This document shows positions 1 through 64,000 of a stretch of 64,000 bases of DNA, piece by piece. A program made the position numbers and the translations under genes. The notes under the pieces are model-generated. The model was not told the origin of the DNA and searched no databases. It worked only from the letters and a program-made list of their open reading frames with translations. Within the stretch, counting starts at the first letter, position 1, and each line of letters begins with the position of its first letter. The stretch comes from Geomonas silvestris (GTDB lineage Bacteria > Desulfobacterota > Desulfuromonadia > Geobacterales > Geobacteraceae). The stretch is taken from assembly GCF_014193515.1 (NCBI RefSeq), contig NZ_BLXX01000004.1:124001-188000 (forward strand), written 5' to 3'.

Positions 1-755
1 GTGTTGGCTGCGGAAAACGGGTCGGAAAAGTCGAATCCGAGCATGCCGAACGTGCGGAAATCGATCAGCGTGAAAAGCGACATGCCGACCAGGAGCAGGA
101 CCATCCCCTTGACGAGCAGCTTCCAATTTATGCCGACCGTTTTGCCGCGCCGGATCATGTGCACCAGAACCGGCAGGAGCAGGACCAGCGGCAGCGCGAT
201 GCGGGCATTCGATTTGAAAACGAGAAACCCGGTGCACAAGATGGCAAACAGGTGAAGCGGCACCGTCCGAAGTGTGACCAGCGCGGCGACCAGAAATACC
301 AGGGCCGCAACGGCGAGATCCGTCTTGAAAAAGTACCCGCCGCTGAAGGTGGTAACGCTCCCCCAGGTCTGGTAGCCGCCACCAGCCAGAGCCAACACCG
401 ACAGCAGAAAGAGGGCCACCAAGGAGAACCAGCCTACGGCTTTGAGCTGGTCGCAGGCAAACCGGGTGTTGCGCCCCAGGTAGTAAAAGGAGACGTAGCT
501 CGTGAACTTGAGAAAATCCGACAGTGCCATGACGCTCACGCTGTTGAACAGCGACGCCAGCACCAAGAGATAGAACAACATGACGAACTTGTCGGCCCCG
601 CAGGGCTCGAAGGTCGTGAGGCTTTTCTTGTAAAGCGCCACGTAGCACAGCACCAGCATGGTGAAGCAGACGCTATGGACCGCCGAGAACACCTTGACCT
701 CCCAGAGGTAATCGACGACGAATCTGGTCAGCATGAGGGCCAGAACGGTATTCAC
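1..755 (-). CDS. Wzy-like polysaccharide polymerase, partial (3' end beyond window)
   Basis: Only the first 755 bases (251 codons) lie in the window and no stop codon is reached. The GTG start overlaps the TGA stop of the upstream glycerophosphotransferase gene by four bases (GTGA), so the two are probably translationally coupled. The product is mostly hydrophobic, with about six membrane segments divided by short basic loops such as HMIRRGKT, as in O-antigen or capsule polymerases, which diverge too far for firm motif recognition. It lies in a cluster that already has a flippase, a chain-length protein and an export protein but no other polymerase. Polymerase function is therefore inferred from topology and position; another membrane protein such as an acyltransferase remains possible. 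Confidence 0.6.
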   Translation of the reverse strand, partial: MNTVLALMLTRFVVDYLWEVKVFSAVHSVCFTMLVLCYVALYKKSLTTFEPCGADKFVMLFYLLVLASLFNSVSVMALSDFLKFTSYVSFYYLGRNTRFACDQLKAVGWFSLVALFLLSVLALAGGGYQTWGSVTTFSGGYFFKTDLAVAALVFLVAALVTLRTVPLHLFAILCTGFLVFKSNARIALPLVLLLPVLVHMIRRGKTVGINWKLLVKGMVLLLVGMSLFTLIDFRTFGMLGFDFSDPFSAAN

Positions 756-1897
756 GACTCGCCCCCCACGGCTCCCAGGCGGCGCAAAAGCGCGCTCGAA
801 GCGGCGCAACCGTCCCCCTCCCCGCGCGCCTTTTCCAGGAAGCCCCCCTCCGAGAGCATCCGCTGCAACGTTTCCAGCAAGACCTCTTCGTCTTCCACGA
901 TGGGGTGCTGCACCAGTTCGGCAAGGGGGGCGACAAAGCCCCGCGAACTGTCGAACTGTTTGAGATCGGGGCAGTAAAGGATCATCGGCTTGCCGAGGGT
1001 CTGGTACTCGAAGTACACCGACGAGATATCGGTGATGAGGCAGTGGGAAGCTCCGAGCAGCTGATAAAGCGACAGGTTCCGGGAGACCAGCTCCGCGTCG
1101 TCCACAAAGACTATCGAGGAGTACCTGTCGAACGTCGAGCGGTCCGCACGCGCCATGGGGTGCGGTTTGACGAGGCAAACAACGCCGTGACGCGCGAACA
1201 GGGCGTCCAACCGGCCCAGGTCGACCGCACCGGAAAATATGTCAGCGCTGCGGTCGCCGTCCGAACGGGAATCGCCCACCACGGCCGTGCGATAGGTGGG
1301 CATCCAGACCATGCAGAGCCGGTGCGGCGGCAACGTCAAGGCGTCGAGCGCGACCTGGTCTCGCATCAGGTCGCTGCGAGGATGATCCGCCACGAGGACG
1401 CGACTCTCGTCCACTCCGAAGGCCCGTGCCATGATGGAGCGGTACCGGGAATCGCTTGCCAGGGTATAGGTGAACCTGGGGACCTCGCAGGGGTCCTTGC
1501 CGTCGAGAAACCCGATCCGTTTGAGCGGCATGCCGTGCCAGATATTGGTGACGGTCTGTCGCGCATGCGGGCGGAAAAAGGAAAAACAGCCGTGGGTGAA
1601 GATCACGTAGCGCGCCCGGTGGTACAGGAAAATCCCCCTGAGGCTGTACCGGTAGGCCTGCGTAACCTCCTCGCCTTGCAACCAGTCCGGCGGGATTGCT
1701 CCTTTTTGGCAGGTCAGCACCAGGAGATGCAGAGAATGCTTCCGGGCGGCACGCGCCAGGGCCCTCGTCGAATCGTCGTAGTCCGGGAAGGCGTTAACGG
1801 CCACCACGCGGGGATCTTTGGGTACCAGGGTGCCGAGCAACTGCCAGATAGGCTCAAGCCACGGTACGAGGTGTTTTTTCCAGCGTAAAGACATCAT
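752..1897 (-). CDS. TagB/TagF-type CDP-glycerol glycerophosphotransferase
   Basis: A 381-residue protein of the CDP-glycerol:poly(glycerophosphate) glycerophosphotransferase family, which moves glycerol phosphate from CDP-glycerol onto a glycan or teichoic-acid-like acceptor. Family signatures are seen in order: WHGMPLKRIGF near residue 120, the VKPHP motif near 245, and TDISSVYFEY near 295, which lines the CDP-glycerol site. The start MMSLRWKK at 1897 was chosen because the open frame upstream of it only mirrors tagD. It lies 32 bases downstream of tagD, which would make its donor substrate, and overlaps the polymerase gene by four bases. In a Gram-negative bacterium it most likely decorates or builds a phosphoglycerol-containing capsule or exopolysaccharide. 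Confidence 0.85.
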   Translation of the reverse strand: MMSLRWKKHLVPWLEPIWQLLGTLVPKDPRVVAVNAFPDYDDSTRALARAARKHSLHLLVLTCQKGAIPPDWLQGEEVTQAYRYSLRGIFLYHRARYVIFTHGCFSFFRPHARQTVTNIWHGMPLKRIGFLDGKDPCEVPRFTYTLASDSRYRSIMARAFGVDESRVLVADHPRSDLMRDQVALDALTLPPHRLCMVWMPTYRTAVVGDSRSDGDRSADIFSGAVDLGRLDALFARHGVVCLVKPHPMARADRSTFDRYSSIVFVDDAELVSRNLSLYQLLGASHCLITDISSVYFEYQTLGKPMILYCPDLKQFDSSRGFVAPLAELVQHPIVEDEEVLLETLQRMLSEGGFLEKARGEGDGCAASSALLRRLGAVGGES

Positions 1898-1929
1898 AGT
1901 TTTGGCCTGAGCTCGGAGAAAACCCGCGG

Positions 1930-2361
1930 TTAGAGGTTCGGGAGGGCATCGTTGCGTATGCTCAAAAGGACGCTGTTTATCAGCGTCGAGGAGGTACCCT
2001 TGGTGTACGGAAAGTACACGATGCGGACCCCGACCTCGTTGAACTGCTGTTCCAGCTGCTGCCATTTGTCCGAGCTGTACCAGTCGTCTCCCACGAACAT
2101 CACGTCGAACTTGATTTTCTCCCACGCCTCGAACTTGTTCATGCTTTCCTGCGGAATGACGGCGTCGACGTATCTGTTGGACCTTACTATTTCGAGGCGC
2201 TCTTCGAAGGGGATTACCGATCTCTTGTTCTTGTAACTTACCAGCTCGTCAGTAGTGACCCCAACTATCAGCTTGTCGCACATGGACTTCGCATTTCTCA
2301 GAAGGTTCAGGTGACCTATGTGGAACAAGTCATAAACTCCGGTGGTATAACCTATAACCAT
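1930..2361 (-). CDS. tagD: Glycerol-3-phosphate cytidylyltransferase
   Basis: A 143-residue nucleotidyltransferase of the TagD family, close to full family length. It would make CDP-glycerol from CTP and glycerol 3-phosphate in the cytoplasm. The CTP-binding HxGH motif is HIGH at residues 14-17, and YTKGTSST near residue 118 matches the conserved RTEGISTT-type loop. GDDWY near residue 92 also fits the family. It sits 13 bases after asnB and just before a glycerophosphotransferase gene, so donor synthesis and transfer are paired. A related CTP transferase acting on another polyol phosphate cannot be ruled out, but the neighbour favours glycerol. Confidence 0.88.
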   Translation of the reverse strand: MVIGYTTGVYDLFHIGHLNLLRNAKSMCDKLIVGVTTDELVSYKNKRSVIPFEERLEIVRSNRYVDAVIPQESMNKFEAWEKIKFDVMFVGDDWYSSDKWQQLEQQFNEVGVRIVYFPYTKGTSSTLINSVLLSIRNDALPNL

Positions 2362-2374
2362 GTCGTTTCTCCTT

Positions 2375-4324
2375 TCAGGCTGCTTGATCGAAATATCTCT
2401 GCATGAACAACTCGACGTTCACCAGCATCCATATCTTCAGCGCGAAGGGGTGGCTTTTGGACAACATGTCGCTGTCGAGCCACTGTTCGACCTTCGCGGT
2501 ATTGTAGAGGCCCCTGTTCCTCGCTTTGCTGCTGAGCAGGTGGTCCCGGGCATAGCTGTTGAACCTGCCGCCGAACCAGTCGTTGAGCGGAACGGGAAAT
2601 CCCATCTTCTTGCGGTAGATGAGGTCGCGGGGCAGGTATTTTTCGCTCGCTTTTTTGAGGATGTACTTCGGCGTGTCGTGCACCTCGGAGATCTTGTCGC
2701 TCATAAGCCACCTGCTGGCGGCGAAATCCGCCTGCGAGTTCCACCTGAGCTTGTAGCTGGAGGGGACGGTGAAGGCGAATTCGACCAAACGGTGGTCAAC
2801 AAAGGGGACCCGGGCCTCGACCGCCGTCGCCATGGTCGTCATATCGACCCGGTGCAGCAACCCCAACAGGTGAACCCGCTCGAAGGCGTACATCATCTTG
2901 TTCTCGTAGGAATGCCCCTTTAGCTGCTCGAACCAGCCGGAGAAGTGCTCCCTGAGGTTGGCGTCCAGGCCGCGCCACGGGATATCCGGGGACATAAGAT
3001 CGCACTTTTCGTCCGAGCTCGTGTAACTGTAGATGCTGAGAAAATGATCGAGCTCGCTGCCAAAGGTATCGGTACGGTACTTTTTGAAGAAGTTGTCCAG
3101 GAACTCCTGGCGCTCGTTCAAGGAAGCCCCGCCAGCGGAGCCGTCCTTGAGCCGCTGGTAGTCGAAGCAGGACCTGAAAATTCTCCCGTAACCGCCGAAG
3201 ATCTCGTCGGCCCCCTCCCCCGACAGGACCACCGTTATGTGTTTCTTGAGCTCCCGCGACATTTCGTACAACGACACCTCGTTCGGCACCGAAAGCGGCG
3301 CATCCTTGTACCAAACGAGCTGTTCCATGGTCTCGATGTACTTGTCCGCCGAAAGAAGGATCTCCGTGTGGTCGGTCCCGTACTGATCGGCTACCATCTG
3401 CGCCCAGGCGAATTCGTTATACCCCTCCTCGGCAAAGCCCACCGTGAAGGTCTTCACGGCAGGACCCGCCAAGCGGGCCATGCAGGCGACGACGAGGCTC
3501 GAATCGACACCGCCGGAAAGGTAGGCACCCACCGGGACATCCGCCACCATCCGGTACTGGACCGCCGAGCGGAAAATCTCGTCCAACCGTTCCAGGTAAA
3601 ACGCCTCGCCTTTGTCGTGCTCCTGCTCGGCAAAGGCGCCGACGGGGTTCCAGTACTCCTTGAGCCGCGTGTCGCCGCGCCCGTTGACCTCGAGGTAGTG
3701 GCCGGGCTTGAGGGAGAGGATCCCCTTGAAGTACGACTCTTCGCCGATCGGGTGCCTGAAGGAAAGATAAGAGGAGACTGCTTCGACGTTGAGCTTCGCG
3801 GGCTCATCGAGCACCCTGAGAATGGATTTAATCTCGGAGGAAAAGGTCAGCGTTTCGGACTTGACCGTGTAGTAGAGCGGCTTGATGCCGAGACGGTCTC
3901 GTACCAAATAGAAGGTGTCGTTGGGCTGGTCGTAGACTACAAAGGCAAACATGCCGATGCACTTCTCAACGAACGCGATACCGTAGCACTGGATGCCGTA
4001 GAGAAGAACCTCGGTATCCCCCTTTGTTCTGAACTCGACACCCCGGCTCGCCAGGTCTTGCCTGAGTTCGCGATAGTTGTAGATTTCCCCGTTGAATACC
4101 ACGGTGAATCTGCCGTCCGCAGTCGTCATCGGTTGTTTGGCTTTCGCATCGAGATCGATGATGCTCAGGCGGCGATGCCCGAAGCTGTAACGGTCGGTGA
4201 ACGCTACCCCCCAATCATCGGGCCCGCGGTGGCTCTGCAAATGGAGAGCGTCGGTAAAACGATCCCGCGTGGCGAAACGTCCCGCTTCGCGGCGCATGCC
4301 TATCTGTCCGAAGATTCCGCACAT
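2375..4324 (-). CDS. asnB: Asparagine synthase (glutamine-hydrolysing), AsnB-like
   Basis: A 649-residue class II glutamine amidotransferase. The N-terminal MCGIFG places the nucleophile at Cys2 after methionine removal, and the glutaminase half includes SHRGPDDWG (31-39) and FNGEIYNY (78-85). The synthetase half carries the ATP-pyrophosphatase P-loop SGGVDSS at 270-276. The enzyme would convert aspartate to asparagine using glutamine ammonia. Because it sits inside a polysaccharide operon, 13 bases before tagD and 80 bases after the flippase gene, it may instead amidate a sugar acid of the polymer, as AsnB homologues in O-antigen clusters are thought to do. The fold is certain; the physiological acceptor is not. 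Confidence 0.9.
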   Translation of the reverse strand: MCGIFGQIGMRREAGRFATRDRFTDALHLQSHRGPDDWGVAFTDRYSFGHRRLSIIDLDAKAKQPMTTADGRFTVVFNGEIYNYRELRQDLASRGVEFRTKGDTEVLLYGIQCYGIAFVEKCIGMFAFVVYDQPNDTFYLVRDRLGIKPLYYTVKSETLTFSSEIKSILRVLDEPAKLNVEAVSSYLSFRHPIGEESYFKGILSLKPGHYLEVNGRGDTRLKEYWNPVGAFAEQEHDKGEAFYLERLDEIFRSAVQYRMVADVPVGAYLSGGVDSSLVVACMARLAGPAVKTFTVGFAEEGYNEFAWAQMVADQYGTDHTEILLSADKYIETMEQLVWYKDAPLSVPNEVSLYEMSRELKKHITVVLSGEGADEIFGGYGRIFRSCFDYQRLKDGSAGGASLNERQEFLDNFFKKYRTDTFGSELDHFLSIYSYTSSDEKCDLMSPDIPWRGLDANLREHFSGWFEQLKGHSYENKMMYAFERVHLLGLLHRVDMTTMATAVEARVPFVDHRLVEFAFTVPSSYKLRWNSQADFAASRWLMSDKISEVHDTPKYILKKASEKYLPRDLIYRKKMGFPVPLNDWFGGRFNSYARDHLLSSKARNRGLYNTAKVEQWLDSDMLSKSHPFALKIWMLVNVELFMQRYFDQAA

Positions 4325-4404
4325 ACCTTATCGTCCCTTCCTGCCTTCGTTTTTATTACCCCGACCACAGACAGCCCGCGGTAGCCGAGCGGTCACCCCG
4401 GATC

Positions 4405-5898
4405 TCAGCGCCCGGTCCCCGGTGCTTCGGGTTCCTGCCGCACACGTTCTGGCTTTTCCGATCGTGAAAGTGAGGTCTGGACCAGTTTCCGTATCGCGGT
4501 TTTCTGTTCGTCGTCCAGGGTACAGACGGCGCAAACCGCTACCGCAACACCAAAAAGTGCCAGCGAAGCCCCGATCGAGGTTGCCTTCAGCTGCCAGGCA
4601 ACAACCGAGCCGGCACCAAGCAGCGCCAGCGACGCCACGGCTCTGCGCTCGAGGTACATGCACCCAAGCGCACGGTAGGTGAACCCCAGGTACATGAGGT
4701 TGAGGAAAACATGGGTCAAGACACAGGCGACCGCGGCGCCCCTTATACCCCAGATCGGGATAAGGAACACGTTGAGGGCGAGGTTCACGAAAAGGGAGCT
4801 GGCCACCCCGATCGCCCGAAGCCGCTGGTTATCCGAAATAGTGATGAGCAGTCCGTAAGCCCCTCCGAAGAAGCGCAGGAATATCACCGCAGAGAGGAGC
4901 TGCAAGACGGCGACGGACTGCAGATACCCCGGGCCGTACAGAAGAGATATGGCCTGGTCGGCATAGAGGAAAAGCGAGAGCGAAACGATGCCGCCGACAA
5001 CCATGAGGTACCTGTTCAGCGAGAAACCGTACTCTTTGAACCGTTCACCGTCTGTTTTGAAGCTGGCCGACACAAGCGGCGTGTACGATGAGACCAGGAC
5101 ATCGCACAGGACCATTGTCGCGCTCACGATGCGCATCGCCGACTGATAGTGGCCGATGTCGCTGTTACCCTGGTAATAGGAGATGAGCACGGTATCGAGT
5201 TGAAAATAGAGCACCGCGATGATGGCGTGCACGCCAAACGGCATGGTCTTTAAAAGGAGAGCCTTGCTATTTTCGAGATGAAAGGAGAGCTTGGGGCGAC
5301 CGACCTTCTGCACCAAGAGTCGGTAGCTGTAGGCGAAGTACAGCAATCGGGCGGCGAAAAAAGCCAAGGCGACACCGACGGTTTCAACCCCAAGGAAAAG
5401 CAGCACCGAGACGAGGACGATCTGGAGCAGGTTCAACACGATGGTGGGGTACATCTCGTACTCGAAGAGATTGAGCCCCCGGAAAACGGTGTTGAAGTAC
5501 AACCCGAAGGAATAAAGCGAGTAGCCGGCCCACAAGATGGCGATGATGAGGCGGAGGTCCCAGGAGTACCCCATGAAGGCTGCCAGCGCCAGCAGACCGA
5601 GCGACGAGGGGATCACCAGCAGCAGTTTGGTGGCAATCACCTCGCCTGTGAGCTCGACCGTCCGCGCGGGATCCGCGGCGACCTCCTTGACCGTGTACAG
5701 GTTGAAACCGTAGTCCAGAACGACGAGGAAGATGCCCGCCAAGGACGAGGCCAAGGCAAACTTCCCGAATTCCTCCGCACCGAGGAACCGCGCAATCACG
5801 ATAAATAAAAAGGCGTTGGATAAAAATCTGAGCCCAAAGCTCACCGTGCCGAACAGGGAGTTCCTGAAAAGCGCGCTCAACGCAGGCCGTCCTGGCAC
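4405..5898 (-). CDS. Wzx-like polysaccharide flippase (MATE/MOP superfamily)
   Basis: A 497-residue integral membrane protein with about 12-14 hydrophobic segments and the start typical of the polysaccharide-biosynthesis (RfbX/Wzx) family, NSLFGTVSFGLRFLSNAFLFIVIARFLGAEEFG, in which conserved glycines precede a GxxxFG turn. It would carry lipid-linked repeat units across the inner membrane. The C-terminal 35 residues are hydrophilic and charged (SLSRSEKPERVRQEPE). It lies between the chain-length gene and asnB on the same strand, with 86 bases to the former and 80 to the latter. A strong hairpin without a T-run (CCGCGGC-CAAA-GCCGCGG, 5930-5947) sits in the gap before it and might cause RNA processing or differential expression. 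Confidence 0.85.
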   Translation of the reverse strand: MPGRPALSALFRNSLFGTVSFGLRFLSNAFLFIVIARFLGAEEFGKFALASSLAGIFLVVLDYGFNLYTVKEVAADPARTVELTGEVIATKLLLVIPSSLGLLALAAFMGYSWDLRLIIAILWAGYSLYSFGLYFNTVFRGLNLFEYEMYPTIVLNLLQIVLVSVLLFLGVETVGVALAFFAARLLYFAYSYRLLVQKVGRPKLSFHLENSKALLLKTMPFGVHAIIAVLYFQLDTVLISYYQGNSDIGHYQSAMRIVSATMVLCDVLVSSYTPLVSASFKTDGERFKEYGFSLNRYLMVVGGIVSLSLFLYADQAISLLYGPGYLQSVAVLQLLSAVIFLRFFGGAYGLLITISDNQRLRAIGVASSLFVNLALNVFLIPIWGIRGAAVACVLTHVFLNLMYLGFTYRALGCMYLERRAVASLALLGAGSVVAWQLKATSIGASLALFGVAVAVCAVCTLDDEQKTAIRKLVQTSLSRSEKPERVRQEPEAPGTGR

Positions 5899-5984
5899 GA
5901 CAGGAAATGCACCGGACTGTCGCCGTTTGCCGCGGCCAAAGCCGCGGAAGAAACCTTTTGGGGGGCGGTATCATGAGGCATGCA

Positions 5985-7181
5985 TCACCTCTTTGCCGTA
6001 TGAAGCGGCTTCAGCTTCAGCATGTTGCGAATGAGCTTCCAGCGCTCGGAGTCTTCTTCCGACATCCTCTCCTTCGATTCGCAAAGAAAGGCATAAAGGG
6101 TCGCCAGCACGCCCATTACTACTGTGGCCCCCAGTACGATCAAGATCCTCTTTGGTTTGACTTTCTTGTCGGGAACGGTCGCCGTTTGAATCACCTGCAC
6201 TCCGTCGTTTTTGTTCCCCTCACTGAACTTGGCCATCTCGTATTGCTTGGTGAGGAGCTCGAACACCGCCTCTTGCACCCTGAACTCTCGCATCAGCCGC
6301 ACGTACTCCTGCCCCAATTGCGGGACGGAACCAACCGAAGGGATGGCACCTTGCTTGTCGCTCCCCTCGATCCTCGCGATCTGCGCCCGCAGTTTTGCCA
6401 TGCTCGCCTGCAGCCCCTGCACCTCCGGACTGGTGTCGGTCAGACGGCTGCGCACCCCGGCTAGTTGGACCTCCTGCACCGCGAGCTGCGCTTTAAGGTC
6501 GGCAACCCCCAGGATGGAGACCTTTGCCTGTTCGGGTACGTCGAGGACCTTGTTTTTCGATTGGAACTGTTTCAAGGCATCTTCCGCCTTGGAAAGATCC
6601 TGCTTGGTCTTTGCAAGGCGCTCTTCCAGATAGCTCCTGTTTTGGCCGGCGCTGGTAAGGTTCAGTCGCACGGTCAAGCGGCCCAGTTCATCGGCAAAGG
6701 CATTCGCCATATCAGCCGCGAGTTTCGGATTTTTATCCTCCACGGTGATGGAGATAATCCCGTCCTTTTTCCCGGCGGCGATGTCGGTGTTTTTGTCCAA
6801 TTCCTTGTAGGTATCGAAGCGGTTGTCCTTGTCATAGACCTGCATCAACTTGAAACGGTCGATGACCTTGTCCTGGATCTCTCTGCTGTTCAGCATGCCG
6901 ACGTACAGGTCGGCGGTCGTCCCCTTGCCGAGCAGGTCTCCCGCCAGACTGGCCATGCCGCCTGACATCGCGTTCATCATCCCCACCAGGCTGCCGTCCT
7001 GCTGAGGGGGCAGGATCATCGCCGTACTGCTGTAAATCTTGGGCAGCATGAAGGAGACCGCTAAGGAGACGACAAAAGTGGCAGCACTGACTTTCGCGAT
7101 CATCCGCCAGTGTTTGGCCATGACCTCCAGGTAGTCGAGCAGGTTCACCGCATCGGGGTTATCGGTAACTTTTCGTTCCAT
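5985..7181 (-). CDS. Wzz-type polysaccharide chain-length/copolymerase protein
   Basis: A 398-residue protein with the two-transmembrane architecture of polysaccharide co-polymerases: an N-terminal segment at about 33-52 (SAATFVVSLAVSFMLPKIY), a large periplasmic coiled-coil region, and a C-terminal segment at about 349-371 followed by a short charged tail. The Wzz fold opens with DYLEVMAKHWRMI and IYSSTAMILPPQ. There is no cytoplasmic tyrosine-kinase domain, so this is a kinase-less form. It starts 46 bases after the SLBB export gene in the same operon. It should set polymer length and link the inner-membrane polymerase to the export channel. Confidence 0.88.
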   Translation of the reverse strand: MERKVTDNPDAVNLLDYLEVMAKHWRMIAKVSAATFVVSLAVSFMLPKIYSSTAMILPPQQDGSLVGMMNAMSGGMASLAGDLLGKGTTADLYVGMLNSREIQDKVIDRFKLMQVYDKDNRFDTYKELDKNTDIAAGKKDGIISITVEDKNPKLAADMANAFADELGRLTVRLNLTSAGQNRSYLEERLAKTKQDLSKAEDALKQFQSKNKVLDVPEQAKVSILGVADLKAQLAVQEVQLAGVRSRLTDTSPEVQGLQASMAKLRAQIARIEGSDKQGAIPSVGSVPQLGQEYVRLMREFRVQEAVFELLTKQYEMAKFSEGNKNDGVQVIQTATVPDKKVKPKRILIVLGATVVMGVLATLYAFLCESKERMSEEDSERWKLIRNMLKLKPLHTAKR

Positions 7182-7227
7182 TTAGTAAACTCCGGGAGCT
7201 TCGTTTTGCTGTCTGTGCAAGGTCCGA

Positions 7228-10194
7228 CTAGAGTCCGGCGGCGACCAACACGCCGGCGGCGAGTGCGGTCTGGCCGAGGATGTAGGCGATGTCCTTGATC
7301 TCCCTCATCCAGGCCACCTTTTCGAGCCGCTGCGGCACCACGATGGTGTCGCCCGCGTCGAGCTTCATGGAGAGGAAAGAATCGAAGAAGAAGCCGCGCA
7401 CCTCGCGCCGGCTCACCACGGTCCCGTCGGCACGCACCACGTACATCTCCATTTCCTCGGCGCTGGCCGTCGGTCCGCCGGCCTTCTTCAGGTAGTCCTG
7501 GACGGTCTGGCCGGGGGTTTCCACTGCGGTGGTCGGGTTGTAGACCTCACCGAAGATCATCACCGAGTTGGTGGACTGGGGGATGTCCAGGGTATCCCCC
7601 CCCTGCAGCTCCAGGTCGTAGGCGGACCCCTTGAGCCGCTCCAGCGGGGTGAGCTCCAGCGACACCCTCCCCTCGGCCTTGGCCTGCTTCAGTTTGTCGA
7701 GGCTGGTCTTCATCGATTCCAGGGTCGCCTTGGTCGCCTCCAGCTCGTCCTTCGAGGAGGCCACCGCGACGAGCTCTTGCTGCTTGCGCGTGAGTTCCCT
7801 CTCGGTGCGCTCAATCACCTCGTCCATCCGTTTCTGCTGCAGCTCGCGGGTCAGCTTCCGGGTGAACTTGGCCGCCTTCAGGTAGGCCTTGCCGGTGTAC
7901 CCCCCGGCGCGCTCGATGAGCGAGCTGAGGTGCTCCCCCTTGACGATCGGGTAGACTCCCGGGAAGCGGACTTCTCCGGTCAGGGTGCAGTAGCGGTCGG
8001 TTTCCTCCTTCCACTCGGGAAGCCGGCGCACCATCACCTCGTCGAAGTTCTCCAGCGGGAGGTTGGCCGTCGGGTCACCCCTGAGCGCAAGGTCCAGGTC
8101 GACGTTGATCAGGCGAGACTTCACGCCGTCTTTAGTGATCAGAGAGCGGGAGATCTCGGTGCTCTTCAAAAACGCGGTCTTCTTCACGTTGCCGGCGGCG
8201 AGCACCAGGTCACGCAGCGTCGTGTTGGGGAAGATCCGGTACACCCCCGGGTTCTGCACGTCGCCGCTGATACGCGCCTTGGGGATCTCCTCCATCTCCC
8301 AGCGGGAGAAGACCCGGATGGTATCGAACTCCTGCAGCAGGATGTTCTGGACGGTATCGCCCTGCTGGGCCAGTCGCAGGTTAAGGTAGAGCCGCTCGGT
8401 GTGGTGGTCCGGGAGCACCAGGCGGGTCAACTCTACGGTCTCCGGCCAGTACTCGGGGAGCATGTTGTCACGGGTGGCAACGTCGGCCAGGCGCATCCCG
8501 GGCTTCAGGGCATAGCCGCCGGGGCGCAGCACGTAGCCGTCCAGCACCACGTTGTTGCGCACCGTGAAGTCGATGGGGAAGATCCGCACCAGGTCCATGT
8601 CCTGGAGCTGCACCTGGGCCAGGTGCGCCTGGAGCGCATCAGGGGTGAGTTTCAGGTCGAGGTCCAAGTCGGCCACCACCTTCTTCTGGTTCTGCACCAC
8701 GCGTGAGATCTGGATGCGCTGCAGATAGCCGTCGGCCGACACTCCGCCCGCCAGGTCGATGACATCCTTCAGGGTCGGTTGGCCGATGAGCTCGTAGATG
8801 GCTGGCTTTCTCGCGTTGCCGGCGATACCCACCAATTTGCCGTGCACCGGGACGTTGATGGTGTCTCCGGGACGCAGTCGGATGTCGTGGCTCTTGTCAC
8901 CCTTGAGGAAGAAGTCGTAGAGGTCGACGTTTTCCACCACCTTCCCTCCGCGCAGCACCTGGATGGACCGCAGCGACCCCTCCTTGGTTGGCCCCCCGGC
9001 AGCCGAGAGCGCGTTGATCACGGTGGAGAGAGCGCTTATGTCGTAGTCGCCCGGAGCGCTCACCTCGCCCACCACGTACACCTTCATGAGCCTCAGTTTC
9101 CCCATGGTCACGTTGAGCTGCACGTTCTTAAAGGTACGGGAGAGAGCGCTGCGCAACACCTCGCTCACCTTGCCGAAGGGGACCCCCCAGACCCGGGCAG
9201 CACCCACCCTAGGGAGCACCACCTCGCCGCTACGGTTCACCTCGAGAGGCAGCGTCATGTCGACGCTCCCCCACACGGTGAGGATGATGGTGTCGCCCGG
9301 CCCGAGCAGGTAGTCGGGACCTACCGGTATGTCGACCTGGGGAGCGAAACTGGTGGGCTGGCGAAAGAAGTTGTAGCCGAACTGGGTTAGTTTTCCAATC
9401 CGGAAGGGTTGCGGTTTCTGGATTTTCTCGTCCTCGGCAGACATCGCCTTTTCGGCACTGGAGGGCTCGCTAAAATCGGGTGCTAGCTGCCCCGGTAGAA
9501 GGTTTGGCTGCGGGATGACGCCGTTTCCAGGTCTGCCGAACTGGTTCACCAAGGCGTCCCTGCCGGACAGAGGCAGGTTCTGGTTGGGAAGCGAACTAAG
9601 CCCTTGGTTCTGCCAAGCCGGGAAGTTGCCGTTTAGGCCAGCGGCGCCAGGGATACCCGGCGTCAGCCCCGGCATGGTACTACCGGTCACCACCCCGGGC
9701 GCGGCAACTCCGGTGGCCGCCATCCCGACGCTTCCCGGGGGTATCGACGGCAGCGGCCCGTTGAGCCCCATTACCGCCGGACTGCTGAGGACCGCAGAAC
9801 CGCCCATAGCCCCTACACCGCCCATCCCTGTCGGGTCGTACACGCCGTTGCCACCAACCATGCCCGTGCCTACCATTCCCGTCGCGTCGACTATGCCTGT
9901 CGAACCGACCATGCCCGTCGAACCGGCCATGCCTGTCGAACCGACCATTCCCGTCGAACCCAGAGCACCGTAGCTACCGAGACTCCCATTCTGGGTGGCT
10001 GAACCTGCGCTACCCACAGTGCCACTCTGAATTTGGTTCCCGCGGTAAGGGTCGCCGATAGCGTTGCCGGCTGCCTGACCGGTAGCCGTGGTGCTGGAAC
10101 CGCTCAGTCCGGTGGGGGTGACATACAGCCCGGCCGCAAAGACCGTTTGGGCGAAGAACAGCATAAAGACGCTGGCCAGAGTCCTTTTTTTCAT
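7228..10194 (-). CDS. SLBB-domain polysaccharide export protein with Gly/Ser/Thr/Met repeat region
   Basis: A 988-residue secreted protein, much longer than Wza (about 380). The start MKKRTLASVFMLFFAQTVFA at 10194 gives a clear signal peptide and has AAGGA-like bases upstream; the longer open frame has no support. After the signal come about 110 residues of low complexity, with GSTGMV-type hexapeptides around residues 75-110. A Poly_export domain (PVGPDYLLGPGDTIILTVWG) and at least six SLBB-type modules follow, each with a VxGEVxxPG core such as VYVVGEVSAPGDYDI, then a coiled-coil insert (VIERTERELTRKQQELV) and a C-terminal hydrophobic segment. It probably forms or gates the outer-membrane exit for the polymer. 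First gene of the operon, with a sigma-54-like promoter about 190 bases upstream. Confidence 0.87.
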   Translation of the reverse strand: MKKRTLASVFMLFFAQTVFAAGLYVTPTGLSGSSTTATGQAAGNAIGDPYRGNQIQSGTVGSAGSATQNGSLGSYGALGSTGMVGSTGMAGSTGMVGSTGIVDATGMVGTGMVGGNGVYDPTGMGGVGAMGGSAVLSSPAVMGLNGPLPSIPPGSVGMAATGVAAPGVVTGSTMPGLTPGIPGAAGLNGNFPAWQNQGLSSLPNQNLPLSGRDALVNQFGRPGNGVIPQPNLLPGQLAPDFSEPSSAEKAMSAEDEKIQKPQPFRIGKLTQFGYNFFRQPTSFAPQVDIPVGPDYLLGPGDTIILTVWGSVDMTLPLEVNRSGEVVLPRVGAARVWGVPFGKVSEVLRSALSRTFKNVQLNVTMGKLRLMKVYVVGEVSAPGDYDISALSTVINALSAAGGPTKEGSLRSIQVLRGGKVVENVDLYDFFLKGDKSHDIRLRPGDTINVPVHGKLVGIAGNARKPAIYELIGQPTLKDVIDLAGGVSADGYLQRIQISRVVQNQKKVVADLDLDLKLTPDALQAHLAQVQLQDMDLVRIFPIDFTVRNNVVLDGYVLRPGGYALKPGMRLADVATRDNMLPEYWPETVELTRLVLPDHHTERLYLNLRLAQQGDTVQNILLQEFDTIRVFSRWEMEEIPKARISGDVQNPGVYRIFPNTTLRDLVLAAGNVKKTAFLKSTEISRSLITKDGVKSRLINVDLDLALRGDPTANLPLENFDEVMVRRLPEWKEETDRYCTLTGEVRFPGVYPIVKGEHLSSLIERAGGYTGKAYLKAAKFTRKLTRELQQKRMDEVIERTERELTRKQQELVAVASSKDELEATKATLESMKTSLDKLKQAKAEGRVSLELTPLERLKGSAYDLELQGGDTLDIPQSTNSVMIFGEVYNPTTAVETPGQTVQDYLKKAGGPTASAEEMEMYVVRADGTVVSRREVRGFFFDSFLSMKLDAGDTIVVPQRLEKVAWMREIKDIAYILGQTALAAGVLVAAGL
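9878..9967 (-). repeat. 18-bp tandem repeats coding for GSTGMV-type hexapeptides
   Basis: Within the export gene, near-identical 18-bp units start at 9896, 9914, 9932 and 9950, with a more diverged one at 9878. They keep the reading frame and encode Gly-Ser-Thr-Gly-Met-Val/Ala hexapeptides. Differences between units are single bases. Such in-frame arrays can change copy number by slippage without breaking the protein. Confidence 0.8.
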
Positions 10195-10384
10195 AGTATC
10201 TATCTTTCCTTGTGGTGTCTGTGTCGGGGAAACTATCCGTCTGCGGGGATACTCACATGTCGCAAAAATCAAGATTAGAACTGTCACAGAAACACACATT
10301 GAACTTTGTGCATTCCCAATCGCAGACATAACGTCTTATCCTACAGAGTGTGAAACTGTGATCGAATATACCTCAGAGATTTTT

Positions 10385-10399
10385 GCAACCTGTGTACCA
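10385..10399 (-). promoter_or_regulatory. Candidate sigma-54 (RpoN) promoter of the polysaccharide operon
   Basis: On the minus strand the sequence reads TGGTAC-ACAGG-TTGC followed by A. This matches the -24/-12 consensus TGGYAC-N5-TTGC and has the required ten bases between the GG and GC pairs. It points toward the export gene, whose ATG is about 190 bases away. Sigma-54 promoters need an enhancer-binding activator; the inverted repeat about 85 bases upstream is a candidate site for one. Confidence 0.65.
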
Positions 10400-10483
10400 A
10401 AATCAAATTGCGCATAGTTTGAACATGTTCAGCGGAGAAGCCGGGGAGAAGTCATAATTTTGAAGGGGGAGCATGAGGTGGGG

Positions 10484-10502
10484 TGTCAACTTTTTGTTGA
10501 CA
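10484..10502. promoter_or_regulatory. Perfect inverted repeat, possible activator-binding site
   Basis: TGTCAAC-TTTTT-GTTGACA has two perfect 7-base arms around five T residues. It lies 85 bases upstream of the sigma-54-like -24 element, a usual distance for an enhancer-binding protein. Each arm also contains a TTGACA -35-like hexamer, so an alternative role is an operator over a promoter for the plus-strand gene at 10667, though no good -10 follows. Confidence 0.45.
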
Positions 10503-10666
10503 AGAAGCCTTCCGAAACGGATACGCGAGCCTTAGGCGTGGCAGACTGGGTAGGCGTTTCGCCGATGCGTTCTCGGGTCAAGGGACGAGATAACTCAGAC
10601 TTGACGTGGGGGGCACGCTCGCGGTAGTAGTGGACCCGGTGGCCGATTCGGGCAAAAGGGGGGAAC

Positions 10667-10948
10667 ATGGCGGGGCACGGCATAGAGATACTCGTCTGGT
10701 ACTATCTCGCCGCCAGCGGGGTCAGTTTTCTGTTCTACCTGGTGGATAAAGCTGCGGCTCGCAACGGGCGGCAGAGGATTCCAGAACGGGTGCTGCATCT
10801 TTGCGATGTAGCCGGTGGCTGGCCGGGTGCCGTGCTCGCCCAGCAATTGCTGAGGCACAAGACCAGGAAAACCTCCTTCCAGCTCGTATTTTGGGGAAGC
10901 GTGCTTTTAAACTGCGGCATTCTGGTCCTGTTGCTGTCCCGACTCTGA
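10667..10948 (+). CDS. DUF1294 family small membrane protein
   Basis: A 93-residue protein with the DUF1294 pattern: an N-terminal membrane helix ending in FLFYLVDKAAARNGRQRIPE, the central PERVLHLCDVAGGWPGAVLAQQLLRHKTRK, then FQLVFWGSVLLNCGILVLLLSRL as a C-terminal helix. The order of a YxxDK motif, a GGWPGA turn and RHKT is typical of the family. Its function is unknown; some members are fused to cold-shock domains, which is not the case here. It faces the L,D-transpeptidase gene tail to tail with a 32-base gap and has no obvious terminator. Confidence 0.85.
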   Translation: MAGHGIEILVWYYLAASGVSFLFYLVDKAAARNGRQRIPERVLHLCDVAGGWPGAVLAQQLLRHKTRKTSFQLVFWGSVLLNCGILVLLLSRL

Positions 10949-10980
10949 ATCGAGGTGCCGAAGCCGGAGGTCGCCAAACC

Positions 10981-11541
10981 TCACGGCACGATATTCACCT
11001 CGGTACCTACCTTTATCCTGTGCGCCAGTTCCAGCCCTTCCTGGTTCCCCATCACGAAACAGCCGCCGGTCACCCGCCGTCCCACCCGTTTGGGATCGTT
11101 GTTGCCATGGATCCGGTAGATGGCACCCTTCCAGGTCTTGTGCGACAAGGAGATCTTGAAGGCCCCCATGTAGTTCAGCGGATCGCCAGGCGGCACCGCC
11201 TTGGGTAGTTCGATGCCGCGGCCGCGGAACACCCGGCGGGAGTAATCGGTAGGGTACCACCAGGGATTGAAGGATATCGCCGTCACCCTTCCGGGACCGA
11301 CCGGAAAGGTCTTCAGCCCGCGCACCACCGTCCCCACCGGATATTCGGCTACCGCGACAGGTTCCGCGCCCGCACTCCTCTCGAAGAGGGTGAGCAGGTT
11401 ACGGCTTATGCTGATTTCGACGTAGTAACTGGGCGAGGTGCTGCCGGGGTCGGTTGGAGACGTTGCCGGAGAGGATGCTTGGGCAAAGGCAAGCGGTGTG
11501 GAGACGATGAGGGTGACGATGAGCAGCAAGCGGGTCAACAT
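10981..11541 (-). CDS. L,D-transpeptidase (YkuD/ErfK family)
   Basis: A 186-residue exported protein. The start MLTRLLLIVTLIVSTPLAFA at 11541 gives a signal peptide; the longer open frame runs back toward the acyl-CoA dehydrogenase and is not used. A Pro/Ser/Thr-rich linker (21-38) precedes the YkuD domain. Catalytic residues are visible as YRIHGNN (His145) and RVTGGCFVM (Cys161). The usual Ser of the SxGC signature is Thr here. Such enzymes form 3-3 peptidoglycan cross-links or attach lipoproteins in the periplasm. There is no LysM domain. It follows the beta-oxidation operon by 106 bases but has no functional link to it. Confidence 0.85.
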   Translation of the reverse strand: MLTRLLLIVTLIVSTPLAFAQASSPATSPTDPGSTSPSYYVEISISRNLLTLFERSAGAEPVAVAEYPVGTVVRGLKTFPVGPGRVTAISFNPWWYPTDYSRRVFRGRGIELPKAVPPGDPLNYMGAFKISLSHKTWKGAIYRIHGNNDPKRVGRRVTGGCFVMGNQEGLELAHRIKVGTEVNIVP

Positions 11542-11647
11542 GGCTTCCGTCCCTGCGACAGACGGGAAAGGCGGAGGTCGCACTCGGCAACGCGGCGGAT
11601 GAGCCGGCGTTTCCTTTCCTGCCCCCATGATAGCATGGCGGCCGGGG

Positions 11648-12805
11648 TCAGATGAAGCTGCGCAGCACCTCGCGGGCGATGATGAGCCGCTGGATCTCGT
11701 TGGTCCCCTCGTAGATGGAGGTGATGCGGGCATCGCGGGCGTAGCGCTCCACCGGATAGCTCGCGGTGTAGCCGTAGCCCCCCAGCATCTGCACCGCCTT
11801 GTAGCAGGCGCGGTTGGCGGCGTCGCTCGCGAAGAGCTTCGCCATGGAGGCTTCCTTGGCGAAGCCTTTGCCGGTCTCCTTGCGGAAGGCGGCGTTCATC
11901 AAAAGGAGCCGGGCGGCCTCGAGTTCGGTGTACGAGTCGGCGATCATCCACTGCAGCGCCTCGAACTCGACCAGTTTGCGGTCGAACTGCTCCCGCTGCG
12001 CGGCATAGGCCGTGGCGAAGTCCATGGCGGCCAGGCCGACACCCAAGGCCAGCGAGCCGATGCCGATGCGGCCGCCGGCCAGTTCGCTCATGGCGATGCG
12101 GTAGCCGTCGTTGAGCCGCCCCAAGAGGGCCTCCCTAGGGACCCGGCAGCCGTCCAGGAGCACCTCGTTGGTGGCAGAGGCGCGCTGCCCGGTCTTCACC
12201 TCTTCCCGCCCGATCACAAGTCCCGGCGTCCCGGCCTCCACCAGAAAACAGCTGATGCCGTTCCCCTTCCCCGCCGCCGGGTCGGTCACCGCCCAGACCA
12301 CGAAGACACCGGCGTACGGGGCGCTCGTGATGAAAACCTTGGTGCCGGTAAGCCGCCAGCCGTCGCCGTCCGCTTCGGCCCGGGTGCTGAGGGCTGCGGC
12401 GTCGGAACCGGCCCCCGGCTCGGTGAGCGCGAAACTCGCCGCCGGGTAGCTCCCGGAACAGATCCTGGGGAGGTAGCGCAGCTTCTGCTCCTCCGACCCC
12501 ACCGACTGGATCAGTTCGCAGACCATGTTGTTGACCGACACGGTGACCGCAGTCGAGGCGCAGGCCCGGGCGATTTCGGTGATGGCCAGGCTGAAGGCGA
12601 CCGAGCCGGTCTCCGAGCCGCCGTAGGCCTGGTAGACGTTGAGCCCCATGAACCCGAGCCCGGCCAGTTCCTTAAGGTTCGCCAGAAACGTTTCCCGGTC
12701 CCCCTCCCGGTCCAGCCGGGCGGCCACCGGCGCCAGCCGCTCGCTGGCAAACTGGCGCGCGGTCTCCTGGATAAGTTTCTGTTCTTCGCTGAGGTCGAAG
12801 TTCAT
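11648..12805 (-). CDS. Acyl-CoA dehydrogenase (second copy in operon)
   Basis: A 385-residue, full-length FAD-dependent acyl-CoA dehydrogenase that forms the trans-2,3 double bond in acyl-CoA and passes electrons to ETF. It shows CFLVEAG and [12 protein letters not shown] (FAD and substrate contacts), [16 protein letters not shown], and the C-terminal signature [18 protein letters not shown], whose Glu is the usual base in short-chain enzymes. RBS AGGAAT precedes the ATG. It is the last gene of the operon, 34 bases after etfA. It is clearly a paralogue of the dehydrogenase at 14783, so the two may divide chain length or branched substrates; I cannot assign substrates from sequence. Confidence 0.9.
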
Positions 12806-12839
12806 ACGAGATTCCTGAAACCTGGGCGGCTTCCCCCTC

Positions 12840-13751
12840 TTACTTCGCCAGTTTCGCGGTGAGCGCCGGCACGAACTGCATCACGTCGGCTACCACCAGG
12901 ACGTCGGCCACCTCGCCGATCGGGGCGTCCTTGTCCTTGTTGATGGCGACGATGAAGCCGGACTTCTTCATCCCGGCCAGGTGCTGGATCGCGCCGCTGA
13001 TCCCGCAGGCGATGTAGAGCTTGGGGTTCACGGTCTGGCCGGTGGTCCCCACCTGGTGGGCGTGATCTACCCAGCCACCGTCGACCACGGGGCGGCTGGC
13101 GCCCAGCTCGCCCCCCAGCGCCTTGGCCAGCGCCGCAATGGTCGGGACGTTCTCGGGCTTGCCGATGCCGCGCCCGGCACTGACGATCACCTCGGCCTTA
13201 GTGAGGTTCACATCCTTAGCCACCGCCGGCTCATACCCCAGGAAGTTCACGCCGCTCTCGCCGGCCGCCTCCAGCGGCTGGACCTGCGGCGTACCGCCCG
13301 GTTTCAGCACCGGGAACGCGCCACCCTGCAGGGTGAGGACGGCCGGTGCCCCGTTGGGCTTGACCGTGCGCCGCATCTTCATGTTGCAGCTGGGGAGTTC
13401 GAAGGCGCCGTCGGCCACTCCCACCACCTCGGAGAGTTGCGGCGCCTTCAGTGCGGCCGCCACGCGCGGAGCCAGGTCCCAGCCGTACGAGGTGTGCCCG
13501 AAGACGATGTAGTCGGGCTTTTCCTGTTCGACCGCGGCGAGGATCAGCTTCTTGTGCAGGTCCGGGTTGTACTCGCCGTACTTCGCCGCGTCGGCCAGGT
13601 AGAGCTTCCCGGAAAAGGCGGGGAGATCGTCCTGGCGTCCCACCAGCACCATGGCGCTCTCGGCGCCCAGCTTCTCGGCAAAGCCGAACAGTTCGTAGTT
13701 GGTATCGAGAAACCTGCCTTCTCGGCATTCGGCAATAAGCAGTGTTTTCAT
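12840..13751 (-). CDS. etfA: Electron transfer flavoprotein, alpha subunit
   Basis: A 303-residue EtfA. The start [16 protein letters not shown] at 13751 has AAGGGGG upstream and lies 10 bases after etfB. The C-terminal FAD domain is intact: [59 protein letters not shown] and the family-typical [20 protein letters not shown]. It pairs with EtfB to accept electrons from the acyl-CoA dehydrogenases encoded on both sides. There is no N-terminal ferredoxin extension of the kind found in some anaerobic EtfA proteins. No ETF:quinone oxidoreductase or membrane iron-sulfur partner is encoded nearby, so electron exit relies on another locus. Confidence 0.95.
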
Positions 13752-13761
13752 GGCATCCCCC

Positions 13762-14538
13762 TTAGCGCAGCACCGTGGTCTTGTCGCGGAGTATGTCGAG
13801 CAGCTGGTCGACCTGCAGCGCCACATCCCCCTCGAGCACGATCCCCCCGGACCTCTTGGGCGGCGGATAAAAACTAACGGTAGCCGAGCGCGCCTCTTCG
13901 TGCAGGAGATCCGCCATCGGGAGGGTCAGGATCTCCTTCTTCTTCGCCTTCATGATGTTGGGAAGCGTCGGGTAGCGCGGCACGTTGAGGCCGAGCTGGC
14001 AGGTGACCAGGGCCGGGGTCTTCAGCTGCACCCGCGCCTTCAGGCCTCCCTCCAGCTCCCGGCGCACCGTCGCGGTCCCGTCGGCGTACTCGAAGCCGAC
14101 GATGGTAGTAACGCTGGAGAAACCGAGGATCTCGGCGAGCGTTACCCCCACCTGCGCCGAGCCGCGGTCCTGCGACTGGAGCCCCGTGAAGATCAGGTCG
14201 AAGTTCTCACCCTTGGCGTAGCCCGCGATGGCCGAGGCTATCTGCCAGGGATCCTTCAGGTGTGCCGCGGGATCCTGCACCTGCACCGCGCGGTCGCACC
14301 CCATGGCGAGCGCCTTCTTGAGCGCCTCCACCACCCGGTCCGGCCCCACCGAGAGCACCACCACCTCGGGCTCGCCCCCCAGTTGCTCTTTGAGCTGGAC
14401 CGCCTGTTCGACCGCGTACTCATCGTACTCGTTCATCCGGAAGGCGAGATCGGTATCGGAGTACCAACCCCCCGCACTGTCCGGTTTGAACCGTGATTCC
14501 ATATCCGGAACCTGCTTGATGCACACAAGGATCTTCAT
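13762..14538 (-). CDS. etfB: Electron transfer flavoprotein, beta subunit
   Basis: A 258-residue EtfB beginning MKILVCIKQVPDMESRF, the hallmark N-terminus of the family, with a strong RBS (AGGAGG) seven bases before the ATG. Internal family motifs include MNEYDEYAVEQAVQLKE, the AMP-binding loop region VVLSVGPDRVVEALKKALAMGCDRA and LIFTGLQSQDRGSAQVG. It forms a heterodimer with EtfA and binds AMP or a second FAD. A 244-base gap separates it from the upstream dehydrogenase gene and contains an inverted repeat (AACTAC and GTAGTT, 14680-14703), so etfBA may also be expressed on its own. Confidence 0.95.
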   Translation of the reverse strand: MKILVCIKQVPDMESRFKPDSAGGWYSDTDLAFRMNEYDEYAVEQAVQLKEQLGGEPEVVVLSVGPDRVVEALKKALAMGCDRAVQVQDPAAHLKDPWQIASAIAGYAKGENFDLIFTGLQSQDRGSAQVGVTLAEILGFSSVTTIVGFEYADGTATVRRELEGGLKARVQLKTPALVTCQLGLNVPRYPTLPNIMKAKKKEILTLPMADLLHEEARSATVSFYPPPKRSGGIVLEGDVALQVDQLLDILRDKTTVLR

Positions 14539-14782
14539 ATTTACCTCCTGATTCCCCGGTGGAAGATAGTGAGACCGACGTTTCAGATAAAAGCGTTCAA
14601 GTTACCACTGAGAGAAACGACCTTGCAGGATTTAGATTAGCAGAGGGCCCTGAGATAAAGCAACAGCCCATTTTCGGAAAACTACCTGTATCTATAAGTA
14701 GTTGAAAGTCCGTCACCACTTTCGCGGGGCTTTCCGATGAGTCAGAGAAGCAGGGGCTAGGGACTGGGGGACAAGGGAGCGA

Positions 14783-15928
14783 CTAGCGGTCGGCCAGCAG
14801 CAGTTTCGAGATCACCACCCGCTGCACCTCGTTGGTCCCCTCGTAGATCTCGGTGATCTTGGCGTCCCGGTACATGCGCTCCACCTCGTAATCGCAGATG
14901 AAGCCGTAGCCGCCGTGGATCTGGATCGCCTCCTTCGTTACGAAGGTCGCCGCCTCGGAGGCGAGCATCTTGCTGAGCGCAGAGTCGAGGGTGTAGTTTT
15001 TCCCCGCATCCTTGAGCCAGGCAGCCCGGTAGGTCACTAGCCGCGCCCCCTCGATGCGTGCGTGCATGTCGGCCAGCTTGAACTGAATCGCCTGGTTGTC
15101 GCAGATAGGTGCGCCGAACTGCTTGCGCACCTTCGAGTAGGCGAGTGCCCGCTCGAAGGCACCCTCGGCGATCCCGAGCGCCTGGGCGGCGATGCCGATG
15201 CGGCCGCCGTTCAGGGTGTCCATGGCGATCTTGAACCCCTCCCCTTCCCGCCCCAAGAGGTTCGCCGCCGGGACCCGCACCTGGTCCAGCGCAAAGGCGG
15301 TGGTGTAGCTGCCGCGGATCCCCATCTTCTCTTCGTTGCGCAGGACCTCCACACCCGGCGTGGTCAGGTCCACGATGAAGGCGGAGATCCCCTTGTGCTT
15401 CAGCGACCGGTCCGAGGTGGCGAAGACGATGCCGGTGCCGCGGTAGCCGCCGTTGGTGATGAAGATCTTCGAGCCGGTGATGACGAAGTCGTCCCCCTCG
15501 CGGCGGTAGGAGGTCTTGATCGACCCGGCGTCGCTGCCGGCGTCCGGTTCGGTGAGCAGGAAGCAGCCGATGGACCTGCCGCTGGTGAGGTCGGGGAGCC
15601 AGCGCCGCTGCTGTTCCTCGTTCCCGAAGCTCAAGATCGGGCCGCAGCAGAGCGAGGTATGGGCGGAGATGAGCACGCCCGAGGAGGCGCAGGCCTTGGA
15701 GACCTCCTCGACCACCAGGATATAGGAGAGCAGGTCCATGCCGGCGCCGCCCAGTTCCTCGGGGAGGTAGCTCCCCAGGAGCCCCAGGTCCGCCATCTTG
15801 GCCACCAGGGCATCCGGGATCATGTGTTCCTCGTCGATCTGCCGTGCGATCGGCTTCACCTCGTGTTCGACGAACTCGCGCACGCTGTCCCGCAGCACCT
15901 TGTGATCCTGGCTCAGCTCGAAATCCAT
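14783..15928 (-). CDS. Acyl-CoA dehydrogenase (short-chain/butyryl-CoA type)
   Basis: A 381-residue, full-length acyl-CoA dehydrogenase beginning MDFELSQDHKVLRDSVREFV with a GGGGGG ribosome site. It shows GCFLLTEPDAGSDAGS, TGSKIFITNGGYRGTG, a GGRIGIAAQALG helix and the C-terminal AKITEIYEGTNEVQR with the expected catalytic Glu. Conserved KEAIQIHGGYGF completes the family pattern. Its length and motifs resemble butyryl-CoA dehydrogenase. It lies between crotonase and etfB, the arrangement of a butyrate oxidation operon, and would deliver electrons to the adjacent ETF. Chain-length preference is inferred from context. Confidence 0.92.
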   Translation of the reverse strand: MDFELSQDHKVLRDSVREFVEHEVKPIARQIDEEHMIPDALVAKMADLGLLGSYLPEELGGAGMDLLSYILVVEEVSKACASSGVLISAHTSLCCGPILSFGNEEQQRRWLPDLTSGRSIGCFLLTEPDAGSDAGSIKTSYRREGDDFVITGSKIFITNGGYRGTGIVFATSDRSLKHKGISAFIVDLTTPGVEVLRNEEKMGIRGSYTTAFALDQVRVPAANLLGREGEGFKIAMDTLNGGRIGIAAQALGIAEGAFERALAYSKVRKQFGAPICDNQAIQFKLADMHARIEGARLVTYRAAWLKDAGKNYTLDSALSKMLASEAATFVTKEAIQIHGGYGFICDYEVERMYRDAKITEIYEGTNEVQRVVISKLLLADR

Positions 15929-16021
15929 GTTCCCCCCTGCTCCGCTGCTACAACATCGTCACGTCTCGAAGATCCCTTGAGGCCGCCGTCGCACTGCAAG
16001 CTTCCAGGCTCACCTCCGTCT

Positions 16022-16060
16022 CGGGCAATTCGCTGTCAATTGTCCATTGTCAATTGCCCG
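16022..16060. repeat. Short inverted/direct repeat overlapping the crotonase stop codon
   Basis: Nine-base arms CGGGCAATT and AATTGCCCG flank two direct copies of TGTCAATTG (16034-16042 and 16048-16056). The crotonase stop codon (TGA on the minus strand) lies inside the right-hand part. This is a low-complexity intergenic repeat that has reached the end of the coding region. Confidence 0.7.
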
Positions 16061-16832
16061 TGAAGTTTGCCTTGCGCTTCTCCACGAACGCCGCCATCCC
16101 TTCTCTCTGGTCGGCGGTCCCGAAGAGCACGCCGAAGAGCGCCGCCTCGTAGCGGAAGCCGTCCTCTTTGGCCATGTCGAGGCCGTGGGTGATGGCATCT
16201 TTGGCGTAGCCGACCCCGATCAATCCTTGCGCTGCGATGCCGCGTGCCGTCTCCAGCGTCTTGGCGAGGAGCTCCTGCGCCGGGAAGAGCTCGTTCACCA
16301 CCCCCCAGGCCTCCGCCTTCTGGGCCGGGATCATCTTGCCGGAGAAGATGAGTTCCTTGGCCCGCTTGGGACCGATGAGCCGCGCCAGGTTCTGCGTCCC
16401 GCCGAAGCCCGGCATGATTCCGAGCGTTACCTCGGGGAAGCCGATCTTGGCGTTTTCGCTGGCGTAGAGGAAATCGCAGGCGAGAGCCAGTTCGAGCCCA
16501 CCCCCCAGCGCGTAGCCGTTCACCGCGGCGATGACCGGCTTCTTCATCTTCTCCAGGGCGAGCAGCACCCGCTGTCCCTTGAGGGCGAACTGGTGCGCGC
16601 CAAGCGGCGTCATGGTGGCCATCTCCTTGATGTCCGCCCCCGCGACGAAGGCCTTCTCGCCCGCGCCGGTGAGGACGACCACCTTCACCTCGGGGTCCAG
16701 TTCCAGCTGGTAGAAGGCGCACTCCAGTTCATTCAATAGCTCGCTGTTCAAAGCGTTTAGGCTCTGCGGGCGGTTCACGGTAAGCGTGGCGACCGACTCC
16801 GAAACCTCCAGCAGCAGATTCTTGAATTCCAT
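16050..16832 (-). CDS. Enoyl-CoA hydratase (crotonase)
   Basis: A 260-residue crotonase-family enzyme that hydrates crotonyl-CoA to 3-hydroxybutyryl-CoA. Visible are the oxyanion-hole loop AGEKAFVAGADIKEM, AVNGYALGGGLELALACDF, and FPEVTLGIMPGFGGTQNLARLIG, which carry the two catalytic glutamates. RBS GGAGGGG precedes the ATG. It lies between the hydroxyacyl-CoA dehydrogenase and dehydrogenase genes of the operon. The last codons and the stop sit inside a short repeat (16022-16060), so the extreme C-terminus (NFTGN) may be recently altered. The upstream gap holds a 184-base repeat element. Confidence 0.93.
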   Translation of the reverse strand: MEFKNLLLEVSESVATLTVNRPQSLNALNSELLNELECAFYQLELDPEVKVVVLTGAGEKAFVAGADIKEMATMTPLGAHQFALKGQRVLLALEKMKKPVIAAVNGYALGGGLELALACDFLYASENAKIGFPEVTLGIMPGFGGTQNLARLIGPKRAKELIFSGKMIPAQKAEAWGVVNELFPAQELLAKTLETARGIAAQGLIGVGYAKDAITHGLDMAKEDGFRYEAALFGVLFGTADQREGMAAFVEKRKANFTGN

Positions 16833-16862
16833 TTTCCCCTCCTGAAAAACAAAGGCAGGCTA

Positions 16863-17046
16863 GCCACGGAGGCACGGAGCACACGGAGATAACCTCAAAT
16901 AAAACGATTCACCCCGGTCGGCGCTCTCGCGTTAGCGCTCAAGGCCGAACAACCATGAAAGGACTCTCCCGAATGCCTGAGAAGCCCCCCGCACCTAAGC
17001 ACCTTGCGAGGTTTGCCGTTCTCCGTGTCCTCCGTGTCTCCGTGGC
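16863..17046. repeat. Intergenic repeat element with 26-bp terminal inverted repeats
   Basis: The left end (16863-16888) begins GCCACGGAGGCACGGAG, and the reverse complement of the right end (17021-17046) begins GCCACGGAGACACGGAG; the 26-base ends differ at only two positions. The 132-base centre codes for nothing recognisable. The element sits inside the operon between the crotonase and hydroxyacyl-CoA dehydrogenase genes. It is MITE-like in form, but no target-site duplication is obvious. Confidence 0.75.
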
Positions 17047-17057
17047 AAAACCCGCCG

Positions 17058-17903
<846 letters not shown>

Positions 17904-17956
17904 GGCTCCCTCCTTGTGCGCCGGCTCCAGTGTCCGGCAGTCATAACAGGTACCGG

Positions 17957-19132
17957 CTAGACGCGCTCGAAGAGCGCCGCGACCGCCTCGCCGCCGCCGA
18001 TGCACAGCGTCGCGAGGCCGTAGCGGGCCTGACGCCTTTTCAGTTCGCGGACCAGGGTCGCCGCCAGCCGCCCGCCGCTTGCCCCAATCGGGTGCCCGAG
18101 CGCGCAGGCGCCTCCGTTCACATTCACCTTCTCAAGCGGCAGCTTGAGCTGATTCTGGGCCAGAAGCACCACCGAGGCGAACGCCTCGTTGATCTCGAAG
18201 AGGTCGACCTGGTCGGCCCTCAGCCCCGCCTTCTCCAGCACCTTCTGGATGGCGGCAACAGGAGCCTCCGGAAAGAAGTCCGGGTGCATGCTGGCGGTGG
18301 CGTGGGCCACCAGGCGCGCCTTGGGGGCCAGACGGTGCCGCTTGAGCCCCTCCCCGCTGGTGAGCAGGCAGAGTGCGGCGCCGTCGTTTATGGTGGAGGC
18401 ATTGCCGGCGGTGATGGTGCCCTCGGGGTGGAAGGCAGGACGCAGCGCGGCCAGGCGCGCCAGCTCGCTCTTGAAAGGTTCCTCGTCGCGCTCCACGGTC
18501 TGGTTGCCGTCACGCCCCTTCTTGACCACCGGGACGATCTCCTCGGCGAGGATCCCCTTCTCCACCGCCTCGCGGGCCAACTGGTAGGAGCGCAGCGCGA
18601 AGGCATCCTGCTCCTCGCGGGTCAAAAGGGCCCGGCGCGCACTGTCCTCGCCGATCTCCCCCATGTGGCGTCCGGTGTAGGGATCCAAAAGCCCGTCGAC
18701 GAGGAGCAGGTCGAGCAGTTCGCCGTGCCCGAGCCGGTAGCCGCTACGCGCCTTCTTGAGCAGGTAGGGTGCCTGCGACATGCTCTCCATGCCCCCGGCG
18801 ATAACCACTTCCGCCTCGCCGAGCCGGATGCTGTCCGCGCCGAGCATGATCGCCTTCAGGCCGCTGCCGCAGACCTTGTTGATGGTAAGCGCGTGCACCT
18901 GGTCCGGGATCCCCGCCGCCCGCATCGCCTGACGCGCCGGCGCCTGGCCGCTGCCGCCCGAGAGCACCTGGCCGACGATCACCTCGTCGATCGCCTCGGC
19001 AGGAAGCGAGCTGTACTGCAACAGGGCTCGCATCACCCCCGCTGCCAGCTGGTGCGCCGGCTGATCGGCGAGCGCACCCATAAAGGAGCCGAAAGGGGTT
19101 CTCAGGGCTTCCACTACATAGACTTCGTTCAT
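17957..19132 (-). CDS. Acetyl-CoA C-acetyltransferase (thiolase)
   Basis: A 391-residue thiolase with all three catalytic regions: INKVCGSGLKAIMLG (nucleophilic Cys near residue 88), NEAFASVVL, GGACALGHPIGASGGR (catalytic His) and TLCIGGGEAVA (second Cys). It cleaves acetoacetyl-CoA to two acetyl-CoA in butyrate oxidation, or runs in reverse. RBS CGGAGG lies seven bases before the ATG. It is the first gene of the beta-oxidation operon and is preceded by a good sigma-70-type promoter. With the downstream genes it gives a complete route from an acyl-CoA to acetyl-CoA; CoA activation of the acid is not encoded here. Confidence 0.94.
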   Translation of the reverse strand: MNEVYVVEALRTPFGSFMGALADQPAHQLAAGVMRALLQYSSLPAEAIDEVIVGQVLSGGSGQAPARQAMRAAGIPDQVHALTINKVCGSGLKAIMLGADSIRLGEAEVVIAGGMESMSQAPYLLKKARSGYRLGHGELLDLLLVDGLLDPYTGRHMGEIGEDSARRALLTREEQDAFALRSYQLAREAVEKGILAEEIVPVVKKGRDGNQTVERDEEPFKSELARLAALRPAFHPEGTITAGNASTINDGAALCLLTSGEGLKRHRLAPKARLVAHATASMHPDFFPEAPVAAIQKVLEKAGLRADQVDLFEINEAFASVVLLAQNQLKLPLEKVNVNGGACALGHPIGASGGRLAATLVRELKRRQARYGLATLCIGGGEAVAALFERV

Positions 19133-19169
19133 GACTCAACCTCCGCGCAGGCAGGACTAGCGACAACAC

Positions 19170-19197
19170 ACTATACGCCAGCTTACCTGCAAGTCAA
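19170..19197 (-). promoter_or_regulatory. Sigma-70-type promoter of the beta-oxidation operon
   Basis: On the minus strand, TTGACT (19197-19192), a 16-base spacer and TATAGT (19175-19170) lie about 40 bases upstream of the thiolase ATG. Both hexamers match consensus at five of six positions. The AT-rich stretch just upstream (ACAAATGTTTACAGTGAG) could hold an operator. No other strong promoter is evident for the seven-gene run, except possibly in the 244-base gap before etfB. Confidence 0.6.
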
Positions 19198-19357
19198 ACT
19201 CACTGTAAACATTTGTGTAATGGGCAGTACGAAGGTGCCTGAGAGTGGTGCGGGAATCTAAGAGAGTGACCAGACGGGATGAGCGGGAACGAATGAGGAT
19301 CGGCATAATAACGGGGAGAGCTTCCACAGCACGAGACGCTGTGCGCCGCAAGAACAG

Positions 19358-19552
19358 TCAGTCGGGATCCAACTCCTCCTCGGGGTATTCCTGCCAGATG
19401 AAGTCGTGCTGCTTGATCCGACTTTCCAGCTCGGAAAGCTGTTCGGTGAGTTGCCTGAACAAGAGGTTCTTTTCGGCGATGTCGTGGGTGGAGTCGAGCT
19501 TGGCGAGTGCCGCCAGGTAGTTGGCGTATGCATCATCAAAGGCCTTGGTCAT
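19358..19552 (-). CDS. Small hypothetical protein (64 aa)
   Basis: A 64-residue acidic, helical protein beginning MTKAFDDAYANYLAALAKLDST, with heptad-like spacing through LLFRQLTEQLSELESRI and an acidic tail (EYPEEELDPD). The ATG at 19552 is preferred over one 48 bases upstream because GGAGG lies six bases before it. No family is recognised and no cysteine or membrane segment is present. It stands alone between the beta-oxidation operon and the diguanylate cyclase gene. The clear ribosome site and coherent amphipathic sequence support a real gene. Confidence 0.6.
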   Translation of the reverse strand: MTKAFDDAYANYLAALAKLDSTHDIAEKNLLFRQLTEQLSELESRIKQHDFIWQEYPEEELDPD

Positions 19553-19647
19553 GGTATCCTCCGGCGCTCGTGTTGCGAGCGTAGAGGAATACGTGTACAC
19601 ACATCCTTGGTATTTTTCAACTAAAAAATATTAATGTCCAGCATTTC

Positions 19648-20577
19648 CTACAAGGTCGGTTCCGACATCACCTCGACCCGGTTGCGCCCGTTTTGCTTGG
19701 CGCGGTAGAGGGCCTCGTCGGCGCGTCGGAACAGTGAGTCGACGCTGTCCACGGTGGGGGAAGGATAGGTGGCGACCCCGAGGCTGATGGTGACGGTGAG
19801 GTCTTCCATGGGGGCGGGAAAGGAGTGCTCCAAAACCGCCTGGCGCAGGCGTTCGGCAGCCATCACGGCGCCCGAGAGCCCCGTGCCGGGGATGACCAGC
19901 ACGAACTCTTCGCCGCCGTAGCGCGCGGCGCTGTCGTAGGCGCGCAGCTGGCGCTGGGCCAGTTGGGCCACCGCCGAGAGGACGATGTCGCCGTTTTGGT
20001 GGCCGAAGGTGTCGTTCACCTTCTTGAAGTAATCGATGTCGAAGATGATGAGGGAGAGCTCTTCCTTGTTGCGCCGGGCGCGGAAGAACTCGCCGTCCAG
20101 GATCTCGGCGAGGTAGCGGCGATTGAAGAGGTTGGTGAGGTGGTCGATGTTGGTGAGGCGCTTCAGCAGTTCGTTGGCTTTTTTCAGCTCGTCCTGCAGC
20201 GATTTGATCTTCAGTTGGACCTTGACCCGGGCCACCAGCTCGCCCACGTCGAAGGGTTTGGTGAGGTAGTCGCTGGCCCCCTGCTCCAGCCCCCTGATCT
20301 TGGAGTCGAAATCCATCATGCCGGTGAGCATGATGATCGGCACCCCCAGAAGTTCCGGGCGAGACTCCACCAGCTGCAGGAACTTGAACCCGTCCATGCG
20401 GGGCATGTCTACGTCGCAGATGACCAGGTCGGCCTTCGAGTCGATCAGCGTCTTGAAACCTTCCAGACCGTCGCGGGCCTCCAGGTAATTCTCGAAGAGC
20501 CCCACTTCCTTCAGCGTGCGGATCACCTGTTCCCGGATGGTGGCCGAATCGTCGATAACCAGAACCGTGGTTGACAT
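19648..20577 (-). CDS. Response regulator with diguanylate cyclase (GGDEF) output
   Basis: A 309-residue two-domain protein. The receiver domain (1-120) begins TTVLVIDDSATIREQ, with phospho-acceptor Asp55 in ICDVDMPRMDG and the TKPF switch lysine near residue 107. A short helical linker (KIKSLQDELKKANELLKRL) leads to the GGDEF domain, whose active-site motif is GGEEF at 221-225, with a RxxD allosteric I-site (212-215) five residues before it. It should therefore make c-di-GMP from GTP under phosphorylation control and be product-inhibited. The start was set at 20577 because the frame upstream lacks domain sequence. No partner kinase is nearby. Confidence 0.92.
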   Translation of the reverse strand: MSTTVLVIDDSATIREQVIRTLKEVGLFENYLEARDGLEGFKTLIDSKADLVICDVDMPRMDGFKFLQLVESRPELLGVPIIMLTGMMDFDSKIRGLEQGASDYLTKPFDVGELVARVKVQLKIKSLQDELKKANELLKRLTNIDHLTNLFNRRYLAEILDGEFFRARRNKEELSLIIFDIDYFKKVNDTFGHQNGDIVLSAVAQLAQRQLRAYDSAARYGGEEFVLVIPGTGLSGAVMAAERLRQAVLEHSFPAPMEDLTVTISLGVATYPSPTVDSVDSLFRRADEALYRAKQNGRNRVEVMSEPTL

Positions 20578-20688
20578 GGAGGCAACTCCCTTCCACTTGC
20601 GAAAAGGATCTGTCGCGCAAACGACAGTCATAGCATTGCAGAGTTCGGCGACGCGGAAGCTTCCGCACATACGTGTGCCCGGCCGGCG

Positions 20689-20844
20689 CTATTCCCGGAA
20701 GGGCTTTACGAAGATGTAGATGATCAGCAAAAAGGGAAACGACGAGAAGGCCGCCTCCAGATTGCCCAGGAACAGCTGCCAGGTTCCGAAGCTGATGACC
20801 GAGAGGGCAAAGAGGAAGGTGAAGACGGCAACCGGTTTTTTCAT
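20689..20844 (-). CDS. Small hydrophobic protein (51 aa)
   Basis: A 51-residue peptide beginning MKKPVAVFTFLFALSVISFG with two hydrophobic segments (residues 5-23 and 27-46) joined by LGNLEAAFS and ending VKPFRE. This looks like a two-helix inner-membrane protein with basic ends. No strong ribosome site is visible before the ATG at 20844; an in-frame TTG 27 bases upstream is an alternative. No family is recognised. A 14-base perfect palindrome (20653-20666) lies between it and the diguanylate cyclase gene. Membrane-like composition is the main support, so confidence is limited. Confidence 0.45.
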   Translation of the reverse strand: MKKPVAVFTFLFALSVISFGTWQLFLGNLEAAFSSFPFLLIIYIFVKPFRE

Positions 20845-20922
20845 ACCGGGATAGTAACCAAAGCCGAGCAAATTTGTCCAGACATTTAATTAAGGACACC
20901 GCCTGTGGCTAACCTGGCTTTA

Positions 20923-21198
20923 TTACGGGGTGTTCCAGTCCCAGCAAAAGCGCAGCTCGATGTTGGCGACGAGGAGCTCGCAGCAGGTCTTCTTGAAGGC
21001 TGCCTCGTTTGCTGCGCTGTCGACTTCTTCCTGCGCCACGGTCTCTATCTGGCTGTCGGGGAGGTCGAGGGTCTTCTCGAAGGCCCCTTCGATGATCCCG
21101 GGATTCCAGCCGGTCTTCTTGAGCGCTTCCTTGAACCGGGCGATGTGCAGGGCGTTGTTCACCCCGTAGTCCACGAGCAAAAGCACACTTCTTGCCAT
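20923..21198 (-). CDS. Hypothetical protein (91 aa)
   Basis: A 91-residue protein starting MARSVLLLVDYGVNNALHIARFKEAL with GGAGG six bases before the ATG. The N-terminus resembles a beta strand followed by a helix; DYGVNNALHIARFKEALKKTGWNPGIIEGAFEKTLDLPDS then continues as alternating charged helices. Two adjacent cysteines (KKTCCELLVANIELRFCWDW) near residue 72 and a third near 84 could bind metal. I do not recognise the family. It is a stand-alone minus-strand gene, 58 bases from the pseudouridine synthase gene upstream. Confidence 0.7.
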   Translation of the reverse strand: MARSVLLLVDYGVNNALHIARFKEALKKTGWNPGIIEGAFEKTLDLPDSQIETVAQEEVDSAANEAAFKKTCCELLVANIELRFCWDWNTP

Positions 21199-21256
21199 GG
21201 GAAACCTCCTAAACCTTGTTCCCGGAGCGAGGGGCGCCCCGGCAATGGCTTGTAGC

Positions 21257-22138
21257 TTACCATAAAAGCTCGCGATCCGACCGGAACTCGCGGCGCGCGC
21301 CGCTGACCGGGTCGACGAATTTAAGTTCCTTGGCCAGGAGCTGAAGCGGACTCGCGAAGTCGTCGGGCGCCTGTTCCTTGAGCCGGGGGTAGAGCCGGTC
21401 GTTCAGGATGGGAAAACCCAGGCCGCTTAGGTGCACCCTGAGCTGGTGGGTCTTCCCCGTCAACGGGGAGAGCCGGAAGCGCCCCAGGCCGCCGGCCACC
21501 TCGCAGAGTTCAACGGTGGAGCGGGCGTTGGTCTCCCCCGGCACCACCTGCATCCTGAACCAGGGCTCCCCGGGCACCAGGCGGTTTTCCACCAGCCAGC
21601 TGCGCTGCGAGGGGACCTCGGCCACCGGCGCGAGCGCCAGGTACTCCTTCTGCACCTCTCCCCTCTTGAAGAGATCGCAGTAGCGCGAGCGGGTTTGCGG
21701 ATTGACCGAGAAGAGCACGAGCCCCGCGGTGTCCCGGTCGATGCGGTGCAGGGGGACCAGGTCGTGGATTCCCGTGGAGCGGCGCAGGCGGTTTAAAAGC
21801 GACTGCTCCACGAAGCGTCCCACCGGGGTTACCGGCAGGAAGTGGGGTTTGCAGCAGACCAGGATCTGGTCGTCGCGGTAGACGGTCCGCTCCTGGAAGG
21901 GGATCACCTCTTCCTGTTCGACCTCTCGGAAGTAGAAGACCCGGGTACCCGGCCGGTACGGCGCGTCAGGCTCGAGCGGCTCCCCGTCGCCGTCCAGCAG
22001 TTTTCCCTGGGCCAGGCGCCGCTCCCAGACCGAGGCGGGGACCCTGGAGAACTTTTGGCTCAGGAACTCGACCAGGCTGGGATAGGGTTGCGCCAGTTCG
22101 GGCAAGAGGACCGAGGCGGGATACGGGGAGATGCCCAT
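21257..22138 (-). CDS. RluA-family pseudouridine synthase
   Basis: A 293-residue RNA pseudouridine synthase of the RluA type. The catalytic-Asp motif is LHRIDRDTAGLVLFS near residue 137. An N-terminal S4-like region (SRVPASVWERRLAQGKLLDGDGEPL) precedes it, and GKTHQLRVHLSGLGFPILNDRLYP is the conserved C-terminal motif. It should isomerise uridine in rRNA or tRNA; the exact target cannot be told from sequence. GGAG lies seven bases before the ATG. Length and domain order resemble RluA/RluC proteins. It lies downstream of the peptidase gene, from which it is separated by a terminator. Confidence 0.88.
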   Translation of the reverse strand: MGISPYPASVLLPELAQPYPSLVEFLSQKFSRVPASVWERRLAQGKLLDGDGEPLEPDAPYRPGTRVFYFREVEQEEVIPFQERTVYRDDQILVCCKPHFLPVTPVGRFVEQSLLNRLRRSTGIHDLVPLHRIDRDTAGLVLFSVNPQTRSRYCDLFKRGEVQKEYLALAPVAEVPSQRSWLVENRLVPGEPWFRMQVVPGETNARSTVELCEVAGGLGRFRLSPLTGKTHQLRVHLSGLGFPILNDRLYPRLKEQAPDDFASPLQLLAKELKFVDPVSGARREFRSDRELLW

Positions 22139-22240
22139 GTGGGCTCCTTCGGGGGAGGATCTGCCGTTTTTTAAGGGAAGCGGCGGCTGCAGGATAGCAG
22201 GTTTCGGGCAGGCGAGGCAAACCGTAATCTCAGAGACGAA

Positions 22241-22268
22241 AAAATAGGGGTAACCCGTCGGTTACCCC
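22241..22268 (-). terminator. Rho-independent terminator after the peptidase gene
   Basis: Read on the minus strand, GGGGTAACC-GACG-GGTTACCCC forms a nine-base-pair perfect stem followed by TATTTTTTC. It lies about 80 bases after the stop of the Xaa-Pro peptidase gene and should end the nitroreductase-peptidase transcript. Confidence 0.85.
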
Positions 22269-22349
22269 ACCAAGAATGGCCGGCAGAAGGGGCCGATTGC
22301 AGCGAGGGTCCGAGCCTTCGCGCTTGCGGCACTGCGGCGCGCGAGCGTT

Positions 22350-23519
22350 TCAGACAAACACTATGTCATCCGGAATATCGGTTATCTTTTCGCCGCCCGC
22401 CTCACCTACTGCAAAGGTGTTCTCTATCCCTATTACCCCCTGCCCGGGGAACACGAACTTAGGCTCGATCGCGATGGTCTGTCCCGCCTTCAGGGGAACC
22501 TTGAACCCCTGGGCAAGCACCGGGAACTCGTCCAGCTCGAGCCCGACCCCGTGACCGACGAAGCGCGCGTTCTCCCCCGGAGCCCCCATGAAGCAACTCC
22601 CCAGCCCCGCCTCCTCGGCCAGTCGTGCCGCCGCCCCAAAGAGCTCTTCGCAGATCGCACCGGGCTTGAGCCGCTCCACCAGGTAGGACTGGATCGCGAG
22701 CGAGACCTCGAACGCCTTCATGAGCTGGCCGGGGAGCTTCCCGATGGAGAAGACCCGGGTCATGTCCACGATGTAGCCGTCGAAGACCCCGGTGTAGTCC
22801 ATGAAGACCGGCGACCCGGCGACGAGCGACGCCTGCGAGGCGCCGTGCGGCGAGGCCGCCGAGAGTCCGCGCCCGGTGACCGCGCCGTCGAAGAACCCGG
22901 GCATCACCGCACTCGCACCGGAGAGCGCGAGCCCCATGAAGAGTTCCTGGTTGAAGGCGCGCATCCTCACGTACCCCTCGCCCCCCGCTTTCCTGAGCCG
23001 GTACTCGAACTCGGCCGCGAGGTCTAGTTCGCGCAGCCCCGCCTTAAGAAAGCTCGGCACCTGCTGGAAGACCTGCCCCAGGCGCCGCCCGCTTTCGCGC
23101 ATCCGCTCCAGCTCCCAGGGTGACTTGACCGAGCGTACCTCGCGGTTCAGGGAGGAGACGTCGAGGAACTCGCAACCGGCAAAGAGCTTCTGGTAGAACT
23201 GGTACTGCTGCACCGGGACCACGTCGAAGGTGAAGCCAACCTTTTTGAGGTTCCCTCCGAGGACCGCGCCGAACTCCTTGCTGGACGGGAAGGGACGGAT
23301 GTCGTCGATGGTCGCCTCGAGGCGCGCCCGTGAGAGGCTCTTGCGCACCAAAAGAAGCGGCTCCCCCTCGCAGGGGATCAACAACAGCGAGTTTTGCCGC
23401 GTACCGGCATAGTAGTAGACGTCGATAGGATAGATAAATACCGCGGCATCGAGCCCCTGGGTGCGCAACTCCCCCCGGAGCCTCTCGATCCGCCTGAGCG
23501 ATTCGGCCTTCTCTAGCAT
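22350..23519 (-). CDS. M24 family Xaa-Pro aminopeptidase
   Basis: A 389-residue metallopeptidase with the creatinase/aminopeptidase P layout: an N-terminal lid domain (RIERLRGELRTQGLDAAVFIYP) and a pita-bread C-terminal domain. Metal ligands appear in FMDYTGVFDGYIVDMTRVF (two Asp), VGHGVGLELDE (His), IAIEPKFVFPG (Glu) and GVIGIENTFAV (Glu). It should remove N-terminal residues preceding proline, in the cytoplasm. The start at 23519 (MLEKAESL) overlaps the nitroreductase stop by seven bases; an in-frame ATG 12 bases upstream is also possible. It is followed by a clear terminator. Confidence 0.88.
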   Translation of the reverse strand: MLEKAESLRRIERLRGELRTQGLDAAVFIYPIDVYYYAGTRQNSLLLIPCEGEPLLLVRKSLSRARLEATIDDIRPFPSSKEFGAVLGGNLKKVGFTFDVVPVQQYQFYQKLFAGCEFLDVSSLNREVRSVKSPWELERMRESGRRLGQVFQQVPSFLKAGLRELDLAAEFEYRLRKAGGEGYVRMRAFNQELFMGLALSGASAVMPGFFDGAVTGRGLSAASPHGASQASLVAGSPVFMDYTGVFDGYIVDMTRVFSIGKLPGQLMKAFEVSLAIQSYLVERLKPGAICEELFGAAARLAEEAGLGSCFMGAPGENARFVGHGVGLELDEFPVLAQGFKVPLKAGQTIAIEPKFVFPGQGVIGIENTFAVGEAGGEKITDIPDDIVFV

Positions 23520-24046
23520 GGTTTCCCCCAATCATCACAGTAGGCGATCTCGCCCAGTTCCTTGCGCGGCCGCGGCCTCGGTTCCTGGTCCGGGTAGCCA
23601 AGCGGCGTCACCCCGACCACCCGGATCCCCTCCGGGATCTTGAGCGCCAGCCGCAGGGCCGGCTCGTCGAACATCCCCATCCAGCAGGTCCCCAGCCCGA
23701 GGTCGGTGGCCGCCAGACAGAGGTGCTCGAAGGCGATGGCGGTATCGGCGACGAAATATTCGATGCCGTTTTCCACCCCGCTCTCCTTCGGGTCCGCGCA
23801 GACCAAGATCACGCAGGGGGCCATGGCGAGCGCCTTCTTCCCCGGGTTCTCCTCCGGAAAGGCCGCCAAAAGCCCCGCCTTCTTGCCCGGATCGGTCACG
23901 ACCAGAAAGCGCCAGCACTGCAGGTTTTTCCAGGACGGGGCCAGCCGCGCCGCCTCCAGTACCTGTTCTATCTTCTCCCACTCGACCGGCCGATCCTGGT
24001 ACTTCCGGATGCTGCGCCTGTCGCGAATCACCTGGGAAATATCCAC
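23513..24046 (-). CDS. Nitroreductase family protein
   Basis: A 177-residue FMN-dependent nitroreductase-fold protein. It begins with GTG (MDISQVIRDRRSIRKYQDRPVEWEKIEQVLEAARLAPSWKN), where RRSIRKY and APSWKN are the classical FMN-phosphate contacts. GGGAGG lies six bases upstream of the GTG. The second family block, IAFEHLCLAATDLGLGTCWMGMFDE, is present, and the C-terminus (PRPRPRKELGEIAYCDDWG) is typical. The physiological substrate is unknown; members reduce nitroaromatics, quinones or flavins. It forms a two-gene unit with the downstream peptidase and is divergent from the MerR regulator. Confidence 0.88.
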   Translation of the reverse strand: MDISQVIRDRRSIRKYQDRPVEWEKIEQVLEAARLAPSWKNLQCWRFLVVTDPGKKAGLLAAFPEENPGKKALAMAPCVILVCADPKESGVENGIEYFVADTAIAFEHLCLAATDLGLGTCWMGMFDEPALRLALKIPEGIRVVGVTPLGYPDQEPRPRPRKELGEIAYCDDWGKPC

Positions 24047-24079
24047 TTCCGCCTCCCTGGGCCGGTTGCCCTTGAGCTA

Positions 24080-24108
24080 CTCATACAGCAAAAACGTTGT
24101 TTTGTAAA
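24080..24108 (-). promoter_or_regulatory. Candidate promoter of nitroreductase-peptidase unit
   Basis: On the minus strand, TTTACA (24108-24103), a 17-base spacer and TATGAG (24085-24080) lie 34 bases upstream of the GTG start. The spacer contains an imperfect palindrome (CAAAAC-AAC-GTTTTTG) that could be an operator. Confidence 0.45.
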
Positions 24109-24230
24109 TGCTCCATTTATTGTTTTAGCCGGAGCTAACCGGGAACCGGACGCGTGCCTCTCCGAGCCCTCAACTCCCTAAGAAAACGACAGGTTTCAGG
24201 GCTCGACAACACCGGACATCTCGCTAAACG

Positions 24231-24273
24231 TGTTTTTAAAAACATTGACAGACTCCCCGACTTTGATCTAGAT
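24231..24273 (+). promoter_or_regulatory. Promoter and palindromic operator of the MerR gene
   Basis: A perfect 14-base palindrome, TGTTTTTAAAAACA (24231-24244), abuts a consensus -35 TTGACA (24245-24250). A weak -10 (CTAGAT or TAGATT) follows after 17-18 bases, about 30 bases before the ATG. The placement suggests autoregulation of the MerR gene, or joint control with the divergent nitroreductase. Confidence 0.55.
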
Positions 24274-24302
24274 TGTCCGGACTCTGACGGAAGGAAGCAT
24301 CC

Positions 24303-24710
24303 ATGGACCATTTACAGGAAGGCGAAGAGATCACCCCCATAGGCGACCTCGCCAGTTCGCTCGGCCTCACCACCAGAACCATTCGCTACTGGGAAGAAGT
24401 AGGACTCATCGATTCGGTCCAGCGCAGCGACGGCGCCACCCGCGGCTTCACGGGGTACTACGTGCGGCGCCTCAAGTTCATCATCAAGCTGAAGGAACTG
24501 GGGCTCACCATAAAGGAGATGCAGGATCTCTACGCGGCGTACGGCGAGGCCAAGCAGACCGAACGCATGGTGCCGCGCCTGGTGGAGATACTCGACGAGC
24601 ACCTCGACAAAATCGACGAGAAAATGGCCAAGCTTGCCTCGCTTAAGAGCGACATCGTGAACTACCGGGAGAAACTCGGCGAAAAGTTCGAGCTGGCGTC
24701 ACGGGGCTGA
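24303..24710 (+). CDS. MerR family transcriptional regulator
   Basis: A 135-residue MerR-type activator. The winged-helix part (12-80) shows IGDLASSLGLTTRTIRYWEEVGLI and RGFTGYYVRRLKFIIKLKELGLTIKEMQDLY, and a dimerising coiled coil follows (ILDEHLDKIDEKMAKLASLKSDIVNYREKLGEKF). There is no cysteine at all in the protein, so it is not a metal or redox sensor of the CueR or SoxR kind. The wing and length resemble MerR regulators of fatty-acid or branched-chain amino-acid catabolism; a link to the beta-oxidation operon 5 kb away is possible but only inferred. GGAAGGAA lies about eight bases before the ATG. Confidence 0.85.
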   Translation: MDHLQEGEEITPIGDLASSLGLTTRTIRYWEEVGLIDSVQRSDGATRGFTGYYVRRLKFIIKLKELGLTIKEMQDLYAAYGEAKQTERMVPRLVEILDEHLDKIDEKMAKLASLKSDIVNYREKLGEKFELASRG

Positions 24711-24917
24711 CCGAAATCCAGCGCTGGCCCGCACGCAGCCCACAACCGGCTTCCGCGCTCCTCCTTGCGGTCGCAGCGACGTGCAATGCGCTCCCCAACC
24801 GCCAGTGCCTCCTTCAGCGTGGTACGCTCCCCCATCCCGGTCCGGAGCCCCCCCGCCCCGCCCGTCCCCACCGGCGTCCGCTTGCCGGGCGCTTGCCTGC
24901 CGTGCTATACCTTGCTG

Positions 24918-26159
24918 ATGGAATTCATCGCCGACCTGCACATCCACTCCCGCTACTCGCTCGCCACCAGTAGCGACCTCACCCCCGAGAACCTTTGGCG
25001 CTGGAGCCAGCTCAAAGGGATCAGGCTGGTCGGCACCGGCGACTGCACCCACCCCAAATGGCTCGACGAACTCGAGCAGAAGCTCGCTCCTGCAGAGAAC
25101 GGGCTCCTCGCGTTGCGGCAGATGCCGCCAATCGACTCCGTACCGGAAACCTGTCGGGCCGAGGTTTCCTTCCTGCTCTCGGGCGAGATCAGCTGCATCT
25201 ACCGTAAGGGGGGGCGCACCCGCAAGGTACACTGCCTGGTGCACCTGCCGGACTTCGCCTCGGCAAGGCGCCTGAGTTCCGCGCTCTCCCGCATCGGCAG
25301 CGTGACCTCCGACGGCCGCCCGATCCTCAAGCTCGACGCCCGCGACCTCCTCGAGATGGCACTCGACGCCTCGCCCCGCGCCCTTTTGATCCCGGCCCAC
25401 GCCTGGACCCCGCACTTCTCCATCTTCGGCGCGGCCACAGGCTTCGGCTCCCTTGCCGAGTGTTTCGAGGACCTCACTCCCCACGTCTACGCCATCGAGA
25501 CCGGGCTCTCCTCGGACCCCGCCATGAACTGGCGCATCTCCGCTCTCGAAGGGATCACCCTGGTATCCAACTCCGACGCCCACTCCCCTTCCCGCCTGGG
25601 GCGCGAAGCCACCGTCTTCTCCGGTGCGCTCTCCTATGACGGCATCCACCGCGCACTCGCCGAAGGAAACGGCGTCGCCGCGACCATCGAGTTCTTCCCT
25701 GAGCAGGGGAAGTACCATGCCGACGGGCATCGCAACTGCGGGGTCCGGCTTACCCCGCAACAGACCGTCGCCGGGAATTACCGCTGCCCGGCCTGCGGCG
25801 GAAAAGTCACCGTCGGCGTCCTGCACCGGCTCGAGCTGTTGGCGGACCGCCCGGAAGGAACCCGCCCCGCCGGCGCCCCGCCGTTTCACTCGGTGATTCC
25901 CCTCATCGATCTCGTCGCCGGCGCACTTAACGTCGGGTGCAACGCCAAGCGAGCCGTCGCCCTCTACTTCAGGATGCTCGAAGAACTCGGCAGCGAATTC
26001 TATATTCTCCTCGAGGCACCACTGTCAGACATCGAGCGGGTCTCCCCCCCGCTGGCCTGGGCCGTCGGGCAGGCCCGTGCCGGCCGGGTGCTCATCGACC
26101 CCGGCTACGACGGCCGCTTCGGAACGGTCTCGGTGCCAAGCGTCCCGACCTGCGGCTGA
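24918..26159 (+). CDS. Endonuclease Q-like PHP-domain protein
   Basis: A 413-residue protein starting at MEFIADLHIHSRYSLATSSDLTPENLWRWSQLKG; the DLHIHSRYS motif and VGTGDCTHPKW mark a PHP metallo-phosphoesterase fold, and IPAHAWTPHFSIFG and LVSNSDAHSPSRLGREA supply further metal ligands. Near residue 280 a zinc-finger-like CPACGGKV follows HRNCGVRL, as in archaeal endonuclease Q and its bacterial relatives (TIGR00375 type), which cut DNA beside deaminated bases. The C-terminal region (VSPPLAWAVGQARAGRVLIDPGYDG) also fits that family. No strong ribosome site precedes the ATG; an in-frame TTG six bases upstream is an alternative. DNA-repair function is inferred from family. Confidence 0.8.
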   Translation: MEFIADLHIHSRYSLATSSDLTPENLWRWSQLKGIRLVGTGDCTHPKWLDELEQKLAPAENGLLALRQMPPIDSVPETCRAEVSFLLSGEISCIYRKGGRTRKVHCLVHLPDFASARRLSSALSRIGSVTSDGRPILKLDARDLLEMALDASPRALLIPAHAWTPHFSIFGAATGFGSLAECFEDLTPHVYAIETGLSSDPAMNWRISALEGITLVSNSDAHSPSRLGREATVFSGALSYDGIHRALAEGNGVAATIEFFPEQGKYHADGHRNCGVRLTPQQTVAGNYRCPACGGKVTVGVLHRLELLADRPEGTRPAGAPPFHSVIPLIDLVAGALNVGCNAKRAVALYFRMLEELGSEFYILLEAPLSDIERVSPPLAWAVGQARAGRVLIDPGYDGRFGTVSVPSVPTCG

Positions 26160-26463
26160 CCGTCTTTTCCCAGTTCTCCGTTCCCATTTCCCCTTCCCTG
26201 TCCGCTCCCCCTCAGCTCTCAGCCCCAACCTGAGCCCCTAACACTTGGCCCCCAGCCTTCAGACTTCAGGGTTCAACGCAGTCCCCACGCCCCAGTCCCC
26301 AGTCCCCAGCATCAAGCCTCAAGCGTCCAGCGACCCGACGCCCTCCTTTCCCTGATCCTCCGTTTAGTCTGTCCGGCGCTCCCCGCTTCATTGACAAGAC
26401 AATCCCTCATGGCAGAATTAGCCTGATTAGAATTTTCCAACCTTTCTTAACAAGGAGCCCGCC
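26160..26463. other. 304-base non-coding gap, pyrimidine-rich with short CCCCAGT repeats
   Basis: No gene is supported. The plus strand is strongly C/T-rich and holds three CCCCAGT-type heptamers around 26290-26310. A TTGACA hexamer lies at 26391-26396, but no good -10 follows at 17 bases, so the cytochrome promoter is uncertain. AAGGAG is present just before the cytochrome ATG. Confidence 0.6.
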
Positions 26464-28008
26464 ATGAGCAAGAAACGGATCACAGCAACACTGGCAGCGG
26501 TTCTGGTCCCGGCGGCCGTCATGGTCGCTTCCCAGGGCTGGACCGAACAGCAGAAGCAACCGCCCCCCAAAGCCCCCCACGACGCCGTACAGGATTTCCA
26601 AACTCCGCGCCAGGTCCCCATCACCCGCCCGGAACAGCACAAGACCAACGAAGACCGCCCCGAGAAGTTCGATCCCAACAACGTGCAGCCCTCCTCTACC
26701 GCATTTGCAAACCAACCCGACCAGGGGAAAATCCTCGGTTTTGACTTCTACCGCGATCCATTGAACGCCAAGCATCCCATGATGACCTTCGAAGAGGTCT
26801 ACAAGCAGGACACGGCACAAAGGCCCCAGGTGAACGCGCAGCAACGCAAGCTCCTCGAGATGCGCTACATCCTGAGCCCCAAACTATCCCCCGACGCGAA
26901 GATGTCCCGCGGCAAACCGATTGCCGTCGGTCCGACCGCGCGGCTGCCGCAGGGATCCGACTGGAACCAGTTGGCCAATATGACTCCGGAAGATATCCGC
27001 AGCGGCAACCTCTTCCCCTATCCACCCCTCCCGCACCCCAAGCAATCGACCGGCGGCCAGGTCTTCCCGCAGATCCAGATCGACATGTTCCCGCGCCTGC
27101 AGCGCTATGACGTCGACTTCGACATCCCCGACGCCTTTCTCCCGGAATTTCCGCCGGCCATCTTCCTGCAAAGCCGGCCGGAACTGGGTGACGTGTCTCG
27201 CGGCGAGGTGGTTTCCATCAACAACTTCGAGCGTCTTTTCAAGGACCTGATCACCCCGGTGCAGCTCGACGGCCTGCGCATGCTGCTCACCCCGATTCCG
27301 CAGGAAGAGTTCAACTCGACGGACGACCGCAAATCCGCCCAGCCGAGCTTGGGTGTCGCCTGCCTGGACTGCCACGTAAACGGCCACACTACCGGTCAGT
27401 TCCACCTGAGCCCGGACATCCGCCCACAAGAGCGCCGCTTCCGCCTGGATACCACCAGCCTGCGCGGTCTCTACAACCAGCAGGTCCATGCCTCCAAGCG
27501 CAGCCTGCGTTCGGTTGAGGACTTCACCGAGTTCGAGCAGCGCACCGCCTACTTCAACGGCGACCAGGTGCACGCCTTCAAGAAGGGAGCGATCATCCTG
27601 GACCGGGTTCGCGTCTCGCACATGGCGCAGATGCAGAACATGTTCGACGTGCCGCCCGCTCCCAAGCTCGACCCGGTCGGTTTCCTGATCCCCGAGAAGG
27701 CAACCCAGGCTGAGATGGCCGGCCAGAAGGTCTTCTTCGGCAAAGGTAGATGCAGCAGCTGCCACCAGCCCCCCTGGTACATGGACCAGCAACTGCACGA
27801 CTTGAAGATGGAACGCTTCACCCGCGAGCCGGGCGATGGGCCGATCAAGACCTTCACGCTGCGCGGCATCAAGGAAAGCCCCCCCTACATGCACGACGGC
27901 CGCTGCTTCACCCTCGAGGACACGGTCGAGTTCTTCAACCTCGTGCTGTCGCTCAAACTCACCCAAGAAGAGAAGAACAACCTGGTCGCCTTCCTGCGGG
28001 TCCTCTAG
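26464..28008 (+). CDS. Exported diheme cytochrome c (cytochrome c peroxidase-like C-terminus)
   Basis: A 514-residue secreted protein with an N-terminal signal (MSKKRITATLAAVLVPAAVMVA), a proline-rich stretch (30-60) and a long region without recognised motifs. Two c-type haem sites follow: CLDCH at 300-304 and CSSCH at 430-434. The C-terminal PPYMHDGRCFTLEDTVEFFN carries the conserved Met of the cytochrome c peroxidase/MauG family. The about 290-residue N-terminal domain is atypical for CcpA-type peroxidases, so an electron-transfer or oxidase role is as likely as peroxide removal. The gene stands alone and ends at a strong bidirectional terminator. AAGGAG precedes the ATG. Confidence 0.85.
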   Translation: MSKKRITATLAAVLVPAAVMVASQGWTEQQKQPPPKAPHDAVQDFQTPRQVPITRPEQHKTNEDRPEKFDPNNVQPSSTAFANQPDQGKILGFDFYRDPLNAKHPMMTFEEVYKQDTAQRPQVNAQQRKLLEMRYILSPKLSPDAKMSRGKPIAVGPTARLPQGSDWNQLANMTPEDIRSGNLFPYPPLPHPKQSTGGQVFPQIQIDMFPRLQRYDVDFDIPDAFLPEFPPAIFLQSRPELGDVSRGEVVSINNFERLFKDLITPVQLDGLRMLLTPIPQEEFNSTDDRKSAQPSLGVACLDCHVNGHTTGQFHLSPDIRPQERRFRLDTTSLRGLYNQQVHASKRSLRSVEDFTEFEQRTAYFNGDQVHAFKKGAIILDRVRVSHMAQMQNMFDVPPAPKLDPVGFLIPEKATQAEMAGQKVFFGKGRCSSCHQPPWYMDQQLHDLKMERFTREPGDGPIKTFTLRGIKESPPYMHDGRCFTLEDTVEFFNLVLSLKLTQEEKNNLVAFLRVL

Positions 28009-28029
28009 GCGTACCCGCCGTACCCGCAA

Positions 28030-28059
28030 AAAAGGGGAGCTCGTAAGAGCTCCCCTTTT
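28030..28059. terminator. Bidirectional rho-independent terminator
   Basis: AAAAGGGGAGCTC-GTAA-GAGCTCCCCTTTT has 13-base perfect arms. T-runs on both sides make it work for the cytochrome gene (plus) and the convergent MarR gene (minus). Confidence 0.92.
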
Positions 28060-28092
28060 CGTTATTAGAACGGTTGGTAGCGGCTGGCAACG

Positions 28093-28611
28093 TCAGCCCT
28101 TCTTTGCGGCTCTTCGCTTGGTTCGGGGTGAGTTGATCTCGGAAGACAGGATCAGGTTCGGCGGCAGTTCCTTTATACCCAGAATCCTCACCAACTCGTC
28201 CAGGCCGTCCGAAATTTTCAGCAGGGCCTGGTCGGAAAGCGGTTCCAGCCCCCTCACGAGCATCCCCTGGGCAACTTCAGGGGCGCCTGCCACCAGTGCC
28301 TTCCCCTGCTCGGTCAATTCCACCTCCACGACCCTCCGGTCGACGGTGGAACGGGTCTTCAGCACCAGGCCGCGCGCCTCGAGCCGATCAAGGATCCCTA
28401 CGACGGTGGTGGGGTGCAGGTACATCCTCCGGGCAAGTTCCGCCCCTTTTATAGGGGCACACTCGGCGATCGTCTTGATTGCCCAAAGCTGCGGCCCCGT
28501 GATCCCGGTCTCCTTCTCCGCCCGTTTAGAATGCTCGTTCACCACCTGGAAGACCCGGCGTATGTTGTCGATTATTTCGGCTACCCGTTTGCTTTTGGTG
28601 TCCGCAGCCAT
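28093..28611 (-). CDS. MarR family transcriptional regulator
   Basis: A 172-residue winged-helix regulator. The recognition helix lies in ETGITGPQLWAIKTIAECAPIKGAELARRMYLHPTTVVGILDRLEARGLV, followed by the wing LKTRSTVDRRVVEVELTEQGKALV, the classical DRR motif of MarR proteins. N- and C-terminal helices form the dimer interface. It is divergent from the OmpA-like lipoprotein gene, and a perfect 18-base palindrome overlapping that gene's -35 element is its likely operator. The C-terminal tail is very basic (SPRTKRRAAKKG). The ligand is unknown. Confidence 0.88.
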   Translation of the reverse strand: MAADTKSKRVAEIIDNIRRVFQVVNEHSKRAEKETGITGPQLWAIKTIAECAPIKGAELARRMYLHPTTVVGILDRLEARGLVLKTRSTVDRRVVEVELTEQGKALVAGAPEVAQGMLVRGLEPLSDQALLKISDGLDELVRILGIKELPPNLILSSEINSPRTKRRAAKKG

Positions 28612-28721
28612 TCCGCACCTTCCCCGTTTGCAAATTTAGGCGCCACTTTGGCATATGTTGCAGGTTTTAGCAACCCGCTGAGATGGCGAACCACCAGAAA
28701 CGGTCAGGATCCCCACCGAAC

Positions 28722-28739
28722 AAAATTGTTGACAATTTT
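28722..28739. promoter_or_regulatory. Palindromic operator over the lipoprotein promoter
   Basis: AAAATTGT-TG-ACAATTTT has perfect 8-base arms. The right half contains TTGACA (28729-28734), which with GATAGT 17 bases later forms a sigma-70-type promoter for the plus-strand lipoprotein gene. The site and size suit a MarR dimer, and the MarR gene starts about 110 bases away in the other direction. Confidence 0.65.
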
Positions 28740-28831
28740 AAAATGCACACCGATAGTATGTACACATATCTTTTTTCAACCAACGCACTCGCCGGAGAAC
28801 GAACTTCGGATCTAAAAACGGAGGGATTATC

Positions 28832-29419
28832 ATGAACTGGAAAGCAGTAGGAGTACTTTGGGCGGTAAGCGGCTGGCTCTTGATGGCAGGTGGTTGCGCC
28901 AAAAATCAGACCGTAAAAAAGGATGAGGGGATTGCCCCGGCGGCAGCTGCCGCGGCTCCAGCGCCCACTGCGCCGTCCGCGCAGGCCAAACCGGCGTCCG
29001 CCTCCCAGAATCAGCCGGTGCAACAACCGGCGGCAGCGCAGGAACAACCGGCCCCCACCCAATCCGATCGGGCTGCGACCCTGAAACAGGGGCTCCACCG
29101 AATCTATTTCAACTTTGACTCCGCCAACCTCTCCGACCAGGCGCGCTCCACCCTGGTCGGCAACGCAGAACTCCTGAAGGAGATCAACTCCGGCAAGATC
29201 CGGGTAGAGGGGAATTGCGACGAACGCGGCTCCGACGACTACAACCTGGCTCTGGGCGAACAACGAGCCAAGGAAGCAGCAAAGTACCTGACCAGCCTCG
29301 GGATCCCTGCCGAGCGGCTTTCCGTCATAAGCTACGGCAAAGAAAAACCGCTGGCCCAAGGACACGACGAGGCAAGTTGGAGCAAAAACAGGCGCGATGA
29401 CTTCGTGGTCGTTCCCTGA
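28832..29419 (+). CDS. OmpA/Pal-family outer-membrane lipoprotein
   Basis: A 195-residue lipoprotein: the signal peptide ends in the lipobox LMAGGC (Cys22), followed by an Ala/Pro/Gln-rich linker (about 30-85) and an OmpA-like peptidoglycan-binding domain (about 86-195). Domain motifs are YFNFDSANLSDQARSTL, GNCDERGSDDYNLALGEQRAKEAAKYL, and YGKEKPLAQGHDEASWSKNRRDDFVV, including the Asp and Arg that bind diaminopimelate. It tethers the outer membrane to peptidoglycan. The usual Tol genes are not adjacent, so this may be a Pal paralogue rather than Pal itself. RBS CGGAGGG precedes the ATG; the promoter is covered by a palindrome likely bound by the divergent MarR. Confidence 0.88.
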   Translation: MNWKAVGVLWAVSGWLLMAGGCAKNQTVKKDEGIAPAAAAAAPAPTAPSAQAKPASASQNQPVQQPAAAQEQPAPTQSDRAATLKQGLHRIYFNFDSANLSDQARSTLVGNAELLKEINSGKIRVEGNCDERGSDDYNLALGEQRAKEAAKYLTSLGIPAERLSVISYGKEKPLAQGHDEASWSKNRRDDFVVVP

Positions 29420-29504
29420 CCCTTGAAGCATCACTTGCTCCGCCGGTACTCCTCCCGGCGGAGCCTTTTCTCACCCCTACCCCTGGAAAACGGAACGACC
29501 TGTC

Positions 29505-30860
29505 ATGCAGCAACACCTCACCGAGCAGATAACCCTCTTCGCCAGCGTTTTAAAATGGACCTTCTACGCCTCTCTGGTCGGCCTGCTGGTCGGCCTTGGG
29601 ACCACCGGCTTTCTCAAGTCGCTCGCCTGGACCACCGCCTACTACGCCTCGTATCCTGACTATTACCTCTTTCTCCCGGCGACCCTCCTGGTATGCGCGG
29701 CGCTGGTCCGCTGGCTCGCCCCGGACGCGGCCGGCCACGGCACCGAGAAGGTAATCGAGGCGGTGCATAAGCGGATGGGTAAGATTCCGCTCGCCGTGGT
29801 ACCGGTCAAGCTGGTAGCCACCGTGCTCACCCTTGCCGGAGGCGGCTCGGCCGGCAAGGAAGGCCCCTGCGCCCAGATCGGCGCGGGTCTCGCCTCGGGG
29901 CTGGCGGATCTCATGCGGGTGGAGGACCGGGACCGGCGCAAGCTGGTGATCTGCGGGATCAGCGCGGGGTTCGCCACGGTGTTCGGCACCCCCATCGCTG
30001 GGGCGCTGTTCGGCGTCGAGGTCCTCGTGCTCGGCCAGGTGTTCTACGACGTACTGTTCCCCTCGTTCGTGGCCGGCATCATCGGGTACCACGTGGCAAC
30101 CTCGCTCGGTGTCAGCTACCCGCACGCCCCTTCCTGCTTGCTCCCCCAGCTCAGCAGCTTCAGTTTTCTGGAGATCATCCTGCTGGGCGCGGTCTGCGGT
30201 CTGGTCTCGCTGCTGCTCATCGAACTTATGAAGTTCGGGCACCGAAGCTTCGAGCGGCTTTCCTGGCACTGGTCCCTTGCCCCGCTTTTGGGCGGCGGGA
30301 TTTTGATCCTGATCGGCACCCTGGTCTCCACAAGCTACCTCGGGCTCGGGCTTGAGGGTATCGAAACCGGGTTAAAGGGTGAGCTCCTCCCGGTAGGCGC
30401 GACCTTCTGGAAAAGCGTCACCACCTCGATCACCCTGGGGTGCGGCGGCAGCGGCGGGATCCTCACCCCCATTTTCTTCATAGGCACCGCGACCGGGAAC
30501 CTGTTCGCGCAGTTGGTGAACCCATCCTATCTCGCGGCATTTTCCTGCATCGGCATGGTTGCCCTTTTGGCCGGCTCGGCCAACACCCCCATTGCCGCCT
30601 CGGTGATGGCCATGGAACTCTTCGGGCCGCAGATCGCACCCTTCGCCGCCCTCGCGTGCATGGTGAGCTTCCTCATCGTCGGCTACCGGAGCATCTATCC
30701 GAGCCAGCTCCTCGGCATCCAGAAGAGCGCCTCGCTCGCTATCGCAACCGGCCGTCCGGTCGGAAGCTCCGGGCACCCCGTCTATCAGCCCCGGGACAAG
30801 ACCCTCGCCAAGAGCCTGCTTACCTCCCTGGGCGCCTACCGCAACAGGTGGCGTAAATGA
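29505..30860 (+). CDS. ClC-family chloride channel/antiporter
   Basis: A 451-residue membrane protein of the ClC family with about ten hydrophobic segments. The glutamate gate motif is GGSAGKEGPCAQIG (GKEGP for GREGP), and the C-terminal ion-binding motif is GGSGGILTPIFFIGTATGNLF. The first selectivity motif, normally GSGIP, reads GHGTE here (AAGHGTEKVIEAVHKR), which may alter ion preference. No CBS domains follow, so this is a channel-core-only form. It ends in ATGA, overlapping the TPR gene downstream by four bases, so the two are co-translated. Confidence 0.9.
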   Translation: MQQHLTEQITLFASVLKWTFYASLVGLLVGLGTTGFLKSLAWTTAYYASYPDYYLFLPATLLVCAALVRWLAPDAAGHGTEKVIEAVHKRMGKIPLAVVPVKLVATVLTLAGGGSAGKEGPCAQIGAGLASGLADLMRVEDRDRRKLVICGISAGFATVFGTPIAGALFGVEVLVLGQVFYDVLFPSFVAGIIGYHVATSLGVSYPHAPSCLLPQLSSFSFLEIILLGAVCGLVSLLLIELMKFGHRSFERLSWHWSLAPLLGGGILILIGTLVSTSYLGLGLEGIETGLKGELLPVGATFWKSVTTSITLGCGGSGGILTPIFFIGTATGNLFAQLVNPSYLAAFSCIGMVALLAGSANTPIAASVMAMELFGPQIAPFAALACMVSFLIVGYRSIYPSQLLGIQKSASLAIATGRPVGSSGHPVYQPRDKTLAKSLLTSLGAYRNRWRK

Positions 30861-32767
30861 GCATCACCCGGTTTAAACGCAACGCTCGCAAAGAGCCGGG
30901 TCCGAGTTGTGGCGTCTCGGTCACCGGGAAGCTGCTGCGCGGGGCGCTGCTACTCTTCCCCCTCGCGCTCTGCGGGTTCACCTGGCGCGCCGATCCCTGC
31001 AAGGAGGCGGCAACGACCCTCGCCCAGGCCCAGGGTACCCTCAGCGAGCCGGTAGCAGAGCGCCTCTTGTCGCTTTGTCCGGCGGGCCCACTGGCAGATC
31101 TCGCCCGGGGGTACCGCTTTGAGCAAAAGGGGGAAACCGATCGGGCCATCGAGTCCTACCGCAAGGCCGCCGACGCCGACCCTGCTCTGTTCCAGGCCAG
31201 CGGCGGCCTCGGGTTGCTCCTTTTCCAGGCGGGGCGTTACGAGGAGGCGGCCGGGCGGCTGAGCCTGGCGGTCAAGGGGAGCAGCGACCCACGCTACCAC
31301 AAGGCACTGGTCCGACTGCTCGGGCGCAACGATGCTGCGTCCCTGATCATCTGGCACGCCCGTCAGGCCCTCAAGCAGAATCCCGACGACCTGGAACTGC
31401 ACCGTGCGCTGGCCGACGCGTATCTCAAAGAAGGGGCGCTCGCCGACGCGGTTGCCGAATTCCTCAAGGTCTTGGAGCTGGAACCGGACAGCCTGCAGGC
31501 GCGGCTGGCGCTTGCCGAAAGCTACTCCCGAAGCGGCAGACCCGCCGAGGCCCTGGTGCAACTGAAGACCGCGGCGGCGCGGGAACCGGGGAACCGGGAG
31601 ATCCACAGGCAGCTCTCCGCACTCTACCGGCGGCAGGGAGAGCAGGCCCTGGCCGAACAGGAGCTCGCACTCGCCGGAGTGCACCGGGATGACGAGGAGT
31701 TCCAGCGCCTGGTGCAGCAGGGTGACCGGGCGCTGCTTACGCGCAATTTCGAAACGGCGGCCGCAGGCTATCGGGAAGCGCTCCGGGTCCGGCCGGGTTC
31801 GCGCGAGGCCCTGGAGAAGCTCGGCGATGCCCAGATGGCCATCGGCAACGACGACGAGGCCATGCAGGCCTACCGCGAGGTCCTTGCCGGCGACCCGGAG
31901 AACTCCTCGCTGCACTACACCGTCGGTATCCTCCAGGAACGCAAAGGTGAGCTGGATCTGGCGGAGGGCGAGTACCAAAAGGCGTTGCAGTTCGATCCCA
32001 AAAACGGCGACGCCCGGCGGCGCCTGGCGGACCTCTACACCCTGCGTGGCCTTTTTTCCAGGGCGGTAGCCGAGTACCTCGAACTGCTCAAGCTGCGCAG
32101 CGACAATCCGATCCTGCACTACAAGCTCGCCCGCGTCTACGTGAAGAACAAGGAGCCGCACAAGGCCATCGACGAGTACGAAGCCTCGTTGCAGCTCGCG
32201 CCAGGCAACCTGGAGGTCCGCAAGGACCTCGCCGGGCTCTACGCCAAGACCCGCGCCCCCGAGCTCGCCGAGCAGCAGTACCGGGAGATCCTCCGTCGGG
32301 CACCGGAAGACCACGAGGTTCGCAGCACCCTCGTCACGAGCTGCATCAGGCGCAAAGACTACGACGCGGTCTTGCCGCTGCTCAAGGAGGAAGTGGAGCT
32401 GCGGCCGGACGACGCGAACTGCCGTTATCGGCTGGGTGTGATGCTGGAGTTCAAGAAGGAGTACCAGGAGGCCTCTCAGCAGTACCAAAAGGCGGTAGAT
32501 CTGAAACCGGGGTTCGCCAAGGCACTGAACGCCTTGGGGAGACTGTGCATCAGGACCGGGGAGCTGGATCGAGCGAGAGATCTGCTGAAGGCGGCCCGCG
32601 AGGCGGACCCGTACCTTACCGAAACGCGCTACTTGTTGGGGAGCCTGGGCGAGGAACAGATAAGCCCCACGCAACGGGCCGGAAAGCGGGCAATGAAAGT
32701 GCATCGGCCTGCGAAAAAAGCCGCCGGAAAGGGCGGAGCCTCCCAGCGGCGTCGTTCCAAGAAATGA
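30857..32767 (+). CDS. Tetratricopeptide-repeat protein with N-terminal membrane anchor
   Basis: A 636-residue protein with a basic N-terminus (MSITRFKRNARKE), one hydrophobic segment (about 28-42, GALLLFPLALCGF) and then TPR units almost to the end. At least a dozen 34-residue repeats can be followed, with typical W/L..G..A.Y and P spacing, e.g. GNDDEAMQAYREVLAGDPENSSLHYTVG. The C-terminus is very basic (VHRPAKKAAGKGGASQRRRSKK). It probably acts as a periplasmic or membrane-bound scaffold. It is translationally coupled to the ClC gene (ATGA overlap), but a functional link is unknown. Confidence 0.85.
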   Translation: MSITRFKRNARKEPGPSCGVSVTGKLLRGALLLFPLALCGFTWRADPCKEAATTLAQAQGTLSEPVAERLLSLCPAGPLADLARGYRFEQKGETDRAIESYRKAADADPALFQASGGLGLLLFQAGRYEEAAGRLSLAVKGSSDPRYHKALVRLLGRNDAASLIIWHARQALKQNPDDLELHRALADAYLKEGALADAVAEFLKVLELEPDSLQARLALAESYSRSGRPAEALVQLKTAAAREPGNREIHRQLSALYRRQGEQALAEQELALAGVHRDDEEFQRLVQQGDRALLTRNFETAAAGYREALRVRPGSREALEKLGDAQMAIGNDDEAMQAYREVLAGDPENSSLHYTVGILQERKGELDLAEGEYQKALQFDPKNGDARRRLADLYTLRGLFSRAVAEYLELLKLRSDNPILHYKLARVYVKNKEPHKAIDEYEASLQLAPGNLEVRKDLAGLYAKTRAPELAEQQYREILRRAPEDHEVRSTLVTSCIRRKDYDAVLPLLKEEVELRPDDANCRYRLGVMLEFKKEYQEASQQYQKAVDLKPGFAKALNALGRLCIRTGELDRARDLLKAAREADPYLTETRYLLGSLGEEQISPTQRAGKRAMKVHRPAKKAAGKGGASQRRRSKK

Positions 32768-32960
32768 GGGCGGACTTCAGAAAGCTCGGCCCAAGGGGGA
32801 GACCAGTTCCGTCCCCCCTCCGACGAGCTGCGTCATCTCACCGCCTCCGCCGCTGCGACGCCGGCACCTATCTCAGCGTGAACGTGAACAGTAGCGCTCC
32901 CCGCGGATAGGTTGCCGAGGTATCGTGACCAACTGGCTGCGTACCGGTCTTTTTCGCCGC

Positions 32961-33368
32961 TTAAGGGGCCACCGCCCGGGTCCGAAGCACCACCTGGTCG
33001 CCCGGCTCCGACAGGTTCGGGCTATCTTCCGCAGAAATCACCAACTGAAACACCTCGTACGGCGTCACCGCGATCAACTTCCCTTCCAGGTCCTTGTCTA
33101 CCTTGAGCTGCCCCAAGTTGTGCATTTCGTGATCCGAGGTCTCCAGCCAGACCACGTAGACAGCTTTGGGCGGCGTCAGACGCTGGGGCGGCGCAAAATG
33201 CTTCACCTTGAGCTGCACCACGGTGTTGCCGTTGTCGTCCCGGGAGAGCCTCGCCTCCCCTTCTGCCGCCGGCATCTCCTGGGAAGGGGGCAAGTTTATC
33301 GTCTTCGTCGCGCAACCAGCCAGCGCTCCCCCGAGCCACACTGCCGCCAGTACCGTAAGCAATCTCAT
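32961..33368 (-). CDS. Small lipoprotein of unknown function
   Basis: A 135-residue lipoprotein. The start at 33368 (MRLLTVLAAVWLGGALAGCATK) gives a signal peptide with lipobox LAGC (Cys18), and AAGGAGG lies seven bases upstream; longer starts are unsupported. The mature part is beta-rich: NTVVQLKVKHFAPPQRLTPPKAVYVVWLET, then NLGQLKVDKDLEGKLIAVTPYEVFQLVISAED. This resembles the small anti-sigma-factor-like or DUF-type lipoproteins in which a carbohydrate-like beta sandwich carries a VVWLE strand. The exact family is not recognised. It is divergent from the sodium/proton antiporter gene. Confidence 0.75.
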   Translation of the reverse strand: MRLLTVLAAVWLGGALAGCATKTINLPPSQEMPAAEGEARLSRDDNGNTVVQLKVKHFAPPQRLTPPKAVYVVWLETSDHEMHNLGQLKVDKDLEGKLIAVTPYEVFQLVISAEDSPNLSEPGDQVVLRTRAVAP

Positions 33369-33428
33369 TGTCAGCCTCCTTATACTCAGTTGCGGGGCAA
33401 TTTCGGATAAAACACCCCGTGAACGTAG

Positions 33429-33455
33429 GCAGGGCGTCTTATCAGGACGCCCTGC
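33429..33455. other. Strong hairpin without T-run
   Basis: GCAGGGCGTC-TTATCAG-GACGCCCTGC has 10-base perfect arms and lies between the divergent lipoprotein and antiporter genes. Neither strand has a T-run after it, so it is not an ordinary terminator. It sits upstream of the antiporter promoter and could be in the lipoprotein's leader RNA. Confidence 0.6.
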
Positions 33456-33541
33456 GGTGGACCACACTGGTACTGCAACCTGCCTTGACTGAGTCTTCCG
33501 TTTTTCTCAAAGCGTCGCCGTCCGTTCCGGCGTCCCGCTCG

Positions 33542-33570
33542 TTGCCTGACGGCTGCACCAATGTTATATT
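33542..33570 (+). promoter_or_regulatory. Candidate promoter of the antiporter gene
   Basis: TTGCCT, a 17-base spacer and TATATT lie about 55 bases upstream of the ATG at 33626. The -10 matches consensus at five of six positions; the -35 is weaker. Confidence 0.5.
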
Positions 33571-33625
33571 AGTGATTTGTAATGTCAACTATCGGTCTGT
33601 TGTGCCCACAAACCGCGAGGTGCCC

Positions 33626-34867
33626 ATGCAGACCTTTCACCTGATCGGAATCCTCACCACACTCGCCGCCGCCTTCGGCCTCATCAACTACCACCTGCTG
33701 CGTCTTCCCGCCACCATCGGCCTCATGCTGCAAAGCCTGATCTGCTCGGTGCTTCTGCTCGTCCTGCAAAAGGCTGGCATCCCGATCGCCGGGCCGGTGC
33801 GCCAGGCCCTCGCCCAGATCGATTTCGACCAGCTGCTTTTGGAGGGTCTGCTGAGTTTTCTGCTGTTCGCCGGCGCGCTCTTCGTGAAAAACGAGGAACT
33901 CCTCGAGGTGAAGTGGGACATCGCGATCTTTGCCACCGTCGGGGTGCTGATCTCCACGGGCATCATCGGAGGGGTACTCTGGTGGGCCTGCCGCATGTTC
34001 CAACTCCCCATCAGGCCACTCTACTGCTTCCTGTTCGGCGCGCTCATCTCGCCGACCGATCCCGTCGCGGTGCTCCCCATCCTGCGCGCCCACGGGATCT
34101 CGCGGCAACTCGACGCCCAGATCGCCGGCGAGGCGCTCTTCAACGACGGCGTCGGAATCGTGGTGTTTTTGACCCTGCTCACCCTCTTAAGCGGCGCTGC
34201 GGTACAGGGGAGCGACGTGGTGTGGCTTTTGGCCAAGGAAACTGTCGGTGGGCTCGGCTTCGGGGCGTTGCTCGGCTGGCTCGGCTACCGGATCATGAAG
34301 GGGGTGGACAACTACCAACTGGAGATCCTGATCACCCTGGCCCTGGTGACCGGCGGCTACGCGCTGGCTCTTTCGGCCGGTGTTTCCGGTGCGCTGGCGA
34401 TGGTGGTGGCAGGGTTGCTCGTCGGGGGGCCCGGGCGCCGGCTCGCCATGTCGCAGCGGACCCGCGAGAACCTGGACCGGTTCTGGGAGTTGGTGGAGGT
34501 ATTACTCAACTCGGTGCTCTTCACCCTGATAGGGCTGGAGATGCTGGCCATCGTCACGAAGCTGGACGCGGCGCACCTGGTGGCCGCGTTCCTCTCCATC
34601 CCGCTGGTGCTTTTGGCGCGTATGTTTTCGGTGGGATCGATACGGGTCCTCTTGCGCTGCTTCGGCTCCCTGGTGCCTCACTCCTGGCCGATCATGACCT
34701 GGAGCGGGCTGCGCGGCGGCATCTCGATAGCCCTCGCGCTCTCCCTTCCCAGAGCCGGCGAGCGGAGCCTCGTTCTGGTGGCGACCTACGCCGTGGTCGC
34801 GTTCTCCATCCTGGTGCAGGGGAGCACGCTGAAGTACCTGGTCTCCTGGCGCACGGGACGCGACTGA
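33626..34867 (+). CDS. Sodium/proton antiporter, NhaP/CPA1 type
   Basis: A 413-residue membrane transporter with about 12 helices. The start MQTFHLIGILTTLAAAFGL at 33626 has GAGG six bases upstream; the frame upstream lacks membrane character. Diagnostic CPA1 motifs are FGALISPTDPVAVLPILRAHG and AGEALFNDGVGIVVFLTLL, with the ion-binding Asp in the NDG segment, and TWSGLRGGISIALALSLP near the C-terminus. It should exchange Na+ or K+ for H+ across the inner membrane. There is no C-terminal regulatory domain. It is followed by a bidirectional terminator shared with the convergent DsbC-like gene. Confidence 0.9.
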   Translation: MQTFHLIGILTTLAAAFGLINYHLLRLPATIGLMLQSLICSVLLLVLQKAGIPIAGPVRQALAQIDFDQLLLEGLLSFLLFAGALFVKNEELLEVKWDIAIFATVGVLISTGIIGGVLWWACRMFQLPIRPLYCFLFGALISPTDPVAVLPILRAHGISRQLDAQIAGEALFNDGVGIVVFLTLLTLLSGAAVQGSDVVWLLAKETVGGLGFGALLGWLGYRIMKGVDNYQLEILITLALVTGGYALALSAGVSGALAMVVAGLLVGGPGRRLAMSQRTRENLDRFWELVEVLLNSVLFTLIGLEMLAIVTKLDAAHLVAAFLSIPLVLLARMFSVGSIRVLLRCFGSLVPHSWPIMTWSGLRGGISIALALSLPRAGERSLVLVATYAVVAFSILVQGSTLKYLVSWRTGRD

Positions 34868-34989
34868 ACCGCGAACCTCTCCCGGAACGTCCCTTTTCTG
34901 CCGTTTCCCCTGACACGTCAAAAACAGCTGCGCGGAAGGTGACCCTACGGCCGACTCAGCATCATCGCGATTCCCCGCAGAATCAAAAC

Positions 34990-35021
34990 AAAAGCCCCGC
35001 TCGGTGAAGAGCGGGGCTTTT
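34990..35021. terminator. Bidirectional rho-independent terminator
   Basis: AAAAGCCCCGCTC-GGTGAA-GAGCGGGGCTTTT has 13-base perfect arms with A/T runs on both sides. It lies between the antiporter gene (plus) and the DsbC-like gene (minus). Confidence 0.92.
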
Positions 35022-35058
35022 CTGTACCTCTTTAGCTTTGCTGCGGCCTCGTCCCGAA

Positions 35059-35772
35059 CTACTTGAGCAGTTCGTCCAGCCTCTTGGTATCGGCACCTAC
35101 CACCTGCTGGCCGTTCACGAAGAAGGTCGGGGTCCCCTGGATGCCGACCTTGCGGCCCAGGTTCATGTGTTCCTGGGCCAGGGCCTTCACCGCCTCGGTG
35201 ACCGGCTTCGCGTTGGCCGGGATGTCCTGCCCCAGCATCATGGCGTCGAAAGCCTGGGTCTTGTTGTCGGCTCCGAGGATGTAATGGATCTTGGTGATGG
35301 CGGCCGGGTGTGCCAGCGGCGCGAAGAAGACGTACTGGGTCACGTCGCTTCTCTTGGAGAAGTACTCGAAGGCCTTGCGGCAGTACGGGCAGTCCGGGTC
35401 GGTGAACTCGATCACCGAGATCTTGCCGTCGCCGATCTTCACCGCCTTGTCCAGGGGGAGCGTCGCCACCACCTTGGCGGCCAGGGCGCCGCGGCGCTCG
35501 GCGGTGCGGCTCTTCAGGTCCTTGCCGATGATCTCACCGGTGACGATCAGTTCCTTCTCGGGGTAGAAGTAGAAAATATTCTGTCCTGAGACCACCTCGT
35601 AGAGTCCCGGAATCTCCGAAGGGGTGACACTGTCAAAGGGCACCTGCGGAAACGCGGAGCGCAGGGCGGCATCGGGCTTAACCGCTTCCGGAGCGGCGTT
35701 CGCCACGGCGACGCTGCCGAGCCAGAAGGCCCCCAACAACAGACTTGCGAACAATCCCCTTTTCAAAAACAT
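35059..35772 (-). CDS. DsbC-like thiol:disulfide interchange protein
   Basis: A 237-residue periplasmic protein. The start at 35772 gives a signal peptide (MFLKRGLFASLLLGAFWLGSVAVANA) and has GGAGG six bases upstream. An N-terminal DsbC-type dimerisation region (40-90, e.g. TPSEIPGLYEVVSGQNIFYFY) leads to a thioredoxin fold with the active site CPYC at 128-131 and the cis-proline loop GTPTFFVNGQ near 211-220. It should isomerise or reduce wrong disulfides in the periplasm, relevant to c-type cytochrome folding. CPYC, rather than CGYC, is unusual for DsbC but occurs in relatives. No DsbD partner is nearby. Confidence 0.88.
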   Translation of the reverse strand: MFLKRGLFASLLLGAFWLGSVAVANAAPEAVKPDAALRSAFPQVPFDSVTPSEIPGLYEVVSGQNIFYFYPEKELIVTGEIIGKDLKSRTAERRGALAAKVVATLPLDKAVKIGDGKISVIEFTDPDCPYCRKAFEYFSKRSDVTQYVFFAPLAHPAAITKIHYILGADNKTQAFDAMMLGQDIPANAKPVTEAVKALAQEHMNLGRKVGIQGTPTFFVNGQQVVGADTKRLDELLK

Positions 35773-35871
35773 ACACGCCTCCATTGAGATAATCCCGCAT
35801 CTCGCGCGGGTCGATGAGTAACGTAGCACACTTTGAGCGAATTTCGTAGCCGCTAATACCGCCCCGGTTCT

Positions 35872-36834
35872 TTACCGGGGTGCGGGACGTGCTGCAGCAA
35901 CCGCATAGGCCGTGGCAGCCGCTCCCAAAATACCGGCATCATCCCCCAGTACCCCCTTGAGAACCCGTACCCGTTCGGCCGGGATCGGGAAGGCGCGCTC
36001 CCTGATCTCCCGGTGCAGCGCTTCTGCCAGGAGCCCGAAACTCTCGGCCACGCCGCCACCCAAGACAACGGCCTCGAGGTTCAGCAGGTTGACAACGGAG
36101 GCGAGCGCGATTCCCAGGTAGCTCCCGGCGCGACGGTACACCCCGAGCGCCTTTGGGCATCCCTGTCGGGCCCGCGCGGCCACGGCGGCCGCGTCGAGTC
36201 TCCCGGAAAGCGGTGCAACGTTCGCCTCGGCGGCGAGTGCGGCGATGGCCGAGGCCGAGGCGTACTGCTCGAGGCACCCCCGGTTGCCGCAGCCGCAGCG
36301 CCTTCCTTCCGGCTCGACGGTGACGTGTCCGAATTCCGCAGCGACGCCGTCGATCCCGGTCCAAAGCCTGCCGTCGAGGATGAGCCCCGCGCCGACGCCG
36401 GTCCCCAGGGTGACCATGAGCGAGGAAGCGAAGGGACGGCCGGCTCCGTAGCGCTGCTCTCCCACCGCACTTGCGTTGGCATCGTTAAGCGCAATGGTCG
36501 GGACCCCGACCCGCCGTGCCACCTCCTGCGCCAGGTTCACCCCTTCCAGGGCGACCAGGTTCACACTTGAGCGCAGGACACCGTCGTTGGAAAAAAGGCC
36601 GGGAACCCCGAGCCCCGCGGCCGACACCTGCCTCCCCCGCTTTTGGGCTCCGTGCTTCAGCTCCAGCAGATGCGCAACCAGCCGGTCCAGGAACGCCTCC
36701 CGCCCCGAACCGATGTCCGTCGCCAGGGAGTGCCGCTCCACGATTACGCCGTCTTCGGCCACGAGCGCGCAGCGAAGATTGGTGCCCCCAAGGTCCACGC
36801 CCAGACAGAGCGTCTCGAGATCTCGCCCCGCCAT
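35872..36834 (-). CDS. ROK-family sugar kinase (glucokinase-like)
   Basis: A 320-residue ROK protein without a DNA-binding domain, so a kinase rather than a repressor. The ATP phosphate-1 motif is VDLGGTNLRCALV near residue 13. NDANASAVGEQRYGAG (with the catalytic Asp), TLGTGVGAGLILDG, and the zinc signature EFGHVTVEPEGRRCGCGNRGCLEQYAS follow. Glucose is the likely substrate, with N-acetyl sugars possible. It overlaps the stop of the HIT gene by one base (TGATG), forming a two-gene unit. A product-specific call is not possible from sequence alone. Confidence 0.9.
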   Translation of the reverse strand: MAGRDLETLCLGVDLGGTNLRCALVAEDGVIVERHSLATDIGSGREAFLDRLVAHLLELKHGAQKRGRQVSAAGLGVPGLFSNDGVLRSSVNLVALEGVNLAQEVARRVGVPTIALNDANASAVGEQRYGAGRPFASSLMVTLGTGVGAGLILDGRLWTGIDGVAAEFGHVTVEPEGRRCGCGNRGCLEQYASASAIAALAAEANVAPLSGRLDAAAVAARARQGCPKALGVYRRAGSYLGIALASVVNLLNLEAVVLGGGVAESFGLLAEALHREIRERAFPIPAERVRVLKGVLGDDAGILGAAATAYAVAAARPAPR

Positions 36835-37319
36835 CAGGAGACCTGCGCCGCAGCTGCGAAAAGCGGCTCCAACCGGTCGTAGCAGGCCTGGAGCGCCTCG
36901 GGAACGACCCGGAGATCGGCTAGCACGCTCATGAAGTTATTGTCCCCGTTCCAGCGCGGCACCACGTGAATATGCAGGTGTTCCTCCACGCCGGCACCGG
37001 CCGCCTTTCCCAGGTTAAGGCCGATATTGAAGCCGTCGGGGCCGGCACTCTGGATCAAGACCTGCTGGCACAGGGCCACCGCACTCCAAAGTTCCAGCAC
37101 CTCTTCACTGGTGAGGGAGGCGATATCGGCGGTGTGCCTGCGCGGGGCAACCATCAGGTGCCCGTTCACGTAGGGGTAGCGGTTCAGCATGACGAGAGTA
37201 AGCGGCATCGTTTTCAGAATCAAACGCTCCCGCTCGTTTCCCGTGCCGCAAAAGATGCACCCGGCAGGTTTTTCCTGAACCAGGTACTCCACTCTCCAGG
37301 GAGCCCAAAGCCTGTCCAT
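36834..37319 (-). CDS. HIT family hydrolase
   Basis: A 161-residue histidine-triad protein. The start at 37319 (MDRLWAPWRVEYLVQEKPAGCIFC) has GGAGG eight bases upstream. The triad is EHLHIHVVPRW near residue 120, and LNRYPYVNGHLMVAPRRHTADI is the conserved nucleotide-contacting segment. The APWR start and CIFC motif match the subgroup close to diadenosine-tetraphosphate phosphorylases and hydrolases. It probably hydrolyses nucleoside phosphoramidates or Ap4A-like compounds. It is coupled to the ROK kinase gene by a one-base overlap. Confidence 0.9.
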   Translation of the reverse strand: MDRLWAPWRVEYLVQEKPAGCIFCGTGNERERLILKTMPLTLVMLNRYPYVNGHLMVAPRRHTADIASLTSEEVLELWSAVALCQQVLIQSAGPDGFNIGLNLGKAAGAGVEEHLHIHVVPRWNGDNNFMSVLADLRVVPEALQACYDRLEPLFAAAAQVS

Positions 37320-37454
37320 GTCTGTAACCTCCGCAGCTGGTCCGTCCCTCATTCCGGCCGGAACGAAAAGGCATTATCAACCAAAACGATCCCATTTACA
37401 ACACGGGGGGTGGTGACAATTTTAAAACAGCTGTTCTACTGCGGAGGAAATGTC

Positions 37455-37485
37455 TTGACAGCCGTATACGATGGGTTTATTTAAT
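37455..37485 (+). promoter_or_regulatory. Candidate promoter of the malic enzyme gene
   Basis: A perfect TTGACA (37455-37460), a 17-base spacer and TATTTAAT (37478-37485) lie about 170 bases before the ATG. The resulting leader RNA would carry the 37607-37622 hairpin. Confidence 0.55.
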
Positions 37486-37606
37486 CCGTTAGCACTCATC
37501 CTAGAGCCCACCTCTCTTTACGCTTCATGTAGCTGTTTTGTAAACTGTTTGTTCTTATTGAACTTTTTATTCCCTACAGTGAACAGTCCAACAAGAACTA
37601 CCCGCT

Positions 37607-37622
37607 TCCTGCTTCGGCAGGA
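37607..37622 (+). other. UUCG-tetraloop hairpin in malic enzyme leader
   Basis: TCCTGC-TTCG-GCAGGA forms a six-base-pair stem closed by C(UUCG)G, one of the most stable RNA tetraloops. It ends about 37 bases before the ATG. No T-run follows directly, so mRNA stabilisation or translational control is more likely than termination. Confidence 0.6.
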
Positions 37623-37658
37623 CTTCGGTATTTGTATAAAAATTTTCAGGAGGTAGCA

Positions 37659-39905
37659 ATGGCAAAGAAAATGGACGCTCTGGAGTATCACTCGACCGGT
37701 CGCAGGGGGAAGATTGAAGTCGTCTCTACGAAACCGTGTCTCACTTCCCGCGATCTCTCCCTTGCCTACTCGCCGGGCGTCGCAGAACCTTGCCTTGAGA
37801 TAGAAAAAAATCCCGAAGATGCCTACAAGTACACCGCCAAGGGAAACCTGGTGGCGGTCGTTTCCAACGGCACCGCCGTTTTGGGGCTGGGAAACATCGG
37901 CGCTCTCGCCGGCAAGCCGGTCATGGAGGGGAAAGGGGTCCTCTTCAAGCGCTTTGCCGACGTCGACGTCTTCGACCTCGAGGTGAACTCGGAGAACCCG
38001 GACGACGTGATCAAGGTGGTGCAGCTTTTGGAGCCGACCTTCGGCGGCATCAACCTGGAGGACATCAAGGCACCCGAGTGCTTCTACATCGAGGAAGAAC
38101 TCAAGAAGACCATGAACATCCCGGTCTTCCACGACGACCAGCACGGTACCGCCATCATCTCGGCCGCGGGCCTCGTGAACGCACTCGAACTGGTAGGGAA
38201 GAAGATCGAAGAGGTGCGCCTGGTCATTAACGGCGCGGGTGCCGCCTCCATCTCCTGCGCGAACCTGGCCATCTCGCTCGGCCTCAAGCGCGAGAACCTC
38301 ATCATGTGCGACACCAAGGGGGTCATCTACAAGGGTCGCGTCGAGGGGATGAACAAGTACAAGGAGCTCTTCGCCCAGGACACGGCGCTTAGGACCCTTG
38401 ATGAAGCGGTCGAAGGTGCCGACGTGCTCTACGGCCTCTCGGTGAAGGGGGCCTTCACCCCGGAGATGGTGCGCAAGATGGCGGTGAACCCGATCATCTT
38501 CGCCATGGCGAACCCCGACCCCGAGATCACCCCCGAGCAGGCCCACGCGGTGCGCGGCGACGTCCTGATGGCGACCGGCCGCTCCGACTACCCGAACCAG
38601 GTGAACAACGTGCTCGGCTTTCCCTTCATCTTCCGCGGGGCGCTCGACGTGCGCGCCACCGGGATCAACGAGGAGATGAAGCTCGCCGCGACCCGGGCCC
38701 TTGCCGAACTGGCCCGCGAGGAATGCCCGGACTCGGTATGCCGCGCCTACGGCAACGTGAAGTTCAGCTTCGGCCGCGACTACATCATCCCGAAGCCGTT
38801 TGACCCGCGCGCCCTGTTGCGCGTCGCCCCGGCGGTCGCCAAGGCCGCCATGGAAACCGGCGTGGCGCGCCAGCAGATCGACCTCGACAAGTACGTCGAG
38901 CAGCTCGAAGCGCTCCAGGGGAAATCCAAGGAGACCATGCGTCTCATCATCAACAAGGCGAAGAGCGATCCCAAGAAGATCGTCTTCCCCGAAGGGGACA
39001 ACGAGAAGATCCTCAAGGCCGCCTACACCCTCATCGAGGAGGAGATCGCCCAGCCGATCCTGGTCGGCAGCCGCAAGAAGGTGGAAGGGAAGATCGCCGA
39101 GCTCGGGCTCGACCTCAACGTCCCGATCATCGATCCGGAGGAGTCGGAACTAACCGAAGGGTACGCCCAGGAGCTCTACCGGCTGCGCCAGAGGAAAGGG
39201 GTCACCCTCTCCGAGGCACGGCGCATCGTGCGCCGCAAGTCGCGCAACCACTTCGCCTCGATGATGGTGCACATGGGAGACGCCGACACCTGCCTCTCCG
39301 GCATCGACTCGCACTACCCAGAAACCATCCGCCCGGCGCTCGAGGTGATCGGCAAGCAGTCGCAACTGGCCGGCGTGCACGGCATGTACATGATGGTCTT
39401 CAAGAAGGGGATCGTCTTCCTGGCCGACACCACGGTCGAGATCGATCCGACCGCCGAGGAGCTGGCCGAGACCGCGCTTCTGGCCGCCGAGAAGGTGCGC
39501 CTGCTCGACATCGAGCCGCGCATCGCCATGCTCTCCTTCTCCAACTTCGGCTCGGTCAACAACCCGCTGGCCATCAAGGTGAAAAAGGCGGTCGAGATCG
39601 TGAAGCAGAAGGCGCCCGAGCTTGAGATCGACGGCGAGATGCAGGCCGACACCGCGGTCACTCCCGAGCTTTTGGCCAACTACCCGTTCGCCACCCTGAG
39701 CGGGCCGGCCAACGTCCTCATCTTCCCCGACCTCAACTCCGGCAACATCAGCTACAAGCTGCTGCACCGCCTGGGTGGTGCCGAGGCGATCGGCCCGATC
39801 CTCATGGGGATGAAGAAACCCTTCCACGTGCTGCAGCGCGGCGACGACGTCTCCAACATCGTCAACATGGCCGCCATCGCCGTGGTGGACGCCCAGAGCG
39901 CGTAA
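37659..39905 (+). CDS. maeB: Malic enzyme with C-terminal phosphotransacetylase-like domain
   Basis: A 748-residue MaeB-type enzyme. The start [21 protein letters not shown] at 37659 has AGGAGG six bases upstream. The malic half shows [33 protein letters not shown] (metal and malate site), [19 protein letters not shown] (NAD(P) Rossmann) and [10 protein letters not shown]. From about residue 430 a phosphate acetyl/butyryltransferase-like domain follows ([49 protein letters not shown]); in characterised homologues it binds acetyl-CoA as an allosteric regulator and is not catalytic. It converts malate to pyruvate and CO2, linking the TCA cycle and gluconeogenesis. A terminator follows. Confidence 0.95.
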
Positions 39906-39925
39906 CCGTCCCAAAGACTGACCCG

Positions 39926-39960
39926 AAAAAGGGGGCTCGGAAACGAGTCCCCTTTTTTTT
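39926..39960 (+). terminator. Rho-independent terminator of the malic enzyme gene
   Basis: AAAAAGGGG and CGAG/CTCG segments form a long stem with a GAAA loop, one wobble pair and a final run of eight T residues, 21 bases after the stop codon. Confidence 0.9.
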
Positions 39961-40061
39961 CTGCATTCGCAGTGAGGTACAGAAGATCGCTTGGTGCCCT
40001 CCATCCCGGGCGTTCCACATCGCCTCGTTGCTTTTCGTTAGCTTGATGAAGCAGAATTTGC

Positions 40062-40067
40062 TATAAG
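40062..40067 (+). promoter_or_regulatory. Possible -10 element for the TonB-like gene
   Basis: TATAAG lies 43 bases before the ATG, with a weak TTAGCT -35 at an 18-base spacing (40038-40043). Support is limited to hexamer similarity. Confidence 0.35.
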
Positions 40068-40109
40068 AAAGCGAAGATTTGCACGACAGGCGGGAGGAAG
40101 GCTGGGGGC

Positions 40110-40832
40110 ATGACAGAAGCACTGCAAGAGACTGAAGCAATCGCGCACCTTACGGTGAACCGAAAACTGGTACTGGGACTGGTAGCGTCACTGTTTCTGC
40201 ATCTTGGTGCCGCCGCGGTCCTGATCTCCCTCTCCGGGAGCCAACCGGCGCACGTCCCCGCCGTTACCTACGTCGATCTGAAGTCGGTGCCGTCTCCGGC
40301 TCCACCCTCCGCCCCCCCGAAGCAGGAAACCGCTACCCCGCCCGTGACGCCCGAACCTCCGGTGCAGCCGGCTCCCGCCGAACCGGTAAAGCGGCAGCCC
40401 GTCGAAACCCCACCCGCCCAGCCGGCCACCCCGCCGCAAGCGAAACCCGATGAAGACCGCTCCCATACCGTCCTGGGACTCGGCCTCACCAGGGGCTACT
40501 TCAAGAGCCTGGGCGAAGGGGACACCTTGCGCGACGACATCAAGGCGTACTACCTGGACATGCTGCAGGTGATCAACGAGAAGTGGTGGATGAACGAGGA
40601 GATAGACAAGCGGCGCGTCGCACCGGTGGTGGTGTTGCTCGCCGTGGCACGCAACGGATCGATCTTGGAGGCGAGAATCTCGGAGAGTTCGGGCAACCGC
40701 CAGTACGACAAGGCGGTGCTCGATTCGATAGCGAAGGCGGGGCCGCTCCCCCCGCTCCCCGCCAGTTACGACATGCAGGTCTTCCTGGCACCGATCCGCC
40801 TGGTGCCCCCGCTCAACCTGATGGGCTGGTAA
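40110..40832 (+). CDS. TonB/TolA-like protein with C-terminal energy-transducer domain
   Basis: A 240-residue protein with a single N-terminal membrane helix (about 18-42, KLVLGLVASLFLHLGAAAVLIS), a Pro/Ala-rich rod (about 58-118, with APPSAPPKQETATPP), and a C-terminal TonB-like domain. The latter shows YLDMLQVINEKWWMNEEIDKRR, VVVLLAVARNGSILEARISESSGNRQYDKAVLDSIAKAGPLPPLP and the usual final strand. TonB-like proteins carry proton-motive energy to outer-membrane receptors, while TolA-like ones act in envelope constriction. There are no ExbB/ExbD or receptor genes nearby, so the role is open. The stop lies one base before the stop of the convergent TPR gene. Confidence 0.82.
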   Translation: MTEALQETEAIAHLTVNRKLVLGLVASLFLHLGAAAVLISLSGSQPAHVPAVTYVDLKSVPSPAPPSAPPKQETATPPVTPEPPVQPAPAEPVKRQPVETPPAQPATPPQAKPDEDRSHTVLGLGLTRGYFKSLGEGDTLRDDIKAYYLDMLQVINEKWWMNEEIDKRRVAPVVVLLAVARNGSILEARISESSGNRQYDKAVLDSIAKAGPLPPLPASYDMQVFLAPIRLVPPLNLMGW

Positions 40833-40833
40833 C

Positions 40834-42723
40834 CTAGGGCACCAGCTCCTCTTCTTCCGGCTCGAGCTCGATGATGTCGAGCCCCTCCTCGCCGGCCAGC
40901 GCCCCGATCCGCTCCGCCACGTGGTGAAACCCCGGGTTGTCCCGGTACACCTGGCGGTACAGATCGAGCGCCTCCTCAACCTTTCCCGAACCTTCCAGCA
41001 GATCGGCGAGCTCGTAGCGGAGGCTGGTGCGCTCGGCATCTCCCAGAAGTTCCAGGGCAAGCCCCCGCTGCAAAAGCTCCTGCGCCTGGTCGGACTCACC
41101 CATCTCGCGGTAGCAGATCGACTGGAGGATCAGGCAGTCCAACCGACGCCGTTCATTTCCCGCGGCGAGGGCGAACTCCTTGACGGCACCGGCCAGTTTC
41201 CCCATCTCCTTGTAGGCGATCCCCAGGTCGTAGTGGGATTCCAGCTCGTCAAGGTCGCGGGCCGCGTCGGGCGCCAGAGCCTCAGGGAAGATTTCCTGCC
41301 AGCCGCGGCTGGTGCGCTCCTCGACAGCACGGATCTCTTCCGCGGCCCGGGCCGCTTCGGCAAGACGCGCGGCCTCCGCCAGTCGGGCTTCTTCCGCCAA
41401 GCGCGCGGCCTCGGCGGCGCTCGCCTCCTCTTCCAGGCGGGCCGCCTCGGCTACCCGCTCCTCTTCAGCCAGGCGCTCAGCCTCTACAGCAGCCTGCTGG
41501 GCCTCTTCCGCCTCTTTGGCGGCAGCTTGTTGGCGCGCCTCTTCGGCCGCCTCGGCTGCACGGCTCTCCTCGGCTGCAGCTGCGAGTTCCGTGACGCTGG
41601 CGGCCTCCTCCGACTCCGTTTCCAGTTCCAGGGAGAGATCGATCTCTTCCGGCCAGTCCAGTTCCAGCATCCCCGCAGCTTCCGCAGCGGGAGGGGCGGG
41701 AGCCTCGGAAACTCCGCCGAACGACGGGAGATCGCCGAAGGACGGCAGTTCGGGTGCGGCAGGCTCCGGAGCTGCCGTGGCGGCGAAGGGGTTGTGCTCG
41801 TCAGCATTGAGCGAATGCGAGAAGTCGAGCGGCAGGTCGATCTCGGGAACCGGAGGAGCCGCCGCCTCGGCCGGATCGCTCAGATCGAGATCCAGCTCGC
41901 CGTGCGATTCCCAGGGGAGCGGTGCCACGGACGAGGCAACGGGTGCGGCCGTCAGCTCCAGCTCCGGAGTCTCCCAGGAAGCGGGGAGTTCGTCACCCGG
42001 CACCCCGGGAAATTCGGCGACAGCATCATAGGGCGATGCCGGCAGATCCAACTCCCGCGCGGCAGGATCGTACACCGGCGGCACAGCAGACTGCACGGCG
42101 GCCAGGGGAGTCTCAGGCGTCTGGCGTTCGGGAAACAGCTCGGCAATCCGGTCGGTGACCTGGGCAAGGGCGGCACGGTCGGAGCCGTTTCTAAGCTGTG
42201 CGGCGTAGCTGTCGAACTCCTCGAAAGAGCGTTCCGGGTCGCCCGAGGCGTACAGGAGCTCCGCGAGTTTCAAGCGGGTCGCCGCGGGAACCCCGTCCAC
42301 GGAAAGCATCCGGTCCAGTACCTTGACAGCTCCCTTCAGGTCCCCTTCTTTTTCGTACTGGGTCGCCACCTGGCCGTACTCGGCAAGCGCGTTGCCGTTT
42401 AGCCCCTGCTTGGCGTTCAGCTCCGCCAGGTGCAGCGCCACGTCTTTACTTTCAGGAACCAGCCGCTGGATCTGCTTGTAGACGGCAATCGCCTTGAGGT
42501 AGTAGGAGTTGTCGGCGTAGTGCCTGGCGATGTCCTCGTACTGCACGATCGCCTCGTCCTTGCGGTTGTCGCGCACCAGCAACTCGGCGAGACGCTGCCG
42601 GTGCCTGACCTCCTTGGGGTCGAGTACCACTACCTGCTGGTAGTCCTTGATCGCCTTGTCGATCTGGCCTTTGAGAACGAAACGCTGCGCACTTTCCAGT
42701 ATTTTGTCTTTTTTCGAAGCCAA
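40834..42723 (-). CDS. TPR protein with long Ala/Glu coiled-coil region
   Basis: A 629-residue protein in three parts. Residues 1-150 are TPR units (KGQIDKAIKDYQQVVVLDPKEVRHRQRLAELLVRD). The middle (about 200-390) is acidic and proline-rich with low complexity. Residues 390-480 are an Ala/Glu/Arg helix built from near repeats such as AARLAEEARLAEAARLAE, encoded by repetitive DNA. The C-terminal part has four more TPRs (LGIAYKEMGKLAGAVKEFALAAGN). There is no signal peptide. It lies last in the MoxR-DUF58-transglutaminase run, 63 bases after it. A scaffolding role is inferred. Its overall design recalls FimV-type proteins, but no LysM is present. Confidence 0.8.
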   Translation of the reverse strand: MASKKDKILESAQRFVLKGQIDKAIKDYQQVVVLDPKEVRHRQRLAELLVRDNRKDEAIVQYEDIARHYADNSYYLKAIAVYKQIQRLVPESKDVALHLAELNAKQGLNGNALAEYGQVATQYEKEGDLKGAVKVLDRMLSVDGVPAATRLKLAELLYASGDPERSFEEFDSYAAQLRNGSDRAALAQVTDRIAELFPERQTPETPLAAVQSAVPPVYDPAARELDLPASPYDAVAEFPGVPGDELPASWETPELELTAAPVASSVAPLPWESHGELDLDLSDPAEAAAPPVPEIDLPLDFSHSLNADEHNPFAATAAPEPAAPELPSFGDLPSFGGVSEAPAPPAAEAAGMLELDWPEEIDLSLELETESEEAASVTELAAAAEESRAAEAAEEARQQAAAKEAEEAQQAAVEAERLAEEERVAEAARLEEEASAAEAARLAEEARLAEAARLAEAARAAEEIRAVEERTSRGWQEIFPEALAPDAARDLDELESHYDLGIAYKEMGKLAGAVKEFALAAGNERRRLDCLILQSICYREMGESDQAQELLQRGLALELLGDAERTSLRYELADLLEGSGKVEEALDLYRQVYRDNPGFHHVAERIGALAGEEGLDIIELEPEEEELVP

Positions 42724-42786
42724 GGGGCTGCCTCATATCTCGCAGAAATAAGTCGCTGCTAAAACTAAAACAATCACGCGCGGGTG

Positions 42787-44682
42787 TCAAGGATGATGCT
42801 GATTGATACCGCGCACAAGCCGCTTAAGATTTTCCAATTCCACAGGTTGCAGCCGACGATCCCCGTAGAGCGCGGATCCGTAGATGATTGCGAACTCTCG
42901 GACCTGCGGATCTCCGGTACGCTGCGCCAGGTCGAAGAGACCGCTACGCTCCACGGTAAGCGTCGGGTAACGCCGGGCCACCGCCCGCAGGAAGCGCCGC
43001 AGCAGCCGCTCTTCACGGCTCACCGAGCGCCCGAGGTACCAAAGGACCGCCGCACCCAGCGGCAGCAGCCAAGAAAGCCCGACCAATGTCCCCTTTAGGG
43101 AGAAAGCGGGCAGGTGCAGTTGGCGCACCGCCCCCCCCGCCTTGCGCACCAGGGAGATCTGTTTGTCCAGGTCGTAGCTGATAACCGCCTTGTTCCAATA
43201 AAAACCGAGGGCATCGGCGTACATGCGCAAGGTGTCGCCCAGCGCGGCCTGGCGGCCGAATCCTATCGACCAGGCGGTGGGATCGACGGTCACCCAGCCT
43301 CTTCCGTCCAGGTAGGCCTCGACCCAGACGTGCGCCATGTCCTCGGTCACCTGGTAGTACCCCCCCATCTGGTTGTAGTTCCCCCCGCGGTAGCCCCCCA
43401 CCAACCGCGCCGGAACGCCGGCGAGCCTCAGCAGGATAGCGGAACTCGAGGCGAAGAACTCGCAACTCCCCCGTTTTTTGCCGAACAAGAAGTCGTCGAG
43501 CGCGTCGTTGCCGACCGGCAGCCCGCTTGTGGCGTAGGAGATGCGCTGGCTGCGCACGAAGCGCTCCAAAAGCCGCAGCTTGTCGGCATCGCTGCGCCCG
43601 GACTGGGAAAGTTGCCGTGCGGCTTCTCTCATCCGGGGCGACACCTGGGCCGGAACTCCCAGGTAGAAGTCGCGGTCTATGCCTCCGTTCACCCGGACCA
43701 GGTCCGAGAGCGTGGAGACCGCCTCGTATTTCACCCGTTTGTCCAGGGGGGCACGCGCCTTAAACACCACGTCCGCTTCGTTTACCGAGCGCAGGCCGCT
43801 TATCTGGCGCGGGATGTTCAGGGCAACCAGGTAGGGGCTGTTCGAAGGCTCCGGGTAGATCTCCTGGCGGACCTGCTCGGCACTGCCGGGAACCATGCTG
43901 CGCTCCTGCGGTCCAGGAACCCGGACCCAGGCGTTTCCCTCCAGGGCGTTCAAGACGATCCCGCGCCAGTAGAGCCTGTTCTCGGGAACTTTGGGGCTGC
44001 TGGCCCGCAGCACCACCGCCTTCACTTCGGTTACGCTGGCGGCAGCTCCCGGTTTGACCTTGTCGCTGAACCCCGCCCGGTTGCCGCCACCGCGGTTCAG
44101 GAAATCCCAGAGCGGAAACTGGGTTCTCGGGAGTATCACGAAGAGAACCAGCAAGATGGGGAGCGCCGCCACCGGCATGAGTCCCGCAACGCCCAGCACC
44201 TTTTTGAGCTGCGGATGCTCGAGGGCCAGGTCGGCGTCGTGCGCGTGAAAGGTGAGTACCACCAGGGAAACCGCCAAGAGCAGGAGCAGCGCCAAGAGGT
44301 AGACCAGGAAAAGTGCCGAAAGGTTGTACAGCGACGAGGCGGCCAGGCAAAAAAGCGCCAGCGCGAAGATCTGCAGGTAGTTACGGCCGCTCTTTTCTCC
44401 CACCAGGCGTACGCTCAGAAACATGACCAGAAGGTTCGCGGTGACCGAAAGCAGGTTGTCCCGGTTCATCCCCGAAGCGTAGTAGAGAAAGAGCAGGATC
44501 GACGCGGGGGTCAAGATCCTGCCGGAGAGAGTGCGGCCGCTGCGCTGCTGGTACCAGGCCGCGACAAGGCCCGCCGGAAAACACCAGGTCGCCAGCGGGT
44601 CCAGGTAGGGCGCGAGCGGCAGGTAGCCGATCAGGGCGACGCACAGCGTCAGGGTGCTGAGTACGGATTTAACTCTGACCAT
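42787..44682 (-). CDS. Membrane transglutaminase-like protein (TgpA type)
   Basis: A 631-residue protein: about six N-terminal membrane helices (DUF3488 region, to about residue 190), a periplasmic transglutaminase-like domain, and one C-terminal helix (about 550-570) before a short cytoplasmic tail. The catalytic triad is visible: Cys in KRGSCEFFASSSAILLRLAGVPARLVGGYRGG, His in EDMAHVWVEAYLDGRGW and Asp in VTVDPTAW. The ATG at 44682 overlaps the DUF58 gene by 14 bases; a TTG nine bases upstream is the alternative. Such proteins occur with MoxR ATPases and DUF58 proteins; their substrate is unknown, though the Pseudomonas homologue TgpA is essential. Confidence 0.88.
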   Translation of the reverse strand: MVRVKSVLSTLTLCVALIGYLPLAPYLDPLATWCFPAGLVAAWYQQRSGRTLSGRILTPASILLFLYYASGMNRDNLLSVTANLLVMFLSVRLVGEKSGRNYLQIFALALFCLAASSLYNLSALFLVYLLALLLLLAVSLVVLTFHAHDADLALEHPQLKKVLGVAGLMPVAALPILLVLFVILPRTQFPLWDFLNRGGGNRAGFSDKVKPGAAASVTEVKAVVLRASSPKVPENRLYWRGIVLNALEGNAWVRVPGPQERSMVPGSAEQVRQEIYPEPSNSPYLVALNIPRQISGLRSVNEADVVFKARAPLDKRVKYEAVSTLSDLVRVNGGIDRDFYLGVPAQVSPRMREAARQLSQSGRSDADKLRLLERFVRSQRISYATSGLPVGNDALDDFLFGKKRGSCEFFASSSAILLRLAGVPARLVGGYRGGNYNQMGGYYQVTEDMAHVWVEAYLDGRGWVTVDPTAWSIGFGRQAALGDTLRMYADALGFYWNKAVISYDLDKQISLVRKAGGAVRQLHLPAFSLKGTLVGLSWLLPLGAAVLWYLGRSVSREERLLRRFLRAVARRYPTLTVERSGLFDLAQRTGDPQVREFAIIYGSALYGDRRLQPVELENLKRLVRGINQHHP

Positions 44683-45505
44683 ATAAGGCAAGCTCTCCGA
44701 GCAGTTTCAGGCGATGGCTGCGGCTCGAGTCCGGTGCGATGACCCGCTGGGAAAGCTTGAGCCCCACGGCCCTCCCGCCGCGCACCAGACGGTTCACCAG
44801 GAACGTTCCATACCCTAGGCGCTCCTCCAGGTCCCGCCCCGGCAGGGAATCCACCTCGATGAGCACCGGGTCCGTGGCAGTGGAGGTGAGGTGTTTCACC
44901 TTGTAGTCCTCGTGCTTGGCGGAGAGCCGCCAATGGATCAGCTTGAGCGGCTCGCCCCCCTGGTAGTCGGAAATCTTGGCGAGTTCACCTTCGTGCCCCG
45001 GCGCAGCCTGGCTCTGTGCGGTGCCGCTCTCCGGCTTGCCCAGCCCGGCCGGAAGCGCAAAGGAGCGCGGCGCGGGAAAAACCAGCACGCTCCCGGCAAC
45101 CGGAACCCGGATATAGCGCACGAAGAAGTTGACCGGAAAGGACGAACTGATCAGCGCCACCGGGAGTTCGAACCTGCCGCGCGCGGGAAAAGCGATGAAA
45201 AGCGAACCTGTCTGCGGCTTGCGCGGATCGAGCAGGAGAAAACTGGCGGGATGTCCCAGGAGGGTTGCGGTGATCAGAAAGGAAGGGAGCCGCTTCTTGC
45301 GGTTTTCGACACGTACGGTGAGCTGGGTGGAGAGGCCGGCGTAGACCTCGTCGGGCAGGCGCACCGACACGGTGAGTCCGCGGATGTTGAGCCAGCCCAA
45401 GAGGCCCGAGACCGCCATGAAGCCGAGCATGGCGGAGACCACCAGAAAAAGCAGGTTGTTCCCGGTATTGACGGCGGCCACCCCCAAAAGCAGCGTGGCC
45501 GCCAC
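44669..45505 (-). CDS. DUF58 family membrane protein
   Basis: A protein of at least 278 residues with two N-terminal membrane helices (AATLLLGVAAVNTGNNLLFLVVSAMLGFMAVSGLLGW) and the DUF58 signature DYQGGEPLKLIHWRLSAKHEDYKVKH near the C-terminus. The start is uncertain. GTG at 45505 has GGGAGGGGGG upstream and is listed, but family members usually begin six to eight residues earlier (here IKLTKGGG), where only ATA and ATT codons are available in frame. The 5' end is 26 bases after the MoxR stop. DUF58 proteins are partners of MoxR ATPases, probably assembled by them. The long open frame upstream only mirrors moxR. Confidence 0.85.
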   Translation of the reverse strand: MAATLLLGVAAVNTGNNLLFLVVSAMLGFMAVSGLLGWLNIRGLTVSVRLPDEVYAGLSTQLTVRVENRKKRLPSFLITATLLGHPASFLLLDPRKPQTGSLFIAFPARGRFELPVALISSSFPVNFFVRYIRVPVAGSVLVFPAPRSFALPAGLGKPESGTAQSQAAPGHEGELAKISDYQGGEPLKLIHWRLSAKHEDYKVKHLTSTATDPVLIEVDSLPGRDLEERLGYGTFLVNRLVRGGRAVGLKLSQRVIAPDSSRSHRLKLLGELALYGQS

Positions 45506-45531
45506 GTAAAGCCCCCCTCCCTTGGTCAGCT

Positions 45532-46491
45532 TTATGTGAGAGGGAGCGGAATCTCTTGCAGCAGTGCGTTTAATAATTGCTCCTTGTCCACCCCTTCCTG
45601 TTCGGGGCGGAAGATCAGCCGGTGCGCGCAGACCACCGGGGCCACTTCCCGGACGTCCTCGGGAACCACGAAGGGGCGCCCGGCCAGGTACGCCGCCGCC
45701 TTGGCGGCCTCCACAAGCCCGATGCCGCCGCGGGTGGAGATGCCGGTCTGGATGAGCGGGTGGTTCCGCGTCGCGGCGATAATGGCGTAGACGTAGTCGG
45801 TAACCTTTTCGCCCAGGTACACCTGGTGCCGGACCGCCTCGATCGCCTCCACCAGGTCCCGGTGCGTGACCAGGGCCGGGATGTGCAGGATTTCGTCGCG
45901 GATCGAACCGTGCATCAAGATCTCCTTTTCGATCTCCTCGGGAGGGTAGCCGATGCCGGTACGCATGACGAAACGGTCCATCTGGGATTCGGGGAGCGGA
46001 AAGGTCCCCACCTGTTCCGCCGGGTTCTGCGTGGCCAAGACCAGGAAGGGATCCGGCAGCTGGTAGGTGACCCCTTCGACGGTGACCCGGCGCTCCTCCA
46101 TCGCCTCCAGAAGTGCGCTTTGGGTCTTGGGCATGGCCCGGTTGATCTCGTCGATCAGCACGATGTTGTTGAAGATGGGGCCCTTGACGAAGCTGAAGCG
46201 CCCTTCGTTGCGGTCGTAGATGGAAAGTCCCGTGATGTCCGAGGGGAGCAGGTCGCTCGTGCACTGCACCCGGCCGAAGGAAAGCCCGAGCGCGCTGGCG
46301 AAGGCAAGCGCCATGGTGGTCTTGCCGAGGCCGGGGATATCTTCCAAAAGGATGTGGCCGCCGGTCAGAAGCGCCATCAGGCAAAGGCGCAGCGCCCTCC
46401 CCTTCCCTTTCAGGTGTTTGCCGGAGAGATTCTCCAGGACCGCGACCATCTCGTCTCGTTTTGCCAGGCTGTGCAAGATTACCCCCATCAA
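45532..46491 (-). CDS. MoxR family AAA+ ATPase
   Basis: A 319-residue MoxR ATPase. Walker A is EDIPGLGKTTMALAFA near residue 50, Walker B and sensor 1 are IVLIDEINRAMPKTQSALLEAMEE and LATQNPAEQVGTFPLPESQMDRF, and the C-terminal lid carries GISTRGGIGLVEAAKAAAYL. Either of two consecutive ATG codons can start it. It is the first gene of a run with DUF58, transglutaminase and TPR genes, the standard MoxR arrangement, where the ATPase is thought to chaperone or activate the membrane partners. A terminator and a repeat separate it from queE upstream. Confidence 0.93.
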   Translation of the reverse strand: MMGVILHSLAKRDEMVAVLENLSGKHLKGKGRALRLCLMALLTGGHILLEDIPGLGKTTMALAFASALGLSFGRVQCTSDLLPSDITGLSIYDRNEGRFSFVKGPIFNNIVLIDEINRAMPKTQSALLEAMEERRVTVEGVTYQLPDPFLVLATQNPAEQVGTFPLPESQMDRFVMRTGIGYPPEEIEKEILMHGSIRDEILHIPALVTHRDLVEAIEAVRHQVYLGEKVTDYVYAIIAATRNHPLIQTGISTRGGIGLVEAAKAAAYLAGRPFVVPEDVREVAPVVCAHRLIFRPEQEGVDKEQLLNALLQEIPLPLT

Positions 46492-46534
46492 GAACCAAAC
46501 CGTCTCATTGTAGCAGAAAGCCCAAGGAAGAGAA

Positions 46535-46557
46535 AAGGGGCCCGCTATGGGCCCCTT
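46535..46557 (-). terminator. Rho-independent terminator after queE
   Basis: On the minus strand AAGGGGCCC-ATAGC-GGGCCCCTT forms a nine-base-pair stem followed by TTCTCTT. It lies 200 bases after the queE stop and just before moxR. The plus strand also has a T-rich end, so it may work both ways. Confidence 0.75.
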
Positions 46558-46588
46558 GTTGTTTCATCCAGCAAGATTTAGAGACCGT

Positions 46589-46685
46589 TCCCCCCCCCCT
46601 TGACGGAAGGGGGTCAGGGGGTGGGTGAAGCTGCCATCGGCGATGAGATGGCGCCGTCCCCCTCACCCGCAGGGGGGAGGGGACC
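46589..46685. repeat. G/C-tract intergenic repeat, copy A
   Basis: It contains TTGACGGAAGGGGGTCAGGG and GTGGGTGAAGCTGC, then CCCCCTCACCCGCAGGGGGG. The same blocks, in the same order, occur on the opposite strand at 57334-57452. It begins with a run of C residues and can fold into G/C hairpins. It lies between the queE terminator and queE. Confidence 0.75.
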
Positions 46686-46756
46686 CTGTTGAAGGTTAGC
46701 ATTTCCTAGATGCGAGGTTGTTCTTCGGCATTACGCGAGTAACGCGCATCGGTCTT

Positions 46757-47512
46757 CTACAAAACCCCGAGAAACTTATGTGTCTGCGGAATCACCCGCA
46801 CCTCGTCGAGCAGCACACCGGCCACTTCCTGAAGTTCCAGGGCGCGCCGCGAAGAGATGGCGAGCCTCCCCTCCGGCAGGGTCATGGGCTGCAGGATGAG
46901 CGGGATCTTCCGGTCGACCTCCGCAATCATGCGGCAGCTCAGCTCGACCTCTTCGTTCGTCGTTGTCGCCCCGGCCACGAGCTTTACGTACACGCTCTTC
47001 TGGGCGGCAAGCTCCAGGAACTGCCGGTGTTCTTCCCAAAGCGGCTGACAACCCGTGGCGGAAGGGAGCTTGAAGTCCATCCCGATGTAGTCCAGGTGCG
47101 GCAATAAGGGAGCAAGGGCCTTGGGGAGGGTCCCGTTGGTCTCGAGGTAGATCGGGAGGAGCTTTCTCAGCTCCGGAAGCCACTGTTCCAGTATGCGCCC
47201 GTGCAGAAGCGGCTCGCCGCCGGTAATGCTTATGGAGTGATGCAGTCCGGGCCAGTTCCGGGTCCACCCTCGAATCAGCTCTACGATCCGCTCGCAGGTC
47301 ACCGGGTTTGCCACCCGGACCAGGTCTTCCCGGCCCGGCGTCTGCTCCAGGATGCATTCCGCAGGGACCTCAGACATCCCCGGGGTATCGCAGAACGAGC
47401 AGTTCAGGTTGCAACCGGCAAAGCGTAGGAAAACCTGGCGCAGGCCAACCTGCATCCCCTCCCCCTGGATGGAGGAGAAGCATTCGACCAGGGGGGCCGG
47501 CTCTCTACTCAT
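46757..47512 (-). CDS. queE: 7-carboxy-7-deazaguanine synthase
   Basis: A 251-residue radical SAM enzyme that rearranges 6-carboxytetrahydropterin into 7-carboxy-7-deazaguanine in the queuosine (or deazaguanine DNA modification) pathway. FSSIQGEGMQVGLRQVFLRFAGCNLNCSFCDT holds the CX3CX2C cluster ligands at Cys34, Cys38 and Cys41, and the SAM motif SITGGEPLLHG follows. The QGEG start and the FxRxxGCNL block are diagnostic of QueE. It overlaps queD by eight bases, so both pathway steps are coupled. queC and queF are not in the window. Confidence 0.94.
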   Translation of the reverse strand: MSREPAPLVECFSSIQGEGMQVGLRQVFLRFAGCNLNCSFCDTPGMSEVPAECILEQTPGREDLVRVANPVTCERIVELIRGWTRNWPGLHHSISITGGEPLLHGRILEQWLPELRKLLPIYLETNGTLPKALAPLLPHLDYIGMDFKLPSATGCQPLWEEHRQFLELAAQKSVYVKLVAGATTTNEEVELSCRMIAEVDRKIPLILQPMTLPEGRLAISSRRALELQEVAGVLLDEVRVIPQTHKFLGVL

Positions 47513-47873
47513 AGTAGCTCGCCGCCGCGTAGTCGGACTCCCAGACCGTGACCATCTCCACCTTCACCTTGTCGGAACCGAAGATCTTGGTGAGTTCGAC
47601 GTAGAGGTAGCGGGCGATGTTCTCGGAGGAAGGGGAAAGGTCCTTGAAGGGGCCGAGTTCGTTCAGGTATTTGTGGTCGAGAGTCTTCAAGAGCGTGTTC
47701 GTCTCGCGCTTGAGGATCTTGAAGTCGATCCCGAGGCCCGCCTTGTCAAGTTCGGCGGTGGTGATGGAGACTTCAACCTTCCAGTTGTGGCCGTGCAGAT
47801 TCTCGCAATCGCCCTGGTAGTTGATAAGGTTGTGTGCCGCAGCGAACGCGGTATGTATGGTAAGACGGTACAT
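47505..47873 (-). CDS. queD: 6-carboxytetrahydropterin synthase
   Basis: A 122-residue QueD that turns dihydroneopterin triphosphate into 6-carboxy-5,6,7,8-tetrahydropterin. Zinc ligands are His14 (FAAAHNL), His27 and His29 (CENLHGHNW), and Cys23 is the catalytic cysteine of the CxxxHGH motif. The C-terminal PSSENIARYLY and VTVWESDYAAASY are conserved. It is the first gene of a two-gene queuosine unit with queE. Its upstream region is short (90 bases) before the 41-bp array; a TATATT -10-like element lies on the minus strand at 47913-47908. GGAGGG precedes the ATG. Confidence 0.94.
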   Translation of the reverse strand: MYRLTIHTAFAAAHNLINYQGDCENLHGHNWKVEVSITTAELDKAGLGIDFKILKRETNTLLKTLDHKYLNELGPFKDLSPSSENIARYLYVELTKIFGSDKVKVEMVTVWESDYAAASYYE

Positions 47874-47962
47874 AGTTCCCTCCAGTTCTCATTGGTATGA
47901 CCGTGCCAATATAGCACGGCGCTTTTTTCAAAACCAGAAAACACCGCCGCAGCCCCCGTAGG

Positions 47963-48451
47963 GGCGCCAATTTTTTTCGAACCCACGGACTTTCTGGAGG
48001 GCCGCCGCCGGTTTTTTCAAACCGGCGGACTTTTGTAGCAAATGGGCGCCGAATTTTTCAAACCGGAGTATTTTTAAATCAAAAAGCCGCCGACTTTTCC
48101 AAACCGGAAGATTTTTAAATCATAAAGCCGCCAACTTTTCGAAACCGGAAGATTTTTGAATCAAAAAGCCGCCAACTTTTTCAAACGGGAAGATTTTTAA
48201 ATCAAAAAGCCGCCGACTTTTTCAAACGGGAAGATTTTTAAATCAAAAAGCTGCCGACTTTTTCAAACGGGAAGATTTTTAAATCAAAAAGCTGCCGACT
48301 TTTTCAAACTCGAAGTTTTTTAAATCAAAAAGCCGCCAACTTTTTCAAACCGGAGAATTTTTGAATCAAACAGCCGCCGACTTTTTAAACGGCGGACTTT
48401 GGTAAAAAAAGTCCGCCAAGTTTTCAAACCGGCGGACTTTGTAGCAAATGG
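47963..48451. repeat. Tandem array, exact 41-bp period, about twelve units
   Basis: Units start at 47963, 48004, 48045, 48086, 48127, 48168, 48209, 48250, 48291, 48332 and 48373, always 41 bases apart; a last unit starts at 48411 after 38 bases. Eight central units (48045-48372) share the pattern GCCGCCGACTTTTTCAAAC, GGAAG, then GATTTTTAAATC and AAAAA. Flanking units instead end in GGCGGACTTT(T)GTAGCAAATGG. Unit 48004 folds into a perfect hairpin (CCGCCGGTTT-TTTC-AAACCGGCGG). The period is not a multiple of three, so it does not encode a repeat peptide, and there are no variable spacers, so it is not CRISPR. Confidence 0.93.
48404..48440 (-). terminator. Rho-independent terminator of the rimP-nusA-infB-pnp operon
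   Basis: On the minus strand AAAGTCCGCC, a 13-base loop, GGCGGACTTT and a run of T residues form a ten-base-pair stem. It lies about 60 bases after the last gene of the operon. It is also the edge of the 41-bp array, whose units resemble degenerate copies of this structure. Confidence 0.85.
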
Positions 48452-48500
48452 TCTGAAGCTAAGACAACCGGGGTTTCACAGTATTCGGGAGGGAGTCCAG

Positions 48501-48857
48501 CTAGATGTTGATGCTTTCGCCACGCTGCAAAAGGGGAGCCTCGGTAGGCGTGGTGAAGGAGTTGTAGGCGAGTGCGAAGAAAAGTACCACCATGGAGATG
48601 AGCATGACGACGGTCGGCACCAGGCGCACCTCGCGCTCGTTACCGCCAGCCTGAACCAAGCCTGCAGCGGCGACCAGTACCCCGCAGCCGCCGCACACGC
48701 CGCCGAGGAAGAACCCAAGGAAGGTGAGTCTTACTTCTCCGCCGATCCCCAGCATCAGGAAATCGGCGGCCTGGGCCGGGTAGAAGGTGGCGATGATCAC
48801 GCAGATCACCCCGGCCAACATGAACTTGAGGCCGCTACGGACCGTTTTCTTACGCAT
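48501..48857 (-). CDS. Small integral membrane protein (118 aa)
   Basis: A 118-residue protein with three hydrophobic segments: KFMLAGVICVIIATFYPAQAA, FLGFFLGGVCGGCGVLVAAAGLV and LVPTVVMLISMVVLFFALAY. A glycine/cysteine-rich turn (GGVCGGCG) lies in the second. The C-terminus (NSFTTPTEAPLLQRGESINI) is polar. GGAGGGG lies five bases before the ATG. It follows the YciO gene by 21 bases and is the last gene of the long operon before the terminator. I do not recognise a family; the topology suggests an inner-membrane protein. Confidence 0.75.
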   Translation of the reverse strand: MRKKTVRSGLKFMLAGVICVIIATFYPAQAADFLMLGIGGEVRLTFLGFFLGGVCGGCGVLVAAAGLVQAGGNEREVRLVPTVVMLISMVVLFFALAYNSFTTPTEAPLLQRGESINI

Positions 48858-48878
48858 GGTGCCCCTCCGGGCGGCTCG

Positions 48879-49487
48879 TCATTCGCACCAGCTCACGTCC
48901 CCCACCCCTTTGCGGAGCACAGTCGGCACGTCGCCGATCAGGCTGACCACGGAACTTACGTCCGCGGTGAGCTCGCCGCCATCCACCACCACGTCGAGAA
49001 GTTTCCCCAGGTCCAGGTCGACCTGCCAGGGATGACCGATCGGCTCCTCGCCGGAGAGGTTCGCACTGGTGGTCACGATAGGATGCCCCAGCGCCTTCAC
49101 GATCTCGATGCAGATCTTGTTGTCCGGCATCCTGATCCCGACGGTCTTCTGCTTGGTAAGCAAAAGATCCGGGACCACAGAGGCGGCATCGAGCACGAAG
49201 GTATAGGGGCCAGGGAGCAGGCGGCGCATCAGTTTGAACGCGTAGTTGCTCACCTTGGCGTAGCGGGCGATCTCGGAGAGATCGGAGCAGATGAAGGAAA
49301 ACGGCTTCTTGCGTTCGCGCTGCTTGATCTGGTAGATCCGCTCCACCCCTTTTTTGGAGAAGATGCTGCAACCGATGCCGTAGGTGGTGTCGGTAGGGTA
49401 CGCCACGACGCCACCCTCCTTGAGGACTTCCACCACCTTGGCGATCAGTCGGGGCTGCGGGTTGTCGGGGTTGATCTCGAGAAGCAT
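48879..49487 (-). CDS. YciO/YrdC-family L-threonylcarbamoyladenylate synthase-like protein
   Basis: A 202-residue protein of the Sua5/YciO/YrdC fold, which binds ATP, threonine and bicarbonate to make threonylcarbamoyl-AMP for tRNA t6A. Motifs are GGVVAYPTDTTYGIGC, ERKKPFSFICSDLSEIARYA (the KxR-type ATP site), LPGPYTFVLDA and PIVTTSANLSGEEP. The N-terminus (INPDNPQPRLI) and the C-terminal VLRKGVGDVS resemble E. coli YciO more than YrdC, and YciO is reported to be a much weaker enzyme. Whether this copy supplies t6A therefore depends on another homologue elsewhere. It lies three bases after the aminopeptidase gene. Confidence 0.85.
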   Translation of the reverse strand: MLLEINPDNPQPRLIAKVVEVLKEGGVVAYPTDTTYGIGCSIFSKKGVERIYQIKQRERKKPFSFICSDLSEIARYAKVSNYAFKLMRRLLPGPYTFVLDAASVVPDLLLTKQKTVGIRMPDNKICIEIVKALGHPIVTTSANLSGEEPIGHPWQVDLDLGKLLDVVVDGGELTADVSSVVSLIGDVPTVLRKGVGDVSWCE

Positions 49488-49490
49488 GCC

Positions 49491-50594
49491 TTACTCGCTT
49501 GGGTTGAGACCCAGAAGTGGCTCGTGGACGAAACGGCCGTCCTTCTGGATCAGGATGTCGTCGAACCAAAGCTCGCCGTCGCCGGCCAGGATCTTTACCA
49601 TGTCCCAGTGTACCGCCGAACGGTTCCCGTTGTCACACTCGTCATAGGCCTGGCCCGGCGTGAAGTGGATGGACCCGAAGATCTTCTCGTCGAAGAGGAT
49701 GTTGCGCATCGGAACCCGGATGCGCGGGTTGACGCCGATGGCGAACTCCCCGATGTAGCGTGCTCCCTCGTCGGTGTCGAGGATCCGATTCAACTCCTCA
49801 TCCATCCCGGGCGAACTGGCGCGCACGATGCGGCCGCGCTCGAATTCGAGACGGATGTTGTTGAACTCCTTTCCCTGGTAGACGGTCGGACAGTTGTAGG
49901 TTATGTACCCTTCCACCGAGTCGCGCACCGGTGCGGAGAAGACCTCGCCGTCCGGGATGTTGAGCCTGCCGTCGCACTTGATGCCGGGGAGCCCTTTGAG
50001 GCTGAACCTGAGATCGGTGTCGCTTGCCACGATGCGCACCTGGCCGGCGGCGTCGACGCACGCCTTCAGAGCGTCCTGCTTCTGCGATTCAGCCTCCCAG
50101 TCCATGCAGCAGGCGGCGAAGAGGTAATCCTCGTACTCGTCCAGGCTCATGCGCGCTTCCTGCGCGGCGCCGTGGGTCGGGTAGCGGGTGATCACCCAGC
50201 GGGTGTGCTTCACGCGCTGGTCCTGGATCGGGCGCACCACCTTGGACCAGGCGATCATGTTGGCCTGGTTGGCGCGCGCCATGACCATCGAGTTGTCCGA
50301 GGCGGTCAGGCCGATGAAGACGTCCACCTTCTTCATGAACTCGAGCTTGTGCTCGGGGAAATAAGAGATCTGCTCGGCGCTGGCGCCGTTGTAGAAGTAG
50401 CGGGTGATATCGGGGAGGGCAAACTCGTACTCGACGTACTTCGCCCCCTTCTCCAGGCAAAGGGCGTAGATCTCCTTCACCAGGGGAGCGGCCTCGAACC
50501 CGGCAGCCGAGATCAGCACCACGTCGCCGGCCTTGACCCTGGCCGAGTAGTTCACCAGGACTTCAGCGAGTTGTTTTACGCGAGGATCTTTCAT
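49491..50594 (-). CDS. M29 family aminopeptidase
   Basis: A 367-residue metallo-aminopeptidase of the thermophilic M29 (AmpS/PepT type) family. Conserved blocks are VKAGDVVLISAAGFEAAPLVKEIYALCLEKGAKYVEY, the metal-binding IPDGEVFSAPVRDSVEGYITYN (Glu), and YIGEFAIGVNPRIRVPMRNILFDEKIFGSIHFTPGQAY with further Glu and His ligands, then AVHWDMV. It probably removes N-terminal residues from peptides in the cytoplasm. It lies 44 bases after dut and three bases before the YciO gene, in the long operon. Confidence 0.87.
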   Translation of the reverse strand: MKDPRVKQLAEVLVNYSARVKAGDVVLISAAGFEAAPLVKEIYALCLEKGAKYVEYEFALPDITRYFYNGASAEQISYFPEHKLEFMKKVDVFIGLTASDNSMVMARANQANMIAWSKVVRPIQDQRVKHTRWVITRYPTHGAAQEARMSLDEYEDYLFAACCMDWEAESQKQDALKACVDAAGQVRIVASDTDLRFSLKGLPGIKCDGRLNIPDGEVFSAPVRDSVEGYITYNCPTVYQGKEFNNIRLEFERGRIVRASSPGMDEELNRILDTDEGARYIGEFAIGVNPRIRVPMRNILFDEKIFGSIHFTPGQAYDECDNGNRSAVHWDMVKILAGDGELWFDDILIQKDGRFVHEPLLGLNPSE

Positions 50595-50638
50595 AAGGCA
50601 CCTCAGTTAGGGAGATGGTGGCGGGAACGCAGGTCCCT

Positions 50639-51082
50639 TTAGCGCCCGGTGTGGCCGAAGCCGCCCGCGCCGCGCTCGGTCTCGCCCAACTCCTCGACTT
50701 CGACGAACCGGGCCCGCTCGTAGCGGGCGAAGACCAACTGGGCGATCCGCTCGCCGTTCTCGATCACGAACGGTTCGTTTCCGTGGTTGATCAGGATCAC
50801 CCCGACCTCGCCGCGGTAGTCGGCGTCGATGGTCCCCGGCGAGTTCACCAGGGAAATCCCGTGCCGCAGGGCCAGCCCGCTTCTGGGACGCACCTGCGCC
50901 TCGTAGCCCGGGGGAATCTCCAGGGCAATGCCGGTCGGCACCAGGGCGCGCTCGCCGGGATGCAGAACGCAAGCTTCTCCCTCGAGCGCGGCGTGCAGGT
51001 CGACGCCGGCCGCCTGCTCCGTCATGTAGCACGGGAGATTAGTGGGCCGCAACCTTTTTATTTTTACAGCAATATCGGGCAT
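50639..51082 (-). CDS. dut: dUTP diphosphatase
   Basis: A 147-residue trimeric dUTPase with all five family motifs: AAGVDLHAA (1), [16 protein letters not shown] (2), [19 protein letters not shown] (3, with the catalytic Asp), [12 protein letters not shown] (4) and [12 protein letters not shown] (5, the P-loop-like tail). It hydrolyses dUTP to dUMP and diphosphate, keeping uracil out of DNA and feeding thymidylate synthesis. It begins one base before the M16 peptidase stop region in the same operon. Confidence 0.95.
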
Positions 51083-51083
51083 G

Positions 51084-52340
51084 TCAGACGATGATATCCG
51101 CGGGATGGAACTGTGATGCGCCGACCCTCCCCAGCATCACCAGGGTGAGGGTGGAGTTGTCGAGGATTTCGCCGGCAAGGCCCTGGATGCTCTCCGAGGT
51201 CACCTGGTCGAAACCGGCCATGATATCGGATAGCGGCAGAGGGTTGCCGAAGTAGATTTCGTTCTTGGCCAGCCGGGACATCCGGTTGTCGCTCGACTCC
51301 AGCGACAAAAGGAGGTTCCCCTTGAGCTGCTCGCGAGCCGCGTCCAGCTGCGCCTCGGGAACCGGCTCGGTCTTGAAACGGCCCAGTTCCTTCAGCATGA
51401 TTTCCAGAAGTTTGCCGCTGTTTTCCGGAGCGGCACCGGCGTAGACCACCAGGGAACCGGCGTCGGCGTGCGAAGCGATGTACGAGTAGACCGAATAGGC
51501 AAGGCCGCTTTTCTCGCGGACTTCCTGAAAGAGGCGCGAACTCATCGAACCGCCCAGGATGGCGTTCATGATGAAGGCGTCGTAGCGGTTGGGATGGTTC
51601 TGCTGAACGCCCCGCATCCCCAGGCAGACGTGCACCTGCTCCAGGTCCTTCTCCACCAGTTCGATCCTGCGCTCGTAGCTGGGGCGCTCGGAGGGAACCC
51701 GGCCGTGCCCACCCGGGACCGGCTTCAGGTGGTCTTCCAGGAGCCGGACCAGGTCGTCGTGCTCCAGGTTCCCGGCGGCGCTCACGATGATGTCCTCGCC
51801 GCGGTACATCTGGTCCTTGTAGCCGATGATCCCGTCGCGCGAGAGACCGGAGACCGAGTTCACGTCGCCCAGGATGGACATCCCCAGGGGGTGTCCCTGC
51901 CAGAAGTGCTGGTGGAACAGGTCGTGGATCAGATCGTCGGGGGTATCCTCCATCATGCTGATTTCCTGGAGTACCACGCGGCGTTCTTTTTCGATTTCGT
52001 CGGGATCGAAGGTGGAGTGGAGAAACAGGTCGGTCAAGAGGTCGACCGCACGGGGGAGGAACTTGTCCAGGACCTTCGCGTAGTAGCAGACGTACTCGCG
52101 GCTGGTGAAGGCGTTCAAAACGCCGCCGACCGAGTCGATCTCCCTGGCGATATCCAGGGAGGAACGACGTTCGGTCCCCTTGAAGAGGAGGTGTTCAATG
52201 AAGTGGGCGACGCCGTTTAGCTCCCGCTGCTCATGGCGGGAGCCGTTGGCGACCCAGATACCGATGGAAACGGAGCTGGCGTACGGTATCCGCTCGGAAA
52301 TGACGCGGATACCGTTATCGAGGACGGTTTTTTTTATCAT
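51084..52340 (-). CDS. M16 family zinc peptidase (processing-peptidase type)
   Basis: A 418-residue peptidase with the inverted zinc motif HFIEH at residues 46-50 ([16 protein letters not shown]) and a downstream Glu in [16 protein letters not shown] and [17 protein letters not shown]. The second half-domain has [44 protein letters not shown], typical of single-chain M16B proteins like Bacillus YmxG. Its place directly after pnp mirrors the conserved rpsO-pnp-ymxG order of many bacteria. The natural substrate is unknown. The ATG at 52340 is 47 bases after the pnp stop. Confidence 0.9.
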
Positions 52341-52387
52341 GGCTCAAACTATACCCGTTAACCCGAATTTTGCCAGACGCTCTTTCA

Positions 52388-54478
52388 TTATTCCTCCAGG
52401 GTAAGGCCCAGAGCCTCTTTCCTGGAGAGCTTGATTTTGCCCTGTTTATCGATACCTATGCATTTCACGAGGACCTTGTCCCCCTCATTGAGAATGTCGG
52501 TGACGTTCTTAACGCGTTCCTTGTCCAGCTCGGAGACGTGCACCAGGCCGTCGGTACCCGGGAAGATTTCCACGAAGGCGCCGAACTCCATGACCTTCTT
52601 GACGGTGCCCATGTAGAGCTTCCCTTCCTCGGCCTCGGCGGTCAGGTTGCGGATCATCTTGATGGCCAGGTCGCAGGCTTCCTTGTTGGTGGAGGCGATG
52701 TTGATCTTGCCGGTGTCCTCGATGTCGATGCTGACGCCGGTCGCCTCGGTGACCGAGCGGATGTTCTTGCCGCCGCTACCGATGACGTCGCGGATCTTGT
52801 CGACTTTCACCCAGATGGTGGTGATGCGCGGAGCGAAGGCGGAGAGGTCGGCGCGTGCGTTGCCGAGGGTCTTCGCCATCTCGCCCAGGATGTGGATACG
52901 CCCTTCTTTGGCCTGGGCCAGCGCGGTCTGCATGATCTCGCGGGTCACGCCGCCGATCTTGATGTCCATCTGCAGTGCGGTGACGCCTTCGGCGGTGCCG
53001 GCCACTTTGAAGTCCATGTCGCCCAGGTGGTCTTCGTCACCGAGGATGTCGGAGAGGACGGCGTAGCCCTCGCCTTCCTTGATGAGGCCCATGGCGATGC
53101 CGGCCACCGGCGCCTTGATGGGGATACCGGCGTCCATCATGGACATGGATCCGCCGCACACGGTCGCCATCGAGGAGGAGCCGTTACTTTCGGTGATGTC
53201 GGAGACGATGCGGATGGTGTAGGGGAAGTCGTCGTGCTTCGGGAGCACCTGCTGCAGAGCGCGCTCGGCCAGGTTGCCGTGGCCGATTTCGCGGCGACCC
53301 GGAGCCAGGCGGAAGCTGGTCTCGCCGACGGAGTACGGCGGGAAGTTGTAGTGCAGCAAGAACTTCTTGCGGGAATCGCCGTAGAGCGAGTCGATGCGCT
53401 GCTCGTCGACCGAGGTGCCCAGGGTTGCGGCCACGATGGCCTGGGTCTCGCCGCGGGTGAACAGGGCGGAGCCGTGGGCGCGCGGCAGGAAGCCGGCCTC
53501 GGTGCTGATGGCGCGGATGGTCTTGGTGTCGCGGCCGTCGATGCGGCTGCCGTCCTTGATGATGTGCTCGCGGACCAGGTTGTACTCGAGGTCCTCGATG
53601 AACGCCTTCACCTCTTTCTCGGAACCTTCGAATTCCCCGGCAAGGGCGGCAACGGTTGCGGCGGCGATCTCGTCGATCGCGTCGTGGCGCTCACCTTTGG
53701 ACTTGATGCGCACGGCAGCCTTCATCTTTTCGAAGGCGAGTTCGCTGACGCGGGCCTTGAGCGCCTCGTTGACGACCGGCGGCTCGATGACGCGCTTGGC
53801 GACGGCGGCCTTGGCAGCCAGCTCTTCCTGGGCCTTCAGGACGTCCTGAACGGCGGCCTGGCCGAAGAAGATGGCTTCCAAGAGGTCGTTTTCCTGAACT
53901 TCCTTGGCCTCCCCCTCGACCATCAGGATGGCGTCCTTGCTGGCTGCCACGACGATCTCGAGGTCGCTCTGCTCCAGCTCCTCAGCGGTCGGGTTGGCGA
54001 CGAACTTGCCGTCCACCCGGCCCACCTTCACGCCAGCGATCGGGCCGGCGAAGGGGATGTCGGAAACCATGAGGGCTGCCGAGGCGCCGATCATGGAGAG
54101 GATGCCCGGATCGTGATCCTTGTCGGCCGAGATGACGGTCGCCATGATCTGGGTGTCGTTTAAGAAGTTCTCCGGGAACAGCGGACGGATCGGGCGGTCG
54201 ATCAGGCGGCAGGTCAGGGTCTCGTTGTCCGAGGGACGACCTTCGCGCTTGAAGAAGGAGCCCGGGATCCTGCCGCCGGCGTAGGCCTTCTCCTGGTAGT
54301 TGACGGTGAGCGGGAAGAAGCCCTGCCCTTCCTTGGCGGTTTTCAGTGCCACCGCGGTGACGAGGACCATGGTGTCGCCGCTTTTGATCATGACGGCGCC
54401 GCTTGCCTGCTTGGCGACTTTACCGGTTTCGATGGTGATGGTTTTGCCGCAGCATTGAGTTTCTACAGTGTGAATCAT
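52388..54478 (-). CDS. pnp: Polyribonucleotide nucleotidyltransferase (PNPase)
   Basis: A 696-residue, full-length PNPase. The start [25 protein letters not shown] at 54478 has GGAGG seven bases upstream; the longer open frame is non-homologous. Two RNase PH domains are present ([64 protein letters not shown] and the phosphate site [20 protein letters not shown]). A KH domain ([14 protein letters not shown]) and a C-terminal S1 domain ([34 protein letters not shown]) follow. It degrades RNA 3' to 5' with phosphate. Hairpins in the rpsO-pnp gap recall the RNase III-dependent autoregulation known in E. coli. Confidence 0.97.
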
Positions 54479-54585
54479 AATTGGCCTCCAATTGCCAGCT
54501 GGGTTGGTGTTGGGGCCGCCGAGAAAAGAGCCTTGCGCGCCGTACCCGGCGCTCAGAGCTTTTTTATCCACGCCCCCAACAAGAA

Positions 54586-54648
54586 AAGGGCACAAGGCCC
54601 TTGGTTAAATGGAAAGGCAATATACCCCAGGCGAGGCATATTGCCTTT
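54586..54648 (-). promoter_or_regulatory. Two hairpins between rpsO and pnp
   Basis: On the minus strand, AAAGGCAATAT and ATATTGCCTTT (54648-54613) form an 11-base-pair stem. AAGGGC-CTTGT-GCCCTT then follows with TTCTTG (54602-54586), a weak terminator. In E. coli an attenuator and an RNase III hairpin occupy the same place and mediate pnp autocontrol; the parallel is inferred. Confidence 0.6.
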
Positions 54649-54655
54649 TTTCCTA

Positions 54656-54922
54656 CTACCTTCTGATGCCGAGTTTCTCGATGATCGCTTTGTAGCGGTT
54701 CACATCCTTGCGCTTCAGGTAATCAAGCAGACCCCTTCTCTGACCGACGATCTTCAAAAGACCGCGACGGCTGTGATGATCTTTCTTGTGGGTTTTGAAG
54801 TGCTCGGTGAGGTAGGTGATACGCTCCGAGAGGATGGCGATCTGCACTTCCGGAGAACCCGTATCCGAGTCGTGCAGCTTGTGAGCAGAGATGATCTCCT
54901 GCTTCTTTTCAGTTACCAGCAT
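54656..54922 (-). CDS. rpsO: 30S ribosomal protein S15
   Basis: An 88-residue S15 of standard length, with the family pattern [53 protein letters not shown] and [13 protein letters not shown] at the C-terminus. It binds 16S rRNA at the helix 20-22 junction early in 30S assembly. GGGGGAA lies before the ATG. It follows truB and precedes pnp, the usual bacterial order. The 118-base gap upstream holds a weak hairpin (CTCTCTACC and GGTAGAAAG on the minus strand). Confidence 0.98.
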
Positions 54923-55040
54923 GAATTTTCCCCCTTAGTTTTGGTTGCTTGTTAAGTACTGCACGCGGCGAGGTATGTCCGCGGCAGGGTCAACATCCCA
55001 CCTTTCTACCACAAAAGGTAGAGAGTGTAAAGAATGAATA

Positions 55041-55931
55041 CTAGTTAAAGCCCCTTGCCAGTCTGAGCCCTCTGACTTTGTCGAAGCGCGCTACTGCCGC
55101 AAGACGTCCCGCGACATAGAGTCTTACCTCATCGTCCTGCCTGAGTTCATCCAGCGCACCGGGGGGCAGATCCTGGGCCTGGGGCGCAATGCCGTTGGCT
55201 ATGCGCCGGCCGGCCTCCTCGCCAAGTTCGTAGGACTTCAGGTGATCGAGCGCCCGGTCCAAGGGCAGGAGAAGGGCCGCCTTGTCCTGCGCCTCCTGCA
55301 ACTGTTCGAGGGTTATGGCCTCCGCCTCAAGAAACAGCCCGCTTTTAAGCCTTCTCAATTCCAGAAGGTGCGCGCCGCACCCCAGCGCCTCGCCGATATC
55401 GCAGGCAAGCGTACGCACGTAGGTGCCGCGCGAACAGCGCACGGTGAAGGCCGCCTCGGGGAGCCGGATCCAGTCGAAGGTAAGCGAGAAGATCTCCACC
55501 TCGCGCGGCTCGCGCTCCACCTCTTTTCCCTGGCGCGCCAGCTTGTAGAGCGGAACGCCACCCTGCTTAAGCGCGGAGAACATGGGGGGGAGCTGGGAGA
55601 GCTTTCCGGTGAAGCGCGGCACGAGCGCCTCGAGGTCGGCAGGGGTGATCCCCTTCCAGTCGCGCTCGCAAAGTACCTGGCCGGTAAGATCCTGGGTGTC
55701 GGTGGCGATCCCCAGGCGAAGCACGGCGCGGTACTCCTTCTCGGACTCGTCCAGGAACTGGATGGCCTTGGTCCCCTCCCCTACCGCGACCGGCAACACA
55801 CCGGTGGCGAACGGGTCGAGGGTGCCGGTGTGGCCAACCTTCTTCTGGTTAATGGCGCGCCTCACCCTCGAGACGATGTCGTGGGAGGTGACACCGACCG
55901 GTTTGTCGATTACGTAAAAACCATCAAGCAT
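55041..55931 (-). CDS. truB: tRNA pseudouridine(55) synthase
   Basis: A 296-residue TruB. The start MLDGFYVIDKPVGVTSHDIVSRVRR at 55931 overlaps the nrnA stop by one base (TGATG). The catalytic Asp39 lies in VGHTGTLDPFATGVLPVAVGEGTK, and motifs KEYRAVLRLG and RCSRGTYVRTLACDIGEALGCGAHLLELRR are intact. A C-terminal PUA-like region (IAPQAQDLPPGALDELRQDDEVRLYVAGRLAAVARF) completes the bacterial form. It makes pseudouridine 55 in the T-loop of tRNAs. The open frame extending further upstream only mirrors nrnA. Confidence 0.96.
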   Translation of the reverse strand: MLDGFYVIDKPVGVTSHDIVSRVRRAINQKKVGHTGTLDPFATGVLPVAVGEGTKAIQFLDESEKEYRAVLRLGIATDTQDLTGQVLCERDWKGITPADLEALVPRFTGKLSQLPPMFSALKQGGVPLYKLARQGKEVEREPREVEIFSLTFDWIRLPEAAFTVRCSRGTYVRTLACDIGEALGCGAHLLELRRLKSGLFLEAEAITLEQLQEAQDKAALLLPLDRALDHLKSYELGEEAGRRIANGIAPQAQDLPPGALDELRQDDEVRLYVAGRLAAVARFDKVRGLRLARGFN

Positions 55932-56914
55932 CAGCGGGATTTTTCCAGTCGGTCGAATACCAGGGCCTTCACCTCGGCGAGGGAACCTTTGACGACGCAG
56001 CCGGCGGCGTTGCGGTGCCCACCGCCCCCAAAAGCCGCGGAGATGGCGGAGACATCCACCTTCCCCTTGCTCCTGAAGCCCACCTTGAACTCCCCTTCCT
56101 TCAGCTCGCGGAAGATGAGTGCTACCTCGACGCCGCGGATGCGCCGCGCGAAGTTGATGAAGCCGTCGGTAAGCTCCGCGTTGCCGCCGGTCTGGCGGTA
56201 CATCTCCTGGGTAACGGTGAGCGAGGCGTACTCGCCCGAGGGAGAGATGGTGAGATCGGAAAGTGCCTGGGCCAGAAGGGTGATCTTCTCGCGGGGGTCG
56301 CTCTCGTAGAGCGCCTCGGAGACGTCCCAGGGCTTGACCCCCAGGGCGATCATCTCGCCCGCGATGGCGAAGGACTCGGGGTTGGAGTTGGAATAGTGGA
56401 AACTGCCGGTGTCGCTTAAGATCGCGGTGTAGATGCACAGGGCGGTGGCGAAGCTTATCTCGTCCCCGCGCGCCCTGATGATACGGTAGATGAGAGCTGC
56501 CGTGGCGCAGGCCGTGGAATCGATGAGGTTGTGCACCCCGAAGTCCTCGCAGCCCAAGTGGTGATCGACGTTGACGAAGCGGGAGATCCGCTTCGAACCG
56601 GTGATCGCCTTCCCGGCGCGGCGGAACTCGCCGATGTCCAGGACGAAGCAGACCTCGAAGTCCCGGTCCGGGAGTTCGTGTAGCACCTGGTCCGCCATGG
56701 GAAGGAAGCTGCAGTTCTCCGGGACGGAGTCGCACAGGTAGACGGTGACGTCCTTACCCAGGGCGACCAGGTGATTGGCGAGCGCGAGGGTGGAGCCGAC
56801 AGCATCCGGGTCGGGGCCCTCGTGGCTGGTGATCAGGAACGTCGAGTGGCCGTCGATCTCGGCCGCGATATCAGCTATTACCGCCTGCATCCTTTCCGTC
56901 GTCATCAGTGGCAC
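55931..56914 (-). CDS. nrnA: DHH/DHHA1 phosphoesterase, NrnA type
   Basis: A 327-residue NrnA-like enzyme (nanoRNase and pAp phosphatase). DHH-family metal motifs are SHEGPDPDAVGSTLAL (I), FVLDIGEF (II), VNVDHHLGCEDFG (III, DHH) and AILSDTGSFHYSNS (IV); the DHHA1 domain ends with FGGGGHRNAAGCVVKG. The listed GTG start has AAGGAG close upstream; an ATG nine bases later is the alternative. It overlaps rbfA by 44 bases. It should degrade 2-5-nucleotide RNAs and 3'-phosphoadenosine 5'-phosphate. The rbfA-nrnA-truB order is common in bacteria lacking oligoribonuclease. Confidence 0.93.
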   Translation of the reverse strand: MPLMTTERMQAVIADIAAEIDGHSTFLITSHEGPDPDAVGSTLALANHLVALGKDVTVYLCDSVPENCSFLPMADQVLHELPDRDFEVCFVLDIGEFRRAGKAITGSKRISRFVNVDHHLGCEDFGVHNLIDSTACATAALIYRIIRARGDEISFATALCIYTAILSDTGSFHYSNSNPESFAIAGEMIALGVKPWDVSEALYESDPREKITLLAQALSDLTISPSGEYASLTVTQEMYRQTGGNAELTDGFINFARRIRGVEVALIFRELKEGEFKVGFRSKGKVDVSAISAAFGGGGHRNAAGCVVKGSLAEVKALVFDRLEKSR

Positions 56915-57245
56915 CTATCTCCTTCAAGAGCGATTCGATGTGTTGGCCGTATTCGACCGAGGTGTCGTACTTGAAAAGGACGTCCGGGGTGACACGCAGC
57001 TTGAGGGCCTGCCCCAGTTCCTTCCTGATGAAGCCGCGGGCGGAGTTGAGACCGGCTTCGGTATTCTTCTTCTCCTGCTCGGAGCCGATCACCGTGAAAT
57101 ACACGGTGGCCTGGCGCAGGTCGGTGGTTACCTTGACACCGGTGATGGTGACAAAACCGATGCGCGGATCCTTGATCCCCTTGATGAGCAGTTCGGAAAT
57201 GACTTTGTGGATGGCTTCGGAGACTTTATCGGAACGTTTTACCAT
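56871..57245 (-). CDS. rbfA: Ribosome-binding factor A
   Basis: A 124-residue RbfA of standard length with a KH-like fold: RSDKVSEAIHKVISELLIKGIKDPRIGFVTITGVKVTTDLRQATVYFTV and the C-terminal ELGQALKLRVTPDVLFKYDTSVEYGQHIESLL. It assists maturation of the 16S 5' end and 30S assembly. The ATG at 57245 (MVKRSDK) is preferred; a GTG 12 bases upstream is also possible. It follows infB after a 225-base gap occupied by a repeat, and its 3' end overlaps nrnA. Confidence 0.95.
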   Translation of the reverse strand: MVKRSDKVSEAIHKVISELLIKGIKDPRIGFVTITGVKVTTDLRQATVYFTVIGSEQEKKNTEAGLNSARGFIRKELGQALKLRVTPDVLFKYDTSVEYGQHIESLLKEIGATDDDGKDAGGNS

Positions 57246-57333
57246 AACTTGAAACACTCACTTTACTGGAACGCCCAAGGCGGTTTTACCACCTCGGGCA
57301 GCGTTGGTAGGGGCGAGACTGGGTTCGCCGGGT

Positions 57334-57452
57334 AAACCTCCCTCTCCACTGGCGGGAAAGGGTCGGGGTGAGGGGGAAGCCGGGGACCGTGACCGCGTCA
57401 CTGCGTAGCTGCTTCACCCACCCCCTGCCCCCTCCCGTCAAGGGAGGGGGTG
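57334..57452. repeat. G/C-tract intergenic repeat, copy B
   Basis: Read on the minus strand it contains CTTGACGGGAGGGGGCAGG, GTGGGTGAAGCAGC and CCCCCTCACCCCGACCC, the same blocks as the 46589-46685 repeat in the same order. Here it lies inside the translation-factor operon between infB and rbfA, so it must be transcribed. It can form several G/C stems. Confidence 0.75.
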
Positions 57453-57470
57453 AGGAGGTAATGGTCTTAA

Positions 57471-60344
57471 TTACAGCTTGCCGGCCACCTTCTCCATCTC
57501 GAAGCACTCGAAGATGTCGCCGATCTTGAGGTCGTTGTAGTTCTCAAGCGACATGCCGCACTCGTAGTTGTTGGCGACTTCCTTCACGTCGTCCTTGAAG
57601 CGGCGCAGGCTGGAGAGCTTCCCTTCGTAGACCACCACGTTGTCGCGCAACAGGCGGACCTGGGCGTTCCTGACGATCTTGCCGTCCGTGACGTAGGAGC
57701 CGGCCACGTTGCCGACCTTGGGTACCGAGAAGACCTCGCGGATCTCGGCGCGACCCAGGTACTTCTCCTTGAAGGTCGGCTCGAGGAGGCCTTCCATCGC
57801 CTTCTTGATGTCGTCCACCGCGTCGTAGATGATGTTGTAGAGGCGAACGTCCACCCCTTCCTTCTCGGCGAGTGCCGCGGCCTTGACTTCGGGACGCACG
57901 TTGAAGCCGAGGATGATGGCGTTGGAGGCGCTGGCCAGGTTGACGTCGGTCTCGGTGATGGCGCCAACCGAGGCGTGCAGCACGTTGAGACGGATCGCTG
58001 CGGTGGTGAGTTTTCTGAGCGATTCGGCAACCGCCTCCACCGAGCCCTGTACGTCGCCCTTGACGATGGTGTTGAGGTCCTTGACCTCGCCCTTCTGGAT
58101 CTTCTCGTAGAGCTGCTCCAGGGAGAGCTTGCTGTGCTTGGCCAGTTCGGACTCGCGCAGCTTCATCTGGCGGTGGTTGGCGATCTCTTTGGCCTGCTTC
58201 TCGTCAGCCATGGCGACGAAGATGTCGCCCGCGTCGGGAACACCGGTGAAGCCGATGACCTCGACCGGCATGGCGGGACCTGCAGCCGGCACCTTCTCGC
58301 CGCGGTCGTTCTGCATGGCGCGTACGCGGCCGTAGTGAACCCCGGCCACGAAGTAGTCGCCGACCTTCATGGTCCCTTCCTGAACGAGGACGGTGGCTAC
58401 CGGGCCGCGGCCCTTGTCGAGTTTCGCCTCGACGATGGTGCCGCGTGCCGCCTTGTCCGGGTTGGCCTTAAGCTCCAGGACGTCCGCCTGCAAAAGGACC
58501 ATCTCCAGGAGCGACTCGAGGTTGATCCGCTTCTTGGCGGAAACCTCGACGAAGATGGTGTCGCCGCCCCACTCTTCCGCCACCAGCCCGAACTCCATGA
58601 GTTCCTGCTTGACGCGGGTCGGGTTCGCCTCGGGCTTGTCGACCTTGTTGATCGCGATGATGATCGGTACGCCGGCGGCCTTCGAGTGGTTCACAGCCTC
58701 GCGGGTCTGCGGCATGACGCCGTCGTCCGCTGCCACCACCAGGATGACGATGTCGGTGACCTTGGCACCCCTGGCGCGCATCGCGGTAAAGGCCTCGTGG
58801 CCCGGGGTATCCAGGAAGGTGATCTTGCGGCCGTTCAGCTCGACGTCGTAGGCGCCGATGTGCTGGGTGATGCCCCCCGCCTCGCCCGCGATGACGTTGG
58901 TCTCGCGGATGGCGTCCAGAAGCGAGGTCTTGCCGTGGTCGACGTGACCCATGATGGTTACGACCGGCGGACGCTTCTGCAGGCTCTCCGGTGCATCCGG
59001 CTCGGCCTCCAGCATCTCCTCGACGTCCAGCGCCACGTTTTCGATCTCGTAGCCGAAGTCGGTGGCGAGGATGGTCGCGGTGTCGAAGTCGAGCGGGTGG
59101 TTGATGGTGGCCATGACCCCCATCTTCATCAGGGCGCGGATCAGGTCGGTGGCCTTGATCCCCATGCGCTTGGCGAGTTCGCCTACGGTAATCGATTCGC
59201 TGATCTTGATAATCCTCTTGATGGCCTTAGGTACGGTGATCTCGGTCTTCTTGCCGATCTGGACCTTCTCGACGCCGCGTTTTTTACCCTTGGAGCGCGG
59301 ACCGGGCTCGAAGACCCGCTCGCGCTTGTCCATGAGATCCGGCTTTTTGAAGGCTTCCTTTTTACCCTTGCTGGCCGGAGCCCCTTTCTTGCCGTTCTTG
59401 GCGTAGTCGGTACCGCCTGCGGGTGCCGGCTTGCGGGCGCCTTTGCGACGGTCGTCGGCACTCAGCGGCACTTCCACCGGAGCAAGCGGCGCCGGACGGT
59501 CGGAACGCATGTGCGGAGCAGGACGCTCGCCGGTACGCGGTGCCGGGCGCTCGGTGCCCGGGCGCTCCACGCCGCGCGGCATCCCCGGACGCGGGGCCGG
59601 ACGCTCGCCGTTTGCCGGACGCTGGTACTCGCGGCGTTCGGCCGGACGCTGGGTGGGAATGGGGATCTCGACGCGGCCGAGGATCTTGGCGCGGGTCGGC
59701 GAAGCCTGTTCCGGCTGTGCTTCGACCTTGGGGGGCGCGGCAGGCTGCGCCGGCTGTGCGGCAGCGGGTGCCTGCGGGGCCTGGGCCGGAGCCTCGACCT
59801 TATCTGCCGGTTTGGCGGCCTCAGGTGCGGCGGGAGCCGCGGGCTTGGCCTCGACCGGAGTCTCGGGTGCCTTGGCGGCCAAAGCTGCCGGCTTCTGCTC
59901 GGCGGCGGACGCCGGTTTCGCGGCTGCAGGTGCCTGCGGAGCCGCCGGCTTCGGGGCTGCCTCGATGATGATGGCGCGACCCGGATCGCGGACCGGCTTC
60001 TTGGGCTCCTCGGCAACTTCCTGGACCGGCGCTGCTGCCGGTGCAGCCGGGGCTTCCTGGACCGGCTCGACGGTCGGTGCGGCGGCCTCTGCGGCCTCAG
60101 GCTCGGGCGTCTCCACCACTTTCGCACGGCGCCGGATCAGGGTCGGCTTGACCCGGACCTCTTCCTGGGACACTTCTTTGTGGGTCGGCTGCTGCGCCGG
60201 GGCGGTAAGTGCCTTGACCACCGAATCTTCCAAAACGGCCATATGATTGGTCACCGGCTCGCCAAGGGCAGCCAACCGTGCCATCAGCTCCTTATTGTCG
60301 ATCCCCATCTGTTGCGCCAGCTCGTATACGCGGGTTTTACTCAT
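57471..60344 (-). CDS. infB: Translation initiation factor IF-2
   Basis: A 957-residue IF-2. The N-terminus ([28 protein letters not shown]) is the first IF2_N domain; residues about 60-330 are a Pro/Ala/Arg-rich low-complexity arm with [21 protein letters not shown]-type repeats; a second IF2_N ([27 protein letters not shown]) precedes the GTPase. G1 is [15 protein letters not shown] near residue 465, G3 [11 protein letters not shown] and G4 [11 protein letters not shown]. Domains III and IV close with [25 protein letters not shown]. It delivers fMet-tRNA to the 30S subunit. It ends next to the repeat before rbfA and starts directly after the ylxR stop. Confidence 0.98.
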
Positions 60345-60938
60345 CTACTCACGCTCCTCCTCAAAGAAGTTCCTGTATCTTTCCATTTCCAAACTTATCG
60401 AGCCGACAAAGCCGCTGTCCAGTATGGCCAGCACGCTCCTCAACTCTTTACCGATCAGTTCCCCAAGGCGCTCCTTGGTGAACAGGGCCATGCAGGCAAC
60501 CCCTTTGAGTTCTGCGAGGCCACGAAACTTTTCTCCGATATCCGCCGAGATGTCCGTGGCCAGAAACAGTATGCCGACGCCGCCCTTCTTCAGCTTTTCG
60601 GCTACCTGGTCGGAGCCGGAGACGACCTTCCCCCCCTTGTTGGCAAGCGAAAGGTACCCGGCGATGCGTTCTTCCATCTTGGCGCCCACCTGGCGTACCA
60701 GCTGTTCGGGGTCGCCCCCCAGCACCTCGGTCTTGAAGCCGCGGCTGAACTGCCTTTTCTGGGCTGCCGCCTTAAGGCAGCTCGCCTTGCAGCAGGTGTA
60801 CACCCCGCGGCCCGGGAGCTTCTGCTGCAGGTCGGGTACCACGGTGGTGTCGGGGGCCAGGACGAAGCGGATCAGACCGCGCTTGTCCCTGGGTTCCCGG
60901 CAGGCTATGCAGCTGCGCTGCGGTTCAGCCTTAGGCAT
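60345..60938 (-). CDS. YlxR (DUF448)-L7Ae fusion protein
   Basis: A 197-residue protein that joins two proteins usually encoded separately in nusA-infB operons. Residues 1-80 are YlxR/DUF448, with RSCIACREPRDKRGLIRFVL and GRGVYTCCKASCLKAAAQKRQF and four conserved cysteines. Residues 95-190 resemble the L7Ae/YlxQ RNA-binding fold (EERIAGYLSLANKGGKVVSGSDQVAEKLKKGGVGILFLATDISADIGEKFRGLAE). YlxR is reported to bind RNase P RNA or act as a regulator in other bacteria. It lies five bases after nusA and directly before infB. The fusion keeps both domains complete. Confidence 0.88.
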   Translation of the reverse strand: MPKAEPQRSCIACREPRDKRGLIRFVLAPDTTVVPDLQQKLPGRGVYTCCKASCLKAAAQKRQFSRGFKTEVLGGDPEQLVRQVGAKMEERIAGYLSLANKGGKVVSGSDQVAEKLKKGGVGILFLATDISADIGEKFRGLAELKGVACMALFTKERLGELIGKELRSVLAILDSGFVGSISLEMERYRNFFEEERE

Positions 60939-60943
60939 AAATT

Positions 60944-62128
60944 CTATTCCTGCTCCTCTGCGGCAACCTCGACAACCGGGGCCTCCGCGGCAACCTCGAC
61001 AACCGGGGCCTCCGCGGCAGCCTCGGCCTCGGCCTCGGCGGCCTCGACTTCGGTTCCGTCATAGGAGGCGAACTGCAAAAGTTCCGCCTCGGCCATGCGG
61101 GTTTCGCTCTTGATGTCGATCTTCCAGCCGGTCAGCTTGGCGGCGAGCCGCACGTTCTGGCCGCGCTTGCCGATGGCGAGCGAGAGCTGGTCGTCGGCCA
61201 CGATGACTTCCATGGCGTACTCTTCCTCGTCGACATAGACCTTGGAGACCACGGCAGGAGCCAGTGCGTTGCAGGCGAAACGGGCGATGTCGTCGCTCCA
61301 GGGGATGATGTCGATCTTCTCGCCCCTCAGTTCGGAGACCACGTTCTGCACGCGGCTGCCGCGCATGCCGACGCAGGCGCCGACCGGATCGACGTCGGAG
61401 TCGTGCGAGTAGACGGCGATCTTCGCGCGCCCGCCCGGCTCGCGCACGACACCCTTGATCTCCACGATCCCTTCGGCGATCTCCGGCACCTCGGCTTCGA
61501 AGAGCTTGGCGAGCATCTGGGGATGGGTGCGCGACAGCATGATCTGCGGCCCCTTGGTGGTCATGCGGATCTCGGTGATGACAGCTTTGACGCGGTCGCC
61601 CTGACGGTAGACCTCGCGCGGGGCCTGCTCCTTGTGCGGCAAAAGCGCCTCGGCGCGCCCCAGGTCGACGATGAGGTCGCCCTTCTCGAAGCGGCGCACC
61701 ACGCCGTTCACGATCTCGTTCATGCGCTCCTGGAACTCGTTGTAGATGGTCTCGCGCTCGGCCTCGCGCACGCGCTGGATGATGACCTGCTTCGCGGTCT
61801 GGGCAGCGATGCGGGAGAAGCCGCTGGCGTCCATCTTCATGCCGATGGAGTCGCCCACCTCGACATCCGGATCCTCCTCGCGCGCCTCGACCAGTTCGAT
61901 CTCGCGATAGGAATCCTCCACTTCGTCCACGACGGTAACGAACTCAAACAGCTCCACTTCACCGATCTCCGGGTTGTAGTGAGCTTCCAGATCGCGGGTA
62001 TTGCGGAACTTCTTGTTGGCAGCGGTCAGAACGGCCTGTTCCAGCGCCTCCACGACGATGTTCTTGTCGATACCCTTCTCTTTGACGATCTGGTCAATGG
62101 TATGCTTGAGGTTAAAGCTCGTTTCCAC
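60944..62128 (-). CDS. nusA: Transcription termination/antitermination factor NusA
   Basis: A 394-residue NusA. The N-terminal RNA polymerase-binding domain (LKHTIDQIVKEKGIDKNIVVEALEQAVLTAANKKF) is followed by an S1 domain (GVVRRFEKGDLIVDLGRAEALLPHKEQAPREVYRQGDRV) and two KH domains (PEIAEGIVEIKGVVREPGGRAKIAVYS; GKRGQNVRLAAKLTGWKIDI). The E. coli-type acidic repeats are absent; instead the C-terminus is a short acidic tail with two identical APVVEVAAE units coded by a 27-bp tandem repeat. It lies 45 bases after rimP and controls pausing and termination, possibly of its own operon. Confidence 0.97.
   Translation of the reverse strand: METSFNLKHTIDQIVKEKGIDKNIVVEALEQAVLTAANKKFRNTRDLEAHYNPEIGEVELFEFVTVVDEVEDSYREIELVEAREEDPDVEVGDSIGMKMDASGFSRIAAQTAKQVIIQRVREAERETIYNEFQERMNEIVNGVVRRFEKGDLIVDLGRAEALLPHKEQAPREVYRQGDRVKAVITEIRMTTKGPQIMLSRTHPQMLAKLFEAEVPEIAEGIVEIKGVVREPGGRAKIAVYSHDSDVDPVGACVGMRGSRVQNVVSELRGEKIDIIPWSDDIARFACNALAPAVVSKVYVDEEEYAMEVIVADDQLSLAIGKRGQNVRLAAKLTGWKIDIKSETRMAEAELLQFASYDGTEVEAAEAEAEAAAEAPVVEVAAEAPVVEVAAEEQE
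60961..61021 (-). repeat. 27-bp tandem repeat at the end of nusA
   Basis: Two identical 27-base units start at 60961 and 60988 (each beginning CGGCAACCTCGACAACCGGG), with a partial third. They keep frame and give the repeated EAPVVEVAA tail of NusA. Identity at the DNA level points to recent duplication or slippage. Confidence 0.8.
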
Positions 62129-62173
62129 GTCACTGTCTCCTTCGACTTTCTGATATTGTCAGGTGTAAAAAGA

Positions 62174-62653
62174 TTAAAATTCAAACTCGAGGTTGGCCTT
62201 GGCCACCTTTTCCAGCGGGATCGCTGCGTGCTGCCCCTCTTTGAGATCCACGCCGATGACGCCGCCCTCGATCCCGGTCAAGGTGCCGAGGAAGGTCTTG
62301 CGCTTGTTCCCCTGGTCGTCGGCCCACATGTCGTAGGTGCGCACCTTGACGAGCTTCCCCGCGTAGCGCTGGAAATCCGCCACCTTTTTCAGGGGCCGGC
62401 AGATTCCGGGGGAGGAAACCTCCAGATTGTAGTGACCGGAGATGATATCTTCCACGTCGAGAATGTCAGAAAGCTCGCGACTTACCCCGGCGCAGTCGTC
62501 CAGGGTGATGCCGCCTTCCTTGTCCAGGAAAACCCGGACCACCATGTCCCGCCCTTCCCGCTTGTACTCCAGATCAACCAGTTCCATACCGAGCGGAGTC
62601 GCGATCTGTTCGATCACCTCGGTGAGTCGTTCAGCTACGTCTACTTTTGCCAT
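62174..62653 (-). CDS. rimP: Ribosome maturation factor RimP
   Basis: A 159-residue RimP with the pattern QIATPLGMELVDLEYKREGRDMVVRVFLDKEGGITLDDCAGVSRELSDILDVEDIISGHYNLEVSSPGICRPLKKVADFQRYAGKLVKVRTY. The YNLEVSSPGIxRPL block is the family signature. It assists 30S assembly and is the first gene of the operon with nusA, as in most bacteria. The ribosome site (GAAAG) is weak. A terminator-like hairpin lies between the promoter and this gene. No tRNA or leader peptide is seen upstream. Confidence 0.96.
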   Translation of the reverse strand: MAKVDVAERLTEVIEQIATPLGMELVDLEYKREGRDMVVRVFLDKEGGITLDDCAGVSRELSDILDVEDIISGHYNLEVSSPGICRPLKKVADFQRYAGKLVKVRTYDMWADDQGNKRKTFLGTLTGIEGGVIGVDLKEGQHAAIPLEKVAKANLEFEF

Positions 62654-62671
62654 AACTTTCGATTTCCCAAT

Positions 62672-62701
62672 AAAAAAAGTGAGCCGGAAGAGCTCACTTT
62701 T
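62672..62701 (-). terminator. Terminator-like hairpin in the rimP-nusA leader
   Basis: On the minus strand AAAAGTGAGC-TCTTCCG-GCTCACTTTT, continuing with T residues, forms a ten-base-pair stem. It ends 19 bases before the rimP ATG and lies after the candidate promoter, so it could attenuate the operon. It could also simply end transcripts arriving from the desaturase gene. Confidence 0.8.
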
Positions 62702-62724
62702 GAGTGAACATTAACATGTGACCC

Positions 62725-62755
62725 ATTATGTACCACGTACTGTTCCTTTATGCAA
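62725..62755 (-). promoter_or_regulatory. Candidate promoter of the rimP-nusA-infB operon
   Basis: On the minus strand TTGCAT (62755-62750), a 17-base spacer and TACATAAT (62732-62725) precede rimP by about 70 bases. The leader would contain the terminator-like hairpin at 62672-62701. Confidence 0.55.
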
Positions 62756-62823
62756 GGGATTTTTTTAGGGATTCTTCCCGTTTTTCAGAGACCTGCGGCA
62801 CGGAACTGGGGCACCGTCGTCTG

Positions 62824-62972
62824 CTATCTTACCTTTTTTGACAGGAAGGTTGCAGCGGCTTTTTCTACGCCTTCCCTTAGCGGGAACTCAGCCTGAAAAC
62901 CTGCGCTACATTGTGCATTTCCCATAGGAAACGTGGTTCGCAATGGTACTTGAATGCACCGAAGACAAAGCC
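62824..62972 (-). pseudogene. C-terminal remnant of an NAD-dependent sugar epimerase/dehydratase
   Basis: An open stretch ends in MGNAQCSAGFQAEFPLREGV, EKAAATFLSKKVR and a stop at 62824. The pattern LGFxPxxxLREGVEKxxxxF is the usual C-terminus of NAD-dependent epimerase/dehydratase proteins. The rest of the gene is missing; the fragment stops where a dispersed repeat begins (62973). It may be the end of a gene lost through deletion or repeat insertion. There is no ribosome site for the internal ATG. The assignment rests on about 40 residues, so it is tentative. Confidence 0.4.
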
Positions 62973-63134
62973 TTAACCACAGAGGACACAGAGGCGCACA
63001 GAAAAACCGTAAAATCTAAGAGCTAACCACAGAGTAACACAGGGGGAAATCAAAAGGTGCACCGAGGAAAAACTGAGACCTTTGGATTTTCCCCCGTTTT
63101 TTGTCTTTCCTCTGTGCTCCCCTGTGCGCCTCTG
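62973..63134. repeat. Dispersed intergenic repeat (CACAGAGG family)
   Basis: The left end reads TTAACCACAGAGGACACAGA then GGCGCACAG; a second copy of TAACCACAGAG lies near 63023. The right end (63109-63134) carries CCTCTGTG and GTGCGCCTCTG, partly the inverted complement of the left end. It resembles the 16863-17046 element in design but differs in sequence. It separates the epimerase remnant from the desaturase gene and leaves no coding sequence. Confidence 0.65.
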
Positions 63135-63163
63135 CGCTTCACGCTTTTGAACCTGTCGGCCAC

Positions 63164-63910
63164 TCACCTGCTCTCGAGGTCGTCCGGTGCGTAAAAGGCG
63201 TAGTGCGTATCGGTGGTTTTTTTGTAGCCGGGGTACCAGCCTCTGGCTAAGAGATTCAGGAGCGGATCGGTCATCCCGTTCAAGAATGCGTAGTTCTGGT
63301 TGTCTTGCAGGTGGTGCCGGGCGTGGTGCCGCTTGGGAAGGATAAGCTTGAGGGAACCCAGGAACAGGGTGAGAGGTGCGGCGGAACTGTGCGCGAGGTA
63401 GTGCGAGACCTCGGCCAGGGAGGAGAGAATGCCGACGTACACGAAGATATGGGCGGCTAGCGGTTGCAGCTGCCCCATCTTGAACAGCAGCAGCACGAAC
63501 AACAGATAACCGACGAGCCAGATCTTCGAGCCGGTCTCGTTGAAATAGACCACGGGAAGCGGCCGTTTCTTGTACTGCAAGACCTTGTGGTGCAGGTGGA
63601 AGTTGGCGATGAAGGGACCGAAGATCGAGTCGTAGCGATCGTTGTTGTCCATCATCATGTGCACCAGACCGTTGATGAAGTCGGTGAGCAGGACAGAAAT
63701 AACAATGGCGACGGCTTGACCGACGGGGCCGATGCTCACCGGCCAGACGAGATACAGCAGACACGCCTGCAGTGAGACATTGGCGCTGGAGACGGCGAAA
63801 TTGAAAACCTGGTAGCGCGCGAGCGACCGGTAGCGCTGCATGGCGTTGTTGAACTGGATCTGCTTTTCCGACAATTCCTGGCTCAGACATTCCACGCGGC
63901 AGTTCTCCAT
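63164..63910 (-). CDS. Kua/TMEM189/CarF-like membrane lipid desaturase
   Basis: A 248-residue membrane protein with about four hydrophobic segments and histidine clusters in the order of the Kua (plasmanylethanolamine desaturase) family: LTDFINGLVHMMMDN, IANFHLHHK, SSLAEVSHYLAHSS and LILPKRHHARHHLQDNQNYAFLNGMTDPLLN. These would hold a diiron centre. Myxobacterial CarF and animal TMEM189 use O2 to form the vinyl-ether bond of plasmalogens. Here the substrate is unknown; a related desaturase acting on another lipid is possible. It stands alone with its own promoter. The 18 N-terminal residues (MENCRVECLSQELSEKQI) are hydrophilic. Confidence 0.78.
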   Translation of the reverse strand: MENCRVECLSQELSEKQIQFNNAMQRYRSLARYQVFNFAVSSANVSLQACLLYLVWPVSIGPVGQAVAIVISVLLTDFINGLVHMMMDNNDRYDSIFGPFIANFHLHHKVLQYKKRPLPVVYFNETGSKIWLVGYLLFVLLLFKMGQLQPLAAHIFVYVGILSSLAEVSHYLAHSSAAPLTLFLGSLKLILPKRHHARHHLQDNQNYAFLNGMTDPLLNLLARGWYPGYKKTTDTHYAFYAPDDLESR

Positions 63911-63964
63911 CCCGTCCCCAGGCTGCTCTCGATTACCAAGGCTTTCATTCAGTGCTCAGAGATT

Positions 63965-63994
63965 CTATTACAACGGAGCGGCCGTTTGTGTCAA
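63965..63994 (-). promoter_or_regulatory. Candidate promoter of the desaturase gene
   Basis: On the minus strand a perfect TTGACA (63994-63989), an 18-base spacer and TAATAG (63970-63965) lie about 55 bases upstream of the ATG. Confidence 0.55.
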
Positions 63995-64000
63995 CGTATG

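Follow-up and report, generated by a model that had tools for sequence, protein, structure and literature searches.

A 41-bp tandem array upstream of queD in Geomonas silvestris as a putative satellite of gene-linked arrays with two-turn spacing

The region upstream of queD in Geomonas silvestris is occupied by a tandem array with a strict 41-bp period, and the question is what kind of element this array is. The stretch analysed here, hereafter the window, comprises 64,000 nucleotides (positions 124,001 to 188,000 of contig NZ_BLXX01000004.1, assembly GCF_014193515.1), and positions without a contig label are those of the window. An earlier note, made from the sequence alone, had described the array and proposed curved DNA, a protein-binding array or a transcription roadblock as its possible roles.

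Layout and setting of the array

Counted in 41-base steps from position 47963, the array was resolved into eight central units (48045-48372) differing by a few bases and into edge units bearing another half-unit ending (GGCGGACTTT..GTAGCAAATGG). TRF reported 48004-48390 with a period of 41, 9.5 copies, 88% matches and a score of 529, as compared with scores of 53-136 for the remaining arrays of the window. The autocorrelation was 0.74, 0.71 and 0.68 at lags of 41, 82 and 123, respectively, whereas the best value of 350-bp stretches drawn at random from this genome had a 99th percentile of 0.22. The core of the array (48004..48390, + strand), delimited by TRF, layout and autocorrelation, has the consensus GCCGCCGACTTTTTCAAACCGGAAGATTTTTAAATCAAAAA, which consists of two dissimilar halves of about 20 bp with a T5..TCAAA box in each. 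According to the layout, it is flanked by a diverged unit on the left (47963..48003, + strand) and by diverged units with an older half-unit, GGCGGACTTTGTAGCAAATGG, on the right (48391..48451, + strand). Perfect hairpins with 10 bp stems were found in the left edge unit (48005..48028, + strand; -17.9 kcal/mol, z -5.3) and at the right edge (48387..48420, + strand; -17.9 kcal/mol, z -6.2), and the two central units tested fold poorly, worse than shuffled ones (z +1.0).

The 41-bp period, the near-identical central units and the different flanking ends given in the earlier note were all recovered by layout and TRF, and its exclusion of coding and CRISPR arrays holds as well. Coding arrays were rejected because none of the periods 20, 41 and 62 is divisible by 3 and because the open frames are short; across the middle of the window array, no open stretch exceeds 40 aa. 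A CRISPR array was rejected on the absence of unique spacers, the units being directly adjacent to one another and similar throughout. The further claim that no known repeat family explains the array is true of the databases (Rfam gave no match anywhere in the window) but fails for the genome itself, where the array has a relative and belongs to a large class. An assembly artefact, which the note had named as a refutation, was dismissed because such arrays occur also in single-contig genomes.

Downstream of the array lies queD (47505..47873, - strand), the orthologues of which are 90-98% identical within the genus. A probable queD -10 box, TATATT (47908..47913, - strand), was read by eye in the aligned gaps; its sequence context is conserved across Geomonas, and the array lies beyond it, upstream of queD. 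A consensus scan for a sigma-70 site at the queD promoter gave no site. By the same promoter, the stretch 47922-47945 (CTTTTTTCAAAACC) is closer to the array unit than its G008 orthologue (CTATTTCCAAGACC) and is possibly the seed of the array, or was converted by it. The array had been placed between a translation operon and queD; it is indeed upstream of queD, but its right neighbour is a conserved 118-aa membrane-protein gene (48501..48857, - strand; found in 29/34 genomes), which marks the orthologous site in relatives and is followed by Sua5-like and other genes.

Strong curvature had also been suggested, and by a wedge model the curvature of the window unit, together with that of its relative on contig C1, is predicted to be above 97-99% of shuffled units. 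Intrinsic curvature or a transcription roadblock upstream of queD is nevertheless a most improbable explanation. Significant curvature at the 5% level was obtained for 14/68 Geobacteraceae units and 0/25 Flavobacteriales units, and curvature was rejected as the common function of the arrays because it is not general across the class; moreover, the relatives G008 and G004 carry quite different sequences at the queD site. The dyad symmetry of the units showed a weak excess only.

Gene-linked arrays with two-turn spacing in two phyla

Searched as DNA in 57 relatives, the window array gave no match outside its own genome, nor did the 41-bp-unit pattern in the named genome collection. The unit search recommended in the earlier note thus yielded nothing in relatives but a second array of the same type in the own genome (G000:C1:794005-794385; 76% over 174 bp, E 6e-29). 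The two consensus units, read against each other, agree at 32/41 positions and are most alike in CCGACTTTTTCAAAC and in the GATTTTT..TCAAAAA runs. The C1 array sits 197 bp 3' of a gene (G000:C1:794583-795260) belonging to a protein family with a C-terminal fn3 domain. No gene of this family stands beside the window array, which was assigned, on sequence similarity, as a probable 'satellite' of the master array beside its gene on C1.

Ten non-coding arrays, mostly unrelated in sequence, were counted over 800 kb of the own genome, with periods of 20, 21, 41, 42, 61-62 and 102; the few multi-copy arrays of other periods were short or coding. In the 800 kb of C1, an array lies within 400 bp 3' of 4/4 family genes (for all four, within 300 bp) and of 9/632 other genes (Fisher 1e-7). 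The family is represented by 9-19 genes per genome in 19/19 Geomonas, and is present in 4/39 other Geobacterales genomes and in 1/395 of the phylum sample. The pairing was counted on 110 full-length Geobacteraceae family genes with flanks: an array is found 3' of the stop codon in 67, starting at a median of 179 bp, and only upstream in 8. Periods of n x 20-21 bp were obtained for 73/75 gene-linked arrays, against a chance expectation of 22% of the periods from 10 to 130. Since the 110 genes are not all independent, the autocorrelation was repeated on 29 protein clusters, and its mean peaked only at 20-21, 40-42, 61-63, 81-84, 102-105 and 123-126. At 32 tested loci where TRF reported no array, weak peaks were still seen at 21, 42, 62 and 41, so the spacing outlasts the sequence; part of this preserved spacing could be due to descent from a once-perfect array. 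An fn3-array module is defined here by a family gene with a two-turn array no more than a few hundred bp away, and the class as a whole fits this definition.

In Geomonas the arrays are mostly 3' of the gene, sometimes past a terminator-like hairpin. In G024, from a second Geobacteraceae genus, arrays were observed on either side of the family gene (L226-L241), a layout intermediate between the 3' position seen in Geomonas and the 5' position seen in Flavobacteriales. Short members without the fn3 domain (L050:2028-2459, L052:2314-2778 and L055:898-1314) are likewise accompanied by a 21-bp array on the 3' side, and the N-terminal domain may therefore suffice for the link.

The scan of named genomes pointed to the genus Geomonas (GTDB sense, with Citrifermentans bremense) and gave family matches in two Flavobacteriales genomes (Bacteroidota), each with a 21-bp array upstream of the gene. 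In this order the family is present in 32/45 genomes, and an upstream array was found for 26/34 family genes with flanks, the minimal period being 21, 22 or 42-44 in 25 of these 26 arrays. Three Flavobacteriales genes have a downstream repeat of a different period.

Replication slippage could make and homogenise such arrays as neutral minisatellites, with the period as a by-product of mutation in steps of about 20 nt. The homogenised centre and diverged edges of the window array, as with unequal exchange, and the higher-order periods of 61, 82, 102 and 123 are consistent with this explanation. It is quite unlikely, however, in view of the link with a single protein family across two phyla and of a motif common to orthologous loci, AAAATCGGAAAACGT, which is kept with few changes in the units of six species. 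In addition, three genomes that lack the family (G019, G028 and G032) showed no non-coding array of this kind over 200 kb each. In 400 kb of the Geomonas genome G007, the periods were 41, 21 and 21, plus one 77-bp array of a different kind.

Arrays matched by BLASTN in 55 pairs, in all of which the relative score of the proteins was above 60%, and similarity of arrays was correlated with similarity of proteins (Mantel r 0.63; 0/2000 permutations as high), a correlation that is partly plain descent of orthologous loci. The array sequence is private to each protein lineage, common to related proteins and never to unrelated ones. The orientation of the array relative to the gene was the same in 54/55 matching pairs. 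This constancy speaks for an RNA-level module, in which a repeat RNA transcribed from the array would bind the protein or inhibit it in the manner of ToxI and ToxN in type III toxin-antitoxin systems, and the edge hairpins of the window array and some excess of self-complementarity (z < -2 in 13/68 units) point the same way. The poor folding of the central window units argues against an RNA, the helical quantisation at 20.5, 21 and 22 suggests duplex DNA instead, satellites are found far from any family gene, and the side on which the array lies differs between the phyla, 3' in one and 5' in the other; an RNA-level module is therefore considered unlikely.

The partner protein, master arrays and satellites

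The partner protein has about 215 aa and is made up of a helical N-terminal domain, a short and often basic linker and a C-terminal fn3 domain. It was modelled by AF2 as a helical domain plus an fn3 sandwich with a mean pLDDT of 88, and a short member as the helical domain alone (87). In the family scans, no curated model matched beyond weak fn3 hits and no recognised DNA-binding fold was found. Foldseek on the partner protein found fn3 only, and the structural search with the N-terminal helical domain gave no significant match; Avd of diversity-generating retroelements, listed at E 3.5 as a relative of this domain, was not taken as evidence. No Rep family was found in the Pfam, NCBIfam and PHROGs scans, no transposase, nuclease or polymerase family was detected in the protein, including the Y1 (TnpA-REP) transposase, PADLOC gave no defence-system match, and no viral copies of the family were confirmed. 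The genes are under purifying selection (dN/dS about 0.18), with the N-domain evolving faster than the fn3 domain (0.23 vs 0.13), and the median pI of the proteins is 8.7, i.e. mildly basic. In alignments A4 and A5, the row of L165 is without its C-terminal end.

Each array type consists of a master and 0-3 dispersed copies. Two further orphan arrays of the own genome, A2 and A4, have copies that adjoin family genes (C3:289276 and C15:137), the gene-adjacent array A7 has three orphan copies, and no master was found for the orphan arrays A6 and A9. Several contigs of the own genome begin, within about 180 bases, with an array or with a family gene oriented with its array side towards the contig end (G000:C1:149, C3:136, C15:137 and C7:131); near-identical arrays seem to break the assembly at these contig starts. 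The sequence CATTTACACAAAATCCTTTACAC, which resembles the terminal repeat of an IS256-type transposon and directly adjoins several arrays, is common to G000:C1 left of 149, L052 at about 1430-1500, L056 at about 1450-1500 and the downstream part of L283. A REP-like palindrome, GGGGCGAAT..ATTCGCCCC(TACA), was observed beside two arrays (G000:C1, flanks of 382153 and 724844) and again in the 77-bp tandem array (G007:C1:315442-316443).

Within the genus, the queD site was compared through the intergenic gap that separates queD from the 118-aa gene. Most Geomonas species have a plain gap of 110-255 bp, and in several other species (L007-L023) degenerate TTAACC hexamer runs were observed upstream of queD, with no array. 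At the same site, G008 (small protein 95% identical) carries an unrelated array with a period of 81 composed of parts of about 20 bp, and G004 carries yet another with a period of 21, so that three species have arrays of three types there. Both arrays have a relative elsewhere in their own genomes, and relatives of them adjoin family genes (L048/L157, L052); they are again satellites of fn3-protein modules.

Gene and array might together be a selfish or mobile satellite, with copies spreading between genes, the protein aiding their copying or expansion, and no gain to the host. The dispersed copies of each array type, the three different arrays at the queD site and the patchy distribution of the family (from 19/19 Geomonas and 32/45 Flavobacteriales to 4/39 and 1/395 elsewhere) are in keeping with such an element. 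This reading is doubtful in light of the purifying selection and of a protein without transposase, nuclease or polymerase families, and mobility needs no two-turn quantum.

Proposed mechanism and comparison with known systems

Our main reading, with a probability of about 0.5, is that the window array is a satellite target of a small cytosolic protein which would bind its own arrays cooperatively on one face of the helix. It is held equally probable that a new class of modules exists in at least two phyla, consisting of paralogues with private two-turn arrays and of satellites that would place genes such as queD under the protein. The gene of each protein adjoins a master array, which usually comprises some 8-25 units of about 20.5-21 bp; the protein would recognise the sequence of its own array and bind the units cooperatively. 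With two helical turns between units, every site would be on one DNA face, and bound proteins could therefore touch, forming a filament or a wrapped complex which may alter transcription nearby or the structure of the chromosome. Through the window array, queD together with its promoter region would come under the protein of G000:C1:794583-795260.

DNA binding, cooperativity and any effect on queD are what we infer from the arrangement of genes and arrays. A protein-binding array with helical phasing, one of the roles proposed in the earlier note, is the best-supported reading because dozens of unrelated arrays share the quantum of about 20.5-21 bp and adjoin one family; since a fixed two-turn spacing recurs in unrelated sequences with one family in two phyla, cooperative binding on one face is the simplest explanation. 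Against it, the spacing is 20-22 bp per unit and not a single value, so the phase would drift by up to half a turn over ten units. The 3' position in Geomonas is unusual for an autoregulatory operator, and the lack of a recognised DNA-binding fold, the only mildly basic pI and the masterless arrays A6 and A9 also count against binding.

Three known systems resemble the fn3-array modules in part. Plasmid iterons are direct repeats, 17-22 bp long and spaced by about two turns of the helix, that adjoin the gene of a Rep initiator proper to the array. The class periods of n x 20-21 agree with this spacing, but the window array has an exact repeat of 41 with dissimilar halves, the partner is without a Rep domain, and there are 9-19 family genes per Geomonas genome; the arrays are also longer, 3' of the gene in Geomonas, and have satellites elsewhere. 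In REP/BIME elements with RAYT (TnpA-REP), as in the fn3 modules, one copy of the repeat is linked to a gene and others are dispersed between genes. The modules differ from them in the absence of a Y1 transposase, in repeats that are not REP palindromes, in the strict two-turn spacing and in an unrelated repeat for each paralogue. In type III toxin-antitoxin systems (ToxIN), a short tandem array of repeats of about 36 nt lies by the gene of a small protein and is private to it, whereas the fn3-module repeats are 20-22 nt, copies exist in trans and the array is not always upstream. The partner, with helices and fn3 by AF2 and Foldseek, does not have the ToxN/AbiQ endoribonuclease fold.

The gene-array pairing appears to be previously unreported: no published description was found in the literature accessible to us, and no curated family or Rfam family describes it. 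The nearest earlier report, as far as the available part of that paper goes, lists direct repeats of 6 to 42 nt that lie between genes throughout the genome of Geobacter bemidjiensis, with function unknown and with no common period or protein-family link mentioned in that part (PMC2996986). The same part mentions a triplicated fibronectin type III protein of G. bemidjiensis, which is under GEMM riboswitches and possibly located at the cell surface (PMC2996986).

A family of unknown function has here been linked, at the level of single genes and in more than one phylum, to non-coding arrays of fixed helical spacing. Each paralogue comes with its presumed target, and specificity can thus be tested pair by pair; the dozens of natural protein/array pairs are material for learning a recognition code. 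If the proposed class of modules is real, protein and array would change together as a rapidly diversifying protein-DNA code; once confirmed, the link would represent a novel mode of chromosome organisation or regulation, the sites of which would have spread to new genes recently.
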